A stretch of DNA of 64,000 nucleotides from a virus: positions 1 through 64,000 of IMG/VR virus record IMGVR_UViG_3300049491_000350. One strand, 5' to 3'. Below the pieces are notes generated by a model that had not been told where the DNA came from, did no database searches, and saw only the letters and a program-made list of their open reading frames with translations. Numbering within the stretch: the stretch's first letter is position 1; every line of letters begins with the position of its first letter. The translations under genes were made by a program, and so were the position numbers. Shown one piece after another: positions 1-64,000 of this stretch.

Positions 1-110
1 GATTGCCCGGAACGATTGCCGGGGAACTGCTGCTGCTGGCAGGCTGCTGCCTGCCTGCTGCTGATGCTACTGGCTACGCTGGCTGCTGCTATGCTGGCTG
101 CTCTGCACTC
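1..110. repeat. CTG-rich low-complexity tract at window edge
   Basis: The first ~110 bases are a GC-rich run of CTG/GCTG units unlike the AT-rich sequence that follows. Frames on both strands stay open to the edge, but none gives a convincing protein. It may be the tail of a repeat-rich gene lying to the left, or intergenic sequence. Bases 111-212 are AT-rich and I see no gene in them. Confidence 0.4.
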
Positions 111-212
111 CTTTTGTTTGATAAGGTATCTTCCCTTCCATTATCAACCAGAAAGAAAATCAGGAGAGCTACTATTCCCTTATTTTATTTATTTTAATTA
201 TTTCTTTTCCTT

Positions 213-362
213 TATGCCTCCTGTGCATAGGTTTTGCATAGCACCTGCATAAGAAACAAAAATCATTGATAATCAATACCAACTTATGCAGGTGCATAGC
301 ATCTGAATAATTATGCAAGTGCATAGCGTTTGTATATATGCAGGTGCATAGCATCTGAATAA
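213..362. repeat. TATGCA dyad repeat array (iteron or operator cluster)
   Basis: Three direct copies of TATGCARGTGCATAGC start at 285, 312 and 337, about 26 bp apart. The first and third are identical over 26 bp (285-310 and 337-362). A degenerate copy lies at 213-231 and an inverted copy at 235-252. Each unit is itself a dyad, TATGCA-2 nt-TGCATA, so a dimeric protein could bind each one. The array lies upstream of a ribbon-helix-helix gene, an initiator-like gene and the helicase, which fits a replication origin with iterons or an autoregulated operator array. I infer function from position only. Confidence 0.75.
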
Positions 363-390
363 AGTGTTAATAATAGATTAAAATAAATTC

Positions 391-418
391 TTTGAATTAA
401 AATAAACCAATTACTTTG
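391..418 (+). promoter_or_regulatory. Bacteroidota-type promoter for the replication genes
   Basis: TTTG at 391-394 and TTACTTTG at 411-418 approximate the Bacteroidota -33 TTTG and -7 TAnnTTTG elements (one mismatch in the -7 box, spacer 16 nt). Transcription would start near 425, giving a short leader before the start codon at 441. It lies directly downstream of the dyad repeat array, so repeat-bound protein could control it. Confidence 0.6.
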
Positions 419-440
419 CGTAAAATTATTACACCTAATC

Positions 441-644
441 ATGGCCAAGAAATCAAGCAACTACTCCCGGAGTATCTCACAGCCAACTGAACTGTGGGAT
501 TTGATTGACCGCTATTGCAGCGAAAATTTTACAACTCCTTCTCATTTTGTACAGAAGCTGTCTAACCAGTTCTTTAAAGACAACCCGTTCCCAGAGAACG
601 AGGAAAAAAAAGTACAGAATCCAATTGAAGAATTTGTAAAATAA
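441..644 (+). CDS. Small ribbon-helix-helix-like DNA-binding protein
   Basis: A 67-aa protein. After a basic N-terminus it reads like a CopG/Arc fold: a short strand (residues 9-14, RSISQP), then helix, turn and helix (residues 15-43). I see no other domain; the C-terminal ~20 residues are acidic and probably disordered. It is the first gene after the dyad repeats and promoter, and the next start follows only 6 nt after its stop codon, so it is likely co-transcribed with the initiator-like gene. A reasonable inference is that it binds the TATGCA dyads and controls its own operon or origin firing. Fold call is by pattern only. Confidence 0.65.
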   Translation: MAKKSSNYSRSISQPTELWDLIDRYCSENFTTPSHFVQKLSNQFFKDNPFPENEEKKVQNPIEEFVK

Positions 645-650
645 TAACGA

Positions 651-1796
651 ATGCTTACTAAAGAGACCCCATATTTCTCACATGACGCTAATGCCAGCCA
701 TGACCCTAAAATAGTCAGGGCAGAAAATAATTTTGGCGACATAGCGTACTGTTGGTTTTTCAAAACGCTGGAGCTTCTGCGGCAGGAAAGAAACTTAAAA
801 CTTTTACTTTCAGATATAGATATACTATACCCGAAAGTTAAATGCCCATCAGCCCAGATGTACTCCGCATTTATAAAAACATCAAACCTTTTTGATTTCA
901 ACGAAACCCACTTTTGGAGCAATAGCCTTATCGCAAGGGTAGGAAACGCTTTACTTTCATCATCAAAGAAAAGTAAAGCAGCCAATATGAGATGGGGCAA
1001 GTTTTATCTGGATAATGGAAACAATGAAAAAGCAATGGCATATTTTAGCCTTGCAGAAATATCCGATTCAAAACAACCAGACGTTCCTGCGCTACCACCA
1101 GCAAATCATAACCCACAGCAAAACAACGAAACAATATCGCCAGCGATTATCATATCAGAAAAACCCAAGACAGTACATGATATTATTTTACCTCTTGTTC
1201 CATTCCAGCTAACTCATAACGCAGAGCTATCTTGGAAAGCCTGCCTGTTCATGTGCAACAAATCATACGAAGAAATAAAAGCAATTCATGGAGAGTATGT
1301 TTCAGAAGAAATTTTTGAGAGCTACAAAAGATTTAATTCTATCATAGACAACCCAAACAATGAGCCAGACCTTAGACCCCTACGAATCTCAAACTTTCAA
1401 GTTGACCTTCAATCATTCGTAAAGCTATGCAAGCCATACGCAGATAGAGCTATCATTATAAGGGGAATGATTAAGATGCTGGGGTCTGGATTGAAGCCAG
1501 AGCATGTACTGTCTTTAAGGATACCTCAATTCATTGGATATATACTGGACGAAGGAAAAGAAAAGGGCAGCACTTCAACAGCAGGAAAATCGCAGCCAGA
1601 CAACGCAGCACCAGTATTAAAGGATGGATATTATTGGGCAAACAATAAAAAAATAATGACCATCAATATAGAAGATATGGAACAGTGCAGACAGTTAATA
1701 AAAATAAAGCACGACTTAGATTTATCTGATGAGGAAATAATCATGCAGCGCACAGCAAAAGGAGACCAGAATTTTACGTGGTGGCTTGAGCTATAA
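651..1796 (+). CDS. DUF4373 (Lin1244/Lin1753-like) replication initiator-like protein
   Basis: A 381-aa protein. The first ~100 residues carry the DUF4373 signature: YFSHDANASHDPKIV, then NNFGDIAYCWFFKTLE. This winged-helix domain is common in phage and mobile-element replication proteins that work with DnaB or DnaC. A low-complexity Pro/Asn/Gln linker (~145-165) separates it from a helical C-terminal half without recognised motifs. It sits between the ribbon-helix-helix gene and the DnaB gene, so it probably recognises the origin and/or loads the helicase. The start at 651 is the first ATG and fits the domain boundary. The stop codon is the first three bases of a TAAAATATTTTA palindrome. Confidence 0.8.
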   Translation: MLTKETPYFSHDANASHDPKIVRAENNFGDIAYCWFFKTLELLRQERNLKLLLSDIDILYPKVKCPSAQMYSAFIKTSNLFDFNETHFWSNSLIARVGNALLSSSKKSKAANMRWGKFYLDNGNNEKAMAYFSLAEISDSKQPDVPALPPANHNPQQNNETISPAIIISEKPKTVHDIILPLVPFQLTHNAELSWKACLFMCNKSYEEIKAIHGEYVSEEIFESYKRFNSIIDNPNNEPDLRPLRISNFQVDLQSFVKLCKPYADRAIIIRGMIKMLGSGLKPEHVLSLRIPQFIGYILDEGKEKGSTSTAGKSQPDNAAPVLKDGYYWANNKKIMTINIEDMEQCRQLIKIKHDLDLSDEEIIMQRTAKGDQNFTWWLEL

Positions 1797-1805
1797 AATA
1801 TTTTA
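1794..1805. repeat. TAAAATATTTTA palindrome
   Basis: Perfect 12-bp dyad. Its TAA is the stop codon of the DUF4373 gene; it ends 34 nt before the DnaB start. Confidence 0.85.
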
Positions 1806-1839
1806 CAATTGTTTTTTCAGAATAACCTAATCAAGTCCA

Positions 1840-3348
1840 ATGGCAAAAAAAGTATCAGAAACAGAAGGAAAAATAATGCCGCACTCTTACGAGATGGAAA
1901 GGAACGTATTGGGTGCGCTAATGGTTGATACTAAAACAATCAGCAGGGTAGCTGATATAATTTCAATTGATACATTTTACAACCCAGCACACCAGTTAAT
2001 ATACAAAGCAATATTCAATATATTTAAGAAGGGAGGTAAAATTGATTACCTTCTTGTATCCGATGAATTAAAAAAGATTAACAAACTTGAGGACGCAGGC
2101 GGAGAGGATTATATCAGGCAACTTACAGATGTAGCATCTATATCAAACTATTATTCATACGCACAGAAAATCGAGGAGAAGGCGATAGGTAGAAGGATTA
2201 TTGAACATTGCCATGCAGCCATTGCGTCTATATATGAAGGTGAGCAAGATGTAACGGCTGTGGCGCATGACCTAAATGACAACGTTTTCAAATCTCAAAT
2301 ATCATTAACAGCACAGAAGATAATTACACCAGATTATGTAGGCGACCTTTTGATTGACGAGATGATGTTTGGCATGACACATGAAGGCCTTGTGGGTGTG
2401 CCATGTGGAGTTAAACCAATTGATGATAAGACTGGCGGATGGCAGAACCAGCATGTAATAACTATTGGCGCACGTACCCGTCATGGTAAGTCTGCTATCG
2501 CAGCAGGGTATATGTACAATTCAGCTTTGATAAAGAACCCAGAGTACGGTAAAAGTCCAAATGAGAAGTGGAGTTTGTACCCTTCTGCATTCATGTCAAT
2601 GGAGATGCGTAATACAGAGGTGTTCTCAAGGCTGGTATCAATGGAAATCAAAAGAGTATTTAAGAGAAATGTTTCTTATAGTGCCATCTCAAAGGGAAAA
2701 CTTTCAGAGGAAGATGCAGACTTGGTAATCAAAGCTGTAAGGCAGCTTGCCCAAAGGGGTATATACATTGACGATAGCCCTGCGTTAACAACAAGTATCA
2801 TCAAGGCTAAGGTTATGAAAATGATAAATGAATATGGCATCAAGCAGGTATTCATTGATTACGTCCAGCTTGTTACAGAGGACAGGCAGACAAAGGAAAA
2901 CAGGGCGCAGCAAATATCTGGATGGTACACTGACTTTAAGAACCAAGCAAAACTGTTTAATATCCCTTACATTATCCTTTCCCAGATTGACAGGCAAACA
3001 GAGAAAGGCGGCACACCCAGACCACCTGCGCTTGCAGACCTTAAAGATTCTGGCGGCATCGAAGAAAAGTCAGACGTTGTTATGTTGCTATATAGGGCAG
3101 AGGTCAATGAGCATGAGCCAACAGATGAACATGGCAGGAGCTTGAAGGGAACAATAAATGTAAACATTGCGAAGCATAAGCAGGGCGGCACAGGAGAGTT
3201 TGTATTGCCATTCGATGTAGCAACAAACTCCTTTGGAGACTTTGAAGATGAACGGCCTTTTGTAAACCCCGTTGCGACCAGACCCAGCTTTAGCATAGGG
3301 CATTCCATTAACAACAACAGCTTAGGCTCTGACGACCAGCCATTTTAA
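1840..3348 (+). CDS. dnaB: Replicative DNA helicase, DnaB family
   Basis: A 502-aa hexameric 5'-3' helicase that unwinds DNA at the phage fork. The N-terminal DnaB domain covers ~10-115 (HSYEMERNVLGALMVD). The RecA-like C-terminal domain has Walker A GARTRHGKS at 210-218, a Walker B strand ending FIDYVQL at ~347-353, and the conserved SQIDRQ and DSGGIEEKSD segments before the arginine-finger region. Length is normal for the family (~450-500). The ~25-residue C-terminal tail is Asn/Ser-rich. Together with the DUF4373 gene it identifies the replication module. Recognition is secure. Confidence 0.95.
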   Translation: MAKKVSETEGKIMPHSYEMERNVLGALMVDTKTISRVADIISIDTFYNPAHQLIYKAIFNIFKKGGKIDYLLVSDELKKINKLEDAGGEDYIRQLTDVASISNYYSYAQKIEEKAIGRRIIEHCHAAIASIYEGEQDVTAVAHDLNDNVFKSQISLTAQKIITPDYVGDLLIDEMMFGMTHEGLVGVPCGVKPIDDKTGGWQNQHVITIGARTRHGKSAIAAGYMYNSALIKNPEYGKSPNEKWSLYPSAFMSMEMRNTEVFSRLVSMEIKRVFKRNVSYSAISKGKLSEEDADLVIKAVRQLAQRGIYIDDSPALTTSIIKAKVMKMINEYGIKQVFIDYVQLVTEDRQTKENRAQQISGWYTDFKNQAKLFNIPYIILSQIDRQTEKGGTPRPPALADLKDSGGIEEKSDVVMLLYRAEVNEHEPTDEHGRSLKGTINVNIAKHKQGGTGEFVLPFDVATNSFGDFEDERPFVNPVATRPSFSIGHSINNNSLGSDDQPF

Positions 3349-3377
3349 ATAAAAATATTTTTTAAATATTTTTGAAG

Positions 3378-3385
3378 TATATTTG
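3378..3385 (+). promoter_or_regulatory. Possible -7 element TATATTTG
   Basis: A perfect TAnnTTTG box in the 41-nt gap between dnaB and the HNH gene, within very A+T-rich sequence that includes a degenerate AAAATATTTT. No convincing TTTG lies at the expected upstream spacing. The start site would fall almost on the next start codon, so this may be a chance match. Confidence 0.3.
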
Positions 3386-3389
3386 AATC

Positions 3390-3833
3390 TTGAATCTCAA
3401 TCAACTATATACACGAAAAAGCAGAGAGTATATTCTCACTCATCCTGTATGCGAAGCAAGGATATGTTGTAGGGGCGCAGCTTCCATAGAGGTTCATCAT
3501 AAGTCTGGTAGAACAGGCATCAATCTTGTCAGGCATTTCCTTGCAGTATGCAGGGGATGCCATGACTGGATTGGAAAGTATGTTACAGATGCGATAAGGC
3601 TTGGCTTTTCCTTTAAAAGGAATTTACAAATACCACTGGAACGTGTATTTGTTTTTACATTAAAATCAACATTCTCATATCAGGATAATAAGATAGGGCA
3701 TCAGGCCGATATGATTGACGTAATATCCTTAACATACGACCTCGCCTTACTTGACGCATGTAATGAATTTAAACGCAAGCATTCAAAATTCACTCATGTA
3801 TATTTTGAGGTTATAAAATACGAAATATTATAA
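3390..3833 (+). CDS. HNH endonuclease-like protein
   Basis: A 147-aa protein with an HNH/zinc-finger layout: C21 and C26-C27, then HH at 36-37, then CRGCHDWI at 54-61, which supplies a CxxC pair and the final His. This matches small phage HNH proteins that nick or cut DNA during packaging, recombination or homing. The C-terminal ~80 residues are not recognised. The only start compatible with the motif is a TTG at 3390, because no ATG occurs upstream of the zinc-binding core. It lies downstream of dnaB and well away from the terminase, so a packaging role is not implied. Confidence 0.7.
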   Translation: MNLNQLYTRKSREYILTHPVCEARICCRGAASIEVHHKSGRTGINLVRHFLAVCRGCHDWIGKYVTDAIRLGFSFKRNLQIPLERVFVFTLKSTFSYQDNKIGHQADMIDVISLTYDLALLDACNEFKRKHSKFTHVYFEVIKYEIL

Positions 3834-3835
3834 AC

Positions 3836-4120
3836 ATGCAAATAGAAATAAAAAACCTTCTCGATTTAAAAACTGTGTTAAATACCCTTACAGAAAAACA
3901 GTTAGTGCAGCCAGTCAGAATATGTGAAACAGATGTACCCATAAAAAGTATAGGCACTATTGATATACTTGAGGAAGATTACATCAACCCATCGGGAGAG
4001 TGCGCTGAAAAACTTTCAAGCTACCAGCCCGGAGGTGAGCATTATAACGAGGAAGATGATTACAGCGATGAGCCTATTGTTGCTACTGTTGGAGATGTGT
4101 TTCTTTTCATTTTAGAATAA
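3836..4120 (+). CDS. Hypothetical acidic protein
   Basis: A 94-aa acidic protein starting 2 nt after the HNH gene. No motif is recognised. It has a helical, Leu-rich N-terminus (residues 1-30), an acidic middle with EEDD around 72-75, and a hydrophobic C-terminal strand. The tight spacing implies co-expression with its neighbours. Function unknown. Confidence 0.6.
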   Translation: MQIEIKNLLDLKTVLNTLTEKQLVQPVRICETDVPIKSIGTIDILEEDYINPSGECAEKLSSYQPGGEHYNEEDDYSDEPIVATVGDVFLFILE

Positions 4121-4123
4121 TTA

Positions 4124-4135
4124 TAAAATATTTTA
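4124..4135. repeat. TAAAATATTTTA palindrome
   Basis: Copy followed by CAATC, 23 nt before the MazG-like start and 3 nt after the preceding stop. Confidence 0.85.
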
Positions 4136-4158
4136 CAATCACAAAAAAAACAAAATGT

Positions 4159-4527
4159 ATGGAACTGAATTTAAAAAACTTTAGTGAACTAAATCGCCAA
4201 AGGGCAGAGGAAGGATTTAAAACTTACAAGAACGTACCAATAACATATTGGACAACTGCGCTCATGGGAGAAGGCGGAGAGTTGTGTAATATGGTTAAAA
4301 AAATGGAGCGTGTATCTCATGGTGGAATTGATGGCGGCAGTTCATATACTGCATCTGAAATAACTAAAGATATGCTGGAAGAAGAAATTGGTGGCATAGG
4401 CATCTATCTTGATTTGCTTGCAGGATTGTTGGGCATCTCTTTAGAGGAGGCTATAATAAAAACATTCAACAGTAAATCTGAAAAATATGGCTTCAAACAA
4501 TTCCTGCCGACTGTTCCAGAGTTATAA
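4159..4527 (+). CDS. MazG-like nucleotide pyrophosphohydrolase
   Basis: A 122-aa all-alpha NTP-PPase-like protein. It shows the metal-binding pattern of the family: EGGELCN in helix 2 (~37-43), then EEEIGGIGIYLDLLA in helix 3 (~75-89), followed by the usual FNSKSEKYGF ending. MazG-like enzymes hydrolyse NTPs or dNTPs to monophosphates, and in phages may adjust nucleotide pools or alarmones. The second acidic motif has Gly-Gly where many relatives have an Ala-Asp pair, so one metal ligand may differ. Its 3' end overlaps a small gene in another frame at 4487. Confidence 0.8.
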   Translation: MELNLKNFSELNRQRAEEGFKTYKNVPITYWTTALMGEGGELCNMVKKMERVSHGGIDGGSSYTASEITKDMLEEEIGGIGIYLDLLAGLLGISLEEAIIKTFNSKSEKYGFKQFLPTVPEL

Positions 4528-4657
4528 GTATATAAAGCGAACTGAATTTTGGGAGGCATTTATTATAGTCTCCTTCTGCAAAGCATTAGGGTTTCCGTTA
4601 TATAGTTACGCATGGTGGAAATCACGATTGGCACTAATAAAAAAAGGGGAGATATGA
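4487..4657 (+). CDS. Small membrane-type protein in an overlapping frame
   Basis: A 56-aa reading frame beginning inside the last 41 nt of the MazG-like gene and ending in an ATGA overlap with the next gene (its TGA at 4655-4657, next ATG at 4654). The sequence has one hydrophobic stretch (FIIVSFCKALGFPLYSYAWW, ~26-45) flanked by basic residues and a basic C-terminus, so it may be a single-pass membrane protein. The ATGA coupling and the otherwise empty 4528-4653 gap argue that it is real. Function unknown. Confidence 0.6.
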   Translation: MASNNSCRLFQSYKYIKRTEFWEAFIIVSFCKALGFPLYSYAWWKSRLALIKKGEI

Positions 4658-5313
4658 AAAATAAAAAAACAAAACAGCTTGTAAGAACGTTCAGTAGAGT
4701 TTACCCGAAGCGTCATAGGCGTGAAGGTGAGCGTACATTCTTTATTGAGAAGATACTGGCTGGTAAACACCCCGGTAACGATTTCTTTCCTTGCCATTGC
4801 GATTACTGCGGCGGACTATTCATGTCCTGCCTATCAACCAACTTTGACCCGGCTCTGCCACTGGATAAATACCAGACACAAGACTATCAGGTTATATGCC
4901 CGTTCTGCTGGGGAGATTGTATCAGCAGGGCGGATATTGATACGCTTGACTTCTATTCAAATAACATTGTGCCAAAACACCACACTATACGTGATGGTGA
5001 GCATTTGAGTAAAGGTGATATAATTATACCAAGAGCATGGAGCGCAAAGCCATACGCAAGCAAACAGTTACATATAGACGATTCGATTATCGTTACGAGT
5101 ACACATAAGTTTGAAATGAATTTAATATCAAGGCCAAACTATAAGATTGATGGCAAATCAATTTCAAATCGCACTCTTGATGAGGTTGTAAAAAATGACG
5201 GGCTGGATTCAGTTGACGATTTTGAAAATTGGTTTTGCTGTGGCCAACCATTATGGCGAATGGGGTTTTTTACCGGGCAAATTATTTGCTGGAATAAAGA
5301 AATAAAATATTAA
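4654..5313 (+). CDS. Zinc-finger protein with possible ASCH/PUA-like segment
   Basis: A 219-aa protein. I start it at ATG 4654, which overlaps the previous stop as ATGA and follows a purine-rich GGGGAG; an upstream ATG at 4612 would extend it by 14 residues. Paired cysteines (CHCDYCGG at ~47-54 and CPFCWGDC at ~82-89) look like a split zinc ribbon. The segment IIPRAWSAKPYASKQ (~124-138) resembles the RxWSGKPYRSKQ core of phage ASCH-domain proteins, which bind RNA or modified nucleotides. That likeness is by eye and tentative. Residues 150-219 are not recognised. Confidence 0.6.
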   Translation: MKNKKTKQLVRTFSRVYPKRHRREGERTFFIEKILAGKHPGNDFFPCHCDYCGGLFMSCLSTNFDPALPLDKYQTQDYQVICPFCWGDCISRADIDTLDFYSNNIVPKHHTIRDGEHLSKGDIIIPRAWSAKPYASKQLHIDDSIIVTSTHKFEMNLISRPNYKIDGKSISNRTLDEVVKNDGLDSVDDFENWFCCGQPLWRMGFFTGQIICWNKEIKY

Positions 5314-5328
5314 TCAAAACACTTTAGT

Positions 5329-5652
5329 ATGAAAAAAGCATTATCAGTAACAGTTATAATTATTGTTATATTGTTTGCAGCCTGCAAAAAGAAAAACAAT
5401 TACAATATCCATGTAGTTGAGCGCAACAATCAGTACGCTGTATATGACAGCAATCTGCATGAGTTTATCTACAAGCCATACAAGGCAGAGGTGATTGTTG
5501 ACGGAGAGCCTATCACGTTCTATTGGATTACAGATACATGGGGTTATGGGTATTGGCAACCGCACAAATTTGTAGGGTACTCGACAATTGATTCCGCAGA
5601 ATCCGCAGCAGAAGCGTGGAGAGGTTACGGTTATACATCATCTTCAAAATAA
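5329..5652 (+). CDS. Putative lipoprotein
   Basis: A 107-aa protein with a lipoprotein signal peptide: basic MKK, a hydrophobic core to ~17, and the lipobox LFAAC (cysteine at 19) followed by lysines. The mature part is rich in Tyr, Trp and charged residues and has no known domain. It should be anchored in the host envelope, which for a phage protein suggests superinfection exclusion or host-surface modification. That role is inference from location only. Confidence 0.65.
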   Translation: MKKALSVTVIIIVILFAACKKKNNYNIHVVERNNQYAVYDSNLHEFIYKPYKAEVIVDGEPITFYWITDTWGYGYWQPHKFVGYSTIDSAESAAEAWRGYGYTSSSK

Positions 5653-5662
5653 AATATTAAAT

Positions 5663-6214
5663 ATGGTAGTAGTAACAAATTTATCTGAAAGGCACAAAGT
5701 AGTTCCTGCGCTCTGTTTAGACTTTGATGGAACGATACGGAGAAGCAAAAGCAACCAAACGTTCATACAAAACTTTAAAGACATAGAGCTTATACCGGGG
5801 GTTGAAAATCTTATATGGAAGTACAGGGATGCAGGGTGGCTCATATTGGGAATATCAAATCAAGCAGGTGTAGCTCATGGCTTCAAGTTGCCAATGGAAA
5901 TAGAAAATGAAATGGATTTTACGTTTAAACTTTTCAAACAGAATCCGTTTCATATTGTAAAGTTTTGCTACCATGATGGCAAAGGCAAGATAGCTCCATA
6001 TAATCACAGGTCTCTATTGCGTAAGCCAGATATAGGTATGCTTGCATTGATGGAATCAGAGGCTTTCAGTTATGGGTACGTGATAGATTGGGATAAGAGT
6101 TTATTTGTGGGAGACCGACCAGAAGATGAGCAGTGTGCTAAAAATGCAGGTGTAAACTTTAGGCATATAGACAGCTTTCTTTCAGAGCCGCATGTATTCA
6201 TAATAAATCAATAA
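5663..6214 (+). CDS. HAD-superfamily phosphatase (HisB/GmhB/PNKP-like)
   Basis: A 183-aa HAD hydrolase. Motif I is LDFDGT (nucleophile D20, acid D22), motif II ISNQAG, motif III the lysine of RKPDIG, and motif IV VGDRPEDEQCAKNAG. The absence of a large cap and the SNQ motif place it in the HAD-IIIA group, which includes histidinol phosphatase, heptose bisphosphatase and polynucleotide 3'-phosphatase. In a phage the polynucleotide (end-repair) role is attractive, but no kinase domain is fused or adjacent. The start is the ATG at 5663, just after a degenerate TAAAATATTAA; upstream starts would overlap the lipoprotein gene. Confidence 0.8.
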   Translation: MVVVTNLSERHKVVPALCLDFDGTIRRSKSNQTFIQNFKDIELIPGVENLIWKYRDAGWLILGISNQAGVAHGFKLPMEIENEMDFTFKLFKQNPFHIVKFCYHDGKGKIAPYNHRSLLRKPDIGMLALMESEAFSYGYVIDWDKSLFVGDRPEDEQCAKNAGVNFRHIDSFLSEPHVFIINQ

Positions 6215-6221
6215 CAATAAA

Positions 6222-7049
6222 ATGGGAGAGAACTCAAAAATAGAATGGTGTCATCATACTGACAATATCTGGGAAGGGTGCGACAAGGTACATGATGGAT
6301 GCACCAATTGTTATGCAGAAGCCAGAGCAATCAGATTCAAGTTTGATATATGGGGCGCAGACAAGCCGAGGAAGTTGATTAAAACAGGATTCACCAATCT
6401 GGCCAGACTTCAAAAAAAGGCAAGCGAACTTAATGAGATGCACCGGGTTTTTATAAATTCATTGAGTGATGTTTTTGAAAAGCCAAAGCCTTTGATTAGT
6501 TCAAGCAATGAACCGCTTGGCGTAAATACTGGCATACTAAGAGGGGAGTTATTTTCAAACATATCAATGGGCATGTACCCGAACCTCATGTTCCTGCTGC
6601 TAACAAAGCGTCCATCAAACATCTCTAAGTATATCCCGGAGAAATGGCTGGAAACTCCGCCAGCCAATGTAATGTTTGGTACATCTCCCTGCGACCAGAA
6701 AACATTCGATACCCTATGGTGGCAACTTGCCAGAGTGAACGGCAAGCGATTCCTTAGCATAGAGCCGCAGCTTGCGGAGATAATACTAAAAGCGTACTGC
6801 CCTTCCTGTGAGAAACTACTGGCAGGGTCTATGAGCCATCGTTGCGGCACATGCCATTCTGAAACTATCAGGCCAGACTGGATTATCAATGGCGGCGAAA
6901 GCGGAAAGAATAAAAGGCCGTTTGATTTATCGTGGGCATACACGTTACGTGATGCCTGCAAGACGCACAGCGTTCCGTTCTTCTTTAAACAGATTGACAA
7001 AGTGCAGGCGATACCTGATGATTTATTGATTCGTGAATTTTATAAATAA
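6222..7049 (+). CDS. DUF5131 (phage Gp37/Gp68 family) protein with zinc-ribbon insert
   Basis: A 275-aa member of the phage Gp37/Gp68 family. The N-terminus KIEWCHHTDNIWEGC, then GCTNCYAEARAIR, is the family signature and looks like a metal or Fe-S cysteine cluster of radical-SAM type. The C-terminus NGGESGKNKRPFDL followed by VPFFFKQ is also diagnostic. A four-cysteine zinc ribbon (CPSC and CGTC, ~191-213) is inserted before the NGGESG motif; I do not know it as a usual part of the family. The biochemical role is not established. It starts 7 nt after the HAD gene. Confidence 0.85.
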   Translation: MGENSKIEWCHHTDNIWEGCDKVHDGCTNCYAEARAIRFKFDIWGADKPRKLIKTGFTNLARLQKKASELNEMHRVFINSLSDVFEKPKPLISSSNEPLGVNTGILRGELFSNISMGMYPNLMFLLLTKRPSNISKYIPEKWLETPPANVMFGTSPCDQKTFDTLWWQLARVNGKRFLSIEPQLAEIILKAYCPSCEKLLAGSMSHRCGTCHSETIRPDWIINGGESGKNKRPFDLSWAYTLRDACKTHSVPFFFKQIDKVQAIPDDLLIREFYK

Positions 7050-7058
7050 AATATTTTA
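7047..7058. repeat. TAAAATATTTTA palindrome
   Basis: Its first three bases are the DUF5131 stop codon; it ends 3 nt before the next ATG. Confidence 0.85.
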
Positions 7059-7061
7059 ACA

Positions 7062-7544
7062 ATGAAAAAACTTACAGCAATCGTTACACTACTTACGTTT
7101 TTATTTTGCCAGTGCAAACAACAAACAGTTCAGGAATACATGCAGGAAAATGGTGTTCAAATTGGAGACAGGTGGCAAGGCCAAGATTATTCTCAATGGG
7201 ATGGGTTCACCCCTTATTATTTGACAGTAATTGATTTGCATGACACAACTGTTGTGTTCCAGATTCATGGGTGGCATGGAGGTATCAGGGAGGAAGGTGT
7301 ATGGTGGTTTAAGCGTGGCATCAAAAAGATACCAGACATTGATAGTATAGAAATTGGCAGAAGATACCGGGGCTTCCCTAATGCTGGGGATGCTGTTCAG
7401 GTTGACAGCATCAAGTTTGATGGCATTGATAGCATAGCCTATGTACATGACCTTAGATTCGACAACCCGGCATTGCAAGAAATGTTTAAACATGATTACA
7501 GTTTCCTTGATTTAAGGCGCAACTTTTTTTTGATAACAGAATAA
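7062..7544 (+). CDS. Putative lipoprotein, Trp/Tyr-rich
   Basis: A 160-aa protein with a lipoprotein-like N-terminus (MKK, hydrophobic core, LFCQC near 15-19). The mature part is beta-rich, with GDRWQGQDYSQWDG and repeated Asp-Ser-Ile pairs, and contains no recognised domain. Expression is probably governed by the palindrome 3 nt upstream. It is the second lipoprotein gene in this accessory block and likely acts at the host envelope. Confidence 0.6.
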   Translation: MKKLTAIVTLLTFLFCQCKQQTVQEYMQENGVQIGDRWQGQDYSQWDGFTPYYLTVIDLHDTTVVFQIHGWHGGIREEGVWWFKRGIKKIPDIDSIEIGRRYRGFPNAGDAVQVDSIKFDGIDSIAYVHDLRFDNPALQEMFKHDYSFLDLRRNFFLITE

Positions 7545-7556
7545 CCAACCTTTACA

Positions 7557-7838
7557 ATGGACTATAAAGTAATTTTCGACCACAAACTATTTTCTTCCAC
7601 TGTCTCAATGAAGCGTCTTGGAATGAAGCTAACCAAGAAAAAATTAGCAGAGGTAACAGGCATCAGCGTTTATCATATCACATCGCTTGAAGATGGCAAG
7701 CCAGACATCGTAATTGATTTTGTCGCCTTCGCATCCCTGTGTGTTTTCCTTGATATATCTATGGACAGGTATTTTACAAAACAGATTGATACTGGCTGTG
7801 GCAGTTTCAAGATTAAAAGGAAGCACACAAATGGATAA
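7557..7838 (+). CDS. XRE-family helix-turn-helix regulator
   Basis: A 93-aa protein whose central part (~20-68) is a helix-turn-helix of the XRE/Cro type: KLTKKKLAEVTGISVYHITS with a following helix and the usual FLDISMDRYF ending. The C-terminus is basic. It probably regulates phage genes, but no operator can be assigned to it. Its stop codon overlaps the start of the next gene (7831), so the two are translationally coupled. Confidence 0.7.
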   Translation: MDYKVIFDHKLFSSTVSMKRLGMKLTKKKLAEVTGISVYHITSLEDGKPDIVIDFVAFASLCVFLDISMDRYFTKQIDTGCGSFKIKRKHTNG

Positions 7839-8040
7839 CATCGAAGCATACCCATGTGGCACAAGTGTTGAAATAAAAATATTAAAGATGGAGGCAATGA
7901 TAACATGCGTGGCTATCCGCTTTGATAAAGTCAACTATGAGTTGTCTTATTTTTCAAATGGAGAGGAGAGGCTTATATGGCTTAACGAAAAACAGTTTAC
8001 AACACAATCAAACAAAGAGGTTATCGGGTTCAGGAAATAA
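7831..8040 (+). CDS. Hypothetical protein coupled to XRE regulator
   Basis: A 69-aa protein beginning at the ATG at 7831, overlapping the XRE gene by 8 nt. Residues 10-60 look like a small beta barrel (alternating hydrophobics: VEIKILKMEAMITCVAIRFD). No family is recognised. An in-frame start further upstream exists but would lie inside the XRE gene. Function unknown. Confidence 0.6.
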   Translation: MDNIEAYPCGTSVEIKILKMEAMITCVAIRFDKVNYELSYFSNGEERLIWLNEKQFTTQSNKEVIGFRK

Positions 8041-8067
8041 TTTTTACTAACTATAAACACAATCATT

Positions 8068-8355
8068 ATGTTTCATCTGTTCATTCACACCAAAGGAAAA
8101 TTAAAAGGCAAATATGATTTTGCTTTTATCGAAGGCTCAAAGTACATCTGCGGCAGCAGGCAGGGCTATGAGAATTTTTATGATGCCATGAAAGAGATTT
8201 ACAGGATTGGCACATCGTTCTTTCAGTTCAACCCTACCTTTCAGGACGACACTGAATTTACATCTGTTGTAAAGATGATGAAGAAGCCTGCTGGCAAAGG
8301 AAGGATTACAACTGTCGTATTAAACACTACCCCTAAAAAAGCGTATGCTGCATAA
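8068..8355 (+). CDS. Hypothetical protein, possibly DUF1508-like
   Basis: A 95-aa protein. The segment FAFIEGSKYICGSRQGYENF and following helix loosely resemble the strand-GY-helix unit of DUF1508/YegP-type proteins, but the match is weak. The C-terminus is basic. It is followed immediately by the next gene (stop to start with no gap), implying an operon. Confidence 0.55.
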   Translation: MFHLFIHTKGKLKGKYDFAFIEGSKYICGSRQGYENFYDAMKEIYRIGTSFFQFNPTFQDDTEFTSVVKMMKKPAGKGRITTVVLNTTPKKAYAA

Positions 8356-8673
8356 ATGGGGGAGCTTGTCAAAATATATGACAGGGTAAAAGAACTACTT
8401 GAGCAATATCCTTTTTACAGGGATAACGATAACGCTCTGGTATGCAGGATATGGACTATTGAGCTTGGCGGAGATGCGGTCATCAAACAGATGACCGCAT
8501 TTGATTTTATGGCAGAGTATGCTAAGGACAAATTGACTTCATCTGAATCTATATACAGGGCTAAAAGAAAGGTGATGGAGAACCATGAGGAACTGCGTGG
8601 CAAGTCGTATAGGCGCAGGCACGACCTTGAGGACGGTGCTATTGACGACATCATTGACCTAAACAATAAATAA
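8356..8673 (+). CDS. Hypothetical helical protein
   Basis: A 105-aa predominantly helical protein starting on the base after the previous stop. It has a basic patch near 68-90 (YRAKRKVMENHEELRGKSYR) and an acidic C-terminus. It resembles small helical phage proteins of replication regions in style, but I cannot name a family. Confidence 0.6.
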   Translation: MGELVKIYDRVKELLEQYPFYRDNDNALVCRIWTIELGGDAVIKQMTAFDFMAEYAKDKLTSSESIYRAKRKVMENHEELRGKSYRRRHDLEDGAIDDIIDLNNK

Positions 8674-8688
8674 TAAGAAATATTTTTT

Positions 8689-8712
8689 TTTGAAATATTT
8701 TTATTACATTTG
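8689..8712 (+). promoter_or_regulatory. Candidate promoter with perfect -7 box
   Basis: TACATTTG at 8705-8712 is a perfect TAnnTTTG box in the 61-nt gap before the next gene. The nearest TTTG (8689-8692) is only 12 nt upstream, shorter than usual, so the -33 element is poor. A degenerate GAAATATTTTTA overlaps it. A new transcript probably starts here near 8719. Confidence 0.45.
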
Positions 8713-8734
8713 CTGAAACTTAAAATGAAAACAC

Positions 8735-8926
8735 ATGGGCGCAATAGTATTTACGCAATCAATTGACGAAGCAGGAGCAGGCGAATTTGAAAGACTATAC
8801 GAGCAGATTTGCAAGTATGCAAACAAGAAGGGTTTAAAGAAACCAAAGAAGGGAGAGTTGCTGGTCTGGATAATAAAGCAGGCTGGGAAAGAATTTAACC
8901 CAGAGGGTTACTTTGCTGGCAAATAA
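8735..8926 (+). CDS. Hypothetical small protein
   Basis: A 63-aa protein with an acidic N-terminal helix and a basic middle (KKGLKKPKKGEL, ~32-43). No family recognised. It follows a candidate promoter and precedes the OB-fold gene by 24 nt, so it may belong to the DNA-replication-associated set. Confidence 0.55.
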   Translation: MGAIVFTQSIDEAGAGEFERLYEQICKYANKKGLKKPKKGELLVWIIKQAGKEFNPEGYFAGK

Positions 8927-8950
8927 TCAAAACAAACAAACAATATATAT

Positions 8951-9445
8951 ATGAACAAAGGTACATTGATTGCTGGTCAGTGGTTCACCTTAACGGTGGC
9001 TGCAATAGAGCAAAATGCTGACAGCTTTAACAAATCTTCTGGCGGAACTTCGCACTGCCATTACTTCACACTTAAAGACGAAGAAGGCGGCGAATACGAC
9101 TGCCAGATATGCAACGATTTCATTGAGCAAAACTATTGTAAGGTTGGAGATGTGGTTAGGGTCAAGGTAAAAATATTTGCCAAAGGCAGGCACACCCTTG
9201 AAAGTATCACAGTTGCAGTAGCTGCAAATAGCACCGGGGCGCAACAGCCTGCTCCTGCATCCACTGGCAAGTCATCTCCTGTAAGCAACCCCAACGTTGC
9301 TGGCAAGGCTTCGTCTATTGCATTAAGCCTTGCCGTTACCTACCACCAGAACAGGCCAGCAGCAGGAACATCAGAGCCATCAGATTCCATTATAACGATG
9401 GCTAACAAGTTCTTTAAGTTTTTAACTGAAAAAGAAGTCGCATGA
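8951..9445 (+). CDS. OB-fold protein, candidate ssDNA-binding protein
   Basis: A 164-aa protein. Residues 1-90 form a beta-rich OB-like unit: the strand WFTLTVAAIEQ, the central HYFTLKDEEGGEYDCQICN, and VGDVVRVKVKIFAKGRHTLE. A Pro/Ala/Ser linker (~95-125) follows, then a short helical C-terminus. Phage single-strand-binding proteins often have this OB-plus-linker plan. The acidic C-terminal tip typical of SSB is not evident. The next gene overlaps by ATGA. Confidence 0.5.
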   Translation: MNKGTLIAGQWFTLTVAAIEQNADSFNKSSGGTSHCHYFTLKDEEGGEYDCQICNDFIEQNYCKVGDVVRVKVKIFAKGRHTLESITVAVAANSTGAQQPAPASTGKSSPVSNPNVAGKASSIALSLAVTYHQNRPAAGTSEPSDSIITMANKFFKFLTEKEVA

Positions 9446-9678
9446 GCAAGCAACTAACTATACAGAGCGAAAAGTCAAAGTATGACAAAGCGATAGCTAC
9501 TTTTATCGTATTCATTTTAATCGCTGCTGCAATTGGCTTATTTGTAATACCTGCCATCTATTCAATCAACCAAAACGCATCATGGAGCATAGCCTGCATG
9601 GCGCTTTTCTTTTTTATTATCCTGATAATAGGTGTCATACTCGCCTGCCTGATAAGCAAGAGAATGAGAATGAAATAA
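9442..9678 (+). CDS. Small two-helix membrane protein
   Basis: A 78-aa protein with two hydrophobic helices (~17-37 and ~46-68) and a basic C-terminus. Its ATG overlaps the previous stop codon as ATGA, indicating coupled translation with the OB-fold gene. The stop codon is the start of a TAAAATATTTTA palindrome. No homology recognised. Confidence 0.6.
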   Translation: MSKQLTIQSEKSKYDKAIATFIVFILIAAAIGLFVIPAIYSINQNASWSIACMALFFFIILIIGVILACLISKRMRMK

Positions 9679-9687
9679 AATATTTTA
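9676..9687. repeat. TAAAATATTTTA palindrome
   Basis: Overlaps the stop codon of the membrane protein gene; followed by CAACAAACAAACAAAC and the next ATG 16 nt on. Confidence 0.85.
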
Positions 9688-9703
9688 CAACAAACAAACA
9701 AAC

Positions 9704-10084
9704 ATGAAAAAGATAATCGTTTTTATTTTGATGGCAATTCCATTTGCCTGTGCTGCACAAACTCCGTCTCTGAATTTCAGGACAAACACCAGTACGCTCA
9801 TATATCCCGGCGGCACTGACACCATAATGACCATAGAGCTTTATGTGGACGTGTCGGTAACTGATTCTACGGTAAGGATACAATACGTTGGCGATTCAAC
9901 GTACAAGGAATTTTATAAAACTAAATACGTTGGGTATGACCCCAAAGGCGAATGGTTTATCAGTGAGATAATTGGAGAGCCATCAAAGAAATTCATCTGG
10001 GTTCACAAGAAACGGATAGAGATAGATGTAGTTCAGGATGGAGGCCAGAGGCAGTCTTATTATTCTCTCATTGTAAAACAATAA
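9704..10084 (+). CDS. Exported protein with Sec signal peptide
   Basis: A 126-aa protein with a classic signal peptide (MKK, hydrophobic core, PFACAA then QTPS), probably cut after residue 18; the internal cysteine is not in a good lipobox. The mature domain is beta-rich with repeated TDTI/TDST segments. It should reach the periplasm or envelope of the host. No family recognised. The AQTPS junction resembles those of the exported proteins near 55.9 and 57.8 kb. Confidence 0.6.
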   Translation: MKKIIVFILMAIPFACAAQTPSLNFRTNTSTLIYPGGTDTIMTIELYVDVSVTDSTVRIQYVGDSTYKEFYKTKYVGYDPKGEWFISEIIGEPSKKFIWVHKKRIEIDVVQDGGQRQSYYSLIVKQ

Positions 10085-10086
10085 CT

Positions 10087-10455
10087 ATGGTACTTGAGGC
10101 AACCTTCACCGGGCAGTTGATTTCTCTTGGTTATAAGCCCGGACACATTTACACTTTAATTCTGGCCGATACTGCTGGCGTTACCGTTAAGCAGCCTAAT
10201 GGTACTGGCATTGTCGCATACGCATCGCTGTCAGCCTTCTTTAAAAACTGGAATCATATCAAAGTATTAAATATTAAAAGGTTCTGCGATTTAGAGGAAG
10301 GCGAACATTTTAGATTCCCATACGACAACGCAGATGTCATAAGGACTGTTTGCCAAAAAGGAAACACAGAGATATACTGTCCATCTCAATTTTCAGTTCC
10401 AAATGATGAAGGGGAGGTTTACCTGAAAAGCGGCAGGGAAGTTTACGTGCTTTAA
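10087..10455 (+). CDS. Hypothetical protein
   Basis: A 122-aa protein beginning 2 nt after the exported protein gene. The first half (TFTGQLISLGYKPGHIYTLI) looks like a small beta barrel; the second half contains two cysteines and ends in a hydrophobic strand. No motif or family recognised. Confidence 0.55.
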   Translation: MVLEATFTGQLISLGYKPGHIYTLILADTAGVTVKQPNGTGIVAYASLSAFFKNWNHIKVLNIKRFCDLEEGEHFRFPYDNADVIRTVCQKGNTEIYCPSQFSVPNDEGEVYLKSGREVYVL

Positions 10456-10473
10456 ACAAACAAAACAAAATAT

Positions 10474-11895
10474 ATGCTACTTGAAGTAAACGTTAAAAAT
10501 TTAAAAGTCCTCAAAGGGGAACACAAGATTTCCCCGGATGGCCAATCATTTGTAGTTCTCGGTGATTCTGGATTCGGGAAAACAACCCTTCTGGAAATCA
10601 TATCAGCGCACCTGATGAAAGAGGACTATCCGCAGAACCCATTGACTGACGGAGAGAACGATGGCTTTACTGAAACCGTACACCAGATAGAAGGGGTTAA
10701 GTATTCCATCAAAAGAAAGTTCAAGCGTCAGGAAGATGGCACTGTCAAGCTGGAAAGATTTGCCGTAACTTCTGCGACTGGCGGCAAATATTCCCTGACC
10801 GCATTCCTTGAAACTGTTTTAAAAGGCGCATTCAATAGCGGCAAGTTCGACTACTCAAAATTTTTCTTTGAATGCAAAAGCCCAGAGGCACGTTACAAAT
10901 ACCTTATTGACAGCATAGGCGGAGATGAAGTGTACGCAAATAACAAATTAGTTACAGAGCTTGAAGGAGAACGTGCTGCCGTTGGAACGCAAAGGACGCT
11001 GCATAAAGCTGCATGGGAACAGGAGGGCATCTTCAAAGCTGAAACGGTTGAGAAAGACCTGATATATTATGAGAAAGAAAAAACAACAGAAGAAGCGCAG
11101 GCAAACAAGCAGCAGTATCTGGCTAAAAGAAAAAGCATTGTGCTTATTACCCAGCAAAAGCAAGAGGTGGCTAATAGCAACAAAATGTATAACGATGAGA
11201 AGAAAGGTATTGAGGATGATGAGACGGGATTGCAGAGCCTGAAAAAAGAATACGAAGAACTTGGCAGGAAGATAAAAGAAAAAGAGCTTGCTATCACCAG
11301 CAGGAAAAATGGGTTCAAGAAATTCAAACTGGATGAGACCCTTGAGCAAAGCCTCGCTAAACAACTGGAAACTGTTGAGGCCGACAACAAACTGATAGAG
11401 AAAGAGGCAGATACCGCATACGACAAAGAGGTTGGGCTTGTCAACCTGTTTAATGTAAACAGGAAAAATTTTATGGACACGATTGCGTCATTCAGGCTAT
11501 GGGAGGCGGCAGATAAAGAGTGGGTTGAAACAGACAATAAGATAAAAGAGATACGTGAAAAAAACAAGACAATTTTCTCCAACAGGCTTCCGATACCAGA
11601 GTTGACAATAGGCGAAGTGAATGGCAAAGAGGTAGTCCTTTACAAAGGCAAAGAGTTTAGCTGGGATAACCTGTCAAAAGGGGAGACCATAAAAATAACT
11701 GCCAGAATACAAAGAGCTTTAAATCCTGCCCAAGACAGCTTTATTGTTATACCAGAGGCTCAATCTCTGGGCAGCAACCTTGATGACATACTGAAAGAGT
11801 GCAAGGAGTATGGGGTGCAGGCTTGTGTTGAATATACCCAGCGCAACGAGGATTTTAAGATGGTATTTGTTGACGACTTCATTAAAGAAAATTAG
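10474..11895 (+). CDS. SbcC/RecF-like ATPase with coiled coil
   Basis: A 473-aa ABC-type ATPase of the SMC/Rad50/RecF group. Walker A GDSGFGKTT lies at 30-38. A long charged coiled-coil region spans roughly 150-365. The signature motif LSKGE is at 400-404. The Walker B position reads FIVIPEAQ (423-430), with proline where the family normally has aspartate before the catalytic glutamate. At under half the length of SbcC, it is a minimal version without a full-length coiled-coil arm. No nuclease partner (SbcD-like) is visible nearby. Likely role is phage recombination or DNA end handling. Confidence 0.75.
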   Translation: MLLEVNVKNLKVLKGEHKISPDGQSFVVLGDSGFGKTTLLEIISAHLMKEDYPQNPLTDGENDGFTETVHQIEGVKYSIKRKFKRQEDGTVKLERFAVTSATGGKYSLTAFLETVLKGAFNSGKFDYSKFFFECKSPEARYKYLIDSIGGDEVYANNKLVTELEGERAAVGTQRTLHKAAWEQEGIFKAETVEKDLIYYEKEKTTEEAQANKQQYLAKRKSIVLITQQKQEVANSNKMYNDEKKGIEDDETGLQSLKKEYEELGRKIKEKELAITSRKNGFKKFKLDETLEQSLAKQLETVEADNKLIEKEADTAYDKEVGLVNLFNVNRKNFMDTIASFRLWEAADKEWVETDNKIKEIREKNKTIFSNRLPIPELTIGEVNGKEVVLYKGKEFSWDNLSKGETIKITARIQRALNPAQDSFIVIPEAQSLGSNLDDILKECKEYGVQACVEYTQRNEDFKMVFVDDFIKEN

Positions 11896-11897
11896 CA

Positions 11898-12089
11898 ATG
11901 GAATCCATAGTTAAAATATTTTACAAACTTAGCCCTACCATTATGGAGAAGATGGTGTTGCAGTTTGATGATGCGGTTAAGGAGGCCAACAAAAAAGAGA
12001 ATACAAGGGATATGCTTGACTTGGCGGAGGCTATCAGGTTTGTATTAATGAATGGCATCTGGGAAAGAATTTGTCAGGATATGCAATGA
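11898..12089 (+). CDS. Small helical protein carrying an internal palindrome
   Basis: A 63-aa helical protein beginning 2 nt after the ATPase stop. A TAAAATATTTTA palindrome lies inside it (11912-11923) and encodes part of VKIFY. An alternative ATG at 11943, 19 nt after the palindrome, would give 48 residues and place the palindrome upstream of the start as elsewhere in the genome. Either start is possible. Function unknown. Confidence 0.55.
   Translation: MESIVKIFYKLSPTIMEKMVLQFDDAVKEANKKENTRDMLDLAEAIRFVLMNGIWERICQDMQ
11912..11923. repeat. TAAAATATTTTA palindrome (in coding sequence)
   Basis: Within the first codons of the 63-aa gene, or 19 nt before an alternative ATG at 11943. Confidence 0.8.
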
Positions 12090-12174
12090 TTACCTTACCG
12101 ATAATGACCTTGACGAGATAAGGGTACTGAACATTTACAACTATAACAAGCTGCGCCTTACAAGGAGGCGTTAA
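12052..12174 (+). CDS. Small overlapping protein
   Basis: A 40-aa frame starting inside the end of the 63-aa gene (38-nt overlap) and filling most of the otherwise empty gap before 12203. It has an acidic middle (TDNDLDEIR) and a strongly basic C-terminus (KLRLTRRR). The overlapping-start style matches other gene pairs here. Too short for a firm call. Confidence 0.45.
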   Translation: MASGKEFVRICNDYLTDNDLDEIRVLNIYNYNKLRLTRRR

Positions 12175-12202
12175 CTGTATCACTAACAACACAGGAAATA
12201 AT

Positions 12203-12985
12203 ATGTTTTTTGAACAGAAAGATATAGAAACCTTTAATCTTGACTACTTTTTCAACTCGGCGTATTCTAAATCCTCTGATGAACTCAAGAGGCTCATCCC
12301 TATTGAGTTGCAGCGTAAAATATCCTTGCATAAAAAAGACCCATCAAGGGGATTGAAGCCTATTGAAAAGGTTCAAATCCTTACTGTGTGTTTAGGGTAT
12401 CAGTTCTTTAATGTATTTGCTAAGGATGAAGGTGTTACCCCGGAGGTATTTTCTGCCATTTCAAAGGCACAGGCTGGCAAGATAACCAACAGTGAGGCAC
12501 TGAAAGCTCTGGATAAGGAAGATGTGTTTATTGTGGGTAGCGCAGTGCTGGCAAAGTATTTTAACTATGGGTCTCATATCCAGTGTTCAAAGATTCATAC
12601 CCTGATACAAGATTACAAAGTAACGAAGGGTATGCACGGCAGGGGAGGCAAGGGCAAGATGTCTGCGTTGCGTGGTATTGTTGAATTTGTTTTTGCCTAC
12701 AACAGGCGGATTGACCTGATACTGAAAAGGCGCAACCTGACCCCAAGCGATTTTAATTTCCTGACGTACATATACGATGGCGAACACACGGCGGCAGACT
12801 TCCATAGCAATGTTATGACAGGGTACGCAAAGGGTTCTATCCATCTAAGGAAAGCGGTTTACAAAATGGTCAAGAAAGGGCTGGTAGAGGTGAGGGGTCA
12901 GCAGAAGAAAAAGCAGTACAGGATAAGCCAGAATGGAACAACGACAGTGAATAGCATCATGGATGAAGTAATGCAACATATATAA
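12203..12985 (+). CDS. Winged-helix (MarR-like) DNA-binding protein
   Basis: A 260-aa protein. The N-terminal ~150 residues are helical and unrecognised. The C-terminal ~90 residues read as a winged helix of MarR style: NLTPSDFNFLTYIYD, then HLRKAVYKMVKKGLVEVRG (recognition helix) and a wing QQKKKQYRIS. The intergenic DNA just downstream carries a strong palindrome and a repeated half-site (13005-13042), which could be its operator. Probable transcription regulator. Placement midway through the accessory block does not reveal its targets. Confidence 0.65.
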   Translation: MFFEQKDIETFNLDYFFNSAYSKSSDELKRLIPIELQRKISLHKKDPSRGLKPIEKVQILTVCLGYQFFNVFAKDEGVTPEVFSAISKAQAGKITNSEALKALDKEDVFIVGSAVLAKYFNYGSHIQCSKIHTLIQDYKVTKGMHGRGGKGKMSALRGIVEFVFAYNRRIDLILKRRNLTPSDFNFLTYIYDGEHTAADFHSNVMTGYAKGSIHLRKAVYKMVKKGLVEVRGQQKKKQYRISQNGTTTVNSIMDEVMQHI

Positions 12986-13004
12986 AAAATAAATATAGGT
13001 TTCC

Positions 13005-13042
13005 CGTGGAACGTTCCATGCTGAAACCGTTATTCGTGGAAC
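13005..13042. promoter_or_regulatory. Palindromic operator candidate
   Basis: TGGAACGTTCCA at 13007-13018 is a perfect 12-bp palindrome. The half-site CGTGGAAC occurs at 13005-13012 and again at 13035-13042, exactly 30 bp apart (about three helical turns), the second abutting an ATG at 13043. It directly follows the winged-helix gene, which suggests a binding site for that protein. No clear promoter box is associated. Confidence 0.5.
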
Positions 13043-13261
13043 ATGAAGAAAAAGAATTGGCATAGGAAACCTTACAGGTGGTACGGGTACAGGTCATTTA
13101 GGATTGACAGCTACTCTCCGTGCATTTGGGGCAAAGGCAGGAGCGGCCTATTTATGTACTTTCTTCGGAAGCCACCTATCAAATCAATGACACGAATTTT
13201 GAAGTTAAGAAAAGCATTAACCAAAAAGCAATATGGCAAACAAAAATCAAATACAGCTTAA
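13043..13261 (+). CDS. Hypothetical basic protein (frame uncertain)
   Basis: A 72-aa basic, aromatic-rich frame (RKPYRWYGYRSFRID near the N-terminus). The first half uses AGG arginine and GGC glycine codons, as neighbours do. The second half looks less natural, and a different frame from ~13130 to 13341 gives a plausible beta-rich sequence (PIYVLSSEATYQIND). The true gene may be this one, the other, or a frameshifted fusion. Confidence is limited. Confidence 0.4.
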   Translation: MKKKNWHRKPYRWYGYRSFRIDSYSPCIWGKGRSGLFMYFLRKPPIKSMTRILKLRKALTKKQYGKQKSNTA

Positions 13262-13415
13262 CGCTCATTACAAGCCCTTGCTTGACCTATTACAGAACAA
13301 GCATGGCATTTGCCCGTCTATGCTTGAGATGGACGAAATAATAGACACTGTGGAGCTTGTGAGCGCAAGTTTAAAGGAGTTGGTACAGATGCCTGTTAAA
13401 AAATCGGCAGAATGA
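13233..13415 (+). CDS. Hypothetical small helical protein
   Basis: A 60-aa helical protein (LLDLLQNKHG, then MDEIIDTVELVSASLKELV). It overlaps the upstream frame by 29 nt and the next gene by 4 nt (ATGA at 13412), so it is part of a tightly packed operon. Function unknown. Confidence 0.6.
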   Translation: MANKNQIQLNAHYKPLLDLLQNKHGICPSMLEMDEIIDTVELVSASLKELVQMPVKKSAE

Positions 13416-13702
13416 TAAGCAAAGACGATATAAAAAACATGGTGCTGGTGGAAGGGATACCTGTATTCGTCAACATGGACACCTTGAAGGAATGCTTTGG
13501 GTTTAAAAGGGTGGATGGCTTGGCCTTTTCTATTTCCAAGCTGATAAAGCCCAGCCTGACGGAGAGGGAAGCATCAACCCTTTCAAAGCCAGAGCTTATT
13601 GAGGCAGTTGAATCATGGTGCAAATCGAATGGAATTTTGTACCAGTATCAGCAGGACAGGGATGCTTATATTTTAGGGAGGCCAAAAACAGATAACGATT
13701 AA
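13412..13702 (+). CDS. Hypothetical protein
   Basis: A 96-aa protein whose ATG overlaps the previous stop as ATGA. It has a helix-rich middle (LKECFGFKRVDGLAFS, then TLSKPELIEAVESWCKS) that could be a small DNA-binding fold, but no motif is decisive. The stop codon begins a degenerate palindrome (TAAAATAATTTAA, 13700-13712). Confidence 0.6.
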   Translation: MISKDDIKNMVLVEGIPVFVNMDTLKECFGFKRVDGLAFSISKLIKPSLTEREASTLSKPELIEAVESWCKSNGILYQYQQDRDAYILGRPKTDND

Positions 13703-13714
13703 AATAATTTAAAC

Positions 13715-13975
13715 ATGGACGGGAAACAACTTTATCTAAAGCCTGATGAAATGAAATTTCTATCAATGGCTGTAATGTCAATGCTTGAACAAATAAAGCA
13801 AACACAGAAAAACGAAAAAATAAATTGGAGCGTAGAATCAAGAAAGATGCACAAGGAGATGGCTACTGCTGGCGATGGGCTTGTAGTTAAGATGACAAAG
13901 CTGGGTTTCGATATGAGGCCGCTACCTCCATACATTGACGGTGAAGAACAGGACTGGCTAACAAAAGAATCTTAA
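13715..13975 (+). CDS. Hypothetical protein
   Basis: An 86-aa mostly helical protein (MKFLSMAVMSMLEQIKQTQ near residues 13-31) with an acidic C-terminus. It lies in the small-gene operon, 12 nt after the previous gene. No family recognised. Confidence 0.6.
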   Translation: MDGKQLYLKPDEMKFLSMAVMSMLEQIKQTQKNEKINWSVESRKMHKEMATAGDGLVVKMTKLGFDMRPLPPYIDGEEQDWLTKES

Positions 13976-13978
13976 TAG

Positions 13979-14008
13979 TTCTGGGCGGACTTATAAAACC
14001 CAATAATT
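13979..14008 (+). promoter_or_regulatory. Repeated 30-nt leader element, copy 1
   Basis: The leader before the 14011 start begins TTCTGGGCGGAC and ends AAACCCAATAATT. A second copy at 16897-16926 matches 27 of 30 bases and also precedes a gene. TGGG can pair with CCCA to form a small hairpin enclosing the middle. Likely a translation or transcription control element in the leader mRNA. Confidence 0.55.
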
Positions 14009-14010
14009 TT

Positions 14011-14244
14011 ATGCAACAAATACAAACTTCAACCATCATCAAGCTGGACTTAATAGATTCCATAAAGGTTCTGCTTGGCAGGTGCATCAAGGTTGACATC
14101 AAGACGGACATACATCAGGAGCAAGAGATTGGTCATTATAACGCTTCGGCAAATGTGTCTATCGAAAAGACAACAACCCACTTTATTAAGCAGGACAAAC
14201 CAAGATTCGGATGGGCTGAAAGAGGGGAATTATCTCAAAAGTAA
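14011..14244 (+). CDS. Hypothetical protein with repeated-leader element
   Basis: A 77-aa protein with a beta/alpha N-terminus (STIIKLDLIDSIKVLLGR) and a polar C-terminus. It is preceded by the shared 30-nt leader at 13979-14008, and its stop codon is the start of a TAAAATATTTTA palindrome. Function unknown. Confidence 0.55.
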   Translation: MQQIQTSTIIKLDLIDSIKVLLGRCIKVDIKTDIHQEQEIGHYNASANVSIEKTTTHFIKQDKPRFGWAERGELSQK

Positions 14245-14253
14245 AATATTTTA
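14242..14253. repeat. TAAAATATTTTA palindrome
   Basis: Fused to the preceding stop codon and 5 nt before the ATG at 14259. Confidence 0.85.
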
Positions 14254-14258
14254 CACCC

Positions 14259-14693
14259 ATGAGTTTCACATCAATAATCGTTTTAGCAAACGCTATCATT
14301 TTAATTTCTTTTTTTCTTCTGCACAGATGGATTGTAAAAAGAAAAACAAAAAATACAATATGCCTTCCGTTTGATAGCTACACTGAATTAGCAAGCCTGC
14401 TACACGACTGCAAGGTTAAAGTCAGGGAACTTGAGCTTAACCCTATAAGGGATTTACAGAAAGCGCATATAGATAAAACAAGAAATGCTGTGCTACTGTA
14501 TAACAAGAAGCATGAGGTGGCTGAATGTTTATCAGTTGACGACCTAATGAAATTCACTTACATAGCAGATGGCCACAGGTTAAGGTATATGTATGTCAAC
14601 TTTATTGTTGATATAGAGGACATCGCAAGCGTAAGTGAATATTTAAAACTAATTCAGGTGTGCAAGTATATGCTTGACCTAAACAACAGGTAA
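14259..14693 (+). CDS. Membrane-anchored hypothetical protein
   Basis: A 144-aa protein with one N-terminal transmembrane helix (~4-24), a basic stop-transfer KRKTK, and a cytoplasmic helical domain (~40-144) containing paired charged helices. No family recognised. Located beside another membrane protein gene (14716), suggesting a joint envelope function. Confidence 0.6.
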   Translation: MSFTSIIVLANAIILISFFLLHRWIVKRKTKNTICLPFDSYTELASLLHDCKVKVRELELNPIRDLQKAHIDKTRNAVLLYNKKHEVAECLSVDDLMKFTYIADGHRLRYMYVNFIVDIEDIASVSEYLKLIQVCKYMLDLNNR

Positions 14694-14715
14694 CTTAACC
14701 AGTAAAATTGATTAA

Positions 14716-15231
14716 ATGAAAATGATAGTATTTGCCCTGTTCTCTGTATCTGGCCTTGCAATAGGAAGGATTATAGACGTGTACGGCCTTATTGAAACAA
14801 AAACACCAAATGACGTAGCGATGGTGTATGTTATCCCCTTGATAATAACTCTGATTATATCCTTTGTATTAATGCTTAGGCTTGTTCCTAAAGCTACTGA
14901 CGAGTTTAATGACGAGATAGCGTTATTAGGGCAGACGAATCGTTTTGCAGGAGAATACCAAAGCTACGAATCAAGGATTGGAGAAAAGGTTGCTATGTAC
15001 GGAGCATTGTATATAAAAGATAGCGTCCATTCTTCAAGAGAACACGGCATGGAAGAATACTTTCTTTTGGTGTGTACTAACAAGGGTGATATATGGCATA
15101 AGTCGCCAGTAAATCTTGAGGGCAAATTCGGTAGTCAAAGTGAATGGAGCAACCGAAAGTTAAAAGATATACAAAGGTTCTTGAGAGATGACTTTATTGA
15201 ATCAACTACTATTCCCGTTTTTAAACAATAA
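14716..15231 (+). CDS. Two-helix membrane protein with soluble C-terminal domain
   Basis: A 171-aa protein with hydrophobic helices at ~3-20 and ~36-55, then a soluble domain of ~115 residues with no known motif. Its stop codon (15229-15231) lies within the first bases of the terminal stem of the structured RNA that follows, so translation termination could affect folding of that RNA. Confidence 0.6.
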   Translation: MKMIVFALFSVSGLAIGRIIDVYGLIETKTPNDVAMVYVIPLIITLIISFVLMLRLVPKATDEFNDEIALLGQTNRFAGEYQSYESRIGEKVAMYGALYIKDSVHSSREHGMEEYFLLVCTNKGDIWHKSPVNLEGKFGSQSEWSNRKLKDIQRFLRDDFIESTTIPVFKQ

Positions 15232-15382
15232 CCGTTTGCGATGTGGGTGTCCGAAAGGAATATATAGATAAGATTTACGCCACTAACTGACGTAGTGGAA
15301 TCTGGGGCGATGCCATCCGAGACACAGGGAACAGGACGGCCAAAGCAGCTAAGTAAATCCTCGCCACATTGCAACGGTTTTT
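15230..15382 (+). ncRNA. Unidentified structured RNA in a gene-free gap
   Basis: The gap between 15231 and 15396 has no convincing gene but strong pairing. Its two ends form a 16-bp stem with one bulged base and one G-U pair: AACCGT/TGCGATGTGG (15230-15246) with CCACATTGCA/ACGGTT (15364-15379), followed by a short U-run. Inside, CCACTA/TAGTGG (280-298 of 15xxx) is a perfect 6-bp hairpin extended by AGATT/AATCT (15271-15275 with 15299-15303). GTGTC (15247-15251) can pair with GACAC (15321-15325), and GATTTAC (15272-15278) with GTAAATC (15353-15359), allowing alternative or pseudoknotted folds. I could not match it to a known class. Confidence 0.65.
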
Positions 15383-15395
15383 AAAACAGAGCCAA

Positions 15396-15809
15396 ATGAC
15401 TATAAAAGAACTTCTTGAGTACGCTGCTAAAAATGAGGTAGTGTACGTTCAATTGGAAACCAAATTAAAATTCGCAAGTTCTACCAAAGGCATTGTAGGC
15501 TGCATCAGGATAAGGGAAGGAGGTGTTACAGGGTGTGGCGTAATGTTTGAAGGTACTAATTGGGAGACATGGTTTCATGCTAAGGACGACAAGGATAAGA
15601 GAAGCAGGTATATGAGCCAGCTTAGTTTCTTTGTTAACGAACATGCTGCATGGTGGAACGGGCTGACAGACCCTCAAAGGGAAAAGGTTAAAGCGGCGTA
15701 CCATAGTGAGTATCAGTTTAAGGTAATAAGAGACCTATCTGATGACGAGATAAAACTGGTTTACTCAAAGAGAGATTTCTATGATACCATTTACAATTGT
15801 TTCAACTAA
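15396..15809 (+). CDS. Hypothetical protein
   Basis: A 137-aa protein. I start it at the ATG at 15396; an upstream TTG at 15369 lies inside the structured RNA stem and is rejected. The middle is rich in Trp and Gly (GVMFEGTNWETWFHAKDD), and the C-terminus ends in an aromatic YDTIYNCFN. No family recognised. Confidence 0.6.
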   Translation: MTIKELLEYAAKNEVVYVQLETKLKFASSTKGIVGCIRIREGGVTGCGVMFEGTNWETWFHAKDDKDKRSRYMSQLSFFVNEHAAWWNGLTDPQREKVKAAYHSEYQFKVIRDLSDDEIKLVYSKRDFYDTIYNCFN

Positions 15810-15819
15810 TAGAATAAAA

Positions 15820-16494
15820 ATGGAAGATAAGTATTACATAGTAAGTATCAAGCACACATCAAAAGGAGACAATGCGATAACGCTTTGGAGAGCGGATTCG
15901 TCCGGGTATTGCTTTAGAAAAGATTGGGCTGGCCTATACACAAAAAGCCAAATTGGTTTTATTGATATGAGGGAGACTGAAAATGTTGCAATATTGGCAT
16001 CTTCCGCAGACAAGTTGTTTGCGTCCGCTCTTTATGATGGGCAGGATATTGAGTGCCTTGAAAATTCAGAATCCGTAAGAGAGGCATTTAATCTGAACTA
16101 TGACAAGATGAAACAAAAGAGGATGGCTACCATCAATGTCTCGTATTACCACAAAGGCTCATCATTAAACAAGCAAAGTGATGACGAAGAAGAAAGCCGC
16201 ATTAAAAAAAAGATTGAATCAACGCTCGATGGCGTAGAAATAAAATGGAATTATCGCAGGTGTGGCAATACAACAAGGCAAGTGGATAGAGCGGTTCAAA
16301 TATTGTTTAGTGGGTCTATATGCAAAGTGAGAGACCATCACAGGATGGGCGAAGATACAAGGATGAATATGCGATTGGCTGACTTGATATTGAGGCGGAT
16401 GAACAATGAGGGGCATTTAGGAGGATTGGCTACAATAGGAGAACGTGTGTTGCTGAACAAGCAAAACATGACCCTTGAAATTTGCCGTAAATAA
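15820..16494 (+). CDS. Two-part hypothetical protein
   Basis: A 224-aa protein starting at the ATG at 15820, after the previous stop. The N-terminal ~50 residues (YYIVSIKHTSKGDNAITLWR, then GYC and WAGLYTKSQI) form a compact unit of a type seen in other Bacteroidota phage proteins of unknown function. The C-terminal ~110 residues are basic and helical. A charged linker joins the two. Function unknown. Confidence 0.6.
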   Translation: MEDKYYIVSIKHTSKGDNAITLWRADSSGYCFRKDWAGLYTKSQIGFIDMRETENVAILASSADKLFASALYDGQDIECLENSESVREAFNLNYDKMKQKRMATINVSYYHKGSSLNKQSDDEEESRIKKKIESTLDGVEIKWNYRRCGNTTRQVDRAVQILFSGSICKVRDHHRMGEDTRMNMRLADLILRRMNNEGHLGGLATIGERVLLNKQNMTLEICRK

Positions 16495-16500
16495 AAGAAG

Positions 16501-16512
16501 TAAAATATTTTA
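16501..16512. repeat. TAAAATATTTTA palindrome
   Basis: Located 6 nt after the previous stop and only 2 nt before the ATG at 16515. Confidence 0.85.
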
Positions 16513-16514
16513 AA

Positions 16515-16850
16515 ATGAAACATACGCTACTATCAATCGTTTTACTTTTCGCCTTGACGGCAAATGCCCAACAAGCAACCAAAGAAAAAGTGCCAGAGTT
16601 GAATCCGCTTATTTGGCATACGGTGTGGGAATGGAAGCCTATCAGATGGGCTGACTTTCCGCCAACTTCCAACAGGCCTATTTATTGGTATAATGATAGT
16701 ACCTGCGGAGGCAATGTTGTTTTTTCAAATTTAACGCTGGCGGATTTCTTTACACAACAGCCAGTTGTGATAAGAAATGATTCATGTACGTGCGACACTA
16801 AATTCAGGTGTGAAATGGGTGCGCCGTATGGGAAATGTATTTACCAGTAA
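16515..16850 (+). CDS. Exported protein with Sec signal peptide
   Basis: A 111-aa protein. The first 19 residues are a signal peptide (MKHTLLSIVLLFALTANA then QQ). The mature part has Trp-rich segments (LIWHTVWEWKPIRW) and cysteines near its C-terminus (SCTCDTKFRC) that could form disulfides. It should act in the periplasm or outer envelope. No family recognised. Confidence 0.6.
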   Translation: MKHTLLSIVLLFALTANAQQATKEKVPELNPLIWHTVWEWKPIRWADFPPTSNRPIYWYNDSTCGGNVVFSNLTLADFFTQQPVVIRNDSCTCDTKFRCEMGAPYGKCIYQ

Positions 16851-16896
16851 AGCAGTAACTTTACTTGCTATTTTTTTAATTTCAAAATAAAAAAAC

Positions 16897-16926
16897 TTCT
16901 GGGCGGAGTTATTAAACCCAACAATT
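16897..16926 (+). promoter_or_regulatory. Repeated 30-nt leader element, copy 2
   Basis: Starts TTCTGGGCGGAG and ends AAACCCAACAATT; 27 of 30 bases match the copy at 13979-14008. It lies 6 nt before the 16933 start codon, compared with 2 nt in copy 1. Confidence 0.55.
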
Positions 16927-16932
16927 ACATTT

Positions 16933-17823
16933 ATGAATAAGCAGTTAATCGAGTTTCTTAACAAGCTCAATGCTTTTGATGCAATTGACGCTGTTAAGTT
17001 TCACATGCTAAAAAAAGGCATATCCATTCTGCAACAAGGCAAGACAGCGAAAGATGCCTTTTCTTTTGTTGAGACCCTGCACAGGGATGGCCATTACAAC
17101 AACATCATGGGTATGTACACCGAAAGGCAATTGATTGGTTTCGGCAATTATCTTCTTTCTCCTGAAAGAGATGCGAAATTTGACACAATGGATAAAAGCC
17201 TTCCGATTGATGACATGAAGAATGTTGTGCAGTTTGCTGACCTTAAACACTGGAAGTTCCCATTGTCTGATGTATCTGGTGATGATTTCAAAACGGCAGT
17301 AGAACAGGAGGAAGGTGCTGCAATTGAAAAAGGGAAAGTGATTGGTGAAGAAAAGATGGCTGAAAAAATAAATGAAAAGGCGGAAGAAAAAATTCAACAG
17401 CAGCAGGAGAAACAGGAGCAGCAGCAGGAAAAGCAACAGGAAGAAAAGCTGGATGATAAAGCAAATGAAAAGGCTGAACAGCAGGAAGAAAAACAGGAAC
17501 AGGTTGAAGAAAAGCAGGAGCAAATTGGGGAACAACAGCAGGAAGAAAAACAGGAGGAGAAAGCAGAAGAAAAAACTGAACAGCCATTGGAAGTGATTGA
17601 TGAAAAGGCTGATGAAAAAGCGGATGAGAAAGCGGATGAGAAAATTGAAGGCACTGATACTAAGCAGGAAGAAAAAGCAGAAGAATTGGGCAACCAGCAT
17701 GAAGAAAAGCTGGATGACAAAGCGAATGAAAAGGCTGAACAGCAGGAAGAAAAACCTAAGCCACACAGAAGGAGTGCTGCCGCTAAGAAGGCTGATGAAA
17801 AGAAGGAAGAAAACAAAGATTAA
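16933..17823 (+). CDS. Acidic Glu/Lys/Gln repeat protein
   Basis: A 296-aa protein. Residues 1-120 are an ordinary helical domain; the rest is a highly charged Glu/Gln/Lys repeat region (KQEEK, DEKADEKADEK), likely extended helix or coiled coil. A 55-bp segment at 17440-17494 recurs at 17701-17755 with two mismatches, encoding KLDDKANEKAEQQEEK. The C-terminus is basic. It lies between the accessory block and the packaging genes and is followed by a terminator. The role is unknown; a structural spacer or nucleic-acid mimic is possible but unproven. Confidence 0.65.
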   Translation: MNKQLIEFLNKLNAFDAIDAVKFHMLKKGISILQQGKTAKDAFSFVETLHRDGHYNNIMGMYTERQLIGFGNYLLSPERDAKFDTMDKSLPIDDMKNVVQFADLKHWKFPLSDVSGDDFKTAVEQEEGAAIEKGKVIGEEKMAEKINEKAEEKIQQQQEKQEQQQEKQQEEKLDDKANEKAEQQEEKQEQVEEKQEQIGEQQQEEKQEEKAEEKTEQPLEVIDEKADEKADEKADEKIEGTDTKQEEKAEELGNQHEEKLDDKANEKAEQQEEKPKPHRRSAAAKKADEKKEENKD

Positions 17824-17849
17824 ATGTGCTGATTGCGCCTATAACGGAG

Positions 17850-17907
17850 GGGCGTAATTGGTTTTAATTATGCCCTCTGTCAAGATTTATTGGCAGAGGG
17901 CTTTTTT
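17850..17907 (+). terminator. Intrinsic terminator with competing upstream hairpin
   Basis: Terminator hairpin GCCCTCTG (17872-17879) with CAGAGGGC (17894-17901) is followed by six T. A second 10-bp hairpin, GGGCGTAATT (17850-17859) with AATTATGCCC (17866-17875), uses the same GCCC, so the two cannot form together. This is the layout of an attenuator. It ends the accessory operon or gates transcription into the packaging genes. Confidence 0.8.
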
Positions 17908-17913
17908 AAGTTT

Positions 17914-18378
17914 ATGAAGTACAAACAAAAAGAGGCTTATGGTTGCGGATTGTATGCGGTAGCAAACGCTTGCAATTTAAACGATTTCGTAACAGATGAC
18001 AGGCTTGAGAAAAGCAAGGCTGGCTTATTGATAGGCCAGCTATCAAAGTGGATGCAGGATGACGGGAAAGCTATCTATATAGATACGCTTTATTACAATC
18101 ATGCAGGCAAGAAGCTCCCGTACTCCGCCTTGCATTATAAGCCAGTAGGCGAAAATGTTTTATTTTTACCTATATTGATAAATGTAAGGTTTTCTGACGC
18201 AGGTAAAAACCATTTGATTGGCGGCAAGATTGACAAAGAAGGAAAATTGTATTTGTATGACAGCTTAAAGGATGACGTTGTAGAGACAACCCTTTCAAAA
18301 GTAAATACAATGTATCATAATGTTTACGGGCTGTTTGTATTCATGTGCCTTGAGACAGGCGGCTACGTTTTTATTTAA
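17914..18378 (+). CDS. Papain-like (C39-type) cysteine peptidase candidate
   Basis: A 154-aa protein. The N-terminus Q5-(5 residues)-C11 in QKEAYGCGLYAVANAC matches the oxyanion Gln and nucleophile Cys of papain-fold peptidases. H100 in KNHLIGG and D116 in YLYDSLKD follow at the spacing of the C39 family. The length fits a minimal catalytic domain. I chose the ATG at 17914; a TTG at 17890 lies in the terminator hairpin. It sits two genes before the terminase, so prohead processing or attack on host proteins are both possible. The call is by motif geometry only. Confidence 0.55.
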   Translation: MKYKQKEAYGCGLYAVANACNLNDFVTDDRLEKSKAGLLIGQLSKWMQDDGKAIYIDTLYYNHAGKKLPYSALHYKPVGENVLFLPILINVRFSDAGKNHLIGGKIDKEGKLYLYDSLKDDVVETTLSKVNTMYHNVYGLFVFMCLETGGYVFI

Positions 18379-18394
18379 CTATTAAAAAACTTTT

Positions 18395-18745
18395 ATGTCT
18401 AAGTTTAAAAAAGGAGACAAGGTAATTTGCGTTCACGACCATAATGACGTAAAGCAAGGCGATGTCCTTGAAGTGATAGTTCCTTCCACCAATTGCTGCA
18501 ATGGCATTATTTTCAAGGACAGGAATTACCACTACCCACAAGAATGCTTTGAATATTATAAAGAATCCGACAAGCCAAGCGGAGCTTTCCTTATTGACGA
18601 GCAGGGCATCATGGAAACCTTATTAGAAGTTGAACGTAAAATATTTTACAATCAGGTTCAAGGAGTGATACCAGTTGATATTGTAAAGTCGCAACTGTTT
18701 AAGATAATTAAGGCTTTAGGTTTACAAGAAAAAATGATACCCTAA
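18395..18745 (+). CDS. Hypothetical protein upstream of TerL
   Basis: A 116-aa protein. Residues 1-55 look like an SH3-type small barrel (KKGDKVICVHDHNDVKQGDV); the rest is helical. A TAAAATATTTTA palindrome is embedded in frame (18637-18648, coding KIFY). It ends 2 nt before TerL, the usual place of a small terminase subunit, but the sequence does not show a clear TerS helix-turn-helix. Confidence 0.5.
   Translation: MSKFKKGDKVICVHDHNDVKQGDVLEVIVPSTNCCNGIIFKDRNYHYPQECFEYYKESDKPSGAFLIDEQGIMETLLEVERKIFYNQVQGVIPVDIVKSQLFKIIKALGLQEKMIP
18637..18648. repeat. TAAAATATTTTA palindrome (in coding sequence)
   Basis: Inside the gene before TerL, 99 nt upstream of the TerL start; encodes part of RKIFY. 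Confidence 0.8.
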
Positions 18746-18747
18746 GA

Positions 18748-20766
18748 ATGGCTACTCAAAAGATAGAATTAATGGGTGGCAAATGGAATGATGTTCCATA
18801 TATATTTGAGACCCCATCAGTACCAACTGACGAAAAGAAAATATACAACTTCGACAAGAAACGGAAAGACCAGATATGGTCTATCCCTGACGACATAAAA
18901 AGATTCAGGGAGATGTCTGTCGGGGAGAAGAAATTATTTGTTGAGCAGGAGAGGGAGAGATGGATAAATGGATTCTGGTTATTCATTGACGGAGAGCCTA
19001 CCTACATAACAGGTATGCACTATGACCATCTGGTGTACCAGACGTTTGAATTTGGCAAGGCTGATTATCTTGATAGCCAGAGGCACGATTTCTATTTCAG
19101 GGATTATTGCAGGAGGGATAAATATTCATACGGTGAGTTATGGATGAAGCCGAGGCGTTACGGGATGACTGCGGAGGAGATAACCGAGAATCAATATATA
19201 GCACTATCTGCGGAGAACATGCAGGTTGGGCTTGTGTCTAATGAAAACAAAAAGACAATTGATTCTATTTTCAGACCAATCGTTGATTCGTACATCAAGC
19301 GGCCTAAGTATATCAGGGCAAGGATATACATGCCTAATGGCAAGAAGCCCAGAAAGGAAATGTTGTTTCAGGGGAACGTGATTAAAAACTACGATTCCGA
19401 TGACCTGTACATGGATACAAATGGCGACCTTAATGGATGGATAATACCGAAGGCTACCACAGTTACAGCGTTTGATGCGATGAAACTGCATAAGCTAACT
19501 GCTGATGAAGTTTGGAAATGGATTATATGTAACCCAGAGGAGTTCTGGGGCGCACACAAGAAGTGCCTTGAAGATGGTGGGCGCATCATAGGCAAAGCAT
19601 CTTTCCTGTCAACAATGGGCGATAGCGATGACTACGCTGATGCTATTGAGGCAGGTGTACGCATGTGGCACGGCAGCGACCCGTCAGAAAGGGATGCCAA
19701 CGGAAGGACAAAGACTGGATTGTACAGGTACTTTATTGATGCTATATATTCCCTCCGGGAGTTCAAGAATGAATTTGGCAAAATAAATATTGACCAAGCT
19801 GAAACATTCCTTGAGAATGAGTTTGCTAAACTCGACCCTAACAGCAAAGAGTATGTGTTTGAGAAAAGGCGTATGCCGAGGAAGCCTGATGACGCTTTGA
19901 TGGGCGCAGATGTTTCAAAAATATTTGACAACCCACGCATACCAAAAAGGCTTGAGATTATAAAGAAGTTATCGCCTGCTGATAAGCCTTATGTATTTGG
20001 CAATTGCAACGAATTGAATAATGGCAGGGTAGAATGGGAGCCGACCCCAAAGGGTATTTGGAAAATGGCTACACTTCCAATGATGGACGCTGTTAGGAAA
20101 ATAGATGCCAGCAACAGGTATAAAAAAATAGGTGAGCTATTCTTCAAGCCAGTTAACCCGGAAGGCTGTGGCGGATACGATTCAATAAACTTTGCTGACG
20201 TTGATACAACCTCTGGCAACAAGTCAAGGGCTGCTGCAATATTCAGGCAGAAGTTTGATTACTATGGAAATGGAGGAGCTAACAGGTATGTATCATTAAT
20301 GGTGCAACGTCCTGATGAGCCAGACGATGCTCATTACGAAGTAATAAAAATGTGCAGGTTTTTGGGATACCCTGTAATGATAGACCGTGCTGCATTGACT
20401 GGAATCAAAAAGAAGTTCAAGGAGCATGGCATGGGCGACTTTCTTATGAAGAACCCGAAGGATGGAATCATGGGCATGTGGGCGGACAACCAAAAGCGTT
20501 TCACTAAGGATGGTGTAAATAAAGTGTACGGGTACTTTAAGAACCCACAAAGCGAACATGACTTTGATGCGATAGAAGAACAGCCTTTTGAAGAACTGTT
20601 TGAAGATATGATTCCATTTAAAATACACAAGACAACAAAGTTTGACGTTGCTATGGCCGACATATTGCTTGAGTATGGAATGGAGCAGATAATAGAAACA
20701 TCGCTTCGTGATTCTGCCGCAAGCGGCATTTATAAAAACAACCCTTTGTTTGGCAAGCGGAATTAA
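18748..20766 (+). CDS. terL: Terminase large subunit (TerL)
   Basis: A 672-aa packaging motor. The ATPase domain carries a deviant Walker A, KPRRYGMT at 134-141, with Met where Lys is usual and an Arg supplying the charge, as in several phage TerL groups. The C-terminal RNase H-like nuclease begins at ADVDTTSG (483-490, D484 and D486 as metal ligands), with later acidic ligands near D647. It cuts concatemeric DNA and pumps it through the portal. Length is typical for Bacteroidota podoviruses. The portal follows after the two co-chaperonin genes. Confidence 0.85.
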   Translation: MATQKIELMGGKWNDVPYIFETPSVPTDEKKIYNFDKKRKDQIWSIPDDIKRFREMSVGEKKLFVEQERERWINGFWLFIDGEPTYITGMHYDHLVYQTFEFGKADYLDSQRHDFYFRDYCRRDKYSYGELWMKPRRYGMTAEEITENQYIALSAENMQVGLVSNENKKTIDSIFRPIVDSYIKRPKYIRARIYMPNGKKPRKEMLFQGNVIKNYDSDDLYMDTNGDLNGWIIPKATTVTAFDAMKLHKLTADEVWKWIICNPEEFWGAHKKCLEDGGRIIGKASFLSTMGDSDDYADAIEAGVRMWHGSDPSERDANGRTKTGLYRYFIDAIYSLREFKNEFGKINIDQAETFLENEFAKLDPNSKEYVFEKRRMPRKPDDALMGADVSKIFDNPRIPKRLEIIKKLSPADKPYVFGNCNELNNGRVEWEPTPKGIWKMATLPMMDAVRKIDASNRYKKIGELFFKPVNPEGCGGYDSINFADVDTTSGNKSRAAAIFRQKFDYYGNGGANRYVSLMVQRPDEPDDAHYEVIKMCRFLGYPVMIDRAALTGIKKKFKEHGMGDFLMKNPKDGIMGMWADNQKRFTKDGVNKVYGYFKNPQSEHDFDAIEEQPFEELFEDMIPFKIHKTTKFDVAMADILLEYGMEQIIETSLRDSAASGIYKNNPLFGKRN

Positions 20767-20775
20767 AATATTTTA
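20764..20775. repeat. TAAAATATTTTA palindrome
   Basis: Begins at the TerL stop codon; ends 22 nt before the GroES start. Confidence 0.85.
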
Positions 20776-20797
20776 ATAATCATAAAAAACAAAAACA

Positions 20798-21085
20798 ATG
20801 GCAAAGAACAAGAAAAAGATTTTAACTCCTTATGGAGACAGAGTATTGATAATACCAGAGGACAAGCTGGTTAAAACAGCAGGTGGTATTTATATACCAG
20901 AAACAGTTGTGCAGAAGCCAAGCACAGGGAAGGTGTTTAAGATTGGCGAAGATGTAAGCAAGACTAAGGTTGGCGACAATGTTATGTTTGGCAAAGAGGC
21001 TGGCATTGCTATGGAAGTGGACGGTGCAAAATATTTACTCATGCGTGAGGGCGAAATATTTATGAAGTATGAAGAAGAAGCATGA
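20798..21085 (+). CDS. Phage GroES co-chaperonin
   Basis: A 95-aa protein of normal GroES length with the family hallmarks: PYGDRVLIIP at 11-20, a mobile loop KTAGGIYIPE at 26-35 whose Gly-Ile-Tyr-Ile contacts GroEL, VGDNVMFGKEAG at 58-69, and a C-terminal strand ending in KYLLMREGEI. It should cap the host GroEL. By analogy with T4 gp31, it probably assists folding of the capsid protein. It lies in the packaging module between TerL and portal, and overlaps the next gene by 17 nt if that gene starts at 21069. Confidence 0.9.
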   Translation: MAKNKKKILTPYGDRVLIIPEDKLVKTAGGIYIPETVVQKPSTGKVFKIGEDVSKTKVGDNVMFGKEAGIAMEVDGAKYLLMREGEIFMKYEEEA

Positions 21086-21797
21086 AATGAATCCGGGCAA
21101 GATACTTGTCAGGATTAACAAGAAGGAGAAGTCCGCAATGTTTGAAAAAGAGATACACTGCGATGATGGCACTACTGTAAATCTCATCACCAGTATTGAG
21201 GCTTCTGAAAACTCCGAAGCTCAATACACCCAATCAATACACGCAGGCGATGTGATTGCTGTTGCGGGAGATATTGACTGGATAAAGGTGGGAGACAGGG
21301 CTATGCTTGATTACATTGCCGATGTTGATGGAGATGTGGTGGCTTACAAAGACATCAACAAGGATAAGTATATCTGCATAGAAGTAAATGCAAAGTATCA
21401 CGACAGCGACTTCCTTATACCTGCTGACAGGAACAGGAGCTATGACAAATACCTATTCAAAAAAGGAGACCTTGATACATCTTCTATGCTTATTGCCATA
21501 ATGAGAGACGGCGTGTTGATTCCGAATTTCCCATACGTTATCTTAGCGTACAGGAATTTAAAGTCAATCGTATCGCAAGCTGGCATTATGACAATAGAAG
21601 TGGAGGAGACGGTGATAGAGAGGGTTGTAATAGCAACACATTCAAGAAGCAGGTTGAAGGTAGGAGACCATGTTATAATTGAGGCAGAGAGTATGTTTGA
21701 CAGAAAAACTGATGGCAAGATGGTGTCTGTTGTGTTTGAGCATGATGTGCTGGCAACCGTTGTAACAGAAGTAAATCTGATTGAAACACTGGATTAA
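21069..21797 (+). CDS. Tandem GroES-like protein
   Basis: A 242-aa protein (236 aa if it starts at ATG 21087). It reads as two GroES-like barrels in a row. Unit 1 (~7-118) has NPGKILVRIN, HAGDVIAVAGD and IKVGDRAMLD. Unit 2 (~120-240) has FPYVILAYRNL, QAGIMTIEVEE and LKVGDHVIIEAESM. The unit-1 mobile loop is replaced by a longer acidic loop. Double GroES domains are known from plastid Cpn20, but I know of no common phage version. It may act as an altered cap with the adjacent GroES, or be a structural protein built on the fold. Confidence 0.65.
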   Translation: MKKKHEMNPGKILVRINKKEKSAMFEKEIHCDDGTTVNLITSIEASENSEAQYTQSIHAGDVIAVAGDIDWIKVGDRAMLDYIADVDGDVVAYKDINKDKYICIEVNAKYHDSDFLIPADRNRSYDKYLFKKGDLDTSSMLIAIMRDGVLIPNFPYVILAYRNLKSIVSQAGIMTIEVEETVIERVVIATHSRSRLKVGDHVIIEAESMFDRKTDGKMVSVVFEHDVLATVVTEVNLIETLD

Positions 21798-21819
21798 AGC
21801 ATGAGCGGTTAGTAGCCCC

Positions 21820-21865
21820 AGCCAGTCGTAAAAGCCATTAAAGCTGATGCGGCTGGCTTTTTGTT
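21820..21865 (+). terminator. Intrinsic terminator after GroES-like genes
   Basis: AGCCAGTCGTA (21820-21830) pairs with TGCGGCTGGCT (21848-21858) over 11 bp including two G-U pairs, followed by a T-rich run. It separates the TerL/GroES transcript from the portal gene. Confidence 0.8.
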
Positions 21866-21877
21866 TAAAATATTTTA
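21866..21877. repeat. TAAAATATTTTA palindrome
   Basis: Abuts the T-run of the terminator and lies 24 nt before the portal start, with no stop codon overlap. Confidence 0.85.
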
Positions 21878-21901
21878 TATTTTCGTACCAAACTTTTTTA
21901 T

Positions 21902-24358
21902 ATGGCACAAGAAACCCTCGGTAAAAACTCAAGGTATTTATATTGGGATACGTTGCACTTTATTGCTAACAGGCAGAAGGATAAACGTTGGATGGCAGAA
22001 TGTATCCTGTTTGCTAAACACAACTCCTCTTTCCTTGTTGACCCTGTGGAGGCCGAGAAGAAAAGGAAGATTAACATTGGTAAGCTGGATGCGGATGCCT
22101 ATAAAAAAATAATTGACCCGGTTATGCCAGACGGGAGCGGAGGAACGGCAGAATACTTTGCTGCTGATTTTGAAAAGGCTAATCCCATCTTTGTCCATCT
22201 GGATAATATACTGGAAGCACGGATGGAGAAAATACCTTTAAGTATATATGTTAAAGCTGCCGATGAAAAGTCGAAGCATAAAATGCAGAAAGAGAACGAT
22301 AAGATTCTCACGAAGAAATACTTTACGATGTTCGTAAATGAAATGAATGCCAAGATAGGTATTCCGCAGCTTGGCAAGGGGCAAGACCCATACAAGTATG
22401 TAAACCAAATGAAGGGCGGAGGAAAAGGCAATATGCCTATTACAATGCTTGACAGCATTAAATATGCCATCAATGATAACGAGGATTTAGCATTATTCAA
22501 TGAGTACATCTATAAAGACGGCGTGGAGATTGCGATGGAGCTTGGCATTGATTACTACATGAATCAAAACAGCTATCCAAGAATATATGAAAAAGGAGTG
22601 ATTGACATTAAAAACTTTAATGTTGGGCTATGCAGGTACTACACATCTAAAACTACTGGAAGGCCAGTTATAGAATACCTTGACCCGGCTACTGTAAGGA
22701 CTTCCCCGTTCTCTAAAAAAGATTTATCTGATATTGTGTACTGGTTCATAGAGTACGATGTAACCTTTGGTGATTTTGTAAGAATGTTTGGAGCTAAAAT
22801 AAAAGAAGATTGCGAAGCCACCAATCAGCAATATGACGAAGTGTTGAAAGATATATTTGACATGAACAGGATGCACAATGGCGTACTTGGTTTAAGGTGG
22901 GATACAGCAAGCAACAGTGAGCGCAGCAATTCAAAAATAAGGATAGGGTACATAGAGACAGAGACGCAGGACATGGAAGTGTATTCTGACAGGGAAGTGC
23001 GTGGCAATAGCAGATACAGGAAAGAGGCAATTGATTATAAGGTTAGCAAGGATTCCCGTAAGCGTTATGGTACTAAGAGGGAGGAATCTTATTACAACTG
23101 CTGGTACAGGGCTTATTACATACCATTGAACTCCGGGGCAAATGCTGTTCAAACAAGCGACTTTGATTTACAGGCTAAATATGTTTTTGATTTCGGGAAG
23201 GTGCAAGACCAGCAAAGGGAAGGCGATGATTACAGGTATTCAAAATGCACACTTGTAGGATGGAAGTCTGACAGGATGAGCTTCTTGGACATAATGGATT
23301 CCTACCTTCCAAAAATAAACCTTCTTTGGTTTCACTTCCAGAACAACATCGCTAATGCGATGCCGCATGGCGCAACGTTTGCAGACGAGATGATTAACCT
23401 GATGATGCAGGCAACTGACGATGCTAACAAGAATGGGAAGGATGGGAAGTTTGAAACATTGAGGAGGTTAAAACAAACTGGATACGCCATATCAAAAATG
23501 TTTAATGATGATGGCAAACTGATTAACGATGGCAAGCCTTTCGTTGAAGTTAAAACAGGCCATCTGGCATCTGCGGCGGAGAACCTTATGCTGATGCAGC
23601 AGTTGTATAACATGACCACACAATCGCTTGCTATGAGCGATATATCAGAAGGGTTATCACCGAAGCCCAGAGTATCGCTGGGCGCATTGCAATTATCCAA
23701 CAATGCTTCTTATAATGGTTCATTCTTTGTAGAGAAAGGATGCACAGCTTTAACCGTTGGCGTACAGGAGAGGCTCATGTATTACATCAAAGAGATTATA
23801 GACGAGGGCGATTTCCGTGCAGAGGACTTCACAAACATTGTTGGTTTGGCAAACTCTCTGGCGATGGAATCAGTTAAAGATATTCCTCTGCATGAGCTTG
23901 CGCTCCTGACGTACTCTATACCTACTGACGAAGAAAAGCAACGTGTTGTTATGCTGGCAGAAAAACTGGCTTCTGCTGGGCTGCTTGACCCTAATGATGT
24001 GCTATTCATATCAAGGATAGATAACCTTAAATACGCAGAGGCTATTATGCGTATCCGTTATAAATCAAAATTGAGGGAGCAACAGGAAAGGGAAGCCATG
24101 CAGCATCAATACAAGATGGAGGAAAAGAATGCAGACCTGCAAATTGAACTGGCTAAAATTGACAAGAAGAACGAAGGGATGCTTGAGGTTCAACAACTCA
24201 TCAAAGGCTTTGATGTCAGGATACAGCAGTTGATATTGCAGGCTAAAGATGTTACCCAATCAAGGCACATTGAACAAAGGGGCAACAACAAAGAGCATGA
24301 GACAATTTTAAAGCATGAATTAGACAAGAAAAAGGAAGGTGAAAAATCTTTGGCGTAA
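21902..24358 (+). CDS. Portal protein
   Basis: An 818-aa protein in the portal position directly after the terminase block. It is helical and charged, with an NPxYPRIYEKGVID-type middle, a conserved-looking EYLDPATVRTSP segment (~260-271) and a Gln/Glu/Lys-rich coiled C-terminus (~720-818), all common in large podovirus portals. It would form the dodecameric ring through which DNA passes. Identification rests on length, position and general character more than on a single motif. The C-terminal tail may be a barrel-like extension. Confidence 0.75.
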   Translation: MAQETLGKNSRYLYWDTLHFIANRQKDKRWMAECILFAKHNSSFLVDPVEAEKKRKINIGKLDADAYKKIIDPVMPDGSGGTAEYFAADFEKANPIFVHLDNILEARMEKIPLSIYVKAADEKSKHKMQKENDKILTKKYFTMFVNEMNAKIGIPQLGKGQDPYKYVNQMKGGGKGNMPITMLDSIKYAINDNEDLALFNEYIYKDGVEIAMELGIDYYMNQNSYPRIYEKGVIDIKNFNVGLCRYYTSKTTGRPVIEYLDPATVRTSPFSKKDLSDIVYWFIEYDVTFGDFVRMFGAKIKEDCEATNQQYDEVLKDIFDMNRMHNGVLGLRWDTASNSERSNSKIRIGYIETETQDMEVYSDREVRGNSRYRKEAIDYKVSKDSRKRYGTKREESYYNCWYRAYYIPLNSGANAVQTSDFDLQAKYVFDFGKVQDQQREGDDYRYSKCTLVGWKSDRMSFLDIMDSYLPKINLLWFHFQNNIANAMPHGATFADEMINLMMQATDDANKNGKDGKFETLRRLKQTGYAISKMFNDDGKLINDGKPFVEVKTGHLASAAENLMLMQQLYNMTTQSLAMSDISEGLSPKPRVSLGALQLSNNASYNGSFFVEKGCTALTVGVQERLMYYIKEIIDEGDFRAEDFTNIVGLANSLAMESVKDIPLHELALLTYSIPTDEEKQRVVMLAEKLASAGLLDPNDVLFISRIDNLKYAEAIMRIRYKSKLREQQEREAMQHQYKMEEKNADLQIELAKIDKKNEGMLEVQQLIKGFDVRIQQLILQAKDVTQSRHIEQRGNNKEHETILKHELDKKKEGEKSLA

Positions 24359-24379
24359 TCAATAATACGCCTATATTTG
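24349..24379 (+). promoter_or_regulatory. Strong Bacteroidota promoter with internal dyad
   Basis: TTTG at 24349-24352 and TATATTTG at 24372-24379 (perfect -7) are 19 nt apart, ideal spacing. The spacer contains the inverted repeat GGCGTA (24352-24357)/TACGCC (24366-24371), an operator-like arrangement. The promoter overlaps the end of the portal gene and points towards the minus-strand pair. Confidence 0.6.
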
Positions 24380-24384
24380 CAACC

Positions 24385-24448
24385 TGTACTTTTGTACAAT
24401 ATATTTTGTTTTAGATAAGCCCCGGATAACCTCTGGGGTTTATTTATG
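24385..24448 (+). ncRNA. Candidate ~60-nt RNA ending in terminator hairpin
   Basis: From the predicted start near 24385, TGTAC-TTTT-GTACA (24385-24398) forms a small hairpin, and AAGCCCC/GGGGTTT (24417-24423 with 24435-24441) followed by T-rich sequence forms an intrinsic terminator. No open frame is present. Either this is a small RNA made by the promoter at 24349, or just the portal-operon terminator; the terminator overlaps the end of the convergent gene. Confidence 0.4.
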
Positions 24449-25042
24449 TTTAAGGATGAACTGTTCGTGAGACATGAAATCAATATTCTCTGTTATCTTG
24501 TGCTTCCCTTCCTGTTCAAGTATGGTATCAAGATTAACAAACTCCGTTTTAATTTCTTTCCAGAGCTTCTCTCCTTCCTTTCTTTTATTTACGGCCTCTG
24601 TAATGCACCTGCCAATATCAAGTGTATCTTTTGAAGTTCCCATCTGCGGCATGTTCATTACGGTGCTGTGGTATTCAAAGCACCGTACTATTGTTTTCCA
24701 TCGCCAGTCTTTTTGATAGTCGAGAAACCATGATATTACTTGATTCGCTGCATCATCCTTCCCTTTAACGATATTGGCATACCGCTCTACTGACATACAT
24801 GATAAACCAGCAATGGTTTGCATTATCTTGGTTTTGTTTTCAATCCTGTCTTTATGAATCTGTATCCATTCAGACCGTCTATCGTATGACAGTATTATGA
24901 ATGCAAGGGCTACGTTCGGGTTATAGCCCTTGTCCTTTATGTTATAGAGCGGCTCTACATCTTCATACACGTTCATTAGCTCAAGCTCGTCAACCCAGCT
25001 TGATGAAAGCAATTTTATTTTGCTTATGATAAAGTCAATCAT
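24440..25042 (-). CDS. Hypothetical helical protein, minus strand
   Basis: A 200-aa helical protein encoded against the direction of all neighbours except its partner. It contains a Trp-rich helix (WFLDYQKDWRWKTIVRC, ~105-121). No family recognised. Its start overlaps the stop of the upstream minus-strand gene as ATGA (25039-25042), so the pair is one coupled operon. Placement between portal and capsid genes suggests a later insertion or a moron-type pair. Confidence 0.65.
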   Translation of the reverse strand: MIDFIISKIKLLSSSWVDELELMNVYEDVEPLYNIKDKGYNPNVALAFIILSYDRRSEWIQIHKDRIENKTKIMQTIAGLSCMSVERYANIVKGKDDAANQVISWFLDYQKDWRWKTIVRCFEYHSTVMNMPQMGTSKDTLDIGRCITEAVNKRKEGEKLWKEIKTEFVNLDTILEQEGKHKITENIDFMSHEQFILKHK

Positions 25043-25311
25043 TTTACAGCTTTCTTTTTTCTGGATGATATATTGCCGCCAGAGGCGGTTCTTTTTGTGG
25101 ACAGGATTGATTTAGGGATAACAATTTCATTGCTTCCGCACTTCTGGCAAGGCAACCCTTGCAATGCAATTATCTTTGGGATACTAAGGCCTGTACGCAC
25201 GGATACTTCGGCAGCTTTTGCCATCTCCGTTTCGCTAAGGCTAATGGATAGCTGGTTTGCTTTCCGTATGGCTATGTCGCCAATATAGTAAAGAATAGGG
25301 TTGCCCTTCAT
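25039..25311 (-). CDS. Hypothetical protein with CxxC motif, minus strand
   Basis: A 90-aa protein and first gene of the minus-strand pair. It has helical segments (SETEMAKAAEVSVRTGLSIP, possibly helix-turn-helix-like), a GLPCQKCGS cysteine pair that could bind zinc, and a basic C-terminus (SRKKKAVK). A small nucleic-acid-binding role is plausible but unproven. Confidence 0.6.
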   Translation of the reverse strand: MKGNPILYYIGDIAIRKANQLSISLSETEMAKAAEVSVRTGLSIPKIIALQGLPCQKCGSNEIVIPKSILSTKRTASGGNISSRKKKAVK

Positions 25312-25348
25312 GTTATTATAAATGAAATCCTTTATAAATTTTATTGTA

Positions 25349-25356
25349 CGAATATA
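25349..25356 (-). promoter_or_regulatory. Possible minus-strand -7 element
   Basis: Read on the minus strand this is TATATTCG, one mismatch from TAnnTTTG, 38 nt upstream of the 25311 start. No clear TTTG partner. The palindrome at 25391-25402 lies further upstream on this strand and could also act on it. Confidence 0.3.
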
Positions 25357-25390
25357 GTCATTTGGGTTTTATTATTTTATTTTGGCTTCA

Positions 25391-25402
25391 TAAAATATTT
25401 TA
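25391..25402. repeat. TAAAATATTTTA palindrome
   Basis: Lies in the divergent gap between the minus-strand pair and the scaffold candidate, 13 nt before the 25416 start. Being symmetric, it could serve both directions. Confidence 0.85.
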
Positions 25403-25415
25403 AAACGGAGAAACT

Positions 25416-26612
25416 ATGGACTTTTTAAATCAAGACAAGCTGGATGAGCAGGATAAATTGCCTGATGACCAGCACCAACAGCAGCCTCCTGACGGTGAAG
25501 AAAAGCCTGATGGTGAAGAAAAACCAGATGGCGAAGAAAAGCCTGACGGTGAAGAAAAACCAGATGGCGAAGAAAAGCCTGACGGCGAACAGAAACCTGA
25601 CGGCGAACAAAAGCCTGACGGTGAGCAGAAGCCTGACGGCGAACAAAAGCCTGATGGTGAGCAGAAGCCCGGCGATGATAAGGATAAGAAGGACGATGTG
25701 CCAGTAGATGAAAAAGCTGCCGAAGCGAAACTGCTTAAAAAATTAGGCGTATCCTCAATTGAGGAGTTGCGGCAAAAAATCAACCCGGAAACAGAGGAGC
25801 AGAAAAAAGAGCGTACAGAAAATTTCGTGGCTGCGGTAAACAAATACGCTGTTGAGAAAAAATATTTTACAAACGAGCAATTGGCTACTCTTGCAAACCT
25901 TAAAAAGGTTGCGCCAGAGCAACAGGTATATAATGACTTTGCTGAAAAGTTCAAAGCAAAGCATAAAGACAGGCAAGATGAACTTCAACAGCCTAAGCCA
26001 GTTACAGAAGAAGAAGTAAAGGCTGCATTCAATTCTACATTCCACATAGATTCTGACGATGCGGAATTAAAAGAGTTAGGCCAAGAGATGATTAAAACGA
26101 AGGCTAAGAAAATCTCTGGCGGCTTGGAGGAAAAGTTCAATGAGGTAGAGAATGAATTTAAAGAGGTAACTTTTAAAAGGCAGAAATCACAACAATTCTT
26201 TTCATTCATTAAAGAATTTGTTAAGGATAAATTGCCCAAAGAATTTACCTACGGCGAAAAGGATAATGCTCTTTCATATAAATTTGACGACAACAAAATC
26301 ACTGCCAAAGACATGGAGAATTTGGAGAAGCTGTTTGTCAATAATGATGACTTCAATCAGTTTATTGAGGAAGGTGGAAGCCAAAAGCTGCTTTCATCTT
26401 TTGAAGATAAAATGAAGAAGTATTTGTACATCACACACCACGAAAGTATTGTGAACACTGTTGGCAACCTGCGGTACGAACAGGGGTTGAAAGCTGGAAA
26501 GGTAGGAGCAAAAGCTCCTTTCTCTAAAGACGGACAAAAAATTGAACCTCTGGAAGTTGAAGGTGAATTGACGGAAATCGAAAAGAAGGAATTGAAAGAA
26601 TCATTAAGCTAA
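25416..26612 (+). CDS. Scaffold-like protein with PDGEEK/PDGEQK repeats
   Basis: A 398-aa acidic, charged protein immediately before the capsid gene, the usual place of a scaffolding protein. After an N-terminal Gln/Asp-rich segment it has ten perfect hexapeptide units (five PDGEEK then five PDGEQK, residues 25-84), then a helical, Lys/Glu-rich body with likely coiled coils and a short acidic tail. No protease motif seen. Scaffolds guide capsid shell assembly and leave afterwards; that function is inferred from position and composition. Confidence 0.6.
   Translation: MDFLNQDKLDEQDKLPDDQHQQQPPDGEEKPDGEEKPDGEEKPDGEEKPDGEEKPDGEQKPDGEQKPDGEQKPDGEQKPDGEQKPGDDKDKKDDVPVDEKAAEAKLLKKLGVSSIEELRQKINPETEEQKKERTENFVAAVNKYAVEKKYFTNEQLATLANLKKVAPEQQVYNDFAEKFKAKHKDRQDELQQPKPVTEEEVKAAFNSTFHIDSDDAELKELGQEMIKTKAKKISGGLEEKFNEVENEFKEVTFKRQKSQQFFSFIKEFVKDKLPKEFTYGEKDNALSYKFDDNKITAKDMENLEKLFVNNDDFNQFIEEGGSQKLLSSFEDKMKKYLYITHHESIVNTVGNLRYEQGLKAGKVGAKAPFSKDGQKIEPLEVEGELTEIEKKELKESLS
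25488..25667 (+). repeat. 18-bp minisatellite within scaffold candidate
   Basis: Ten in-frame 18-bp units with silent differences encode PDGEEK or PDGEQK. The units differ from one another at third positions, so the array is not a fresh duplication. Copy number could vary between related phages. Confidence 0.85.
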
Positions 26613-26622
26613 AACAATTTTA
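26610..26622. repeat. Variant palindrome TAAAACAATTTTA
   Basis: Odd-spaced variant of the genome-wide element, starting at the scaffold-candidate stop codon and 24 nt before the capsid start. Confidence 0.6.
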
Positions 26623-26646
26623 AATCACAAAACTTATTTAAAAGTT

Positions 26647-28083
26647 ATGAACGGAAGTCAATTCAAGTGCGGTAATTCTACCTTCTCTATTGACCAGTGT
26701 ATAAATGGTCAAACACCGCTAACATATTATGATGCCCTTGCACAGGTAGGCTTACAGAGGAGCTTACGTGAAGGTACTGTGCTTTGCTATTGGGATACAG
26801 GCGTAGAAGGCTTGTTCTCTCAAATGGCTGCTGTATTGGGGCAGGACAAAAGGGTAGTAAAAGCAAACCCATTTTATTGGACGGAATCATGCAGTGATTT
26901 TGCTATTACTGTATGCGTAAAAAAATCAGAAGATGCTGTGCCAGACCCCGGCGATTCTGTAACTGTTTCACTTGATGATTCTTCAATGAGTGCAAATGGT
27001 AAAAATTCAATCCCTACTGGCGGATACCGTGCTTACATCAAAGAGCTTAAAGGTAAAGGCGTAAACATTCTTTCTGTTGATAAAACAGTAATGGGTGGCC
27101 ATACCATACAGCTTGAGCCATTGAACGGAGAAGTGTTAGACCTTACTGCTCTTGATAAATATACATTGCTGGTAGATACGCTACGCATGTACAAAAAAGG
27201 CGACACTGAATGTATCGTTACAGAAGGCTTCGTGCAGAACCCACCAGCCCTGCGTAAAGGCTATGTGCAGAAATTTGAAAAAGGCTACTGCATACACGAA
27301 GATGAAATTGACGGGTACGCATACAACGTTGAGTTCCGGGTGAATAAAGGCATTGACCCACTAACCAAAAAGAAAGTGGATTACTGGCATGTTCCGCAGG
27401 TAACAAACAAACTGCTTACTGACTGGATTGACAGCCGCAACATCAATACAATGTTTGGTGTGCGTGATGACGTTAAGCAGGAAGGGTTTGATGGTATGGT
27501 TACTACCGCAGAAGCACAGGGTATGTTCAGCCGCAACTATGACCCGGCATCAGGCGTATCCCTTAAAGCTCACTTGATGGGCATGATTAAATCTATCAGG
27601 AAAACAAACGGTTGTACAGACATGATGTTCCTGCATGATTTCAATTGGGGTATGGACTGGTCAGAAGGCATCGCTCAAATGGTTAAAGATTACGGCCAGA
27701 ACCTGAACTTCTCTTTGTTTGGTAATGGTGGCAAGGGAACGCAAAACTTTGAGTTCTTCCAGTTTAAGGACTTCAAAGCGTTTAACTATCAATTCAGGAC
27801 ATTCCAGATTGATATGTTTGACAACATGCGTTATGGCAACTTCCTTAGCGACTTCGCTATTGTAATGCCTGCCTGTAAGTTCAAAGACACTAACGGCAAA
27901 GTAGTGCCTCCTGTAACTTATACAAACATCGCTGCCGCAGAAGAAGCCGCACAGAAAAAAATATGGAGCTACAATGAAATGGAAAGGGGTTGCCGTGTGG
28001 TGAATGTATTCGCCAAAGATTCTTACGGCCTTGAAATTCACTGTGCTTCTAAGCTGGGTGTAATGAGGAAAGTGAAATGCTAA
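26647..28083 (+). CDS. Major capsid protein candidate
   Basis: A 478-aa protein in the canonical slot after the scaffold candidate. Length (~450-500) fits an HK97-fold capsid protein. The C-terminal half has the alternating strand and helix pattern expected of the P and A domains (FAIVMPACKFKDTNG, then SYGLEIHCASKLGVMRKVKC). Several cysteines, including one at the extreme C-terminus, are unusual. No sequence motif is diagnostic for this fold, so the call rests on position, size and the following structural genes. Confidence 0.7.
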   Translation: MNGSQFKCGNSTFSIDQCINGQTPLTYYDALAQVGLQRSLREGTVLCYWDTGVEGLFSQMAAVLGQDKRVVKANPFYWTESCSDFAITVCVKKSEDAVPDPGDSVTVSLDDSSMSANGKNSIPTGGYRAYIKELKGKGVNILSVDKTVMGGHTIQLEPLNGEVLDLTALDKYTLLVDTLRMYKKGDTECIVTEGFVQNPPALRKGYVQKFEKGYCIHEDEIDGYAYNVEFRVNKGIDPLTKKKVDYWHVPQVTNKLLTDWIDSRNINTMFGVRDDVKQEGFDGMVTTAEAQGMFSRNYDPASGVSLKAHLMGMIKSIRKTNGCTDMMFLHDFNWGMDWSEGIAQMVKDYGQNLNFSLFGNGGKGTQNFEFFQFKDFKAFNYQFRTFQIDMFDNMRYGNFLSDFAIVMPACKFKDTNGKVVPPVTYTNIAAAEEAAQKKIWSYNEMERGCRVVNVFAKDSYGLEIHCASKLGVMRKVKC

Positions 28084-28092
28084 AATATTTTA
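28081..28092. repeat. TAAAATATTTTA palindrome
   Basis: Starts at the capsid gene stop codon, 34 nt before the next start. Confidence 0.85.
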
Positions 28093-28126
28093 TTAATTAA
28101 CGGAGAAATACAAAAGTTTAAAAATT

Positions 28127-29059
28127 ATGAGTAACAAATATTATTCAATCCTTGTAGGTGGCAAAAAGCCGCAAGAAGTGGAGGTCGGTTTTCTGGACAA
28201 GAACACCGGCCTTCCTAAAGGCAAAACAGATAAAGCGACAATCGCTATTGGTTCAGTGTCCATACCAAACTATTCAAGCGTATGGGCAAAGCTGGAAGAA
28301 AAGCAAGGCAAGCTGACTGGCGAAATAGAGTTTCTTACATGGGGTGCAGCAGGCGGAAGTGCCACAGAAATAAGGTACTTGCCCAATTGCAAATCATTAA
28401 GCAAACAATATCAGGAACAGGTTGCCAAGCTCAACCCCGGAGAGAACGACATGGAGATTATTTTGAAGATTGGTGTAAATGATTTTAACAGGGATACGCA
28501 AGGCGGCCTTATTAAGATGCTGGAACACCATTCTTTGAACAGCGACAACAGCAGCAGAGACCCTCTCAACGAAAACATTATTTTTAGTAACCATGACCCT
28601 AAAAGCAGGGTTGCTAAGAAAACAACTGAAATCAGCGAAAGGAACACGGCTACTGGTATTGTTCTCCTTGCTAAGGAAGATGCTCAAACCCTGTTGGTAT
28701 TGGCTGAAATATTCGGCCTTGACCCTAAGCGTCAGAGCGGCGACTTAGAAGAAGAATTGTTGACAAGGGCTGATGAGAAATCTAAAACCTTTAACCTTGT
28801 ATTATCAAATGCAAAATCTAAGGCAAGGCAATTGCTCGACAAAGCTGCAAGCTATAACCTGCTTGATGCTAAAACCGCACAAGGGGAGATTCATTATACA
28901 GACGGCAGCAAACGTGAGAAACTTTTTGTAGGTATTGACGAAGAAGCAAAAGATAAGTTTGCGTTTGTAGTTGACAGTTATCTATCTCCTGCAACATTCA
29001 ATGCTTTTAAAATCCTTGACAAAAAGGTAAAGAGCTACGAAAAAGACAGGATGGAGTAA
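28127..29059 (+). CDS. Virion protein candidate following the capsid gene
   Basis: A 310-aa protein. The N-terminal ~130 residues are beta-rich (GKKPQEVEVGFLD and onward); the C-terminal ~120 are helical with Lys/Glu/Leu periodicity. Its place right after the capsid gene suggests a capsid-associated or head-completion protein. No family recognised. Confidence 0.6.
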   Translation: MSNKYYSILVGGKKPQEVEVGFLDKNTGLPKGKTDKATIAIGSVSIPNYSSVWAKLEEKQGKLTGEIEFLTWGAAGGSATEIRYLPNCKSLSKQYQEQVAKLNPGENDMEIILKIGVNDFNRDTQGGLIKMLEHHSLNSDNSSRDPLNENIIFSNHDPKSRVAKKTTEISERNTATGIVLLAKEDAQTLLVLAEIFGLDPKRQSGDLEEELLTRADEKSKTFNLVLSNAKSKARQLLDKAASYNLLDAKTAQGEIHYTDGSKREKLFVGIDEEAKDKFAFVVDSYLSPATFNAFKILDKKVKSYEKDRME

Positions 29060-29069
29060 AACAATTTTA
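29057..29069. repeat. Variant palindrome TAAAACAATTTTA
   Basis: Same variant as at 26610; it begins at the stop codon of the 28127 gene. A partial second copy (CAATTTTA) follows before the start at 29099. Confidence 0.55.
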
Positions 29070-29098
29070 TCTCACAACAATTTTAAATAGTTAAAGCA

Positions 29099-29647
29099 AT
29101 GGCTGTAATAAAAGTAAAAAAACTCTGGGAAGATGGTGAGTTAGTTGGCGCATGTAATATCCTTGTTGGCATGGACTGCGCTACCTTTAATATGGGTTCT
29201 TTGCGTCCTGTATGGGTGCAAAGGAAAGCTGGCTGCTGCGGAAATGGCGGCACTACCACCATCACATTCAAAAACCCAAATGATGCGAATGCCCTATCCG
29301 GCGTTTGGGTTGAATCAAACGGAAGGGGCATAGTTCTGGACGCAGTTGATGTGGCCGCAGTAGTTGACAAATGCAACCTGTGTTGCGGTGAGGACACTAC
29401 TGTTGAAGCTCAATTTGATGGAGTTATCCCTGCTATTGACGAAGGTGCGGATGCTACATTCTGCGTTACCCGTTCTGATGACGGAAGTTATCTGGCCGTT
29501 AACCAGACTTACCTTGACTATCTTGGTAAGTACACAACAATGGTACATAAATCAAACGCAGGCGGCGTTAGCAAATACGAAATCAAAGCCAAAGTTAAGC
29601 CAGTGGGCGTTGGTGCTGATGTCGTTGCTACCGGGGTTTGTGCATAA
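29099..29647 (+). CDS. Cys-rich structural protein candidate
   Basis: A 182-aa beta-rich protein with a notable set of cysteines (GCCGNGG at ~42-48, CNLCCGED at ~92-99). Composition (Gly, Val, Asp, Thr) fits an immunoglobulin-like or jelly-roll decoration protein. It is the last gene before a strong terminator, closing the capsid transcript. Confidence 0.55.
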   Translation: MAVIKVKKLWEDGELVGACNILVGMDCATFNMGSLRPVWVQRKAGCCGNGGTTTITFKNPNDANALSGVWVESNGRGIVLDAVDVAAVVDKCNLCCGEDTTVEAQFDGVIPAIDEGADATFCVTRSDDGSYLAVNQTYLDYLGKYTTMVHKSNAGGVSKYEIKAKVKPVGVGADVVATGVCA

Positions 29648-29697
29648 GGTTTTAAAAAAGCCGCTCGGTAAAAACGAGTAGTATTCTCCGTTAATGA

Positions 29698-29734
29698 GGG
29701 CATTGGTCAATTTATTGCGCCAGTGCCCTTTTTT
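29698..29734 (+). terminator. Intrinsic terminator after capsid operon
   Basis: GGGCATTGG (29698-29706) pairs with CCAGTGCCC (29720-29728), one G-U pair, followed by six T. Confidence 0.85.
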
Positions 29735-29738
29735 ACTT

Positions 29739-29750
29739 TAAAATATTTTA
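29739..29750. repeat. TAAAATATTTTA palindrome
   Basis: 4 nt after the terminator T-run and 6 nt before the start at 29757, so it lies at the head of a new transcription unit. Confidence 0.85.
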
Positions 29751-29756
29751 CAACTG

Positions 29757-32700
29757 ATGGAAAATATAAAAATGATAGCCAACTCGCCCAACATAGCGCA
29801 GTTTGGATTTTCAACAACATTCAATCTTGAGAACAGGACTATTGAGTTATCAATAGGAAGCGGCCTTACTGTTTTCAAAGGGAGCGGCGCAACTGTTACT
29901 AAAATTTATTTTGAAGTAAAAGACCCGTCCGGGCTACGCCTCGCTGTTATAAACTATGACGAGCCTCCGCACATAGACCCAACGGTTAAAGACTTCTTTG
30001 TTATTGACCTCCCAAATGGATTTGCTCAATTCGGATACTTTTTAATAAAGGGTGTTATAAAAGATGCTGATGGAAAAGTGTACCCTGTTGAGTTCAAAAA
30101 AAATGTATGCAAGCCGAAAGGGTTTAAAAAAGATTGCGTGGCTGGCAAGTTTGACGTAGTGCCAAACTGCGACATGCCTAAAATATCTTTTTATGAAGTA
30201 ACAGATTTTTCATACGGCGGAAAAAGCCCTATTGAAACTGTTAAGGATGGGGTTGTTTACTATCCAAAAGGAACGCTTGCAGATGTACCATTTTCGTTTA
30301 CCCCATTTGAAATTGCTGGTAGCGGAAAAGTATATACAGGCGGATATACTGTAAGAAATAAAACAATTGCAACATACGACTTAGGCGACATGGTGTATGT
30401 TGTAGTTTCATATAAAACATCAAAAGATTTCTCTGTTGAATGCAACTCTAATTTATGCAGGGTTCTTTGCTGCATCATGGAGCTTGAAGAAAAGTACCGC
30501 AATAACGGCGGAACAGAAATAGGCAGGGATGCAAAGCGCAAGCTGGATGAGATAAGTGTTCCGCTATACATTGCTACTGCAAGGGAGCGTTGCGGAAAAT
30601 CAGCAGAAGATTATATCGCACAGATTGAAAAAATAATAGGGTGCGATTGCGGTTGCGGAAGTGAAAGCGTTGAGCCTAAGCTGTTGCTTGGTTCTGGAAG
30701 TGGGTCAACTATCAGCGTGGAAGGAGAATGCGCCACTACGGTTACGCCGCAGGTCTCTGGTGATACTATGAGGTATGTTGTTAAAACAAAATCAACTACC
30801 ATAGGAGACAACAATAAAGACTTGTCTTATTATGTTACAACTGTCGCAGGGCAATGCAACACTGATTACACTCTATGGTTCAATTATCCTATCCTTGCGG
30901 AAACGATACTGAATACCATCAGGACAGACGAAGCCTTGTCAAACATATTCAACCAGATTGTAAATGCTGCATCAGGGATTGACTTATCAGGCCTTGACGG
31001 CAAGTGTATCTTAAAAGACTTTAACAAGTGCGACTATACGCTTATTGAAGTTGTTGATGGCAGGGTGATAGATATGACAGGCGTAATAATTGACGGCCAG
31101 GTTTATAACGCTGGGGCAATTTCATTCGACCAGCCAGTAGGTGCTATTAAAGAGTTCCTCTCGTCTCTTGACCTCGGAGATTTTCAAGTTACATGGGATA
31201 ACAGCACAAAGTCAATCATGGTTACTTCGCATAACAACACCCATACAGTAAACGCATTGTTGCTGCATGAAGATGTTAAAGGTGGAGGGGAAAATAGCTA
31301 TTCAAAAGCATTTGTAAAATCTTGTAAAACATTTGCAGATTTTCTGCAAGCTGTTATTGATTATGTATGTTCTCTTACTATTGCAAAAATAGCATTAGGG
31401 GAGAAGATGATATTGTGCAAGATTGTTGGTGGCGAATTAAAACAGATTCCATACGAAGGAGATGTTTCATTGCTTGAATATATTAAAGGCCAGAATGAAG
31501 CCCTGTGTGCGCTGGCAACTACAATACAAACATTAAAGGGTTTGGATTGCACGACAATGAAAACAATCTTCCCGGCAACATCAAAAAAGGTTATTGAGGG
31601 AGATGTATTGTATGGCACTAAAGAAGCTGCCTGCGCTGGCGTTACTTATAAAGAGATAGCGGATAAGATATTGCATGTGATATTCAGCGATACCGAATTG
31701 AAGGAATATTTCTGCGCTCAAATTGCTACCTGCGGACAGCCCGGTTGCACACCTGTAAGTAATATCAGTGTTCAGCTTATACAGGCAAATGACGAAGGGG
31801 AATTTTCTGCTGAATTTGCTGAATCATTTAACGTCATCAATGGCGGCAGTGATTTCGGAATACTTATCAATGCGTTTGGCCTTGGGGATGCTACTGCATT
31901 CACCATTGGTTACAGGCTGTATGGAAGCGGAGACCCATTTGTTTACATCGAGCCAGAGCCTACCGCATTGCCATTCCTTATCACCAATGTTCCTAACGGT
32001 AGGTATGAAATATCTATTGCTAAGAAATGCGCCAATGGGGTGTATTCTAACCCGATATTCGGCACATCTGCTGGTTGCCCTGTACCAATATCATTTGCTG
32101 CACAGGCTGGCACAGACAACGACTTCCTTATCACGTATCAACTTGCACCGGGTCAGACTACCTATGATGTTGAACTTGTATCTCCTAATGGCGGCATAAC
32201 TGTTATTGAAGGCTCTGATGGCAATTCAGCCGCAGGCATATCAATACCAGCACCAATCATACTTAATGGCGAATGGACGCTTAGGCTGCGTGGTAAATGC
32301 GTTGCTGATATTCCGAGCCTGTGGAGCGATTGGAGCAACCCTATTGGCATCTTTGTTAACACACAGGATATTTGCCCACAAGTGTTGTCAGCCAGTTTCA
32401 CTAACATAACACCAACTGGTGCGGTTATCACTGCTGCTGTTCCAAACAATCAGCCATCAACAATAGGTTACACATTGTTATTGACCAAAGCTGGCGCAGG
32501 CCCTCTATACTATACGCAAGCTGGTTATATCTGGAATGTAAACAATCTGGAAGCGAACACTCTTTACAGCGTGTACATAGTAACTAACTGTGCAGGCGGA
32601 CTGTCATCAAGCCCTAAAGTTGTTGGCTCGTTCACTACGGCAGAATCAACTGTTGTATCAGGGGGAAGCGCATCAAACGGATTCAATCCTTCTAATGGAG

Positions 32701-32945
32701 CGTTTACCATTTCTGTTGATACAGATATGAAGTTGCAAATATTTAATACGATGGGTCAGAATGGTGCTGCTGCAACTATTGTAATAACGGATACGGTTGG
32801 TGGAGGAACAACAACTCAATCTGTTGACAACTCTACTGCCAATCCAAAATCTGTAACGTTTAATATGCCAGCAGGCTCTTACACATTTGTATTGTCTGTA
32901 TCAATACCTTCGGGAACATCATTTGCTACATTCATACAAGCATAA
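29757..32945 (+). CDS. Large virion protein with fibronectin-III-like repeats
   Basis: A 1062-aa structural protein. The N-terminal ~130 residues are beta-rich (FGFSTTFNLENRTIEL). A cysteine-containing region follows (~200-300). From ~660 to 950 the sequence has repeated beta-sandwich units of fibronectin-III style (NVPNGRYEISIAKKC, TLYSVYIVTNCAGG). The C-terminal ~100 residues are another beta domain. Likely a head-fibre, decoration or tail-appendage protein exposed on the virion. No enzyme motif recognised. Confidence 0.6.
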   Translation: MENIKMIANSPNIAQFGFSTTFNLENRTIELSIGSGLTVFKGSGATVTKIYFEVKDPSGLRLAVINYDEPPHIDPTVKDFFVIDLPNGFAQFGYFLIKGVIKDADGKVYPVEFKKNVCKPKGFKKDCVAGKFDVVPNCDMPKISFYEVTDFSYGGKSPIETVKDGVVYYPKGTLADVPFSFTPFEIAGSGKVYTGGYTVRNKTIATYDLGDMVYVVVSYKTSKDFSVECNSNLCRVLCCIMELEEKYRNNGGTEIGRDAKRKLDEISVPLYIATARERCGKSAEDYIAQIEKIIGCDCGCGSESVEPKLLLGSGSGSTISVEGECATTVTPQVSGDTMRYVVKTKSTTIGDNNKDLSYYVTTVAGQCNTDYTLWFNYPILAETILNTIRTDEALSNIFNQIVNAASGIDLSGLDGKCILKDFNKCDYTLIEVVDGRVIDMTGVIIDGQVYNAGAISFDQPVGAIKEFLSSLDLGDFQVTWDNSTKSIMVTSHNNTHTVNALLLHEDVKGGGENSYSKAFVKSCKTFADFLQAVIDYVCSLTIAKIALGEKMILCKIVGGELKQIPYEGDVSLLEYIKGQNEALCALATTIQTLKGLDCTTMKTIFPATSKKVIEGDVLYGTKEAACAGVTYKEIADKILHVIFSDTELKEYFCAQIATCGQPGCTPVSNISVQLIQANDEGEFSAEFAESFNVINGGSDFGILINAFGLGDATAFTIGYRLYGSGDPFVYIEPEPTALPFLITNVPNGRYEISIAKKCANGVYSNPIFGTSAGCPVPISFAAQAGTDNDFLITYQLAPGQTTYDVELVSPNGGITVIEGSDGNSAAGISIPAPIILNGEWTLRLRGKCVADIPSLWSDWSNPIGIFVNTQDICPQVLSASFTNITPTGAVITAAVPNNQPSTIGYTLLLTKAGAGPLYYTQAGYIWNVNNLEANTLYSVYIVTNCAGGLSSSPKVVGSFTTAESTVVSGGSASNGFNPSNGAFTISVDTDMKLQIFNTMGQNGAAATIVITDTVGGGTTTQSVDNSTANPKSVTFNMPAGSYTFVLSVSIPSGTSFATFIQA

Positions 32946-32952
32946 ATAAACT

Positions 32953-33732
32953 ATGGCGCAGAAAATTATAACAATGGGTAGGGTGCTGAAATCTGTTCTT
33001 GCTTCGGCAAACAAAGAACAGAATCAGCACTATCCACCTCATATATTCAACGAACACTTTGTACTTGTTACAAAGTGGTTGTTGGATGAGATTGCCAAGA
33101 TATTCCCGACCCAACAGACAATCGTTGATTTGGCAAGGTCGTTCTTGAAAACTGCTGACAAGCAGGTAAAGAACGGCCTTATACCATTTCCTGACGATTA
33201 CAGGAATCTTCTTAGTGTAAGCATTTTTTCTTCTGATGATTTCAAGACTGCCTGCGATTGTACTAAACAAGATGGTGATGGCGATGAGTGCAGCGAATTT
33301 GAAAATGACCCAATAGCGCCTACTGACAAACAGATTGAAAGTAAAATTGCAGAGCGCAGGGCAAGAAGCAAAAGAGTTAAGATTGTAGATATAGATGAAT
33401 GGGATTATCTTACGCAGCACGTCTATAAAAAACCAACGCTACAAAAGCCAATAGCTTGTATATTTGAAGGCGAAGGAATAAGGATTTGCCCATTTGATGT
33501 ACCAAGCGTTGAGGTTAGGTTCTTGAGAAATCCAAAGGATTACGTTTACAACTATGACACACTCCCTGACGATACTTATGTGTTCAATACAGTAGGGAGT
33601 GAGGAGAGCGAATGGTTTGACAATGCGGCAACTCAATTATACAAAGGCGTTGCAACATTATACGCAATGTACGTGAAGGATACAGAGATGAGGGATTACA
33701 ACATAGAGCTTAAAAATTCAGGCATTTTTTAA
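32953..33732 (+). CDS. Head-tail connector-like protein
   Basis: A 259-aa protein. Its helical C-terminus (SEWFDNAATQLYKGVATLYAMYVKD) follows a beta segment ending PKDYVYNYDTLPDD; this style resembles the adaptor/ring proteins of crAss-like podoviruses. An acidic, cysteine-containing loop (~97-115) splits the protein. It lies in the stretch between the capsid and tail genes where connector proteins are expected. Family assignment is tentative. Confidence 0.6.
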   Translation: MAQKIITMGRVLKSVLASANKEQNQHYPPHIFNEHFVLVTKWLLDEIAKIFPTQQTIVDLARSFLKTADKQVKNGLIPFPDDYRNLLSVSIFSSDDFKTACDCTKQDGDGDECSEFENDPIAPTDKQIESKIAERRARSKRVKIVDIDEWDYLTQHVYKKPTLQKPIACIFEGEGIRICPFDVPSVEVRFLRNPKDYVYNYDTLPDDTYVFNTVGSEESEWFDNAATQLYKGVATLYAMYVKDTEMRDYNIELKNSGIF

Positions 33733-33739
33733 ACACTTT

Positions 33740-33751
33740 TAAAATATTTTA
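33740..33751. repeat. TAAAATATTTTA palindrome
   Basis: 7 nt after the connector-like gene and 5 nt before the next ATG; followed by CAATTATG. Confidence 0.85.
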
Positions 33752-33756
33752 CAATT

Positions 33757-33993
33757 ATGAAAAAGAATCCAATCAGCTTCAACATTCAATCAGAATACCT
33801 GAAAGGAAAAGTAGAGGAGGAAGAAAAGGCAGAAGCCAAAGACGAAAGACAAAACCTGAACATCTCTATCCGCCAGATAGAAAACGGGTGGATAATTCGT
33901 GAAAGCTGGGATGAGCCTTGCGATGACGGGTGTGGAACAAGGTGGAAGGAAAGGGAAATGTATTCAGCAACCAATCCAGTGGAGGTAAAATAA
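33757..33993 (+). CDS. Hypothetical small acidic protein
   Basis: A 78-aa protein with a charged N-terminal helix (KGKVEEEEKAEAKDERQ) and a short beta C-terminus containing CDDGCG. No family recognised. It precedes a membrane protein gene by 2 nt. Confidence 0.55.
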   Translation: MKKNPISFNIQSEYLKGKVEEEEKAEAKDERQNLNISIRQIENGWIIRESWDEPCDDGCGTRWKEREMYSATNPVEVK

Positions 33994-33995
33994 CT

Positions 33996-34604
33996 ATGGC
34001 AACAACTATCATCATTGTCTGTGTTTGCTTTTTGCTGGCACAGGCATTGTTCATTAACGGCGTGGAAATGGCATCATCAGGAAAGACGGAGATACTGCCT
34101 GACGGAAGCCACAAGGATTCAGAGATGATTCTTTACCCTATCGCCAAAGAAGTGAACAAAACTAAAGAGCGCAATGTATTGTACACTAACGAGCGTCTTT
34201 ATGCGCTGATGAACAATATCTCAAACGTGTATGCGGCTATTGACTGCAAGCCAGACAAGATAGGCATTGACCACATATACTTTGCCAGCCCGGACAAACG
34301 TGCCATATTCAGGCAACTGATTTCAAAAATCGAAAAGGATTTTAATTTGTCTGTGTCAAACGTAGAAGGCGAAGGCGACTTTTATTTTTCTATCATCGAA
34401 AAGACGCATGTGTACTCAAAGTATTTGCGTATGCCTACATTCGGCTGTATTAAATGTATGCCGAGTTTCTGGGGAAGCCTTACCTACTGGCCTTTCATTT
34501 CAATAGCGTTCCCGTCAATAGAGTACAAGTTGCTTTTGTGGGTATGCGATATTGTTATACTTGTACCAATCTGTTATTTCATTCACAAGAAACTGGATAA
34601 ATGA
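33996..34604 (+). CDS. Membrane protein with CxxC near second helix
   Basis: A 202-aa protein starting at the ATG at 33996 (upstream starts overlap the previous gene). It has one N-terminal membrane helix (~3-21) and two at the C-terminus (~155-195). The segment GCIKCMPSFWGSLTYWPF (~146-163) is conspicuous and may be a family signature. A membrane protein among virion genes is unusual; it may serve injection, exclusion or lysis. Function unknown. Confidence 0.6.
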   Translation: MATTIIIVCVCFLLAQALFINGVEMASSGKTEILPDGSHKDSEMILYPIAKEVNKTKERNVLYTNERLYALMNNISNVYAAIDCKPDKIGIDHIYFASPDKRAIFRQLISKIEKDFNLSVSNVEGEGDFYFSIIEKTHVYSKYLRMPTFGCIKCMPSFWGSLTYWPFISIAFPSIEYKLLLWVCDIVILVPICYFIHKKLDK

Positions 34605-35254
34605 AAATAATCGTTATAGCCGCCGTATGTGAATCTGTTTACTACAACGGCAGGATAAAAACAGGAAGCAGGAAACTCGATATAGATGACTTTGAGCAGC
34701 TTGCAATAGCTGCTCATGGGTCTATAATGAGGAAGTTGTATTACGACCTGAAAAAGGCTGGCGGCGAAGCATTGTATTTCTCCGATTCAATTGATTACAA
34801 AACATTCAAAGTAAAAACAAGGGGCAAGGATAAATACTTTGAGATAGAAGAACAATTGGTAAACATGCCTTACGGCATGTCTATATTCGGCATATTCCCT
34901 GTTAATGAAAAAGGGGTCAGGACAGACAAGGACATCAGGTTTTTAAAAGCGCAGTATGGCCAAGACTGGCTTTACGATGGCGAAGATTTTGATGACGTTC
35001 CATTTTATATAAAGAAAGGTAAAAGGGTATGGCTATACAATTGCGACTTCTTAAAACAAGACGAGGAGGTAGAGGTAGAAGGGTTGTTTAACGAAGATGA
35101 CATTGATATTCCTAATGACGTAGCCTTTGAGGTTATAAACACCATTCTCGGAACGACCTTAAAGGTTGCAGGATTCCCTATTGACCCAACCAATGACAAC
35201 AATCCAAACTCTCTTGAGATAAGAAAAAAACTTGCAGACCCAGCTTCTGTATAA
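34601..35254 (+). CDS. Structural protein candidate
   Basis: A 217-aa protein overlapping the previous gene by 4 nt (ATGA). The sequence is beta/alpha with an N-terminal hydrophobic strand, a polar middle and a helix DVAFEVINTILGTTLKVAGF near the C-terminus, reminiscent of head-completion or stopper proteins. No family secured. Confidence 0.55.
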   Translation: MKIIVIAAVCESVYYNGRIKTGSRKLDIDDFEQLAIAAHGSIMRKLYYDLKKAGGEALYFSDSIDYKTFKVKTRGKDKYFEIEEQLVNMPYGMSIFGIFPVNEKGVRTDKDIRFLKAQYGQDWLYDGEDFDDVPFYIKKGKRVWLYNCDFLKQDEEVEVEGLFNEDDIDIPNDVAFEVINTILGTTLKVAGFPIDPTNDNNPNSLEIRKKLADPASV

Positions 35255-35258
35255 AAAA

Positions 35259-35270
35259 TAAAATATTTTA
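35259..35270. repeat. TAAAATATTTTA palindrome
   Basis: 4 nt after the previous stop and 2 nt before the ATG at 35273. Confidence 0.85.
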
Positions 35271-35272
35271 TA

Positions 35273-35455
35273 ATGGCAAAGAAAACATTTAACATTGAAG
35301 AAGAATACGCAGGACAGTCTGGACAATCTGCTGCGGAAGAACAGCCAGCAGCAGAGGAGATAACAATTTCATCTGAACAGGTTACTGAAATGAGAGCCTT
35401 GAAGGATGCAGGTGATATGGAAGGGCTGGGCAACTATATTGCTAATATCATTTAA
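35273..35455 (+). CDS. Small acidic protein
   Basis: A 60-aa acidic protein (pairs of Glu/Ala/Gln: EEQPAAEE) with a short C-terminal helix. It lies 10 nt before the ring-protein candidate. Function unknown; possibly a small assembly factor. Confidence 0.5.
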   Translation: MAKKTFNIEEEYAGQSGQSAAEEQPAAEEITISSEQVTEMRALKDAGDMEGLGNYIANII

Positions 35456-35465
35456 AACAAACACC

Positions 35466-36476
35466 ATGTCAGAAGTACCGAGCTTATCTAATATGATGAA
35501 GATGGAGGATGCCATCAAGGGCATATTGCAGCGTGAAGGCGATGCAATGGGCGTAAACCTGCTTAGGTACAGGAGCGTTGCAAAAGATGTATTCCGCACT
35601 CTGAACCTTAGCAAAATACGCCAGACAAAAAGGGTTTGGCTCACCGTTGACAAGAGGACAAACTCTGTAAAAGTTCCTCCATACTATATGTTCTTTTCTT
35701 CCCTTACTATTCAGGATGACTGCGGACGGTGGATACCGTTAGTAATAAATTCTAACATCGTAAGAGATGTGGTTGATATTTCACAGGACAAAAATTGCCA
35801 TTGCGAATGCGGTTGTAATTCTTCTGCCTGTGGACAGATTCAAAACTACGAGCTTGTTGAGGAAAAGGTTATGGCAAAAATGCCAGACGGCACACAAAAA
35901 GAGTTTGATACATACACAAGGAAAAAAATAAATAAGGATGGCTCTATGGTAATAGAGAAGTCGTTTCCCAAAGCTATGTACGATGGAGGAGAATGGGTTG
36001 ATACGGCTATTGCTGTTGAAGAAGAATTTTTGTGTAAGCTGGAAGTGAAAGAATGCGGATGCCTTAAAGAAACAAAAGGCAACATGGATAAAATACATGA
36101 GTGCTGTGGAGATGCTTTCTTTAGTGTTGAATGCGGAGGCACTTGCTGTACCCCACAGAGCAGCCTTACATTTAACATTAGCGAAACAGGAGACAGGTTT
36201 GACTTCCCATCTGGCTTTCATTATCCAAAGGTGTTGCTGCGGTTCTTTTATGACGCTCCGCTTAAAGAATTAATGATACCAGTTGTGGCAAAGAAGGCTA
36301 TCATGCTTGGCATAAAAGCAGAGATAGCAGAGTTTGATGGAACGGAATCATTAGGGAGGATTGATTTCTATAAAAAGTCTTACAATCAGGAGGCGGAAAA
36401 ACTTCACCAGTTGCTTCAAAGGTTTTCTTTACGCAACTTCTATGAATATGTTTTAGGTCATAAAAAAATGTTGTAA
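35466..36476 (+). CDS. Tail ring/tubular protein candidate
   Basis: A 336-aa protein starting at the ATG at 35466. Residues 103-120 are a cysteine cluster (NCHCECGCNSSACG), with further cysteines near 198-245 (ECGCLKE, CGGTCC), together suggesting bound metal or disulfides. The C-terminal third (HYPKVLLRFFYDAPLKELMI, then a helix) resembles the ring proteins of crAss-like podovirus tails. The next gene's ATG follows the stop with no gap, so the two are co-expressed. Assignment tentative. Confidence 0.55.
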   Translation: MSEVPSLSNMMKMEDAIKGILQREGDAMGVNLLRYRSVAKDVFRTLNLSKIRQTKRVWLTVDKRTNSVKVPPYYMFFSSLTIQDDCGRWIPLVINSNIVRDVVDISQDKNCHCECGCNSSACGQIQNYELVEEKVMAKMPDGTQKEFDTYTRKKINKDGSMVIEKSFPKAMYDGGEWVDTAIAVEEEFLCKLEVKECGCLKETKGNMDKIHECCGDAFFSVECGGTCCTPQSSLTFNISETGDRFDFPSGFHYPKVLLRFFYDAPLKELMIPVVAKKAIMLGIKAEIAEFDGTESLGRIDFYKKSYNQEAEKLHQLLQRFSLRNFYEYVLGHKKML

Positions 36477-39400
36477 ATGGGTCAGGTAATAAAAGTATTT
36501 AAACCATCGTATGTAAACACAGATGCTGATGCTATGTCATTAAAGCCTGTGGAATCTCCCTTTATAAAAGACTATACAGTTGAGGTTAATGATAACGGTG
36601 AGTTGCCTTCTAATACTGGCAATGATGTAAAGGTTGGCGGCAATATGAATGTCGGCACACCTCTTTCTGCCAATATTAAATTATGCACCCCGGAACTGCC
36701 AGATGGATTCAATAAGATTGTTGGCTCTGGCGAATTTACAGAAACCAATGAATTATATGTTTGCTTCTACAACTCTAAGGGCAAGCATGGCGTGTACCTG
36801 ATAGATGGCAATACAATGCGTTGCAGGAAAATAATATTTGACGCAAACCTCAACTTCTCTCTTGACCCGGCATTTGCCATCCCTGCACACAAGATGAGCT
36901 TGCGTGTGGTGTATGACGAACAAAATGGGGAATTGAGGAGTATTGTAGAAAAGCATTTAATCTTTACAGATAGTAACAACTGGCAACGCTGGATAAACGT
37001 GGAGGCCGCAATTAAAACAGATGGATTTAACGAGGTTCTTTTCCCATACTGGAAAACAAGGCTTCCTCATTTTGACAGGGCTGAATATATAGACTATATC
37101 ACAAGGCCTCCAATGCACTGCCCATCTGTTATACCAGTTCCATTTTCGGATACTGATAAGGGTAAGATAAATAAGCTGCTGAATGAAAGTGTTCAATTTG
37201 CTTATGACTTTATATACACAGATGGAAGGCCTACATCTGTATCTCAATATAGCTTGCCATTCTCTGTAACATCTTCGTCCTGTAACCCTAACAGTGCGAA
37301 CTTGAGCAGGTGCGTTGATATTGTCCTGTATGCAGGCTCTCCTATGGTTGAGAAGATACGTTTATATATGAGGCCTTGCGGAGGCGAATGGGTTCTGTAT
37401 GATACAATAGAAAGATTCAGCACCTGTGGCGATAACGACCCGGCACTTATTGGCAATGAATACTGGAAGCGCACAGGGCAATGGGCTGACGTTGGTTACG
37501 ACCCGGTTAAGAATACAATCAAGTACAGGTGGTGCGGCGACAAAGAGTTCCAGATTGCAGATAAAGAACATTTGAAAAGGCTTCAAAACGATATGCCTAT
37601 CAAATCAATTGCAATGACACCTGCTGGCGATGCAATCCTTCTATGCAACAACCTGTATGGGTATGAGAACCTATCATGTTCTGTTACAGATAAGATTGCA
37701 TTAAGCACCATACCTGATGACGCTACTGCTGGCTGTAAAGTTGACATGGTTAAAATAACTGTCTATTCGTATATGGGTAGCGGTGATTACTTCCATTCAC
37801 AGGCGGTGTACAAGCGTGGTGCTGCTTCAACCAGCAGGGATTTTGGTGGGTTCTTCCTTGACTATTCAAGAAGTGGCACTACCGTTAACGAGGAGTTCTC
37901 TCTTAATCAAGGTGCAGTAGATTACTTCGGCATGAAGCTGAACAATAAAGACGGGCATATCCTTTATCTGGCAGGCACACCTTACTATGCGATTGGCAAA
38001 CAATGTATAGTAACTGCTGCTGGTGTTATAAGAGAGTTTGGTATCCCGGACTTCAATAGCAACGAGGAGTTTAATTTTGTAAAAGCATGGGTACAAGGCG
38101 GAGGCTTTTTTGTAGAGAAATATGAGTTTACTGTACCTAAAGGAAAATATATAGCCCGGATGGCTGGGCATTCATCAATGCCAGATGACGATTACTCAAA
38201 GACATCTACATGGGTGATGGGAATAGCTGATAGCAGGATACGGACACAAGGCGGTGCGATTGTAAATTTCTATCAGGCTAAAAAGAGTTATAGCAAAGAG
38301 ATTGAAATAGATGCAACTAACGGCAACGTTGACCTGTGGGGTACTGGCGCAGATTTATTTTATATCTTCTGCCCATATTATTTTGATAGCGGCGCATTAT
38401 TCAATGTAGCTGGCGATGCTGAAAGATGGAGGTTTAATGAAGGGTATGTCAACGAGGACAATCAGAACAAGATAGGAGTAGAGCTTCTTCGCTATGGTAA
38501 CAATCATGGCCAATTTTTCAGGGATGGATTTTTTACTGACCACAACGGATTCTTTTTTGCGTTTGTCGGCAGGGGCGAAGCAAGGTATGCAGAGGTTGAT
38601 TTCCGGGGTACGCTTAATTGCAAGACTACAAACAATGTTTTGTTTTCATCAAAGAATGGCTCGTCTCCCGGAGGTTTATTCAGTTGGGGTGCTGATTCTG
38701 TCTATGTAAAATACAATGCTACCATAAAGGATAACAACGCTGGTATTATAGGCGATTGCAACCGGGTACTGGTAAAGGGCAAGATAACTGATTGCGATGG
38801 CGTGAACGGGCTTGCTGGGGTCGCTGTAACCATTACCAGAGGTGCTACGGCTTACACTGGCAGCGATGGAACATTTGAGCTTATAGTGCATAACAGCTAT
38901 GAGGCAATAAGGAAAGATAAGATATATGTAAATGCTGGCGGCGAATGCTTGTTTTATACATGCGACTGTAAAGCCCCGGAGCTTTACCCTTACGACAGCT
39001 CCCTATCTCCATGCGTTGCGTGTAACGTAAGGAACTACCCTACATCAATAGACGCAAAATTCAAGCTGGTAGTAGGCAGGAACAAAGCGTTGAAAGGCGG
39101 TGGCAGGTATGGCGTAGGAATGGTAGCATGGGATTTGGGCGGCAGGGGAACATTCGTTAACAGGATAAATTATGTTGACATACCAACCTTCCTTCAAACA
39201 AATTCTTATGCTCCGCAAAAAATAAAAGCATCGTTTCCGGCTTCTCTTGGACTGCCAAAGGGAACTGCATACGTTTCATTTTTCAGGACACCGAACCTGA
39301 ATTTCAGGTCATACCTGCAATGGGTAGGAGACGGAATAAAATTCCTTGACACAAAGGGCGATGAGGTTACAACTAAGGGAGGTTTGATTCGTGCCAAGAT

Positions 39401-41186
39401 TACGATTCAATCTCTTTTAGATTTCAACGTAGATAATAACTTCGCAACGACTGCGAAGTACCAGATAAACAAGGGCGATATTATCAGGATATATGATGAT
39501 GGTGATGGAACTTCATTTAACCCTACTGCTACTGACGGGTACATGGACTATCCGATACTCGGAACTAACTATAACGAATCAGTGCAGACACAGATTAACG
39601 TGCAGGCTAATGGCTCAAACATTACATTCAACCCGGAGCAGCAGACCGATGGCAAATCAATCATAATCGGCTATGACAAAAGGCTTGAGAGCTTACGTGA
39701 TAAGTGTGGCTTCTGGATAGAGGTAATAAGGCCAAAGGAAATTTCCGAAAGGGAGATGTATTGTGAAATGTGTGGTATGTACCCTGTTCAGGATGGAGAG
39801 CTTATGGGTGGCATCAGAGAGATAATATTTGACACTTGGGATACATACTACCAGAACAGGTACATCAAGATTAAAGACTGCTCTGGCAAGGCATTCAACC
39901 ATCCGTTTGAAGGGGCATCCATTACCGACTTCTGGGGAGAGAATTGTACCTCTTGCGGCAGGCTGCACACCACAGATGCACAGGCAGAGCAACGCTGGTA
40001 TCCTGACGATGTAATCAAGTCTGACGAGTTTGTTAACGAAGGAAGGGTTAATGGCCTTGCTACATTCAGGGAGCGTAACAGGAAACAATTTAAAGGTCAG
40101 GATTGGGGTGGCATAGTTGCGGCAAAAGCAGCAATGAATATCGTTGCATTCATTTGTCAAAATGATTGGTTCTTGACAGGCTATGACTTGAATTATGTAA
40201 AGTCAACTTCGGATGGAAGGATAATAGCAACAAACCTTGAGAACAATCTTGATAGCCCATATCAAAAAGTGGGAGATAATTACGGTTGCGAATACGAGCA
40301 TACATCATCTATTGTTTACCACGATGGAAAGATATTCTGGGCTGATTCAAAAAACAGGGCGGTTATATTGATGGATTTCAAATCAGCTAATGCAATATCT
40401 GAAATAGACAACTCATCTTATTTCAGTGCCAAGTTCACAACCATCACTAAATACAACAAGAACCTGTCTCCTGCAAACTACAAGAACAGGCTATTTGATT
40501 TGATAGCTGGGATTGACCACGCAAGGAATGAATACTACCTTACATTCAGGAGAAGGAACATTGACAGGCAGATGCCGATAAACTTTGTAAACCTTGAAAG
40601 GAAAATAGCCCTTGACAAAAGTGAAACATTTGTATTTTCTATCAACAACAGCAAATGGACAAGATGGGCTACGATTATCCCAGAATTTTACGGAAGCCTT
40701 AAACACGCTAAGGAAGGCAAACTGATGATTGTATTTAATAACGGAATGGCATGGGGTCATAATCTATTCCCGGCAACATTATTTAATACATTCTTTGGGT
40801 TCAGAGTTCCAGCCATGTGCGTTGTTGTAGAAAGCGACCCGGACAACAAAAACAAAATATACCAGTCTGTCGAGGTTGAATCCAACAGCGTAAGGTGGTA
40901 TGTTGACGAGGTGGTTACGCCAGAGCCTTTCAGCTATTCCTATATCCCTGTAAAATATTTTAAAAAGAAAGAAAATATACAGTACGCATCAGTGCTTAGG
41001 GATATGAGCAGCTATCCAAGCGATGAGGATTTGCGGCTTAACAGGTCAATGCTTTTGGATGGCAAAAGAATGTTTGGCCAATTCGGCAGGTTTAGGTTTT
41101 TAGTGTACATTGATGACGCAGATAAATATTTTGAAGTGGGCGCATTTAATATAAGAAATACTTTCTCTGAAAAAACAGGCAAATAA
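36477..41186 (+). CDS. Giant tail protein (muzzle/nozzle-like)
   Basis: A 1569-aa protein. The sequence is beta-rich throughout with Trp/Tyr/Gly repeats typical of beta-propeller nozzles. A carboxypeptidase-regulatory-like beta sandwich (KGKITDCDGVNGLAGVAVTI) sits at ~767-805. The C-terminal ~400 residues contain CEYEHTSSIVYHDGKIFWAD and similar propeller-blade motifs. By gene order it matches the muzzle or tail-tubular-B protein of podoviruses, forming the tail exit. An in-frame TAAAATATTTTA (40951) codes VKYFKK. No enzyme motif found. Confidence 0.65.
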   Translation: MGQVIKVFKPSYVNTDADAMSLKPVESPFIKDYTVEVNDNGELPSNTGNDVKVGGNMNVGTPLSANIKLCTPELPDGFNKIVGSGEFTETNELYVCFYNSKGKHGVYLIDGNTMRCRKIIFDANLNFSLDPAFAIPAHKMSLRVVYDEQNGELRSIVEKHLIFTDSNNWQRWINVEAAIKTDGFNEVLFPYWKTRLPHFDRAEYIDYITRPPMHCPSVIPVPFSDTDKGKINKLLNESVQFAYDFIYTDGRPTSVSQYSLPFSVTSSSCNPNSANLSRCVDIVLYAGSPMVEKIRLYMRPCGGEWVLYDTIERFSTCGDNDPALIGNEYWKRTGQWADVGYDPVKNTIKYRWCGDKEFQIADKEHLKRLQNDMPIKSIAMTPAGDAILLCNNLYGYENLSCSVTDKIALSTIPDDATAGCKVDMVKITVYSYMGSGDYFHSQAVYKRGAASTSRDFGGFFLDYSRSGTTVNEEFSLNQGAVDYFGMKLNNKDGHILYLAGTPYYAIGKQCIVTAAGVIREFGIPDFNSNEEFNFVKAWVQGGGFFVEKYEFTVPKGKYIARMAGHSSMPDDDYSKTSTWVMGIADSRIRTQGGAIVNFYQAKKSYSKEIEIDATNGNVDLWGTGADLFYIFCPYYFDSGALFNVAGDAERWRFNEGYVNEDNQNKIGVELLRYGNNHGQFFRDGFFTDHNGFFFAFVGRGEARYAEVDFRGTLNCKTTNNVLFSSKNGSSPGGLFSWGADSVYVKYNATIKDNNAGIIGDCNRVLVKGKITDCDGVNGLAGVAVTITRGATAYTGSDGTFELIVHNSYEAIRKDKIYVNAGGECLFYTCDCKAPELYPYDSSLSPCVACNVRNYPTSIDAKFKLVVGRNKALKGGGRYGVGMVAWDLGGRGTFVNRINYVDIPTFLQTNSYAPQKIKASFPASLGLPKGTAYVSFFRTPNLNFRSYLQWVGDGIKFLDTKGDEVTTKGGLIRAKITIQSLLDFNVDNNFATTAKYQINKGDIIRIYDDGDGTSFNPTATDGYMDYPILGTNYNESVQTQINVQANGSNITFNPEQQTDGKSIIIGYDKRLESLRDKCGFWIEVIRPKEISEREMYCEMCGMYPVQDGELMGGIREIIFDTWDTYYQNRYIKIKDCSGKAFNHPFEGASITDFWGENCTSCGRLHTTDAQAEQRWYPDDVIKSDEFVNEGRVNGLATFRERNRKQFKGQDWGGIVAAKAAMNIVAFICQNDWFLTGYDLNYVKSTSDGRIIATNLENNLDSPYQKVGDNYGCEYEHTSSIVYHDGKIFWADSKNRAVILMDFKSANAISEIDNSSYFSAKFTTITKYNKNLSPANYKNRLFDLIAGIDHARNEYYLTFRRRNIDRQMPINFVNLERKIALDKSETFVFSINNSKWTRWATIIPEFYGSLKHAKEGKLMIVFNNGMAWGHNLFPATLFNTFFGFRVPAMCVVVESDPDNKNKIYQSVEVESNSVRWYVDEVVTPEPFSYSYIPVKYFKKKENIQYASVLRDMSSYPSDEDLRLNRSMLLDGKRMFGQFGRFRFLVYIDDADKYFEVGAFNIRNTFSEKTGK
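40951..40962. repeat. TAAAATATTTTA palindrome (in coding sequence)
   Basis: Deep inside the giant tail gene, in a different frame from the KIFY copies (VKYFK), 238 nt before the next start. Confidence 0.75.
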
Positions 41187-41188
41187 AA

Positions 41189-41518
41189 ATGGAACTGATA
41201 CTTGAGAACGATATTGCAAGGGTGATAACAGCCACATACTGCGACAGGAAAGACTTGTTCTATTCTGGCAAACTTAGTACGCCAACAAAAATTGACAGGC
41301 TCGTTAAGGCTGCATTGAAGCTGGCAACAGATTGTCAGGTGTATAAGATAGAAGATGCAAGCGTATTTGCTGGGTTTGCTATTGTTGACTTAAATTTGGG
41401 CAGCAAGAAAGCAATAGTAATGCGTAGGGTATTCAAAGACAGGGAGCAGGAGGTGTCGAAGATAATAAGCCAGCTATTGTTAACCATATCAATATCAACT
41501 GATGACGAAGGACTTTAA
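41189..41518 (+). CDS. Hypothetical protein
   Basis: A 109-aa protein 2 nt after the giant tail gene, with GNAT-like secondary structure (an N-terminal helix, then FAGFAIVDLNLGSKKAIVMRR). It may be a small acetyltransferase-like relative of the 42641 product, but is shorter and lacks a clear acetyl-CoA loop. Its end overlaps the next gene. Confidence 0.5.
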   Translation: MELILENDIARVITATYCDRKDLFYSGKLSTPTKIDRLVKAALKLATDCQVYKIEDASVFAGFAIVDLNLGSKKAIVMRRVFKDREQEVSKIISQLLLTISISTDDEGL

Positions 41519-42344
41519 TCTTGAGAACGTACTTGAGGGCAAAACCGGGGATGATTATTCCATCTCTGGCAATATTGTGTCTTACAAAGGCAAGCCCGTA
41601 TGCAGGATGGGGTCAGAGTATTCTGTGTTTAGCTTTGGCAGCAACTTTGAAAACGAAGTGTTTAAGTTAAACGCTTTTGCAGAGGTGCTACCAACACAAG
41701 TAATCGCAGTGCCAGAGCAAATGTTTTCATACCCAGAATCAATTTATGACAATGCTGAAATATGCGGAGACTGCTGGGTTAAAGCGTTTGAAAAATACAG
41801 GGCTGAATCTGCGGCTGGGAATAAGAAATCATTTTACTATCTGGAATGCCTGCTCGATAATTACTTCCTTTTTTACAAAGCATTTAAAATTGCAGTGCCA
41901 GACAAAGCAAGGCAGTTTATAGTAAGCAATAATTTACAGTCAATAAAAGAAAAATGCTTTAGTGTAAACATGGCAAAGCACCAAACATTTATTGAAAAAT
42001 CTCTTGAAGATTGGAGGGTTGGAAAAGGAAGGCCTGTGTTGCCAAACAAGACTGGTAAAGAGTACCTGCGGTTCAATCCTTCCAACAACACATACGAGAG
42101 CCTTACGGGCGTTATAGTTGACAAGGTTATATTTGAATCGCTATACAAAAGGTATCTTGATGGGGAGCGCAAATTAAGTGTGGCGCATACGGTACATGCT
42201 AACAACGAAGCAGGTGAGCTAAAGGCAATAGAATCAGCATCTGATGTCGTGGTATCAGACGATGGCTCTATCACTATTAACTGCATGGTTATATCAAAGG
42301 AGGAAATCATTAACGCAATAAATAACGGAAAGAATGCTAATTGA
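41502..42344 (+). CDS. Hypothetical protein of the internal-virion block
   Basis: A 280-aa protein overlapping the previous gene by 17 nt. It is a mix of helices and strands with no recognised motif; a segment of alternating Asn and Glu (~235-270) lies near the C-terminus. Position between the tail and internal-virion genes implies a structural or assembly role. The next gene also overlaps its end. Confidence 0.55.
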   Translation: MTKDFNLENVLEGKTGDDYSISGNIVSYKGKPVCRMGSEYSVFSFGSNFENEVFKLNAFAEVLPTQVIAVPEQMFSYPESIYDNAEICGDCWVKAFEKYRAESAAGNKKSFYYLECLLDNYFLFYKAFKIAVPDKARQFIVSNNLQSIKEKCFSVNMAKHQTFIEKSLEDWRVGKGRPVLPNKTGKEYLRFNPSNNTYESLTGVIVDKVIFESLYKRYLDGERKLSVAHTVHANNEAGELKAIESASDVVVSDDGSITINCMVISKEEIINAINNGKNAN

Positions 42345-42651
42345 CGAAAGGCCGCAGGCTTTAGCCTCGCAACAAATAAGTGTAGGACAGGAGAAGCACC
42401 CTGCTACATATCTTGGCAGTAAAACAATCCCTCCACAATGCAAGTTGTGGGAGTTTAATAAAAAGGCTTTAACGCTTGCGCTTGCTACATTTGAATATTC
42501 AGAAAAGAATATCGAAACAAAAAAGATAAGCAGGAAGCTGATAGTTAAAAAGGATTGCATTTACACCTATGCAATAAACAAGAAGAATGCGGAGCGGAAA
42601 ATAGAAAAAGAGTTATCAAGATTAAAAGCCGTAGCCAACAATGGAGTTTAA
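42334..42651 (+). CDS. Hypothetical basic protein
   Basis: A 105-aa protein. The C-terminal half is basic (KKISRKLIVKKD, then KNAERKIEKELSRLK). The N-terminus contains QEKHPATYLGSKTIPPQCKL. No family. It overlaps both neighbours by 11 nt. Confidence 0.5.
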   Translation: MLIDERPQALASQQISVGQEKHPATYLGSKTIPPQCKLWEFNKKALTLALATFEYSEKNIETKKISRKLIVKKDCIYTYAINKKNAERKIEKELSRLKAVANNGV

Positions 42652-43096
42652 AAGGGTTTATGACAGGACACAAATATGGGTCGCACTGCATACGATATAC
42701 AGTGGCGATACCGACTTTGTTCAGAACCTGCATAAAACCAAAAGCAAAAGCGCATACGGCGCAGCTAATGACAGCCTTAATAATATCAGCACAGACACGG
42801 AGTTTTATCTTGCTTATTCTGGCAGGCAGGTGGCTGGCTTTTTTGCTATAAACAAAACGTACCCCATAATGATGTACGTGATAGAAGGGTTTCATGTAAT
42901 ACCAGAATGCAGGGATGCAAAGTTCCTTAGCCAGTATTGGGCAGACGCAAAATTATTGATGGAAGGGAAGCCTACTGGCGTATGTATTTACAGCAAGAAT
43001 GAGACAGCGATTAAACATTTGAAAAAAAACGGGTTTGAAGATATAAGAGAAATGGTGCATGATGGAATTTCTCACGTACTTTTGATTCATTCATAA
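42641..43096 (+). CDS. GNAT-like acetyltransferase domain protein
   Basis: A 151-aa protein with a GNAT-type fold pattern: VAGFFAINK (strand 3-4), the turn IEGFHVIPECRDAKFLSQYW (strand 4 plus the CoA-binding helix), and GVCIYSKNETAIKHLKKNGFEDI, the conserved C-terminal helix-strand. A GNAT protein among virion genes recalls T7 gp13, an internal virion-associated protein with this fold. It could modify a virion component or host target; the acceptor is unknown. Confidence 0.65.
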   Translation: MEFKRVYDRTQIWVALHTIYSGDTDFVQNLHKTKSKSAYGAANDSLNNISTDTEFYLAYSGRQVAGFFAINKTYPIMMYVIEGFHVIPECRDAKFLSQYWADAKLLMEGKPTGVCIYSKNETAIKHLKKNGFEDIREMVHDGISHVLLIHS

Positions 43097-43105
43097 AATA
43101 TTTTA
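43094..43105. repeat. TAAAATATTTTA palindrome
   Basis: Fused to the GNAT gene stop codon and 2 nt before the next ATG. Confidence 0.85.
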
Positions 43106-43107
43106 CA

Positions 43108-43899
43108 ATGCCACTAATAGCAAGTGCAGTCATAGGAGGTGTTAGCAGTCTTTTCAAGATTGGCTCTGGTATAGGCCAGCTTAACAAAGCAAACCAGCTT
43201 GAAAAAACCAACAAGCGTCCTGTGTTCAATATACAGGACGAATACTTCAACAACCAAAGCATGTCTCAAAGCATGGCACAGCATGGCCTTACTGACAAGG
43301 CTATGGACTTCTACACCACCGAATCATGGAGAGGGCTTGGCAAAGGCGTTGACAGTACATTACAGGCTGGTGGCGGCATTAATTCCATTCAGGGTATGTA
43401 TGATGATTACCAGCGTGGATTGCAGGAGGTGGCAGCTAAGGATGCTGAACGGCAGACAACCAATATACAGTACCTTATTGAAAGGAACAAGGACTTGGCT
43501 GGCCAGAAAACGCAGAAGTGGGCTATTGATGAATACGAGCCTTATAAAGACAAAGCAAAGGCTGCTGCCGCAGCAAGGGCTGCTGGCAACCAGAACATCT
43601 CCACAGGGCTGTCAGAAGGCATGGGAGTGGCTACATCTATGTTTACAGGAGGGCAGAACGCAGATATGTTTAAGATGGGCGGAGGTGCTGCCGCTTCTGC
43701 TGCTGCACCAGCAGGTGAGCAGGTGGCAACTAATACGACACCGGGCATGATTCAGTATGGTGGGCAGACAGGAACTGGCGGATGGAATACCCTGACCCCA
43801 GAACAGCAGGCTTTAAGGCTGGCTATTGCACAGGGAACTCCTAATTACAAAGACATGGATATTGAAGATTTCTATAAACTTCAATACGGCGACTACTAA
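43108..43899 (+). CDS. Internal virion (ejection) protein candidate
   Basis: A 263-aa protein with a short hydrophobic Gly/Ser N-terminus (LIASAVIGGVSSLFKIG), then charged helices and a Gly/Ala-rich part (~160-205). The layout matches T7 gp14-type ejection proteins, which insert into the outer membrane during DNA delivery. Position after the GNAT gene and before two larger virion proteins supports this, as in T7 (gp13-gp14-gp15-gp16). Confidence 0.6.
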   Translation: MPLIASAVIGGVSSLFKIGSGIGQLNKANQLEKTNKRPVFNIQDEYFNNQSMSQSMAQHGLTDKAMDFYTTESWRGLGKGVDSTLQAGGGINSIQGMYDDYQRGLQEVAAKDAERQTTNIQYLIERNKDLAGQKTQKWAIDEYEPYKDKAKAAAAARAAGNQNISTGLSEGMGVATSMFTGGQNADMFKMGGGAAASAAAPAGEQVATNTTPGMIQYGGQTGTGGWNTLTPEQQALRLAIAQGTPNYKDMDIEDFYKLQYGDY

Positions 43900-43903
43900 C
43901 AAA

Positions 43904-43916
43904 TAAAACCATTTTA
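43904..43916. repeat. Variant palindrome TAAAACCATTTTA
   Basis: Variant with C-C-A centre, 5 nt before the 43922 start. Confidence 0.5.
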
Positions 43917-43921
43917 TTTAT

Positions 43922-45424
43922 ATGGCAAACGAACCATCATTAGGCGAAATAACCGGCATCAAGGGAGATGCCGATTTGGCTTATGGCACTGCTGGTGTCG
44001 GCGGTACTGACGTTGTGTTCAATTGGAACAAAGGCATTGACCTTTTAAACAACGCTACACTGGCCAAGCAACAGAATGACAGGTGGAAGTATGAGCAGTT
44101 CCAGAAGAACCTTGCTGATAACTTTAAAGGGTTTAATGACCTTGATGTTAATGGCGTGATGGAAAAAGATTACGACAAAATCATTGATGACTACAAAGGC
44201 CTTGCAGGCGAAATGGCTGAAAATATCGGAGTGCTAAGAAACCCTGCCAGCAACCCGGAGTTATATGCTGACCTCAAAAGAAAAGAGGCGGAGCTTCGTG
44301 GTAAAATATCACAATCAAAACAGGATTTGTCGTACAGGACACAGCACAAGAATTTCCTTATGGCTCATCCTGATTTCAATACCGACTTTAATAAGGGTGC
44401 AATAAGTTCTTTTGAGAATGCGCCTTTGGGTGAAAGGCAATTGTTTACGTTTGACACTCCTTATGTATTCGATGTTAACGAGCCTATTAAGCTGGCTACG
44501 TCTGTTGCCATGCAGAAAAGCAAAGAGGAGGCTGTTAAGCGTGGCATTGCCCCGGACAAGACAGAGGAGTGGCTTACAACAGCAGAAGGGGTGGAATACA
44601 ACAGGCAGGCATTTAAGGATGCGTACAAAGAGTATATCAATAACCAGAGAGACCGTTCCAATTCTGGAAAGACATTGCGTGATGTGGCAATGACTACATG
44701 GGATAAATTGCCAGCAAATTTGAAAGGGAATAATTTTGACGAATGGGTAGATAATGTCGCAGGCAAATTCATTCCTCAAAACAATTATTTCAATTCTATG
44801 GAGGAATCCAAATATGGATTGCAGGATGAGGAGCTTGATATGAAATGGAAGATTGCTAAACTTAACGATGGAACTGAAAGGTATAAAGCGAACCTTCCGC
44901 ATAAATACGAGGAGAAGCAGCTTGATGCGCTTGGCAGGTCGTACAATGAAGCATTGACTTCGGCATTTACCACAGGCGGCGTTAATGTTGGATACCTGAA
45001 TAATATCTATGGAGACGATTCAGAAGTTTCTGTGAAGGCAGGAACTGAAATACCAGACCTTAACAACCCTCTTGCTAAGACAACAACATCTGTTGAGACG
45101 AAAGTTCCAAAGAGAATTATAACAGGAAGCAGCAGGGATAAAGATGGAAACCTTGTTGTTGATTACCTTGATTACTCAAGCGGCAAACCCGAAGCTGGTA
45201 AAATCATCAGGAATAAAGAGCAGGGCAGGGTTGATTTTTATAGCCTCGGTGGAAAAAAATATGCAACTACGGTAGAGGACAGGGCTTCTAAATGGAGGAA
45301 ACAAAAAGGCTTTAAAGAAGGAAGCCCGGATACTGACGAGATGAACAAATTCTTTAAGTTTTCAGACCAAGCAAAAGGCAAGTATGTATATGCGAAGGGT
45401 GTCCTTACTTATGTAACCGAATAA
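43922..45424 (+). CDS. Internal virion protein candidate
   Basis: A 500-aa helical, charged protein without membrane segments or known motif. Long helical stretches (LAKQQNDRWKYEQFQKNLAD, ~50-70) and a beta-rich C-terminal third suit a T7 gp15-like periplasmic tunnel component. Function inferred from gene order. Confidence 0.55.
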   Translation: MANEPSLGEITGIKGDADLAYGTAGVGGTDVVFNWNKGIDLLNNATLAKQQNDRWKYEQFQKNLADNFKGFNDLDVNGVMEKDYDKIIDDYKGLAGEMAENIGVLRNPASNPELYADLKRKEAELRGKISQSKQDLSYRTQHKNFLMAHPDFNTDFNKGAISSFENAPLGERQLFTFDTPYVFDVNEPIKLATSVAMQKSKEEAVKRGIAPDKTEEWLTTAEGVEYNRQAFKDAYKEYINNQRDRSNSGKTLRDVAMTTWDKLPANLKGNNFDEWVDNVAGKFIPQNNYFNSMEESKYGLQDEELDMKWKIAKLNDGTERYKANLPHKYEEKQLDALGRSYNEALTSAFTTGGVNVGYLNNIYGDDSEVSVKAGTEIPDLNNPLAKTTTSVETKVPKRIITGSSRDKDGNLVVDYLDYSSGKPEAGKIIRNKEQGRVDFYSLGGKKYATTVEDRASKWRKQKGFKEGSPDTDEMNKFFKFSDQAKGKYVYAKGVLTYVTE

Positions 45425-45437
45425 TAAAACTGCATTA

Positions 45438-45449
45438 TAAAATATTTTA
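45438..45449. repeat. TAAAATATTTTA palindrome
   Basis: Its final A is the A of the giant gene's ATG start codon. Confidence 0.85.
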
Positions 45450-48400
45450 TGGACGAGAAATTACAAAGCATATACGACTTTATGAAAAGTCAGGGAGTTG
45501 AAGGGCTTCCTGAATTTCAACAGTTCAAAACTGACTTTGCTGCTAACCCGGAGACACAGAGAAGCACCCTTGATTTTATGAAATCAAAAGGGGTTGAAGG
45601 GTTGCCTGATATAGGCCAGTTCTCTAATGACATCGGCGTAAAAAAAAAAGATGGTGGCACAGATTTATCAAATGGGGATTCTATGGAGGGTACTCAAAAG
45701 GATACTGCTACATCGGGGTCAGAAGAATCAGGAAGTAATACCTTTGATTTTTACAAGGCTATTGACCCGATGGGTTTTATGAGAGGAGGGCTTGAGCTTG
45801 ATTACGATGGCGTGAAAATACCTGTTACATCTTTTGATATACCACAGCCACCTGACAGCCGACCATACCCTGAAAGGCTTGGGCAATTCGATACAGGCGA
45901 ATACAACAAAGCATTTGTTGGCGAAATACAAAACTACCTTACGGATGATAAGTACATAGGTTCTCCTGAAAGGCAAAAAGCGCAGGAATATGTACAAAAC
46001 ATCAGATTGAAAAATGCGTACAGGAATGACGCATTTTCTTTTAGCGATGTGAGCATGGCGGAAGCGCAGCGTTTTGCAGACAGGTACGGAGTGGAGCTTG
46101 GCACTGAACTTAACGGCGATTACTTTCAGAAAGTAAAAGCGTTAAAGGATAAGGTGAACGCAGATACAAAAGAGCAATACACAGAGCATCGTGTTCAAGG
46201 TAGAAGCGATTTGCCTTATGAGGTGTTTAATGACAATGGATATAAAAACGATGCAGATAACAATACGATAAACAATTTATTTGAAAGGCTTTCTTCTAAG
46301 ATGGCTGACAGGGGAACTGCTGACGATGCGAAAGATGTGGTGGTGCAGTATGCAGACCAGCGCACAATATTTGAAAAGGGCATGGATTACGCAAGCCCGG
46401 TTTATGGTGCTGCCAGTTCTGCCGTAAACAACGCTTTGCTTTTTGGCTCAAAGAAAATAGATGCAAATTTCATAACAGGGTTGAACCAGCGAAAACTTGC
46501 AGACCCTGTTGAGTATGCAAGGATTGCAAAACAGATTGCTAACGGAGAGCCAGTTGCTTCCAATGATTACTTCCGGCTTACTAATGTAGGCTTGTCAATA
46601 AACAATTCTGATAACCTTGAAGGCCTTTCAACCGGGAAGCAAACTATTGAAGATTTCATCTCCAACCACAGGGGCATCATGCAGCAATCTTCCGACCTGC
46701 TCTTAAATACAAAAGATGTATTGAAGTCTGCTATTGCTGATGAGCTTGGCAGCAGGCTTGATGAAAAGGCAGAGAAGGAATCATTGCTTGGCAACAATGT
46801 AACAGGGTCGTATATGTACAGCGATGAAGAAATCAATGCGGCATTGCCAGCCGCACTTCAATCTATTGGCGTAAACAAGGATGACCCAAGAGTGGTTGAT
46901 GCTATCAATTCAATCAAAGGAGACGAAGGATGGATGGTTGGCATGAATGGCGTTAAAAAGGGTGGGCTTGTACGTGAGCTATTTAAAGGTGCGGCACAAC
47001 CTTTCAGGGGCATCGCTGCATGGGGCGATTCTTTTGGAAAGCCATTATCGCAGGAATACAACGAAGCCAAGAACCAGCAGTTAAGCACATATACGGAGCA
47101 ACGGCCTGAATCAATGAAAGGAACAGTGCTTAATACATTGAGTGATGCGGTATATGGGTTAGGGCAGTTTGCATCGCAGGCAGGCCTTGCTTATGCAGGC
47201 GGCGAAATTGTTGGTGGCATTGGAGCTTTGGCAGGTGGTGTTGGCGAAGCTGGTGCTGCCGCAGCTACCGAAACTGCTGCCGCCAGAGGCGCATTGTCCG
47301 GGCTTGATGCTGCGGCAGAATCTATTGCCGCAGATGCAGTATCTGCTGGGAGCAAGATTGGAAACTACCTCCTGCGTAACCGTGAGGCTATATCAACATT
47401 TGCAACAGGCTATCTTCAATCATACGACAGCAACCTTAAAACAACTTTACAGATGACAGAAGATGATGCTTCTGCAAAGTTGGGGGCGCAGTTCCTTGCT
47501 GCAATGGAGGGAGCAAGCGAATTGATTTTACCTGATGTTAAATTAGGCCGTGAAATAATAGGCGGTTTCAAAAAGGAAGCGATACCCGGACTTCTAAAAA
47601 ACATTTCTGAAAATATTTTAAAAAAGGGAGTAGATAAAAATGCTTGGGCTAAAGTTGGTGAATATGCAGGCAAAAGATTATTGAGTGCAGCAGCCACTAC
47701 CGGGCAGGAAATTGCGGAGGAAGAAATTACGCAGCTTGCAAATTATGCAACTAACGTTGTGCTTAACCCTAAGCAGGCAGGCAACCGTGATTTAGGGGAT
47801 GAATTATTTAAGACTGCTGTATCAACGGCGGTATCCATGTCTATACCAGCATTCCTCCGTAGCGGCGGTGGCAACCATAATACAGGGCTTGATAATAATA
47901 AAGCTGCTCTTGTCCTTGCTTCTGCAAACCTGACAACCATTCAGGATTACATAAACACTGCCGTTAGTAAAGGCATGATGAACCCGGATGAGGCTTCTGC
48001 TAAAATGCAAATAGTTAACACGGCTCATTCTATTGCTTCTCAAATGCCAGCAAATAAGAATGACGGAACTAAAATGAATATAACTGAACGGGCAGAATAT
48101 TTATACAGCAGGACAAAGGAGGCTGCTCTTGCAGATGCAATAACCAAAACTACTGATGATGTTTTAAAAGAAAGGTACAAGAAGGAAATAGCCGAGGAAC
48201 AGGCTTTAAGAAAAGGCCTTATTGAGAAAACAGAAACAAGGTTTGATGGCAAATACCTTTCTGATAAAGAGCGCAATATTTTTGTCAATAAGCAATCAGA
48301 GCTTGCACGGATTGATACACGGCTGGCTGAAAACCCGGATGATAAAACACTGGTGCGCCAGCGCAATTCTTTGCGTTCCGATATTTACCGCATACGTGAT

Positions 48401-51400
48401 GGCAATTACTTCGGCGCAGTAAATAATATATCAAGGCGTATGGGTGTCCAGTACAATGGCATGGAGAGGGATGAGTACAACCGGGTAGTAGAACCTGCGG
48501 CTAATAATGCTGGCAGGTTTTCAACGTTCAATATAAAAGATGGCGATGAAATTGTTTTGCCAAACAATGAGAAGATGACTGTCGTTAGCGCAGATGAAAA
48601 CAGGATAGTAATGGATGATGGCTCTGGCAAAAACGATTTGATTTTTGACGGCAAATCAGAATTTGAAAATGTTTTTATACCTACCTTTTTTTCTGGCAAC
48701 AAACAGTTTGCCCAGCTTAACCCAACTATACATGCACAGGCTGTACAGTTCAGGAAGAAACTGCTTAATGAGCCTAACGCTGACGTACATAATATTGCTG
48801 TTAATTATGTACGGAACAATGGCATTGCCAACGATATTGATACAAGGCCAGTTACTTCCCTTAACGAAAAAGAATCTGCGGATAGAGCCAAAAGATTTGA
48901 GCAGGTTGTACATGCGCCAAAGGAGAAGGCTACAATAGATTCATACGAAGCCCTTAAAAAAGAAACGCTTGCACAATGGAATGCGATTACGGATGCAGGT
49001 TATAACCTTGAGCTATGGAGTGGCAAGGGAGAGCCTTATTCTTCTTCTAAGGCAATGACCGATGACGTTAGGGAGAATAAACATTTATGGATACTGCCTA
49101 CACTGAATGAGTTTGGCAGCAATGAAGATTTTGATGCCAGCGAAAACCCATTGCTTGAAAAGACAGGCATGGTTGCCAGTGGCATGGAGCTTACTTATAA
49201 CGATGTGTTCCGGGGCGTACATGATTTCTTTGGCCATGCCCATATTGGAAACCAGTTTGGTGCTATTGGTGAGGAGAACGCATGGAGGTCTCACTCTCAA
49301 ATGTATTCCCCTCTGGCAAGGAAAGCTATGACGATGGAGACCCGGATGCAAAACTCATGGGTGAATTTCAGTGGAGAGAATGTTGCAGCATTGAACTTGT
49401 TCAAAGAAGCTGCAACGCTGGAAAAACAGTCAAAGGATAAGAGCGGCAATATTATTGACCGTGATAAATATGAGCAGTCTATTGCGCTTAAAAAGGAAGC
49501 ACAGTTGAAATTTAAGTTTGCAGACCAGAAGGTAGCTGTGGCATCCGATGAAGATGTGCAGATGAGAGGTGCTTACGATAATGTACAGGAAGGGCTTGAC
49601 CAGCCATCAAGTATAACCCAATACAAGAAAGGTGAAACTGTTTCACTTGCAGACTTACAAAACGAGTGGCCTGTAACTAACGAAGGGATGGTTGATATGT
49701 TCCAGTGGGGCAAGTCTCAAGATGTACAGATTGGATTCCGGGCAATGCGCCAGACCGATGGCATTGCCTTTTACAATCCTTTAAGCGATGAGATATACTT
49801 CAACGTTAGCCATCCTGAATTTAAGAGCCTGACAGTTGCAGATACACAGGAGTTCTTGGCACATGAGCTTATCCATAAAGCTGCCCACTATTCTTTTGAA
49901 AACAACCCGGAGCTTGCTGGTGAGTTCAATAAGGATGCAGGCAAGGTGATTGCCTTCTTGAAGCAGCAGGATATAACCAAACTTGATGCCACCACACAGA
50001 AGTACATCTCGTTCATGCTTGAAGATAACGCAGACCCACAAGAGCTTATCACGTATGGTATGACTAATCCTTATATAGCGCAATGGTTTGCATCTCTTGA
50101 ATACAATGCCAGCGAACAGGGGCAAAAAAGCGGTAGCGTATGGCAGTGGATGAAAGAAAAAATATTACGCTTTGTAAGCAATATAGTTAAAGGTAAAAGC
50201 GTTTTAGATGAGACAGCCAGACTGCTTGATAAATATGTGAAGTTTGGGCTTCAAACAAGAATGAGTGAACGTGAACAATTGCATAGCCAGATATTAGAAC
50301 AGTTGAATAACTCAACTGTTCCCGACACTATGAAGATTGGCATTCGCAGTGCGCCAGCAGAAGATGTAATCAATTTCATTTACGAACAGGCTACCAATAC
50401 TACTAACGCAGATGGGCAATTGTATAGCGGCAGGGAAGCTCTTGAGCAGCAGTTTGGAAAGGAACTTGTTGATAGGGTAGTTGATTATAAGCAGCGTGAA
50501 ATATCTGCACCACTGGCTGCTAACAAACCTCTGGAAGGCAAACCTGAAAGGCTCGACAATGAAAGCGCATTTGATTATGCCAAGAGGGTACGTGAATGGT
50601 ACAACAAAGCAAGGCAGGACAAAGAGCTTGATTCAAAAGACAGGCGCAAGGCGCAGGTTGAATCCATAGAGGAACGTGATTACCTTGCCCACATACGGGA
50701 TGGGGTAGCCCTGTTGAAAATCAATGCAGGCATAAGCATAGAAGATTTCAACAAGCAATTGAATATCCCTGCGGATAATCTTGAGACCTATATAGCATCG
50801 CTGCAACAGTTGACAGAAGATAAAGAGGATGCTGCTGCAAACAAAAATGCGAAGGCTGTACTTGATGCTTTGCGCCAGCAATACCCGGAGAGGGTAACTA
50901 TGACAGAGGTAGAGCTTCTCCGTAAGCAATACAATGCCTACAACAATGGATACCGCAAGGCAATGAATACTGCCAGAAAAAACCTGTCTAAGGCTACCAA
51001 AGAGTTCAACGAAAATTATAAACTGCTAAAGGCATACAAGAATGCAGAGCGGCAGCAGATGGCTGCTGACCTTAAAGGTAAATCTGCGGCTGAAAGAAAC
51101 GAGTTGATAAAAAAGAAAAATGAGGAACGCAGGCAAAAAGTCTTAGCTCTTAAAGATAAGATGGAGCAGGCGAAGAAAGATTATGAGCAGAAGGTTGCTG
51201 ACATCAAAGACAGGAATAAATACTTCCGAGATAAGGTTGCTGATATTCTTACTGACCTGTACAAGTCTGGCGCACTGAAAGGAGTAACATTCACTGAACA
51301 AGAATTATTGCAACTTGCCGCTACTGCTGGCAACGTATATACGAACAAGACATTTAAAAAACTGCAACAGGTAATAGACAAGCTGATAAACAAAGCTGAC

Positions 51401-54400
51401 TATTATAATAAACTTACTGATGCAAGGAAAGCCCAGAGAGAAGCAAAGCGTATAGTTAAGAGCGGCGTGGTTACACAGAATGACATAGCTGTTATTAAAG
51501 AACTAACTGGCATGAATGTGTCTGACGTAACTGATTTGGATAAGTACCTAAGCATACTGAAAGACTTTAACGACAGCAGGGTTGTAAAGACTTCGCCTAT
51601 TCGCCAGTACACTAACGATGCTATATCTGATTTCATTACAACAGAAAAAGACGCACAGCTTGGCAATTACAGGCAGGAGATAAAAGACGAAATGGATGAC
51701 CTTAAATCATCTCTCGATTATACTGTTGCATCTCAAACAGTTTCCATTACTGCGCCAGATGGAGTTGATATTGAAAAAGAAATAAACGGCATTATCGCTT
51801 CCAATGAAATGTCTTTTGGTGAAAAGAGAAAAGCGATTGGCGAAATTGACAATGCTGTTGCTGGCCTGTCATCAAAAATAAGTGAGACCCTTGACGGCAT
51901 CAATACAGATGCCATTGTATTTGACGATATAAGGAACTCTGCTGACGATACAACCTCTCCACAACACGAAGGGCTGATTACTGCGCTTGAAGATGTGATG
52001 GCTGCACAGCAGGCTATAATTGATTTAGACGACACTTCCCTGACAGATGAACAACGGTATAAATTAAAAGTATTGAAAGATGTGGTGCTTGACGGCATGG
52101 ATGCAAATGAGCTTCGTTTGTTTTCCAATGTTCTTAATAATTACATTGACAACAATGACGATAGCGGATTTGATTATATCGAATCAATTTATCTGGCACA
52201 GGAGAGCGTAAGGGAAATGACAGACTACATGCTGGATAACCATATTGTTTTAAAGGACAACGCATACGATGGAAAGGTGCTGGGTAAAACATTTGAATCG
52301 CTGTCAAGCGTGGAGCAGGTGTTCCTTCACATAGCAAACTCTGGTGCAGTGTTCACATCAAAGTTATTTAATTGGGCTGGCGTAAACAAGTTTCAACAGC
52401 AGGCGCAAAAAGCGTACAATCATTATCGTGAACAATTTCAAACACCACTTGAGGAGATATTGAACAGGAACAAAAAGGAAATGGATATACATGCCAATAC
52501 CCGGATGCAGGTGTTCAGCATATTAAACCAGTCTATTCAAAATTCCAGCTTATTGGAAAAGAATAAAGAGTTGCTGAAAAGGATTGATGAAATGTATTCT
52601 GATATTGGCATAAAGCGTCAGGGCAATAATCAGGAAAAGGCCGAAGCTGAAATAGAATACGCACAAGTTGAATCCCTTCGCTTGCTTGTTGCAGACAGGG
52701 CAGGTATTGATTGGGCAGATGCAGACCAGCGCAAGCTGCTTACTAAAGAAATCTTTGATAATTCAACTGGCGAATATTTAGACCCAGCAGAGAAAGAGGT
52801 GTACGCACTGGTTCAGAAATTCTATGGCGATACCAAGCAGACATTCCAGCAGACAATGAACGGATTACTGAATGAGAAGTTTGAGGCTTGGGATAATTAC
52901 AGCCCTGATTCATTCAGGAATCTTAATGGCGGCGTAGTTGCAGTGGATGAGAACTCATGGAAGGGTTCAGCATTTGCTGCTCAACAGAACGGGTACACGC
53001 TTACTGGCGGAGCAACAAACCAGCGTGTCAAGGGAAACAGGGTGCGGCTTGCAAAGGTTGGCGATAACCAGAGGGTGTTCAGGATGGATTATCTTGGCCT
53101 CAATGGTAAGAACATAATGTCTATGCTGCATGACGTGTACACTGCTAAAGAGCGCATGGTTATGTATAACGTATTGAAGTCAGAGGACTTCATCAAAAAC
53201 GTTGGAACATCGAACCATGAGACGATGAAGAAAACAATTACTCGCCACGTAAACAATGAGGTTGGATTACAGAAGCTGGAACAGGATGCGGTTAGTAAGA
53301 ATATAAGGGCTGTTGCAAATGAAGTTGGGCAACTTGCCACCAAGCGTCAGCTATATTCATTCTCTGCATTCGTTAAGCAAAGCATATCCGCATACTCAAA
53401 TACGGCAGTGTACATGGCATTGAACGGCAGCATGGATTCTTTTCTTGAAGGTGTACGTGCTGCGGCAAATGACTTGGATGCAAATGAATTGCTGCATGGC
53501 CAGCAGGTAGGAAGGAGGGGAGAGACAAAGGCAGGCCTCAATATCTTTAATGATTTCAATAAAGAGAAAGAGCTTGCAGCGCAGGATAAAGATAAATCTG
53601 TTTTCAAAAAATACTACGACAAGGTGGTGCATGGTGAAAACAAATACACTGGCGAAAGGGCAAAGCGTATGGGGTACTTCATTGAGAAGGGCGATGTGGT
53701 TGCCGCCAGAGGTTCTTGGCTTGCCTATTACGCACAACACCTTGTTAAGAATGGCGTGGTTACAAACGCTTCTGATATTGATTGGGCTAACGAGAACCAG
53801 AACCCTAATCAGGAGGCTGTGTCATACGCACAGATAATGACCAGTAATGCAATGAACGTAAATGCAAACTCATCACGCAGCGAATTTCAGCAAAGCACTT
53901 CTGGTGGTCTGGTGTTTGTTAAGGCGATGCTTGCTGCATTCAGTTCATTCCAATTTAATAAAAGCGTCAGCCTGTTCAACAACTTGCGCTCCCTATCTAA
54001 AGGAAGCTATGCCACTATTCTTGATTCTAATGGGCAGGAGCAAATCATTAAGGCATCGGAAGAACAGCGCAAAGATGAAATCAATACATCTTACAAAACA
54101 TTACTGGCATCGCTATCCGAAGAAATGATTTTCAATGCAGCGAAGCTGGGCATAGGGTACACGCTGTATAAAACAATTCCATTCCTGCTTGGCTCACTGT
54201 TTGGAGGAGACGATGATGAAACAAAAAAGAGAAAGAAAATAATCAGCCAAGAAGGGGAGCAATCTTATTGGGATAACGCAGGCATTAAATGGTGGACAAA
54301 TGTATTCAATGGGTTTGCGTTATCAATAATACCAGACATCGCACAGAAGCAATTGAACTCCGGGGTTAACGAAATCGCTAAGGCTTCTGGCGGAGATAAA

Positions 54401-54961
54401 ATATTTTACGAACCGAAACAAAAAAGCGGACAGTCATCACTAATGGGTTCATTTCAGGCAGCAGCACAAGATGTGCCAGAGGACGTATCGAGGCTGTACG
54501 AATATTTATTTAAGCACACAGCCAGCGATGGAAGCCCTGTTACTGTGTCAAGCAAAGACAAAGGGATGGCATTGCTGGGCTTATTGAGCGATGGTGCAGG
54601 CTTTACTGGATATGGAGACGCAGACCTTAACAGGGTGCTACATGCCCACATCAAACAGGCGCAGGTAGATAACGATGCAAATTTCAAGAAGCCTTATACT
54701 ATCCTTATGAACGACCCGGACAAGGGGCGTGTGGTAACAGTGAACAAAGAGAAGATAGAATTGACTGATGACCAGACCGATTTCTTTAATGATAAAAGGA
54801 AGGAGTATTTTGACAAGATGCCTAAGACTGTCATAGACGCAATGGATAAAAACGAGACCGTTAAGCAACGAATGAATACAGCCGCCACTACGTTTGCGAA
54901 AGCTGCAACCATGCTCAAGTATGGGGAGCAGATACGGGAAGCCATAAAGAAAGCGAAGTAA
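45449..54961 (+). CDS. Giant 3170-aa virion/polyvalent protein
   Basis: A 3170-aa protein, far larger than its neighbours. Residues ~4-62 hold two copies of a DFMKSxGVEGLP unit. A Gly/Ala-rich hydrophobic stretch (~560-650) may cross or perturb membrane. A conserved block HDFFGHA (1258-1264), followed by GEENAW and ETRMQNSW, resembles a domain I associate with very large phage proteins and may be a metal-dependent enzyme. HELIH at 1472-1476 is a zinc-metallopeptidase-type HExxH. Long coiled coils occupy ~1840-2000. The ordering recalls T7 gp16. Functions of the motifs are inferred. Confidence 0.7.
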   Translation: MDEKLQSIYDFMKSQGVEGLPEFQQFKTDFAANPETQRSTLDFMKSKGVEGLPDIGQFSNDIGVKKKDGGTDLSNGDSMEGTQKDTATSGSEESGSNTFDFYKAIDPMGFMRGGLELDYDGVKIPVTSFDIPQPPDSRPYPERLGQFDTGEYNKAFVGEIQNYLTDDKYIGSPERQKAQEYVQNIRLKNAYRNDAFSFSDVSMAEAQRFADRYGVELGTELNGDYFQKVKALKDKVNADTKEQYTEHRVQGRSDLPYEVFNDNGYKNDADNNTINNLFERLSSKMADRGTADDAKDVVVQYADQRTIFEKGMDYASPVYGAASSAVNNALLFGSKKIDANFITGLNQRKLADPVEYARIAKQIANGEPVASNDYFRLTNVGLSINNSDNLEGLSTGKQTIEDFISNHRGIMQQSSDLLLNTKDVLKSAIADELGSRLDEKAEKESLLGNNVTGSYMYSDEEINAALPAALQSIGVNKDDPRVVDAINSIKGDEGWMVGMNGVKKGGLVRELFKGAAQPFRGIAAWGDSFGKPLSQEYNEAKNQQLSTYTEQRPESMKGTVLNTLSDAVYGLGQFASQAGLAYAGGEIVGGIGALAGGVGEAGAAAATETAAARGALSGLDAAAESIAADAVSAGSKIGNYLLRNREAISTFATGYLQSYDSNLKTTLQMTEDDASAKLGAQFLAAMEGASELILPDVKLGREIIGGFKKEAIPGLLKNISENILKKGVDKNAWAKVGEYAGKRLLSAAATTGQEIAEEEITQLANYATNVVLNPKQAGNRDLGDELFKTAVSTAVSMSIPAFLRSGGGNHNTGLDNNKAALVLASANLTTIQDYINTAVSKGMMNPDEASAKMQIVNTAHSIASQMPANKNDGTKMNITERAEYLYSRTKEAALADAITKTTDDVLKERYKKEIAEEQALRKGLIEKTETRFDGKYLSDKERNIFVNKQSELARIDTRLAENPDDKTLVRQRNSLRSDIYRIRDGNYFGAVNNISRRMGVQYNGMERDEYNRVVEPAANNAGRFSTFNIKDGDEIVLPNNEKMTVVSADENRIVMDDGSGKNDLIFDGKSEFENVFIPTFFSGNKQFAQLNPTIHAQAVQFRKKLLNEPNADVHNIAVNYVRNNGIANDIDTRPVTSLNEKESADRAKRFEQVVHAPKEKATIDSYEALKKETLAQWNAITDAGYNLELWSGKGEPYSSSKAMTDDVRENKHLWILPTLNEFGSNEDFDASENPLLEKTGMVASGMELTYNDVFRGVHDFFGHAHIGNQFGAIGEENAWRSHSQMYSPLARKAMTMETRMQNSWVNFSGENVAALNLFKEAATLEKQSKDKSGNIIDRDKYEQSIALKKEAQLKFKFADQKVAVASDEDVQMRGAYDNVQEGLDQPSSITQYKKGETVSLADLQNEWPVTNEGMVDMFQWGKSQDVQIGFRAMRQTDGIAFYNPLSDEIYFNVSHPEFKSLTVADTQEFLAHELIHKAAHYSFENNPELAGEFNKDAGKVIAFLKQQDITKLDATTQKYISFMLEDNADPQELITYGMTNPYIAQWFASLEYNASEQGQKSGSVWQWMKEKILRFVSNIVKGKSVLDETARLLDKYVKFGLQTRMSEREQLHSQILEQLNNSTVPDTMKIGIRSAPAEDVINFIYEQATNTTNADGQLYSGREALEQQFGKELVDRVVDYKQREISAPLAANKPLEGKPERLDNESAFDYAKRVREWYNKARQDKELDSKDRRKAQVESIEERDYLAHIRDGVALLKINAGISIEDFNKQLNIPADNLETYIASLQQLTEDKEDAAANKNAKAVLDALRQQYPERVTMTEVELLRKQYNAYNNGYRKAMNTARKNLSKATKEFNENYKLLKAYKNAERQQMAADLKGKSAAERNELIKKKNEERRQKVLALKDKMEQAKKDYEQKVADIKDRNKYFRDKVADILTDLYKSGALKGVTFTEQELLQLAATAGNVYTNKTFKKLQQVIDKLINKADYYNKLTDARKAQREAKRIVKSGVVTQNDIAVIKELTGMNVSDVTDLDKYLSILKDFNDSRVVKTSPIRQYTNDAISDFITTEKDAQLGNYRQEIKDEMDDLKSSLDYTVASQTVSITAPDGVDIEKEINGIIASNEMSFGEKRKAIGEIDNAVAGLSSKISETLDGINTDAIVFDDIRNSADDTTSPQHEGLITALEDVMAAQQAIIDLDDTSLTDEQRYKLKVLKDVVLDGMDANELRLFSNVLNNYIDNNDDSGFDYIESIYLAQESVREMTDYMLDNHIVLKDNAYDGKVLGKTFESLSSVEQVFLHIANSGAVFTSKLFNWAGVNKFQQQAQKAYNHYREQFQTPLEEILNRNKKEMDIHANTRMQVFSILNQSIQNSSLLEKNKELLKRIDEMYSDIGIKRQGNNQEKAEAEIEYAQVESLRLLVADRAGIDWADADQRKLLTKEIFDNSTGEYLDPAEKEVYALVQKFYGDTKQTFQQTMNGLLNEKFEAWDNYSPDSFRNLNGGVVAVDENSWKGSAFAAQQNGYTLTGGATNQRVKGNRVRLAKVGDNQRVFRMDYLGLNGKNIMSMLHDVYTAKERMVMYNVLKSEDFIKNVGTSNHETMKKTITRHVNNEVGLQKLEQDAVSKNIRAVANEVGQLATKRQLYSFSAFVKQSISAYSNTAVYMALNGSMDSFLEGVRAAANDLDANELLHGQQVGRRGETKAGLNIFNDFNKEKELAAQDKDKSVFKKYYDKVVHGENKYTGERAKRMGYFIEKGDVVAARGSWLAYYAQHLVKNGVVTNASDIDWANENQNPNQEAVSYAQIMTSNAMNVNANSSRSEFQQSTSGGLVFVKAMLAAFSSFQFNKSVSLFNNLRSLSKGSYATILDSNGQEQIIKASEEQRKDEINTSYKTLLASLSEEMIFNAAKLGIGYTLYKTIPFLLGSLFGGDDDETKKRKKIISQEGEQSYWDNAGIKWWTNVFNGFALSIIPDIAQKQLNSGVNEIAKASGGDKIFYEPKQKSGQSSLMGSFQAAAQDVPEDVSRLYEYLFKHTASDGSPVTVSSKDKGMALLGLLSDGAGFTGYGDADLNRVLHAHIKQAQVDNDANFKKPYTILMNDPDKGRVVTVNKEKIELTDDQTDFFNDKRKEYFDKMPKTVIDAMDKNETVKQRMNTAATTFAKAATMLKYGEQIREAIKKAK
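54397..54408. repeat. TAAAATATTTTA palindrome (in coding sequence)
   Basis: Near the 3' end of the giant gene, coding DKIFYEPK in the same frame as the other KIFY copies. Confidence 0.75.
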
Positions 54962-54986
54962 ATTATAAATGAAATCATTTATAATT
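54961..54986. repeat. 12-bp inverted repeat after the giant gene
   Basis: AATTATAAATGA and TCATTTATAATT are perfect arms with 2 nt between them, starting on the last base of the stop codon. It may protect the mRNA end or bind a protein. It lies just before the terminator. Confidence 0.6.
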
Positions 54987-54991
54987 CCGAG

Positions 54992-55027
54992 AAGCCTGCT
55001 TGTATTAACTACGGCAGGCTTTTATTT
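54992..55027 (+). terminator. Intrinsic terminator after the giant gene
   Basis: AAGCCTGC (54992-54999) pairs with GCAGGCTT (55014-55021), followed by TTATTTT. It ends the virion-protein transcript before the lysin gene. Confidence 0.8.
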
Positions 55028-55037
55028 TGCATTAAAA

Positions 55038-55049
55038 TAAAATATTTTA
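55038..55049. repeat. TAAAATATTTTA palindrome
   Basis: Immediately after the terminator and 2 nt before the lysin ATG, at the head of a new unit. Confidence 0.85.
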
Positions 55050-55051
55050 TT

Positions 55052-55525
55052 ATGGCAGACATTACAAAAGGGGCGAAGATATTGGGTATCGCCTCAAAAG
55101 AAGTTGGATATACTGAAATCCCTGCTAACACTAACAAGACAAAATACGGAAAGTGGTTTGGCTTTGATGGTGTTGCATGGTGCGGCATATTCGTTAGCTG
55201 GTGTTATTTCATGGCTGGATTCCCGTTGCCTAATATCGGGTTTTCAAAAGGCTATGCAGGATGCCAGACTGCGGTTGCTTTCTTTAGAAAGAAAGGCTGG
55301 ATTGTAACAGACCCACAGGAGGGCGACATTGTTTTCTTTGACTGGAATAACGATGGCAGGTATGACCACACAGGATTGTTTAAAAAACGACTGGATGAAA
55401 GCCATTTCTCAACCTACGAAGGCAACACTTCCTTGACTAACCAGAGCAATGGCGGTCAGGTCATGGAAAGAAAAAGAACGTTTGGCGCAGGCGTGGTATT
55501 TGTCCGCATACCTAATTCAAAATAA
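55052..55525 (+). CDS. CHAP-type peptidoglycan amidase/endolysin
   Basis: A 157-aa single-domain enzyme. The catalytic Cys is C44 (VAWCGIFVSW), His H106 (YDHTGLF), with E123 and N125 in YEGNT as the later acidic or Asn members, the layout of CHAP amidase/peptidases that cut peptide links in peptidoglycan. No signal peptide or cell-wall-binding domain is present, so holin-type proteins must release it. Three such candidates lie at the right end of the window. Likely the phage lysin, though a virion-borne role cannot be excluded. Confidence 0.8.
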   Translation: MADITKGAKILGIASKEVGYTEIPANTNKTKYGKWFGFDGVAWCGIFVSWCYFMAGFPLPNIGFSKGYAGCQTAVAFFRKKGWIVTDPQEGDIVFFDWNNDGRYDHTGLFKKRLDESHFSTYEGNTSLTNQSNGGQVMERKRTFGAGVVFVRIPNSK

Positions 55526-55538
55526 TCCCTTTAAATAA

Positions 55539-55841
55539 ATGGCAATGAAACTGAAAACATTTGAGTACACGATTCTTGACGGAGAATTACTGCCATGTTC
55601 TAAAGAGATTGTAATAGACCTTGATAAAACAGATATAGTAGGCATCAGGAAAGGGAGCGTATTGAGCGGCGTTCAGTACATAGAAAAGACTGCACTGTTT
55701 ATTGTGTTCAATGACCATTCATACGGCAACGAAGCAATTAATACCTCTGACTTTATTGACACATCAAACCAATGCTGCGGTGCTAAAGATGCAGGGTCTC
55801 AAGATTTTGACGACACCGACTTTAATGACGATTTTAATTAA
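55539..55841 (+). CDS. Hypothetical small protein
   Basis: A 100-aa protein with a beta-strand N-terminal body (KTFEYTILDGELLPCSK) and an acidic tail (DFDDTDFNDDFN). Start may also be the ATG two codons downstream. It precedes the exported fibre-like genes and may be an accessory of them. Unknown. Confidence 0.5.
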   Translation: MAMKLKTFEYTILDGELLPCSKEIVIDLDKTDIVGIRKGSVLSGVQYIEKTALFIVFNDHSYGNEAINTSDFIDTSNQCCGAKDAGSQDFDDTDFNDDFN

Positions 55842-55863
55842 CGAATTAACAAACAAAAAAACG

Positions 55864-57030
55864 ATGAAACAGATTCTAATTGCAACACTTATTTTAACAA
55901 GCGTATTTTCTTTTGGGCAAACCCCAACGGCTACACTAAATGATGCAAAGACTTATATCAATGCTAATATAAAAAGCAATGGGCTTAACAGTATCACTGG
56001 CGCAAAGCTCAATACAGCTATGACTAAGTTGAGCAACGCTGTAATGGGTACTGTTGATTCTCTTGGTACGGAGGTTAAAGCTGTTGGCATAGACGTTAGC
56101 TCTATATCCTCAACTGTTAGTACGCATACGGGGCAGATTTCAACTATCAACGGACAAATCTCTACAATCAATTCTTCAATAGCATCACTTATTCCACTGC
56201 CATCGCAGTCCGGGCAGAGCGGAAAGTACCTTTCAACTGATGGAAGTAATTTGAGTTGGCAGGCTGCAAGTGGCGGCGTTCCATACACAGGAGCGACAGG
56301 CGATGTGAATTTAGGCAGCAATAATTTTACTGCCGCAATTGGAACTTTTAATAATTTCATCAACACTTCCGGCGGCATTATCGTAGGAAATAACTTTAAT
56401 ATAATCCCTGACGGAGGAGGGCTTATGAGATGGGCAACTGGCAGTGGTGCTATAGTTCAAAATTTTAGTGGGGTTGGCTTCCCTACAAAAACAGTTACAT
56501 GGCAAAACCAAAGCGGTACGGTTGCGGTAGTAGGAACAACAGTAAATACATTCCTTAATACTCCTACCAGTGCGAATCTATTAGCTGCGCTTACGACAAA
56601 GACAGGAACAGGCAACGCTGTGTTCGGTACGCTTCCAACTCTTGCAGGCTTCAATACTCCGCAGGCAGGAACAACGGCAACTGATGGATGGAATTTGGGT
56701 ACAGGGCAAGCAATATTTAGAAGCACCGCTACAGCTATTACTATTACAGGCTCAAAACTGATGTTTGATTTTACAAATACAACGGCAGGTACTACTGGCA
56801 ATCAAACAATTAATAAGCCAAGCGGCAGTGTAAATATTGCTACTGGCGGTTCTTCTATAACTGTTACTAATAGCTTAGTTAATGCTGCATCAAAAGTGTT
56901 CGCAACTATTGCAACCACAGGCATGACAATTTCGGTGGCAAGCATTTCTAAAAATTCAGGTTCTTTTACAGTTACCCTGACAGGGGTAACGAGTTCGGAG
57001 ACTATCATTGATTTTTTTGTCATCAATTAA
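55864..57030 (+). CDS. Exported fibre-like protein 1
   Basis: A 388-aa protein from ATG 55864 (earlier starts run through the preceding gene). It begins with a Sec signal peptide (MKQILIATLILTSVFSFG, cut before QTPTAT). The next ~60 residues (NSITGAKLNTAMTKLSNAV) recur in a similar form in the 57779 product. The rest is Ser/Thr/Gly-rich beta repeat (VSSISSTVSTHTGQIST) as in tail fibres. A signal peptide on a fibre-like protein is unusual. Confidence 0.65.
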   Translation: MKQILIATLILTSVFSFGQTPTATLNDAKTYINANIKSNGLNSITGAKLNTAMTKLSNAVMGTVDSLGTEVKAVGIDVSSISSTVSTHTGQISTINGQISTINSSIASLIPLPSQSGQSGKYLSTDGSNLSWQAASGGVPYTGATGDVNLGSNNFTAAIGTFNNFINTSGGIIVGNNFNIIPDGGGLMRWATGSGAIVQNFSGVGFPTKTVTWQNQSGTVAVVGTTVNTFLNTPTSANLLAALTTKTGTGNAVFGTLPTLAGFNTPQAGTTATDGWNLGTGQAIFRSTATAITITGSKLMFDFTNTTAGTTGNQTINKPSGSVNIATGGSSITVTNSLVNAASKVFATIATTGMTISVASISKNSGSFTVTLTGVTSSETIIDFFVIN

Positions 57031-57039
57031 AATATTTTA
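57028..57039. repeat. TAAAATATTTTA palindrome
   Basis: Starts at the fibre-protein-1 stop codon; 19 nt before the next start. Confidence 0.85.
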
Positions 57040-57058
57040 AAATTTAAACAAACGCAAA

Positions 57059-57772
57059 ATGAAAACAGTAAAGTTTCAACAGACAACAGTTATCACCGAC
57101 AATGAAACAGGTGAAGAAATTTCAAGAGATGTAGTTGAGCGTTGCTATGACGTTCATGTTCAAATGAACAAGGCTAATACAATGCCTTACGCCAAACTTG
57201 TATCCATTGCCTGCAACAATGCTGGTGAAGGAGGCGGCAATAACAATGAGCCACCAAATGACAATGGCGGCGGCAACAACAACCCTCCTCCTGATGCACC
57301 ATTGCCAGCCATAGAGCTTGCTTATGAGTTTGTGCTTGACCCGGCATGTGATTACACAAACAGGTTTCCAAATTTAAGGGTGGGCAATGCTATCCCAATC
57401 AGCAATGCTTCTGGCAACGGACTTGAGTGGACACCAGATGGCAGGTACACAGGTTTATTAAGTGCTGGTGCGACAGAAAATACAACAGACCAAGAAGGCC
57501 TGACTGGTACTAAAACAATCGAGAGGGTTGACGACCCTAACGCTTATGTTGCTGTTTTGATGTCGCCAAAAAGGTTTGTTAACCAGTACGACCCGAATGC
57601 TTTGGACGGCCGCACACCTGTTGGGAATGCTGATTACAGGCCTGTTGAAATACTCGAAGATGGCGTGTTGGCAACAGACTGGACTTATATAGAGGAAGGT
57701 AACAATGTTGTTTACTGGAAAAAATTTCCTAATGACATTGTTAGCATCCCATCATTAACATTCAATGTTTAA
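57059..57772 (+). CDS. Hypothetical protein with Asn/Pro/Gly linker
   Basis: A 237-aa protein. A small N-terminal beta domain (~1-55) is joined by a linker of Gly/Asn/Pro repeats (GGGNNNEPPNDNGGGNNN) to a beta-rich C-terminal domain (~80-237) with YVAVLMSPKRF. No signal peptide. It lies between exported fibre-like genes and could be a partner or chaperone. Unknown. Confidence 0.55.
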   Translation: MKTVKFQQTTVITDNETGEEISRDVVERCYDVHVQMNKANTMPYAKLVSIACNNAGEGGGNNNEPPNDNGGGNNNPPPDAPLPAIELAYEFVLDPACDYTNRFPNLRVGNAIPISNASGNGLEWTPDGRYTGLLSAGATENTTDQEGLTGTKTIERVDDPNAYVAVLMSPKRFVNQYDPNALDGRTPVGNADYRPVEILEDGVLATDWTYIEEGNNVVYWKKFPNDIVSIPSLTFNV

Positions 57773-57778
57773 TTGATT

Positions 57779-59170
57779 ATGAAAAAGTTAAAATGTTTTA
57801 TTTCAGCAGTGCTGCTCTTATTGAGCAGCACCTGCTTTTCACAAACTCCAACGGAGCTTATTGATTCGATGGAACGGCAGGTGAATAACGACATCGTATT
57901 TAATACCACTGGTGCAATTACATCTGCCAAAGTAAACCTTGCCTTTGCAAATGTCGCAAGGGCATTAAGGGCTTTAAGGGATACCAGTAACGGCGTAACC
58001 TATCCTATTGGCGTGGATGAAAACGGCGACCTGTTTATATATCAAAGCTGGGTTGATAGCCTCTTTGCTGATGCGAACCCGGCAACTAACACAGGCATTG
58101 TACAGTTCTCTGGTTTGTATCTTGGCAACGATACTTTGTACGCTAATATGGCCTCGCCATTGATATACAAAATTAATGGCAGCACATTCATCCGTTCAAC
58201 AGAATGGAACACGGTTGTAACCGGGGCATCCCCAAGCCATTACAGGACAGATATTATTTACATCAATGCGCTTGAGGAAATAGTTTACGAGGCTGGCGTA
58301 GAGAATACTGATGCTGGGCTTGCGGTTGCGCCTACACCGCCATCTGATGTCGTAGTGCTTGGTTACATGAGTGTGTTTGAGGAATCGCTGCTTGTTATTC
58401 CTGTTCCCCCATTGTACCAGCGAAATGGAGTTTTGTATGTTGATGGCAATGCTAATGTTGTAACAGACAGTACAGATTTTACTTATCAAAACACCTCTAC
58501 ATTTTCTGACTTAGAGATAGGAAAGAAATTTGCTTTTTCAAATCAGACAAGGTTTGGGTTGCATGGCGGAAGGGCAAAGATAATTGGCTCTGCATTTGGG
58601 ATGCAGATAAATGTTGGTAGCGGAGAGAGTGGTGTGCCAGACCCATCGAAGCATATTGTATTTGGCAACAGGGGTACAGTCTTTGGTGAATTTGGTTGCT
58701 CTGTTAACGCAGCACCATTTTATAACTGGTTCAAGTTAACAGATACTGCCACCGTTTTTGCTTTAAAGAAAAAAGATGTTGTTACAGACTTGGCAACAGC
58801 AGATGCGGTGTGGCACAATGATACTTTAAAGTCAAGGCCAATAACCTATCACAAATGGGTAGGGCTTGTATCGCAGACAGGTACTGCTGACCCGGTAGCT
58901 ATCACTTTAGAGAATACATTCCCGGCAGGCTTTGAGCCGCAATGGCATAGGGTAGGGCTGGGCAATTACGATGCAACAAACCTGTCAGGAGTAGCAGCTA
59001 AGAGGGTGGTATTTGTATCGCCGCTTGAATCAGGCAATCGTGTGTCTGTTTACAATCAGGTAAACAATAAGGTAATATTCTCTACGTGGACAGAGGCAAG
59101 CAGCTACGCAACAACGTGGTCTGACGGGCTGCTTACCAATTGGAGCGTAACCATAATACAATACTTCTAA
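57779..59170 (+). CDS. Exported fibre-like protein 2
   Basis: A 463-aa protein. The signal peptide MKKLKCFISAVLLLLSSTC ends before FSQTPTE. A module similar to that of fibre protein 1 follows (GAITSAKVNLAFANVARAL). The rest is a beta-rich, Gly/Asn/Thr-rich body with a C-terminal region resembling phage tail-fibre tips (SVTIIQYF at the end). The start is ATG 57779; a TTG 6 nt upstream is less likely. The stop codon begins the next palindrome. Confidence 0.65.
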   Translation: MKKLKCFISAVLLLLSSTCFSQTPTELIDSMERQVNNDIVFNTTGAITSAKVNLAFANVARALRALRDTSNGVTYPIGVDENGDLFIYQSWVDSLFADANPATNTGIVQFSGLYLGNDTLYANMASPLIYKINGSTFIRSTEWNTVVTGASPSHYRTDIIYINALEEIVYEAGVENTDAGLAVAPTPPSDVVVLGYMSVFEESLLVIPVPPLYQRNGVLYVDGNANVVTDSTDFTYQNTSTFSDLEIGKKFAFSNQTRFGLHGGRAKIIGSAFGMQINVGSGESGVPDPSKHIVFGNRGTVFGEFGCSVNAAPFYNWFKLTDTATVFALKKKDVVTDLATADAVWHNDTLKSRPITYHKWVGLVSQTGTADPVAITLENTFPAGFEPQWHRVGLGNYDATNLSGVAAKRVVFVSPLESGNRVSVYNQVNNKVIFSTWTEASSYATTWSDGLLTNWSVTIIQYF

Positions 59171-59179
59171 AATATTTTA
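59168..59179. repeat. TAAAATATTTTA palindrome
   Basis: Fused to the fibre-protein-2 stop codon, 26 nt before the start at 59206. Confidence 0.85.
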
Positions 59180-59205
59180 TAATCAAACAAAAAAGGAGAA
59201 TTTTT

Positions 59206-62200
59206 ATGAAACAACTAAGGCTATGGAGTTTAGCTCCGCTTATTATGATTGCGGTGTTTCTGTCCGGGCTGACAACAGCATCGGCACAAGCACCGTATTT
59301 GTCCTGTGATTCGTTCTGGGCTGCGAACAACAAGACGTGCAGTGGACGGCTCAACTTTAATTCAAGTGGTTTATCATCAGCTACCACAGGGATGAAACTG
59401 ATTGACACATTAAGTGAAAGGTGGATACGCAGTTATGTTGACAGAAGCCTGCCGAAGATTGGATTGAATTACAGGGATGAGTTCAAGCAAGTGAAGGTTG
59501 AGATACCTGACAGCGCAGTGGCGCAAAAGTTTTTTATGTTTGACTACTACGCAGTTGACTATGCTTATGACAGCAGGAACTCATTGTGGTGTCAGTTCAA
59601 ATACGGAGACTATTATCCGCAGCTTTCATTAGGTGTGCGCCCCATAAGTGGCGCATTGTGGCTTTGTATTGTAAGGCAATACGACACAGCAACCGCAGGT
59701 ACACACGTACCAAAGGTTTCTATTATCACACCCGTACAACCTATCGTATCAAACCAAAAGCAGAATATAATTTTTGAAGTAAACTGGCAGAGCAACTATA
59801 CCGGGTATGTTAAATTATATATTGACGGCGTTTTAAAAGCAACAGTCAATGGCCCGAATATGGATAAGTCATACAATATGTCTCAAAGGTCTTACCCTCC
59901 ATTCAGGCTTGGCAACTATCAGTTTACATGGGGCGATATAGCAACAGCACCAGCCATTACAAAACGCACTGTATTATTCAGGCATGTAGTTATTGGTGGG
60001 CAGAATATGAACATCAATCAATTGCTCCCTACGCCATCAGTACCTTCTGCATTGCAGTTAAATACATCTTCCATTACTACTGCATCATACAGGCAAGGCG
60101 GCGTACAGGCATCTGGAACAGTGTTCAACATCAAGGGCAGCAACCTTACTAGCTTCCCCGGCAATGTAACAATAACCGGAAGCACCCACTATGAAGTATC
60201 TGCAACATCTGCAACTACCGGGTTCAGCACCAGCGTAACAGTACCATACACATCTGCAACGCTTGCACAAAAGAATCTATGGGTGAGGTTGAAGTCTGGA
60301 TTATCCAGCAGTGTATATAATGCGGAAACAATATCATTTGCAAATGTTGATACAACAATATACTTGACCGTTAATGGGCAGGTGCTTGCTGCAAGCGGCA
60401 CAAACTATTACATATCTAATGCAGGTAGCGATGTTGCTGCTGGCACATCTACCGGAACTGCATGGCAAACTATTAGTAAACTGAATGCTATGTCTGGTGC
60501 GTTCTCGTCAGGAGACAGCATCTTCTTCCATCGTGGCGAAACATACTTTGGTGCTGTGAATGTAGGCAGCAGCAATTTGTATTTTGGTGCTTATGGTTTA
60601 GGAACAAGGCCTGTAATTTCTGGCTTCGTAACTGCTGGCTCATGGGTTGCTGATGTAATGACTGGCGTATGGAAAACACCAGTGAATGCAAAAAACAATT
60701 TGATTATGGTAACTAAGGATGGCAAGCCGCAGCAGATAGGCAGATACCCTAATGCTGATGCAACCAATCATGGATACCTTACGTTTGAGGGCTTCAACAC
60801 TGGCTACATAATTGACAGCCAGTTGACATCTGCTACCAACTGGACAGGCGCAGAGCTTCTGTTAAGGGGCAATGACTGGAATATTGACCGCACTATCATT
60901 ACGTCTCATTCTGGAAACAGATTGAATTACAGGGTAGGTAGGGGCGTTAGTTCATGGATAACACCATTGTTATCTATTGTAAAAGCCAATTACGGATACT
61001 TCATACAGAACGACAAGCGTACACTTGATAAGGCAGGCGAATGGTGGTATGACAGCACTGGAAAATACATCTATATGTACTCTGGCGTATCTGCGCCATC
61101 TGGCGTTAAAGTTTCTGTGATTGATACGCTGATGAATTGCAGAAACAAAAACAATATAACTATTTCGGATATTGATTTTGACGGTGCTAATATGTCTGCT
61201 ATTTATTTAAAGGATGCCAGTACGCTTACTGTTAAGAACAGCAACATCACAAACTGCGGAGCTAAAGGTGTTCATGTTTATAATACATCTGACGTTCTTG
61301 TTCAGGCTGTATCGTGTAATAACATTTTAAGCAATAGCATTTATGTCAACTCAAAAACTAAAAACAATGTAGCTATCAGGGCTTGCGCTATTAAAAACAA
61401 TGCGCCACTGGTAGGCATGGGTAGTTACTTTGAATACAACGACAACAAAGCAATCGTTGGCGTAACAAACAATTTAACTATTGAGGACAACTCTGTTGAC
61501 AGCACCGGGCTTAACGGTATTGACTGGAACGGCTCAAACGTTTTGATTCAGCATAACACCGTAAAGAATTTCTGCCTTGAACTGCATGATAACGGAGGCA
61601 TATATACTTACTTTGATATTAATGGTGGAAGCACCAACATTGCTCTTACAAACAGGGTGATAAAAGAAAATACTGTGTTGTATGGGTATGGCAATTTCAA
61701 TGGCACTCCCAGAGGAACTAACAGCGATGCAGCAGATGGAGGCGCAGGTGTTGCAGGCATCTATCTTGATGGCATAACAGCTAACGTTTCTGTGGTAGAT
61801 AACAACATTGGTTTTGTTGGCAAGAATGGTATCCATACCAATAACCCAATGAACATAACCATCACTGGCAATGTAATATGGGCTGCAAGGAACTACATAT
61901 CATTCATGGTGTGGCCTTATGGTGTTGTTGGAAACCTGCGGATAACAGGCAACGTCCTGTTCCCAAGAAACGACAGTGAGAATTTGTATTACTATACCAA
62001 TGCAAAATACTCTCCGCCTCTTGGATTGAATTTGCAGAACCTTGCATTCATAGACAGCAATTACTATTCCCTTTACAATGAGGCTGGTTTTGTTACAGAA
62101 TTTTCTAATGCTGGCAATATTATAAAGTCATCTCCTTTGAGTTATGATTCTTGGAGGGCGACAACCGGGTTCGATGCAAACAGTTATACATCTGTACGGA

Positions 62201-62889
62201 AGCCTTCATACAAAGTAACCAGTATGGTAAGCGCAAACAAAGCATCCAATGCAGGAACATTTAATTCTAACATTACCGGGTACACTGTTTATGGAACAAG
62301 CACCACTGGCTTATGGGATAATACCAACAAGATAAATGGTGGCAGCTTGAAATTCAATTTCACTGCGCCTCAAGCAGGAAGGTTTAGTTTTGTGCATTCG
62401 CCTGTTGGCGCAATAAGCAGTGCTAAAAAGTACCTGCTTAGGTACACAACGCTTGGTACAGGCTCTGGCATTACTAATGCTTATATCAGGAGGACAGCTT
62501 CTCCATACGAGAGCCTTACCCCTGTACAGAGAGGGGTATTCGGTGCTGTTGTAAAGACGCATGAGTTTTTATTCACTGCACCAACTACCGTTACAGCAGG
62601 CAGTATTGTGATTGCTATTGACCAGTCGAGCGGAGCTACTTACCTTGACAACATTCAGTTCTACGAAGTGAATGCAACGCTCCTTGATGTACTCTCTGAA
62701 ATCAGGTATGAGTACAATGATACAGGCGCAGAAAAAGTAATCACGACCTCAAGGAAATACATAACGGCAGCAGGCGAATCTATTAACGGAAAGATTACCA
62801 TGCCACCGTACTCAAGTATGATGTTCATTGATAACGGAGCAGCTACTTCGACAGCTACAAGCGGCAGGATTTTTAACAAGTATCAGTAA
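59206..62889 (+). CDS. Exported right-handed beta-helix protein
   Basis: A 1227-aa protein from ATG 59206, preceded by an AGGAG-like site rare in this genome. A signal peptide (PLIMIAVFLSGLTTASA then QAP) heads it. The N-terminal ~220 residues carry beta modules. A YYISNAGSD and GTAWQTISKLN motif near 400-425 starts a right-handed parallel beta-helix (to ~900) of pectate-lyase/polysaccharide-lyase type, with Asn ladders. The C-terminal ~200 residues form a beta sandwich ending MPPYSSMMFID. Likely a polysaccharide-binding or degrading depolymerase. Catalytic residues cannot be assigned by eye. Confidence 0.7.
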   Translation: MKQLRLWSLAPLIMIAVFLSGLTTASAQAPYLSCDSFWAANNKTCSGRLNFNSSGLSSATTGMKLIDTLSERWIRSYVDRSLPKIGLNYRDEFKQVKVEIPDSAVAQKFFMFDYYAVDYAYDSRNSLWCQFKYGDYYPQLSLGVRPISGALWLCIVRQYDTATAGTHVPKVSIITPVQPIVSNQKQNIIFEVNWQSNYTGYVKLYIDGVLKATVNGPNMDKSYNMSQRSYPPFRLGNYQFTWGDIATAPAITKRTVLFRHVVIGGQNMNINQLLPTPSVPSALQLNTSSITTASYRQGGVQASGTVFNIKGSNLTSFPGNVTITGSTHYEVSATSATTGFSTSVTVPYTSATLAQKNLWVRLKSGLSSSVYNAETISFANVDTTIYLTVNGQVLAASGTNYYISNAGSDVAAGTSTGTAWQTISKLNAMSGAFSSGDSIFFHRGETYFGAVNVGSSNLYFGAYGLGTRPVISGFVTAGSWVADVMTGVWKTPVNAKNNLIMVTKDGKPQQIGRYPNADATNHGYLTFEGFNTGYIIDSQLTSATNWTGAELLLRGNDWNIDRTIITSHSGNRLNYRVGRGVSSWITPLLSIVKANYGYFIQNDKRTLDKAGEWWYDSTGKYIYMYSGVSAPSGVKVSVIDTLMNCRNKNNITISDIDFDGANMSAIYLKDASTLTVKNSNITNCGAKGVHVYNTSDVLVQAVSCNNILSNSIYVNSKTKNNVAIRACAIKNNAPLVGMGSYFEYNDNKAIVGVTNNLTIEDNSVDSTGLNGIDWNGSNVLIQHNTVKNFCLELHDNGGIYTYFDINGGSTNIALTNRVIKENTVLYGYGNFNGTPRGTNSDAADGGAGVAGIYLDGITANVSVVDNNIGFVGKNGIHTNNPMNITITGNVIWAARNYISFMVWPYGVVGNLRITGNVLFPRNDSENLYYYTNAKYSPPLGLNLQNLAFIDSNYYSLYNEAGFVTEFSNAGNIIKSSPLSYDSWRATTGFDANSYTSVRKPSYKVTSMVSANKASNAGTFNSNITGYTVYGTSTTGLWDNTNKINGGSLKFNFTAPQAGRFSFVHSPVGAISSAKKYLLRYTTLGTGSGITNAYIRRTASPYESLTPVQRGVFGAVVKTHEFLFTAPTTVTAGSIVIAIDQSSGATYLDNIQFYEVNATLLDVLSEIRYEYNDTGAEKVITTSRKYITAAGESINGKITMPPYSSMMFIDNGAATSTATSGRIFNKYQ

Positions 62890-62909
62890 ACCAAAAAAAA
62901 CAAAGACTT

Positions 62910-63179
62910 ATGAACCGCTTTAGTTTGCAATTGCGTGATTGGCTGAAAGGTTTAATCATCGCCGTAGGTACACCAGTGTTGTATTTAATGCAAGAGTTGA
63001 TTCCAAACTGGAATCTTACTCCAATCGAAAAGGCTGCGCTGTCAGCATTTGTAACTTACATGCTGAAAAACCTTTTCACTGATGATGTAAAGGCTGCAAA
63101 GAAAACACTGGTTAAGGCAAAGGAAATCGAGAAAAAGGCAGAGGAAAAGCAGCAGCAGAAAAATGATTACCCAGAGTAA
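62910..63179 (+). CDS. Holin-like membrane protein
   Basis: An 89-aa protein with one clear hydrophobic segment (~15-31, LIIAVGTPVLYLMQELI) and a second weaker one (~43-60), ending in a strongly basic/acidic Lys/Glu/Gln tail. Size and layout fit a phage holin or pinholin. It lies after the beta-helix gene and before two more membrane proteins. Confidence 0.55.
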   Translation: MNRFSLQLRDWLKGLIIAVGTPVLYLMQELIPNWNLTPIEKAALSAFVTYMLKNLFTDDVKAAKKTLVKAKEIEKKAEEKQQQKNDYPE

Positions 63180-63262
63180 CAACCTGACACTGGCTCTCCG
63201 ATGAGAAGCCCAACAAAGAGTAAATTATTAAAGACCAATGAACAACATTTGGAAAATATTTT

Positions 63263-63640
63263 ATGAATGCAAACGACAAAATTTTAGCAGGATTGATTTT
63301 ACTTTCTTTCTGCTGTTCGTTGGTCGCTCTTTTTTTTGGAAAGAACAACGACTTCAAGACCGGGTTAAAAATGTTATTCGGAGGGTTCTTCTTTGGGTGT
63401 GTTTCTGCCTACGTTGTACATGATGGTACATTTTTTGAATGGATTAAGCGGCTTGTAGTTTTGCTGACAAGCATGTTTGGCAAGCCACTGTACGATAAGA
63501 TTAGCATAAGGATTGGAGCTTGGCTTGATAAGATAGTAACAGCAAAGGTTGATTCGGTTTCTACCTCTATTAAATCTGAACCGCAAGATGAAACAAAAAC
63601 ACTAAACAAAACATCAAGCAATGACACTTCTAATAGTTAA
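63263..63640 (+). CDS. Membrane protein of putative lysis cassette
   Basis: A 125-aa protein with two membrane helices (~8-25 and ~35-53), then a basic amphipathic segment and a polar Ser/Thr-rich tail. The palindrome-like AAAATATTTTA at 63253-63263 (with G instead of the first T) ends on the A of its ATG. It may be a holin or spanin partner. The overlapping next gene starts inside its 3' end (63621). Confidence 0.55.
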   Translation: MNANDKILAGLILLSFCCSLVALFFGKNNDFKTGLKMLFGGFFFGCVSAYVVHDGTFFEWIKRLVVLLTSMFGKPLYDKISIRIGAWLDKIVTAKVDSVSTSIKSEPQDETKTLNKTSSNDTSNS

Positions 63641-64000
63641 CGGCATATTTTTCTTGGTATGCTCCCTCTTTGGAATGTACAGCATGTACAAAAACGATTG
63701 CATCATAACAAACAGATGGCTGTTCCTGACGGGATGGTTTTTGTTTGTTTGTACCATCAGCCTGTCTGCTATCAACTTCCTAAATTATTTTACAGCGCAG
63801 GGTATAATCAGTTTTAGTTTTGCTACACTTGGCATAGGGCTACGTGCAAGCGTGTCTGACTATGTTACAGGTGGGGCAACAATATTATTTGCATTGTATT
63901 TATTTTCGCTCCGTAAAAAATGTATGAATGCAGAGTACCTTCCGAGGACATTCAGGATATGGATAACAAGGTGGTGGCACTCATTCAAATACAGGCGGCA
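63621..64000 (+). CDS. Multi-pass membrane protein, cut at window edge
   Basis: An open frame from the ATG at 63621 to the right edge, 126 codons seen. It contains three hydrophobic helices (~2-18, 33-52 and ~85-103), separated by short charged loops, then a basic region (RTFRIWITRWWHSFKYRR). It overlaps the previous gene by 20 nt and looks like a further envelope protein. The 3' end is outside the window. Confidence 0.55.
   Translation, partial: MTLLIVNGIFFLVCSLFGMYSMYKNDCIITNRWLFLTGWFLFVCTISLSAINFLNYFTAQGIISFSFATLGIGLRASVSDYVTGGATILFALYLFSLRKKCMNAEYLPRTFRIWITRWWHSFKYRR

Follow-up and report, generated by a model that had tools for sequence, protein, structure and literature searches.

An intergenic gap with complementary ends

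The window, the 64-kb stretch analyzed here, is part of an 82,750-base IMG/VR virus record. It contains a 164-nt gap (15232-15395) between two orphan genes (Table 1), with a GC content of 48% compared to 41% for the genome, and all neighboring genes lie on the + strand. Stops interrupt all three forward frames of the gap, which is thus non-coding, in line with the gene-free gap of about 160 nt described in the initial annotation of this DNA; a conserved protein spanning the gap, which that annotation had named beforehand as evidence against an RNA, is not there. Its suggestion that the upstream gene encodes a membrane protein is plausible given two N-terminal hydrophobic helices in a low-confidence structure model (pLDDT 52), but the protein has no family match. 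Neither of the two neighboring proteins matched an NCBIfam model or a relevant padloc model. The helix that closes the gap, P1, has a 5' arm that starts inside the TAA that ends the upstream gene and a 3' arm that continues into TTTTT, so both the stop-codon overlap and the U-run first noted at this locus are present.

The terminase and portal share ~20-24% identity with their counterparts in Flavobacterium elemo phages, Cellulophaga phi38:1-like phages, and Tenacibaculum phage Gundel_1. Judged by its sequence, the source phage is an uncultivated, Bacteroidota-type podovirus and a distant kin of the phi38:1, Gundel, and elemo phages. Its sole near relative in IMG/VR is IMGVR_UViG_3300045391_004554, with a terminase that is 42% and a capsid that is 53% identical. 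A terminase alignment search returned 80 loci with just this one near relative, a capsid alignment recovered it alone and had no match in bacterial genomes, and single-sequence queries with the flanking proteins and terminase found zero relatives. The gap lies in a 5.8-kb island (12985-18748) whose genes all lack counterparts in the near relative; the matching interval there is 2.5 kb of tightly packed reading frames, and the gap is absent. By this comparison, the RNA candidate sits within a fast-changing accessory island.

This variable island of small orphan genes runs from a conserved regulator-like gene (12203-12985) to the gene for the large terminase (18748-20766). One of the orphan proteins (17914-18378) begins with CGLYAVANACN, which by eye recalls papain-like or C39-type cysteine peptidases, and has no family match. 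Another protein (16933-17823) carries a long E/K/Q-rich low-complexity tail with repeated EEK and EKAEE-like units.

Table 1. Positions in the window of the genes, helices, and sequence signals discussed in the text.
Feature	Position	Strand	Remarks
Upstream orphan gene	14716-15231	+	171 aa; N-terminal hydrophobic helices
Stop codon TAA of upstream gene	15229-15231	+	overlaps first bases of closing helix P1
P1 5' arm AACCGUUUGCGAUGUGG	15230-15246	+	U15237 bulged; fold and chance test
P1 3' arm CCACAUUGCAACGGUU	15364-15379	+	fold and chance test
Small hairpin GUGUCC-GAAA-GGAAUAU with bulge	15247-15263	+	predicted fold
P2 5' arm GAUUUAC	15272-15278	+	overlaps alternative arm AGAUU (15271-15275)
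P2 3' arm GUAAAUC	15353-15359	+	predicted fold
P3 perfect hairpin CCACUA-ACUGACG-UAGUGG	15280-15298	+	predicted fold
P3 extension AGAUU/AAUCU	15271-15275 with 15299-15303	+	costs P2
P4 hairpin GCCAUCC/GGACGGC	15312-15340	+	A-C mismatch (G-U on - strand); 15-nt purine-rich loop
Leader TTTTTAAAACAGAGCCAA	15378-15395	+	directly before next ATG; like leader 25396-25415
Downstream orphan gene	15396-15809	+	137 aa; matches no family; uninformative structure model (pLDDT 38)
TAAAATATTTTA copies, part 1	1794, 4124, 7047, 9676, 14242, 16501, 20764, 21866, 25391		listed positions
TAAAATATTTTA copies, part 2	29739, 33740, 35259, 43094, 45438, 55038, 57028, 59168, others		listed positions

The closing helix lies beyond chance

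The initial annotation reported that the ends of the gap form 16 bp, and we find the same helix: P1 pairs 15230-15236 with 15373-15379 and 15238-15246 with 15364-15372, with one bulged U (U15237) and one wobble (G15240-U15370). Its score of 34.5 exceeded the best from 3000 dinucleotide shuffles (28.5) and the best from 4000 randomly chosen genome positions (30.0), whereas nine other gaps scored for end-pairing gave 11-18. In a mismatch-tolerant scan of the window for 100-200-nt helices, P1 ranked only ~11th; what is unusual is thus its placement at the very ends of the gap. We conclude that the closing helix lies beyond chance.

The interior helices, observed as complementarity, are predicted to form a branched interior of a small hairpin, P2, P3, and P4 (Table 1). 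P3 is the perfect inner hairpin of the initial annotation. The five extra pairs said to extend it are also present, but they compete with P2: the P2 form is predicted at -46.9 kcal/mol versus -44.2 kcal/mol for the extended-P3 form, making P2 better by 2.7 kcal/mol, with pair probabilities of 0.95 for P2 and 0.03 for the AGAUU/AAUCU alternative. The two inner helices are mutually exclusive, which makes a switch possible but, with the alternative fold at ~3%, not evident; the candidate pseudoknot is a possible pairing of GUGUC (15247-15251) with GACAC (15321-15325), suggested purely by their complementarity.

The complete fold is only modestly stable. Its energy gave a z-score of -2.34 (4/200) against dinucleotide shuffles and -1.58 in a GC-corrected genome scan, in which 434 of 8260 windows were equally or more extreme, and so is not strongly distinct from chance. 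The two strands fold with nearly equal energies (-47.5 for + and -45.5 for -), and an A-C mismatch, which is a G-U pair on the opposite strand, disrupts one helix on each, P4 on the + strand and P1 on the - strand. The + strand assignment therefore rests on gene direction. Predicted co-transcriptional folding has P2, P3, P4, and part of P1 in place with ~140 nt out, and the full P1 only after synthesis of its 3' arm.

Transcription context

Neither the gap nor the sequence just before it contains a Bacteroidota-type promoter (TTTG-N17-23-TAnnTTTG), and the palindrome that recurs in this phage, TAAAATATTTTA, has zero copies in the gap. No + strand intrinsic terminator, with a GC-rich stem, a short loop, and a T-run after it, was reported in the gap; the scan of the - strand gave one match, 15294-15276, in a set near chance (10 found, 7.5 expected). 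With no clear promoter or terminator in the gap and all neighbors on the + strand, the gap is expected to be part of an operon mRNA.

The U-run that follows P1 has counterparts in front of other genes. A T-run lies within 30 nt of the gene start at 7 of 52 starts, compared to a 3% background, and the T-run leaders of this phage include TTTTAAAAC at 25396 and TTTTACAA elsewhere. The TTTTTAAAACAGAGCCAA-ATG after P1 resembles the TTTTAAAACGGAGAAACT-ATG leader at 25396, with the T-run followed in both by AAAAC. The clear terminators of this genome, by contrast, are short-loop hairpins with T-runs, for example at 17872-17901. Thus, the U-run is more likely a leader than a terminator.

Searches for relatives

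The initial annotation had recognized no known RNA class, and Rfam 15 was likewise empty at the gathering cut-off, with 0 matches across the 64-kb window; relaxing the threshold to E 10 around the gap gave just two chance matches, far below the cut-off. Homologous intergenic regions, which the annotation had proposed to collect, were not found in the collections searched. By blastn, phages and plasmids had only chance-level similarity to the gap.

We also searched with a covariance model, which was built from a single sequence, is weak for distant relatives, and had the window itself as its only positive control. Overall it was run on some 250 loci and in roughly 1,150 Bacteroidota genome searches, the latter in three partly overlapping draws of 396, 378, and 371 genomes. 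It found only the self-match in ~1 Mb of related phage loci plus the whole of IMGVR_UViG_3300045391_004554, only weak matches (E 0.3-0.9 per genome) in the first Bacteroidota draw, nothing at E 0.05 in the other two, and nothing credible in loci fetched by pattern. Three of the weak Bacteroidota matches (L331, L332, and L334) were rejected as relatives, each lying inside a protein gene, and one further match that looked alike by eye (L379, E 4.3) falls within phage protein-coding frames. Pattern searches of IMG/VR gave one match to GAGACACAGGGAACAGG, which falls in an apparent portal gene, no similar RNA among the matches listed for CCAAAGCAGCTAAG, and no similar RNA for GGCGATGCC-N-GGCCAAAGC. 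The alignment used for pair counts reduces to a single distinct sequence, uninformative on covariation. As far as these searches reach, the candidate is an orphan that belongs broadly with phage intergenic structured RNAs and to no named family.

Comparison with known RNAs

The phi29-like packaging RNA (RF00044) is a phage RNA of similar size, with its 5' and 3' ends in a long helix and a branched interior; copies of it pair through their loops to build a ring on the portal. The candidate shares the paired ends, the size, and a location upstream of packaging genes, with the terminase 3.4 kb downstream. However, the phage here belongs to another group and encodes a large terminase of its own, and the RF00044 model found nothing in the record at E 10, in a search whose positive control did not respond; the gathering scan was also empty.

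Like intercistronic cis-regulatory RNAs and riboswitches, the candidate lies directly before a gene and has mutually exclusive helices, P2 and extended P3. Unlike these, it has no Rfam match at gathering or relaxed thresholds, no ligand gene context, and an alternative fold populated at only ~3%. Retron msr-msd RNAs are also non-coding with complementary ends, but a retron was rejected, as the 82.75-kb record contains no reverse transcriptase (RVT_1) in a search whose controls responded. ToxI-like RNAs of type III toxin-antitoxin systems resemble the candidate as short RNAs before a small gene; the candidate, in contrast, has no repeats, and its downstream protein has no family match. A search for the ToxN family found no match, but the control genomes were also silent. 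Finally, an HDV-like ribozyme topology was considered and rejected: AGAU/AUCU would give the right helix order but only 4 bp, and no ribozyme model matched.

A candidate cis-acting segment and its alternatives

From its sequence a structured RNA at this locus is plausible, and we favor an orphan structured segment of the operon mRNA that acts in cis between the two genes, with a probability of roughly 0.45. The terminating ribosome of the upstream gene would occupy the 5' arm of P1 during translation. On its departure, P1 would close and 15230-15379 would fold into one compact domain (P1, P2, P3, and P4) whose end lies 16 nt short of the downstream start codon. Such a domain may insulate the upstream from the downstream gene by limiting read-through or re-initiating ribosomes, so that output of the downstream gene would be set separately, and it may protect or mark an RNA end. 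Transcription of the gap, folding in the cell, and the effect in cis are all steps that we infer. In favor of this reading are the closing helix, which coincides with the gap ends at a level beyond chance, the non-coding and GC-richer sequence of the gap, its expected place in an operon mRNA, and the predicted order of co-transcriptional folding. An island with no counterpart in the nearest relative fits an accessory element; the modest fold energy, the lack of a homolog, and the almost equal folding of the two strands count against this reading.

We rank this cis-acting segment as most likely, followed by a neutral repeat, a free small RNA, a DNA-level repeat, and a terminator; these readings overlap, and the weights we give them are not meant to total exactly one. 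The neutral reading, in which P1 is a chance inverted repeat in a gap that gene turnover left behind within the variable island, is consistent with a whole-fold energy near the genome background, a nearest relative without the element, and a feature picked by eye from 64 kb. We nevertheless consider it unlikely, as P1 sits precisely at the gap ends, a placement unmatched in the shuffles and random genome places.

Next in order, and improbable, is a free-standing ~150-nt phage small RNA, made from its own promoter or cut from the operon transcript, that would target host or phage mRNAs in trans or work within a ribonucleoprotein. One helix locks both ends of the candidate and coincides with the gap, the usual shape of a stable processed RNA, and its loops are purine-rich and unpaired. 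Yet such an RNA would have to be reconciled with a gap that offers no Bacteroidota-type promoter in or just before it, no TAAAATATTTTA copy, no convincing terminator, and no homolog.

More doubtful still is a feature of the DNA, either a small MITE-like insert bounded by imperfect terminal inverted repeats of 16-17 bp or a site for protein binding or recombination. The complementary ends are inverted repeats in DNA too, and the similar flanks GTTTTTAAACA and GTTTTTAAAACA can be read as a target duplication, but these flanks include a T/A-rich leader widespread in this genome, and the element is single-copy there. Matches to the end-repeat pattern in bacterial genomes were scattered, and among those listed none had paired ends at a short distance or formed a similar short element.

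A transcription terminator or attenuator, akin to the terminating riboregulator of the initial annotation, is very improbable: the U-run does lie directly 3' of the P1 stem, but that stem would enclose ~118 nt, whereas clear terminators here are short-looped, and T-runs before an ATG are general in this phage.

That the candidate founds a new class of compact ~150-nt phage RNA, with a 16-bp terminal helix and a switchable P2/extended P3, carried as an accessory in Bacteroidota podoviruses, is in our view unlikely. With one sequence and zero relatives it stands as a candidate only; should it prove real, a little-studied group of phages would gain an orphan RNA class, and the accessory islands of such phages would carry regulatory RNAs besides orphan proteins.

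A recurrent palindrome and other strong folds

The 12-base palindrome TAAAATATTTTA occurs in 28 copies in the 82.75-kb record, most of them lying 0-40 nt ahead of a gene start and often overlapping the stop codon of the preceding gene (Table 1). Its core, AAATATTTTA, has 32 copies versus 0.4 expected from mononucleotide shuffles. In IMGVR_UViG_3300045391_004554, TAAAATATTTTA is present in 14 copies, likewise enriched upstream of starts. The palindrome may be a promoter, operator, or translation-start element, and on these counts its comparative support is better than that of the RNA candidate.

Two other regions stand out for predicted folding. An intergenic gap of 28% GC at 253-440 holds three copies of the short repeat TATGCAGGTGCATAGC and variants, and is among the strongest folds of the genome for its GC. 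Allowing for GC content, the most stable fold anywhere in the record lies at about record positions 65241-65495, with an MFE of -72.9 for 155 nt and a z-score of -4.6.
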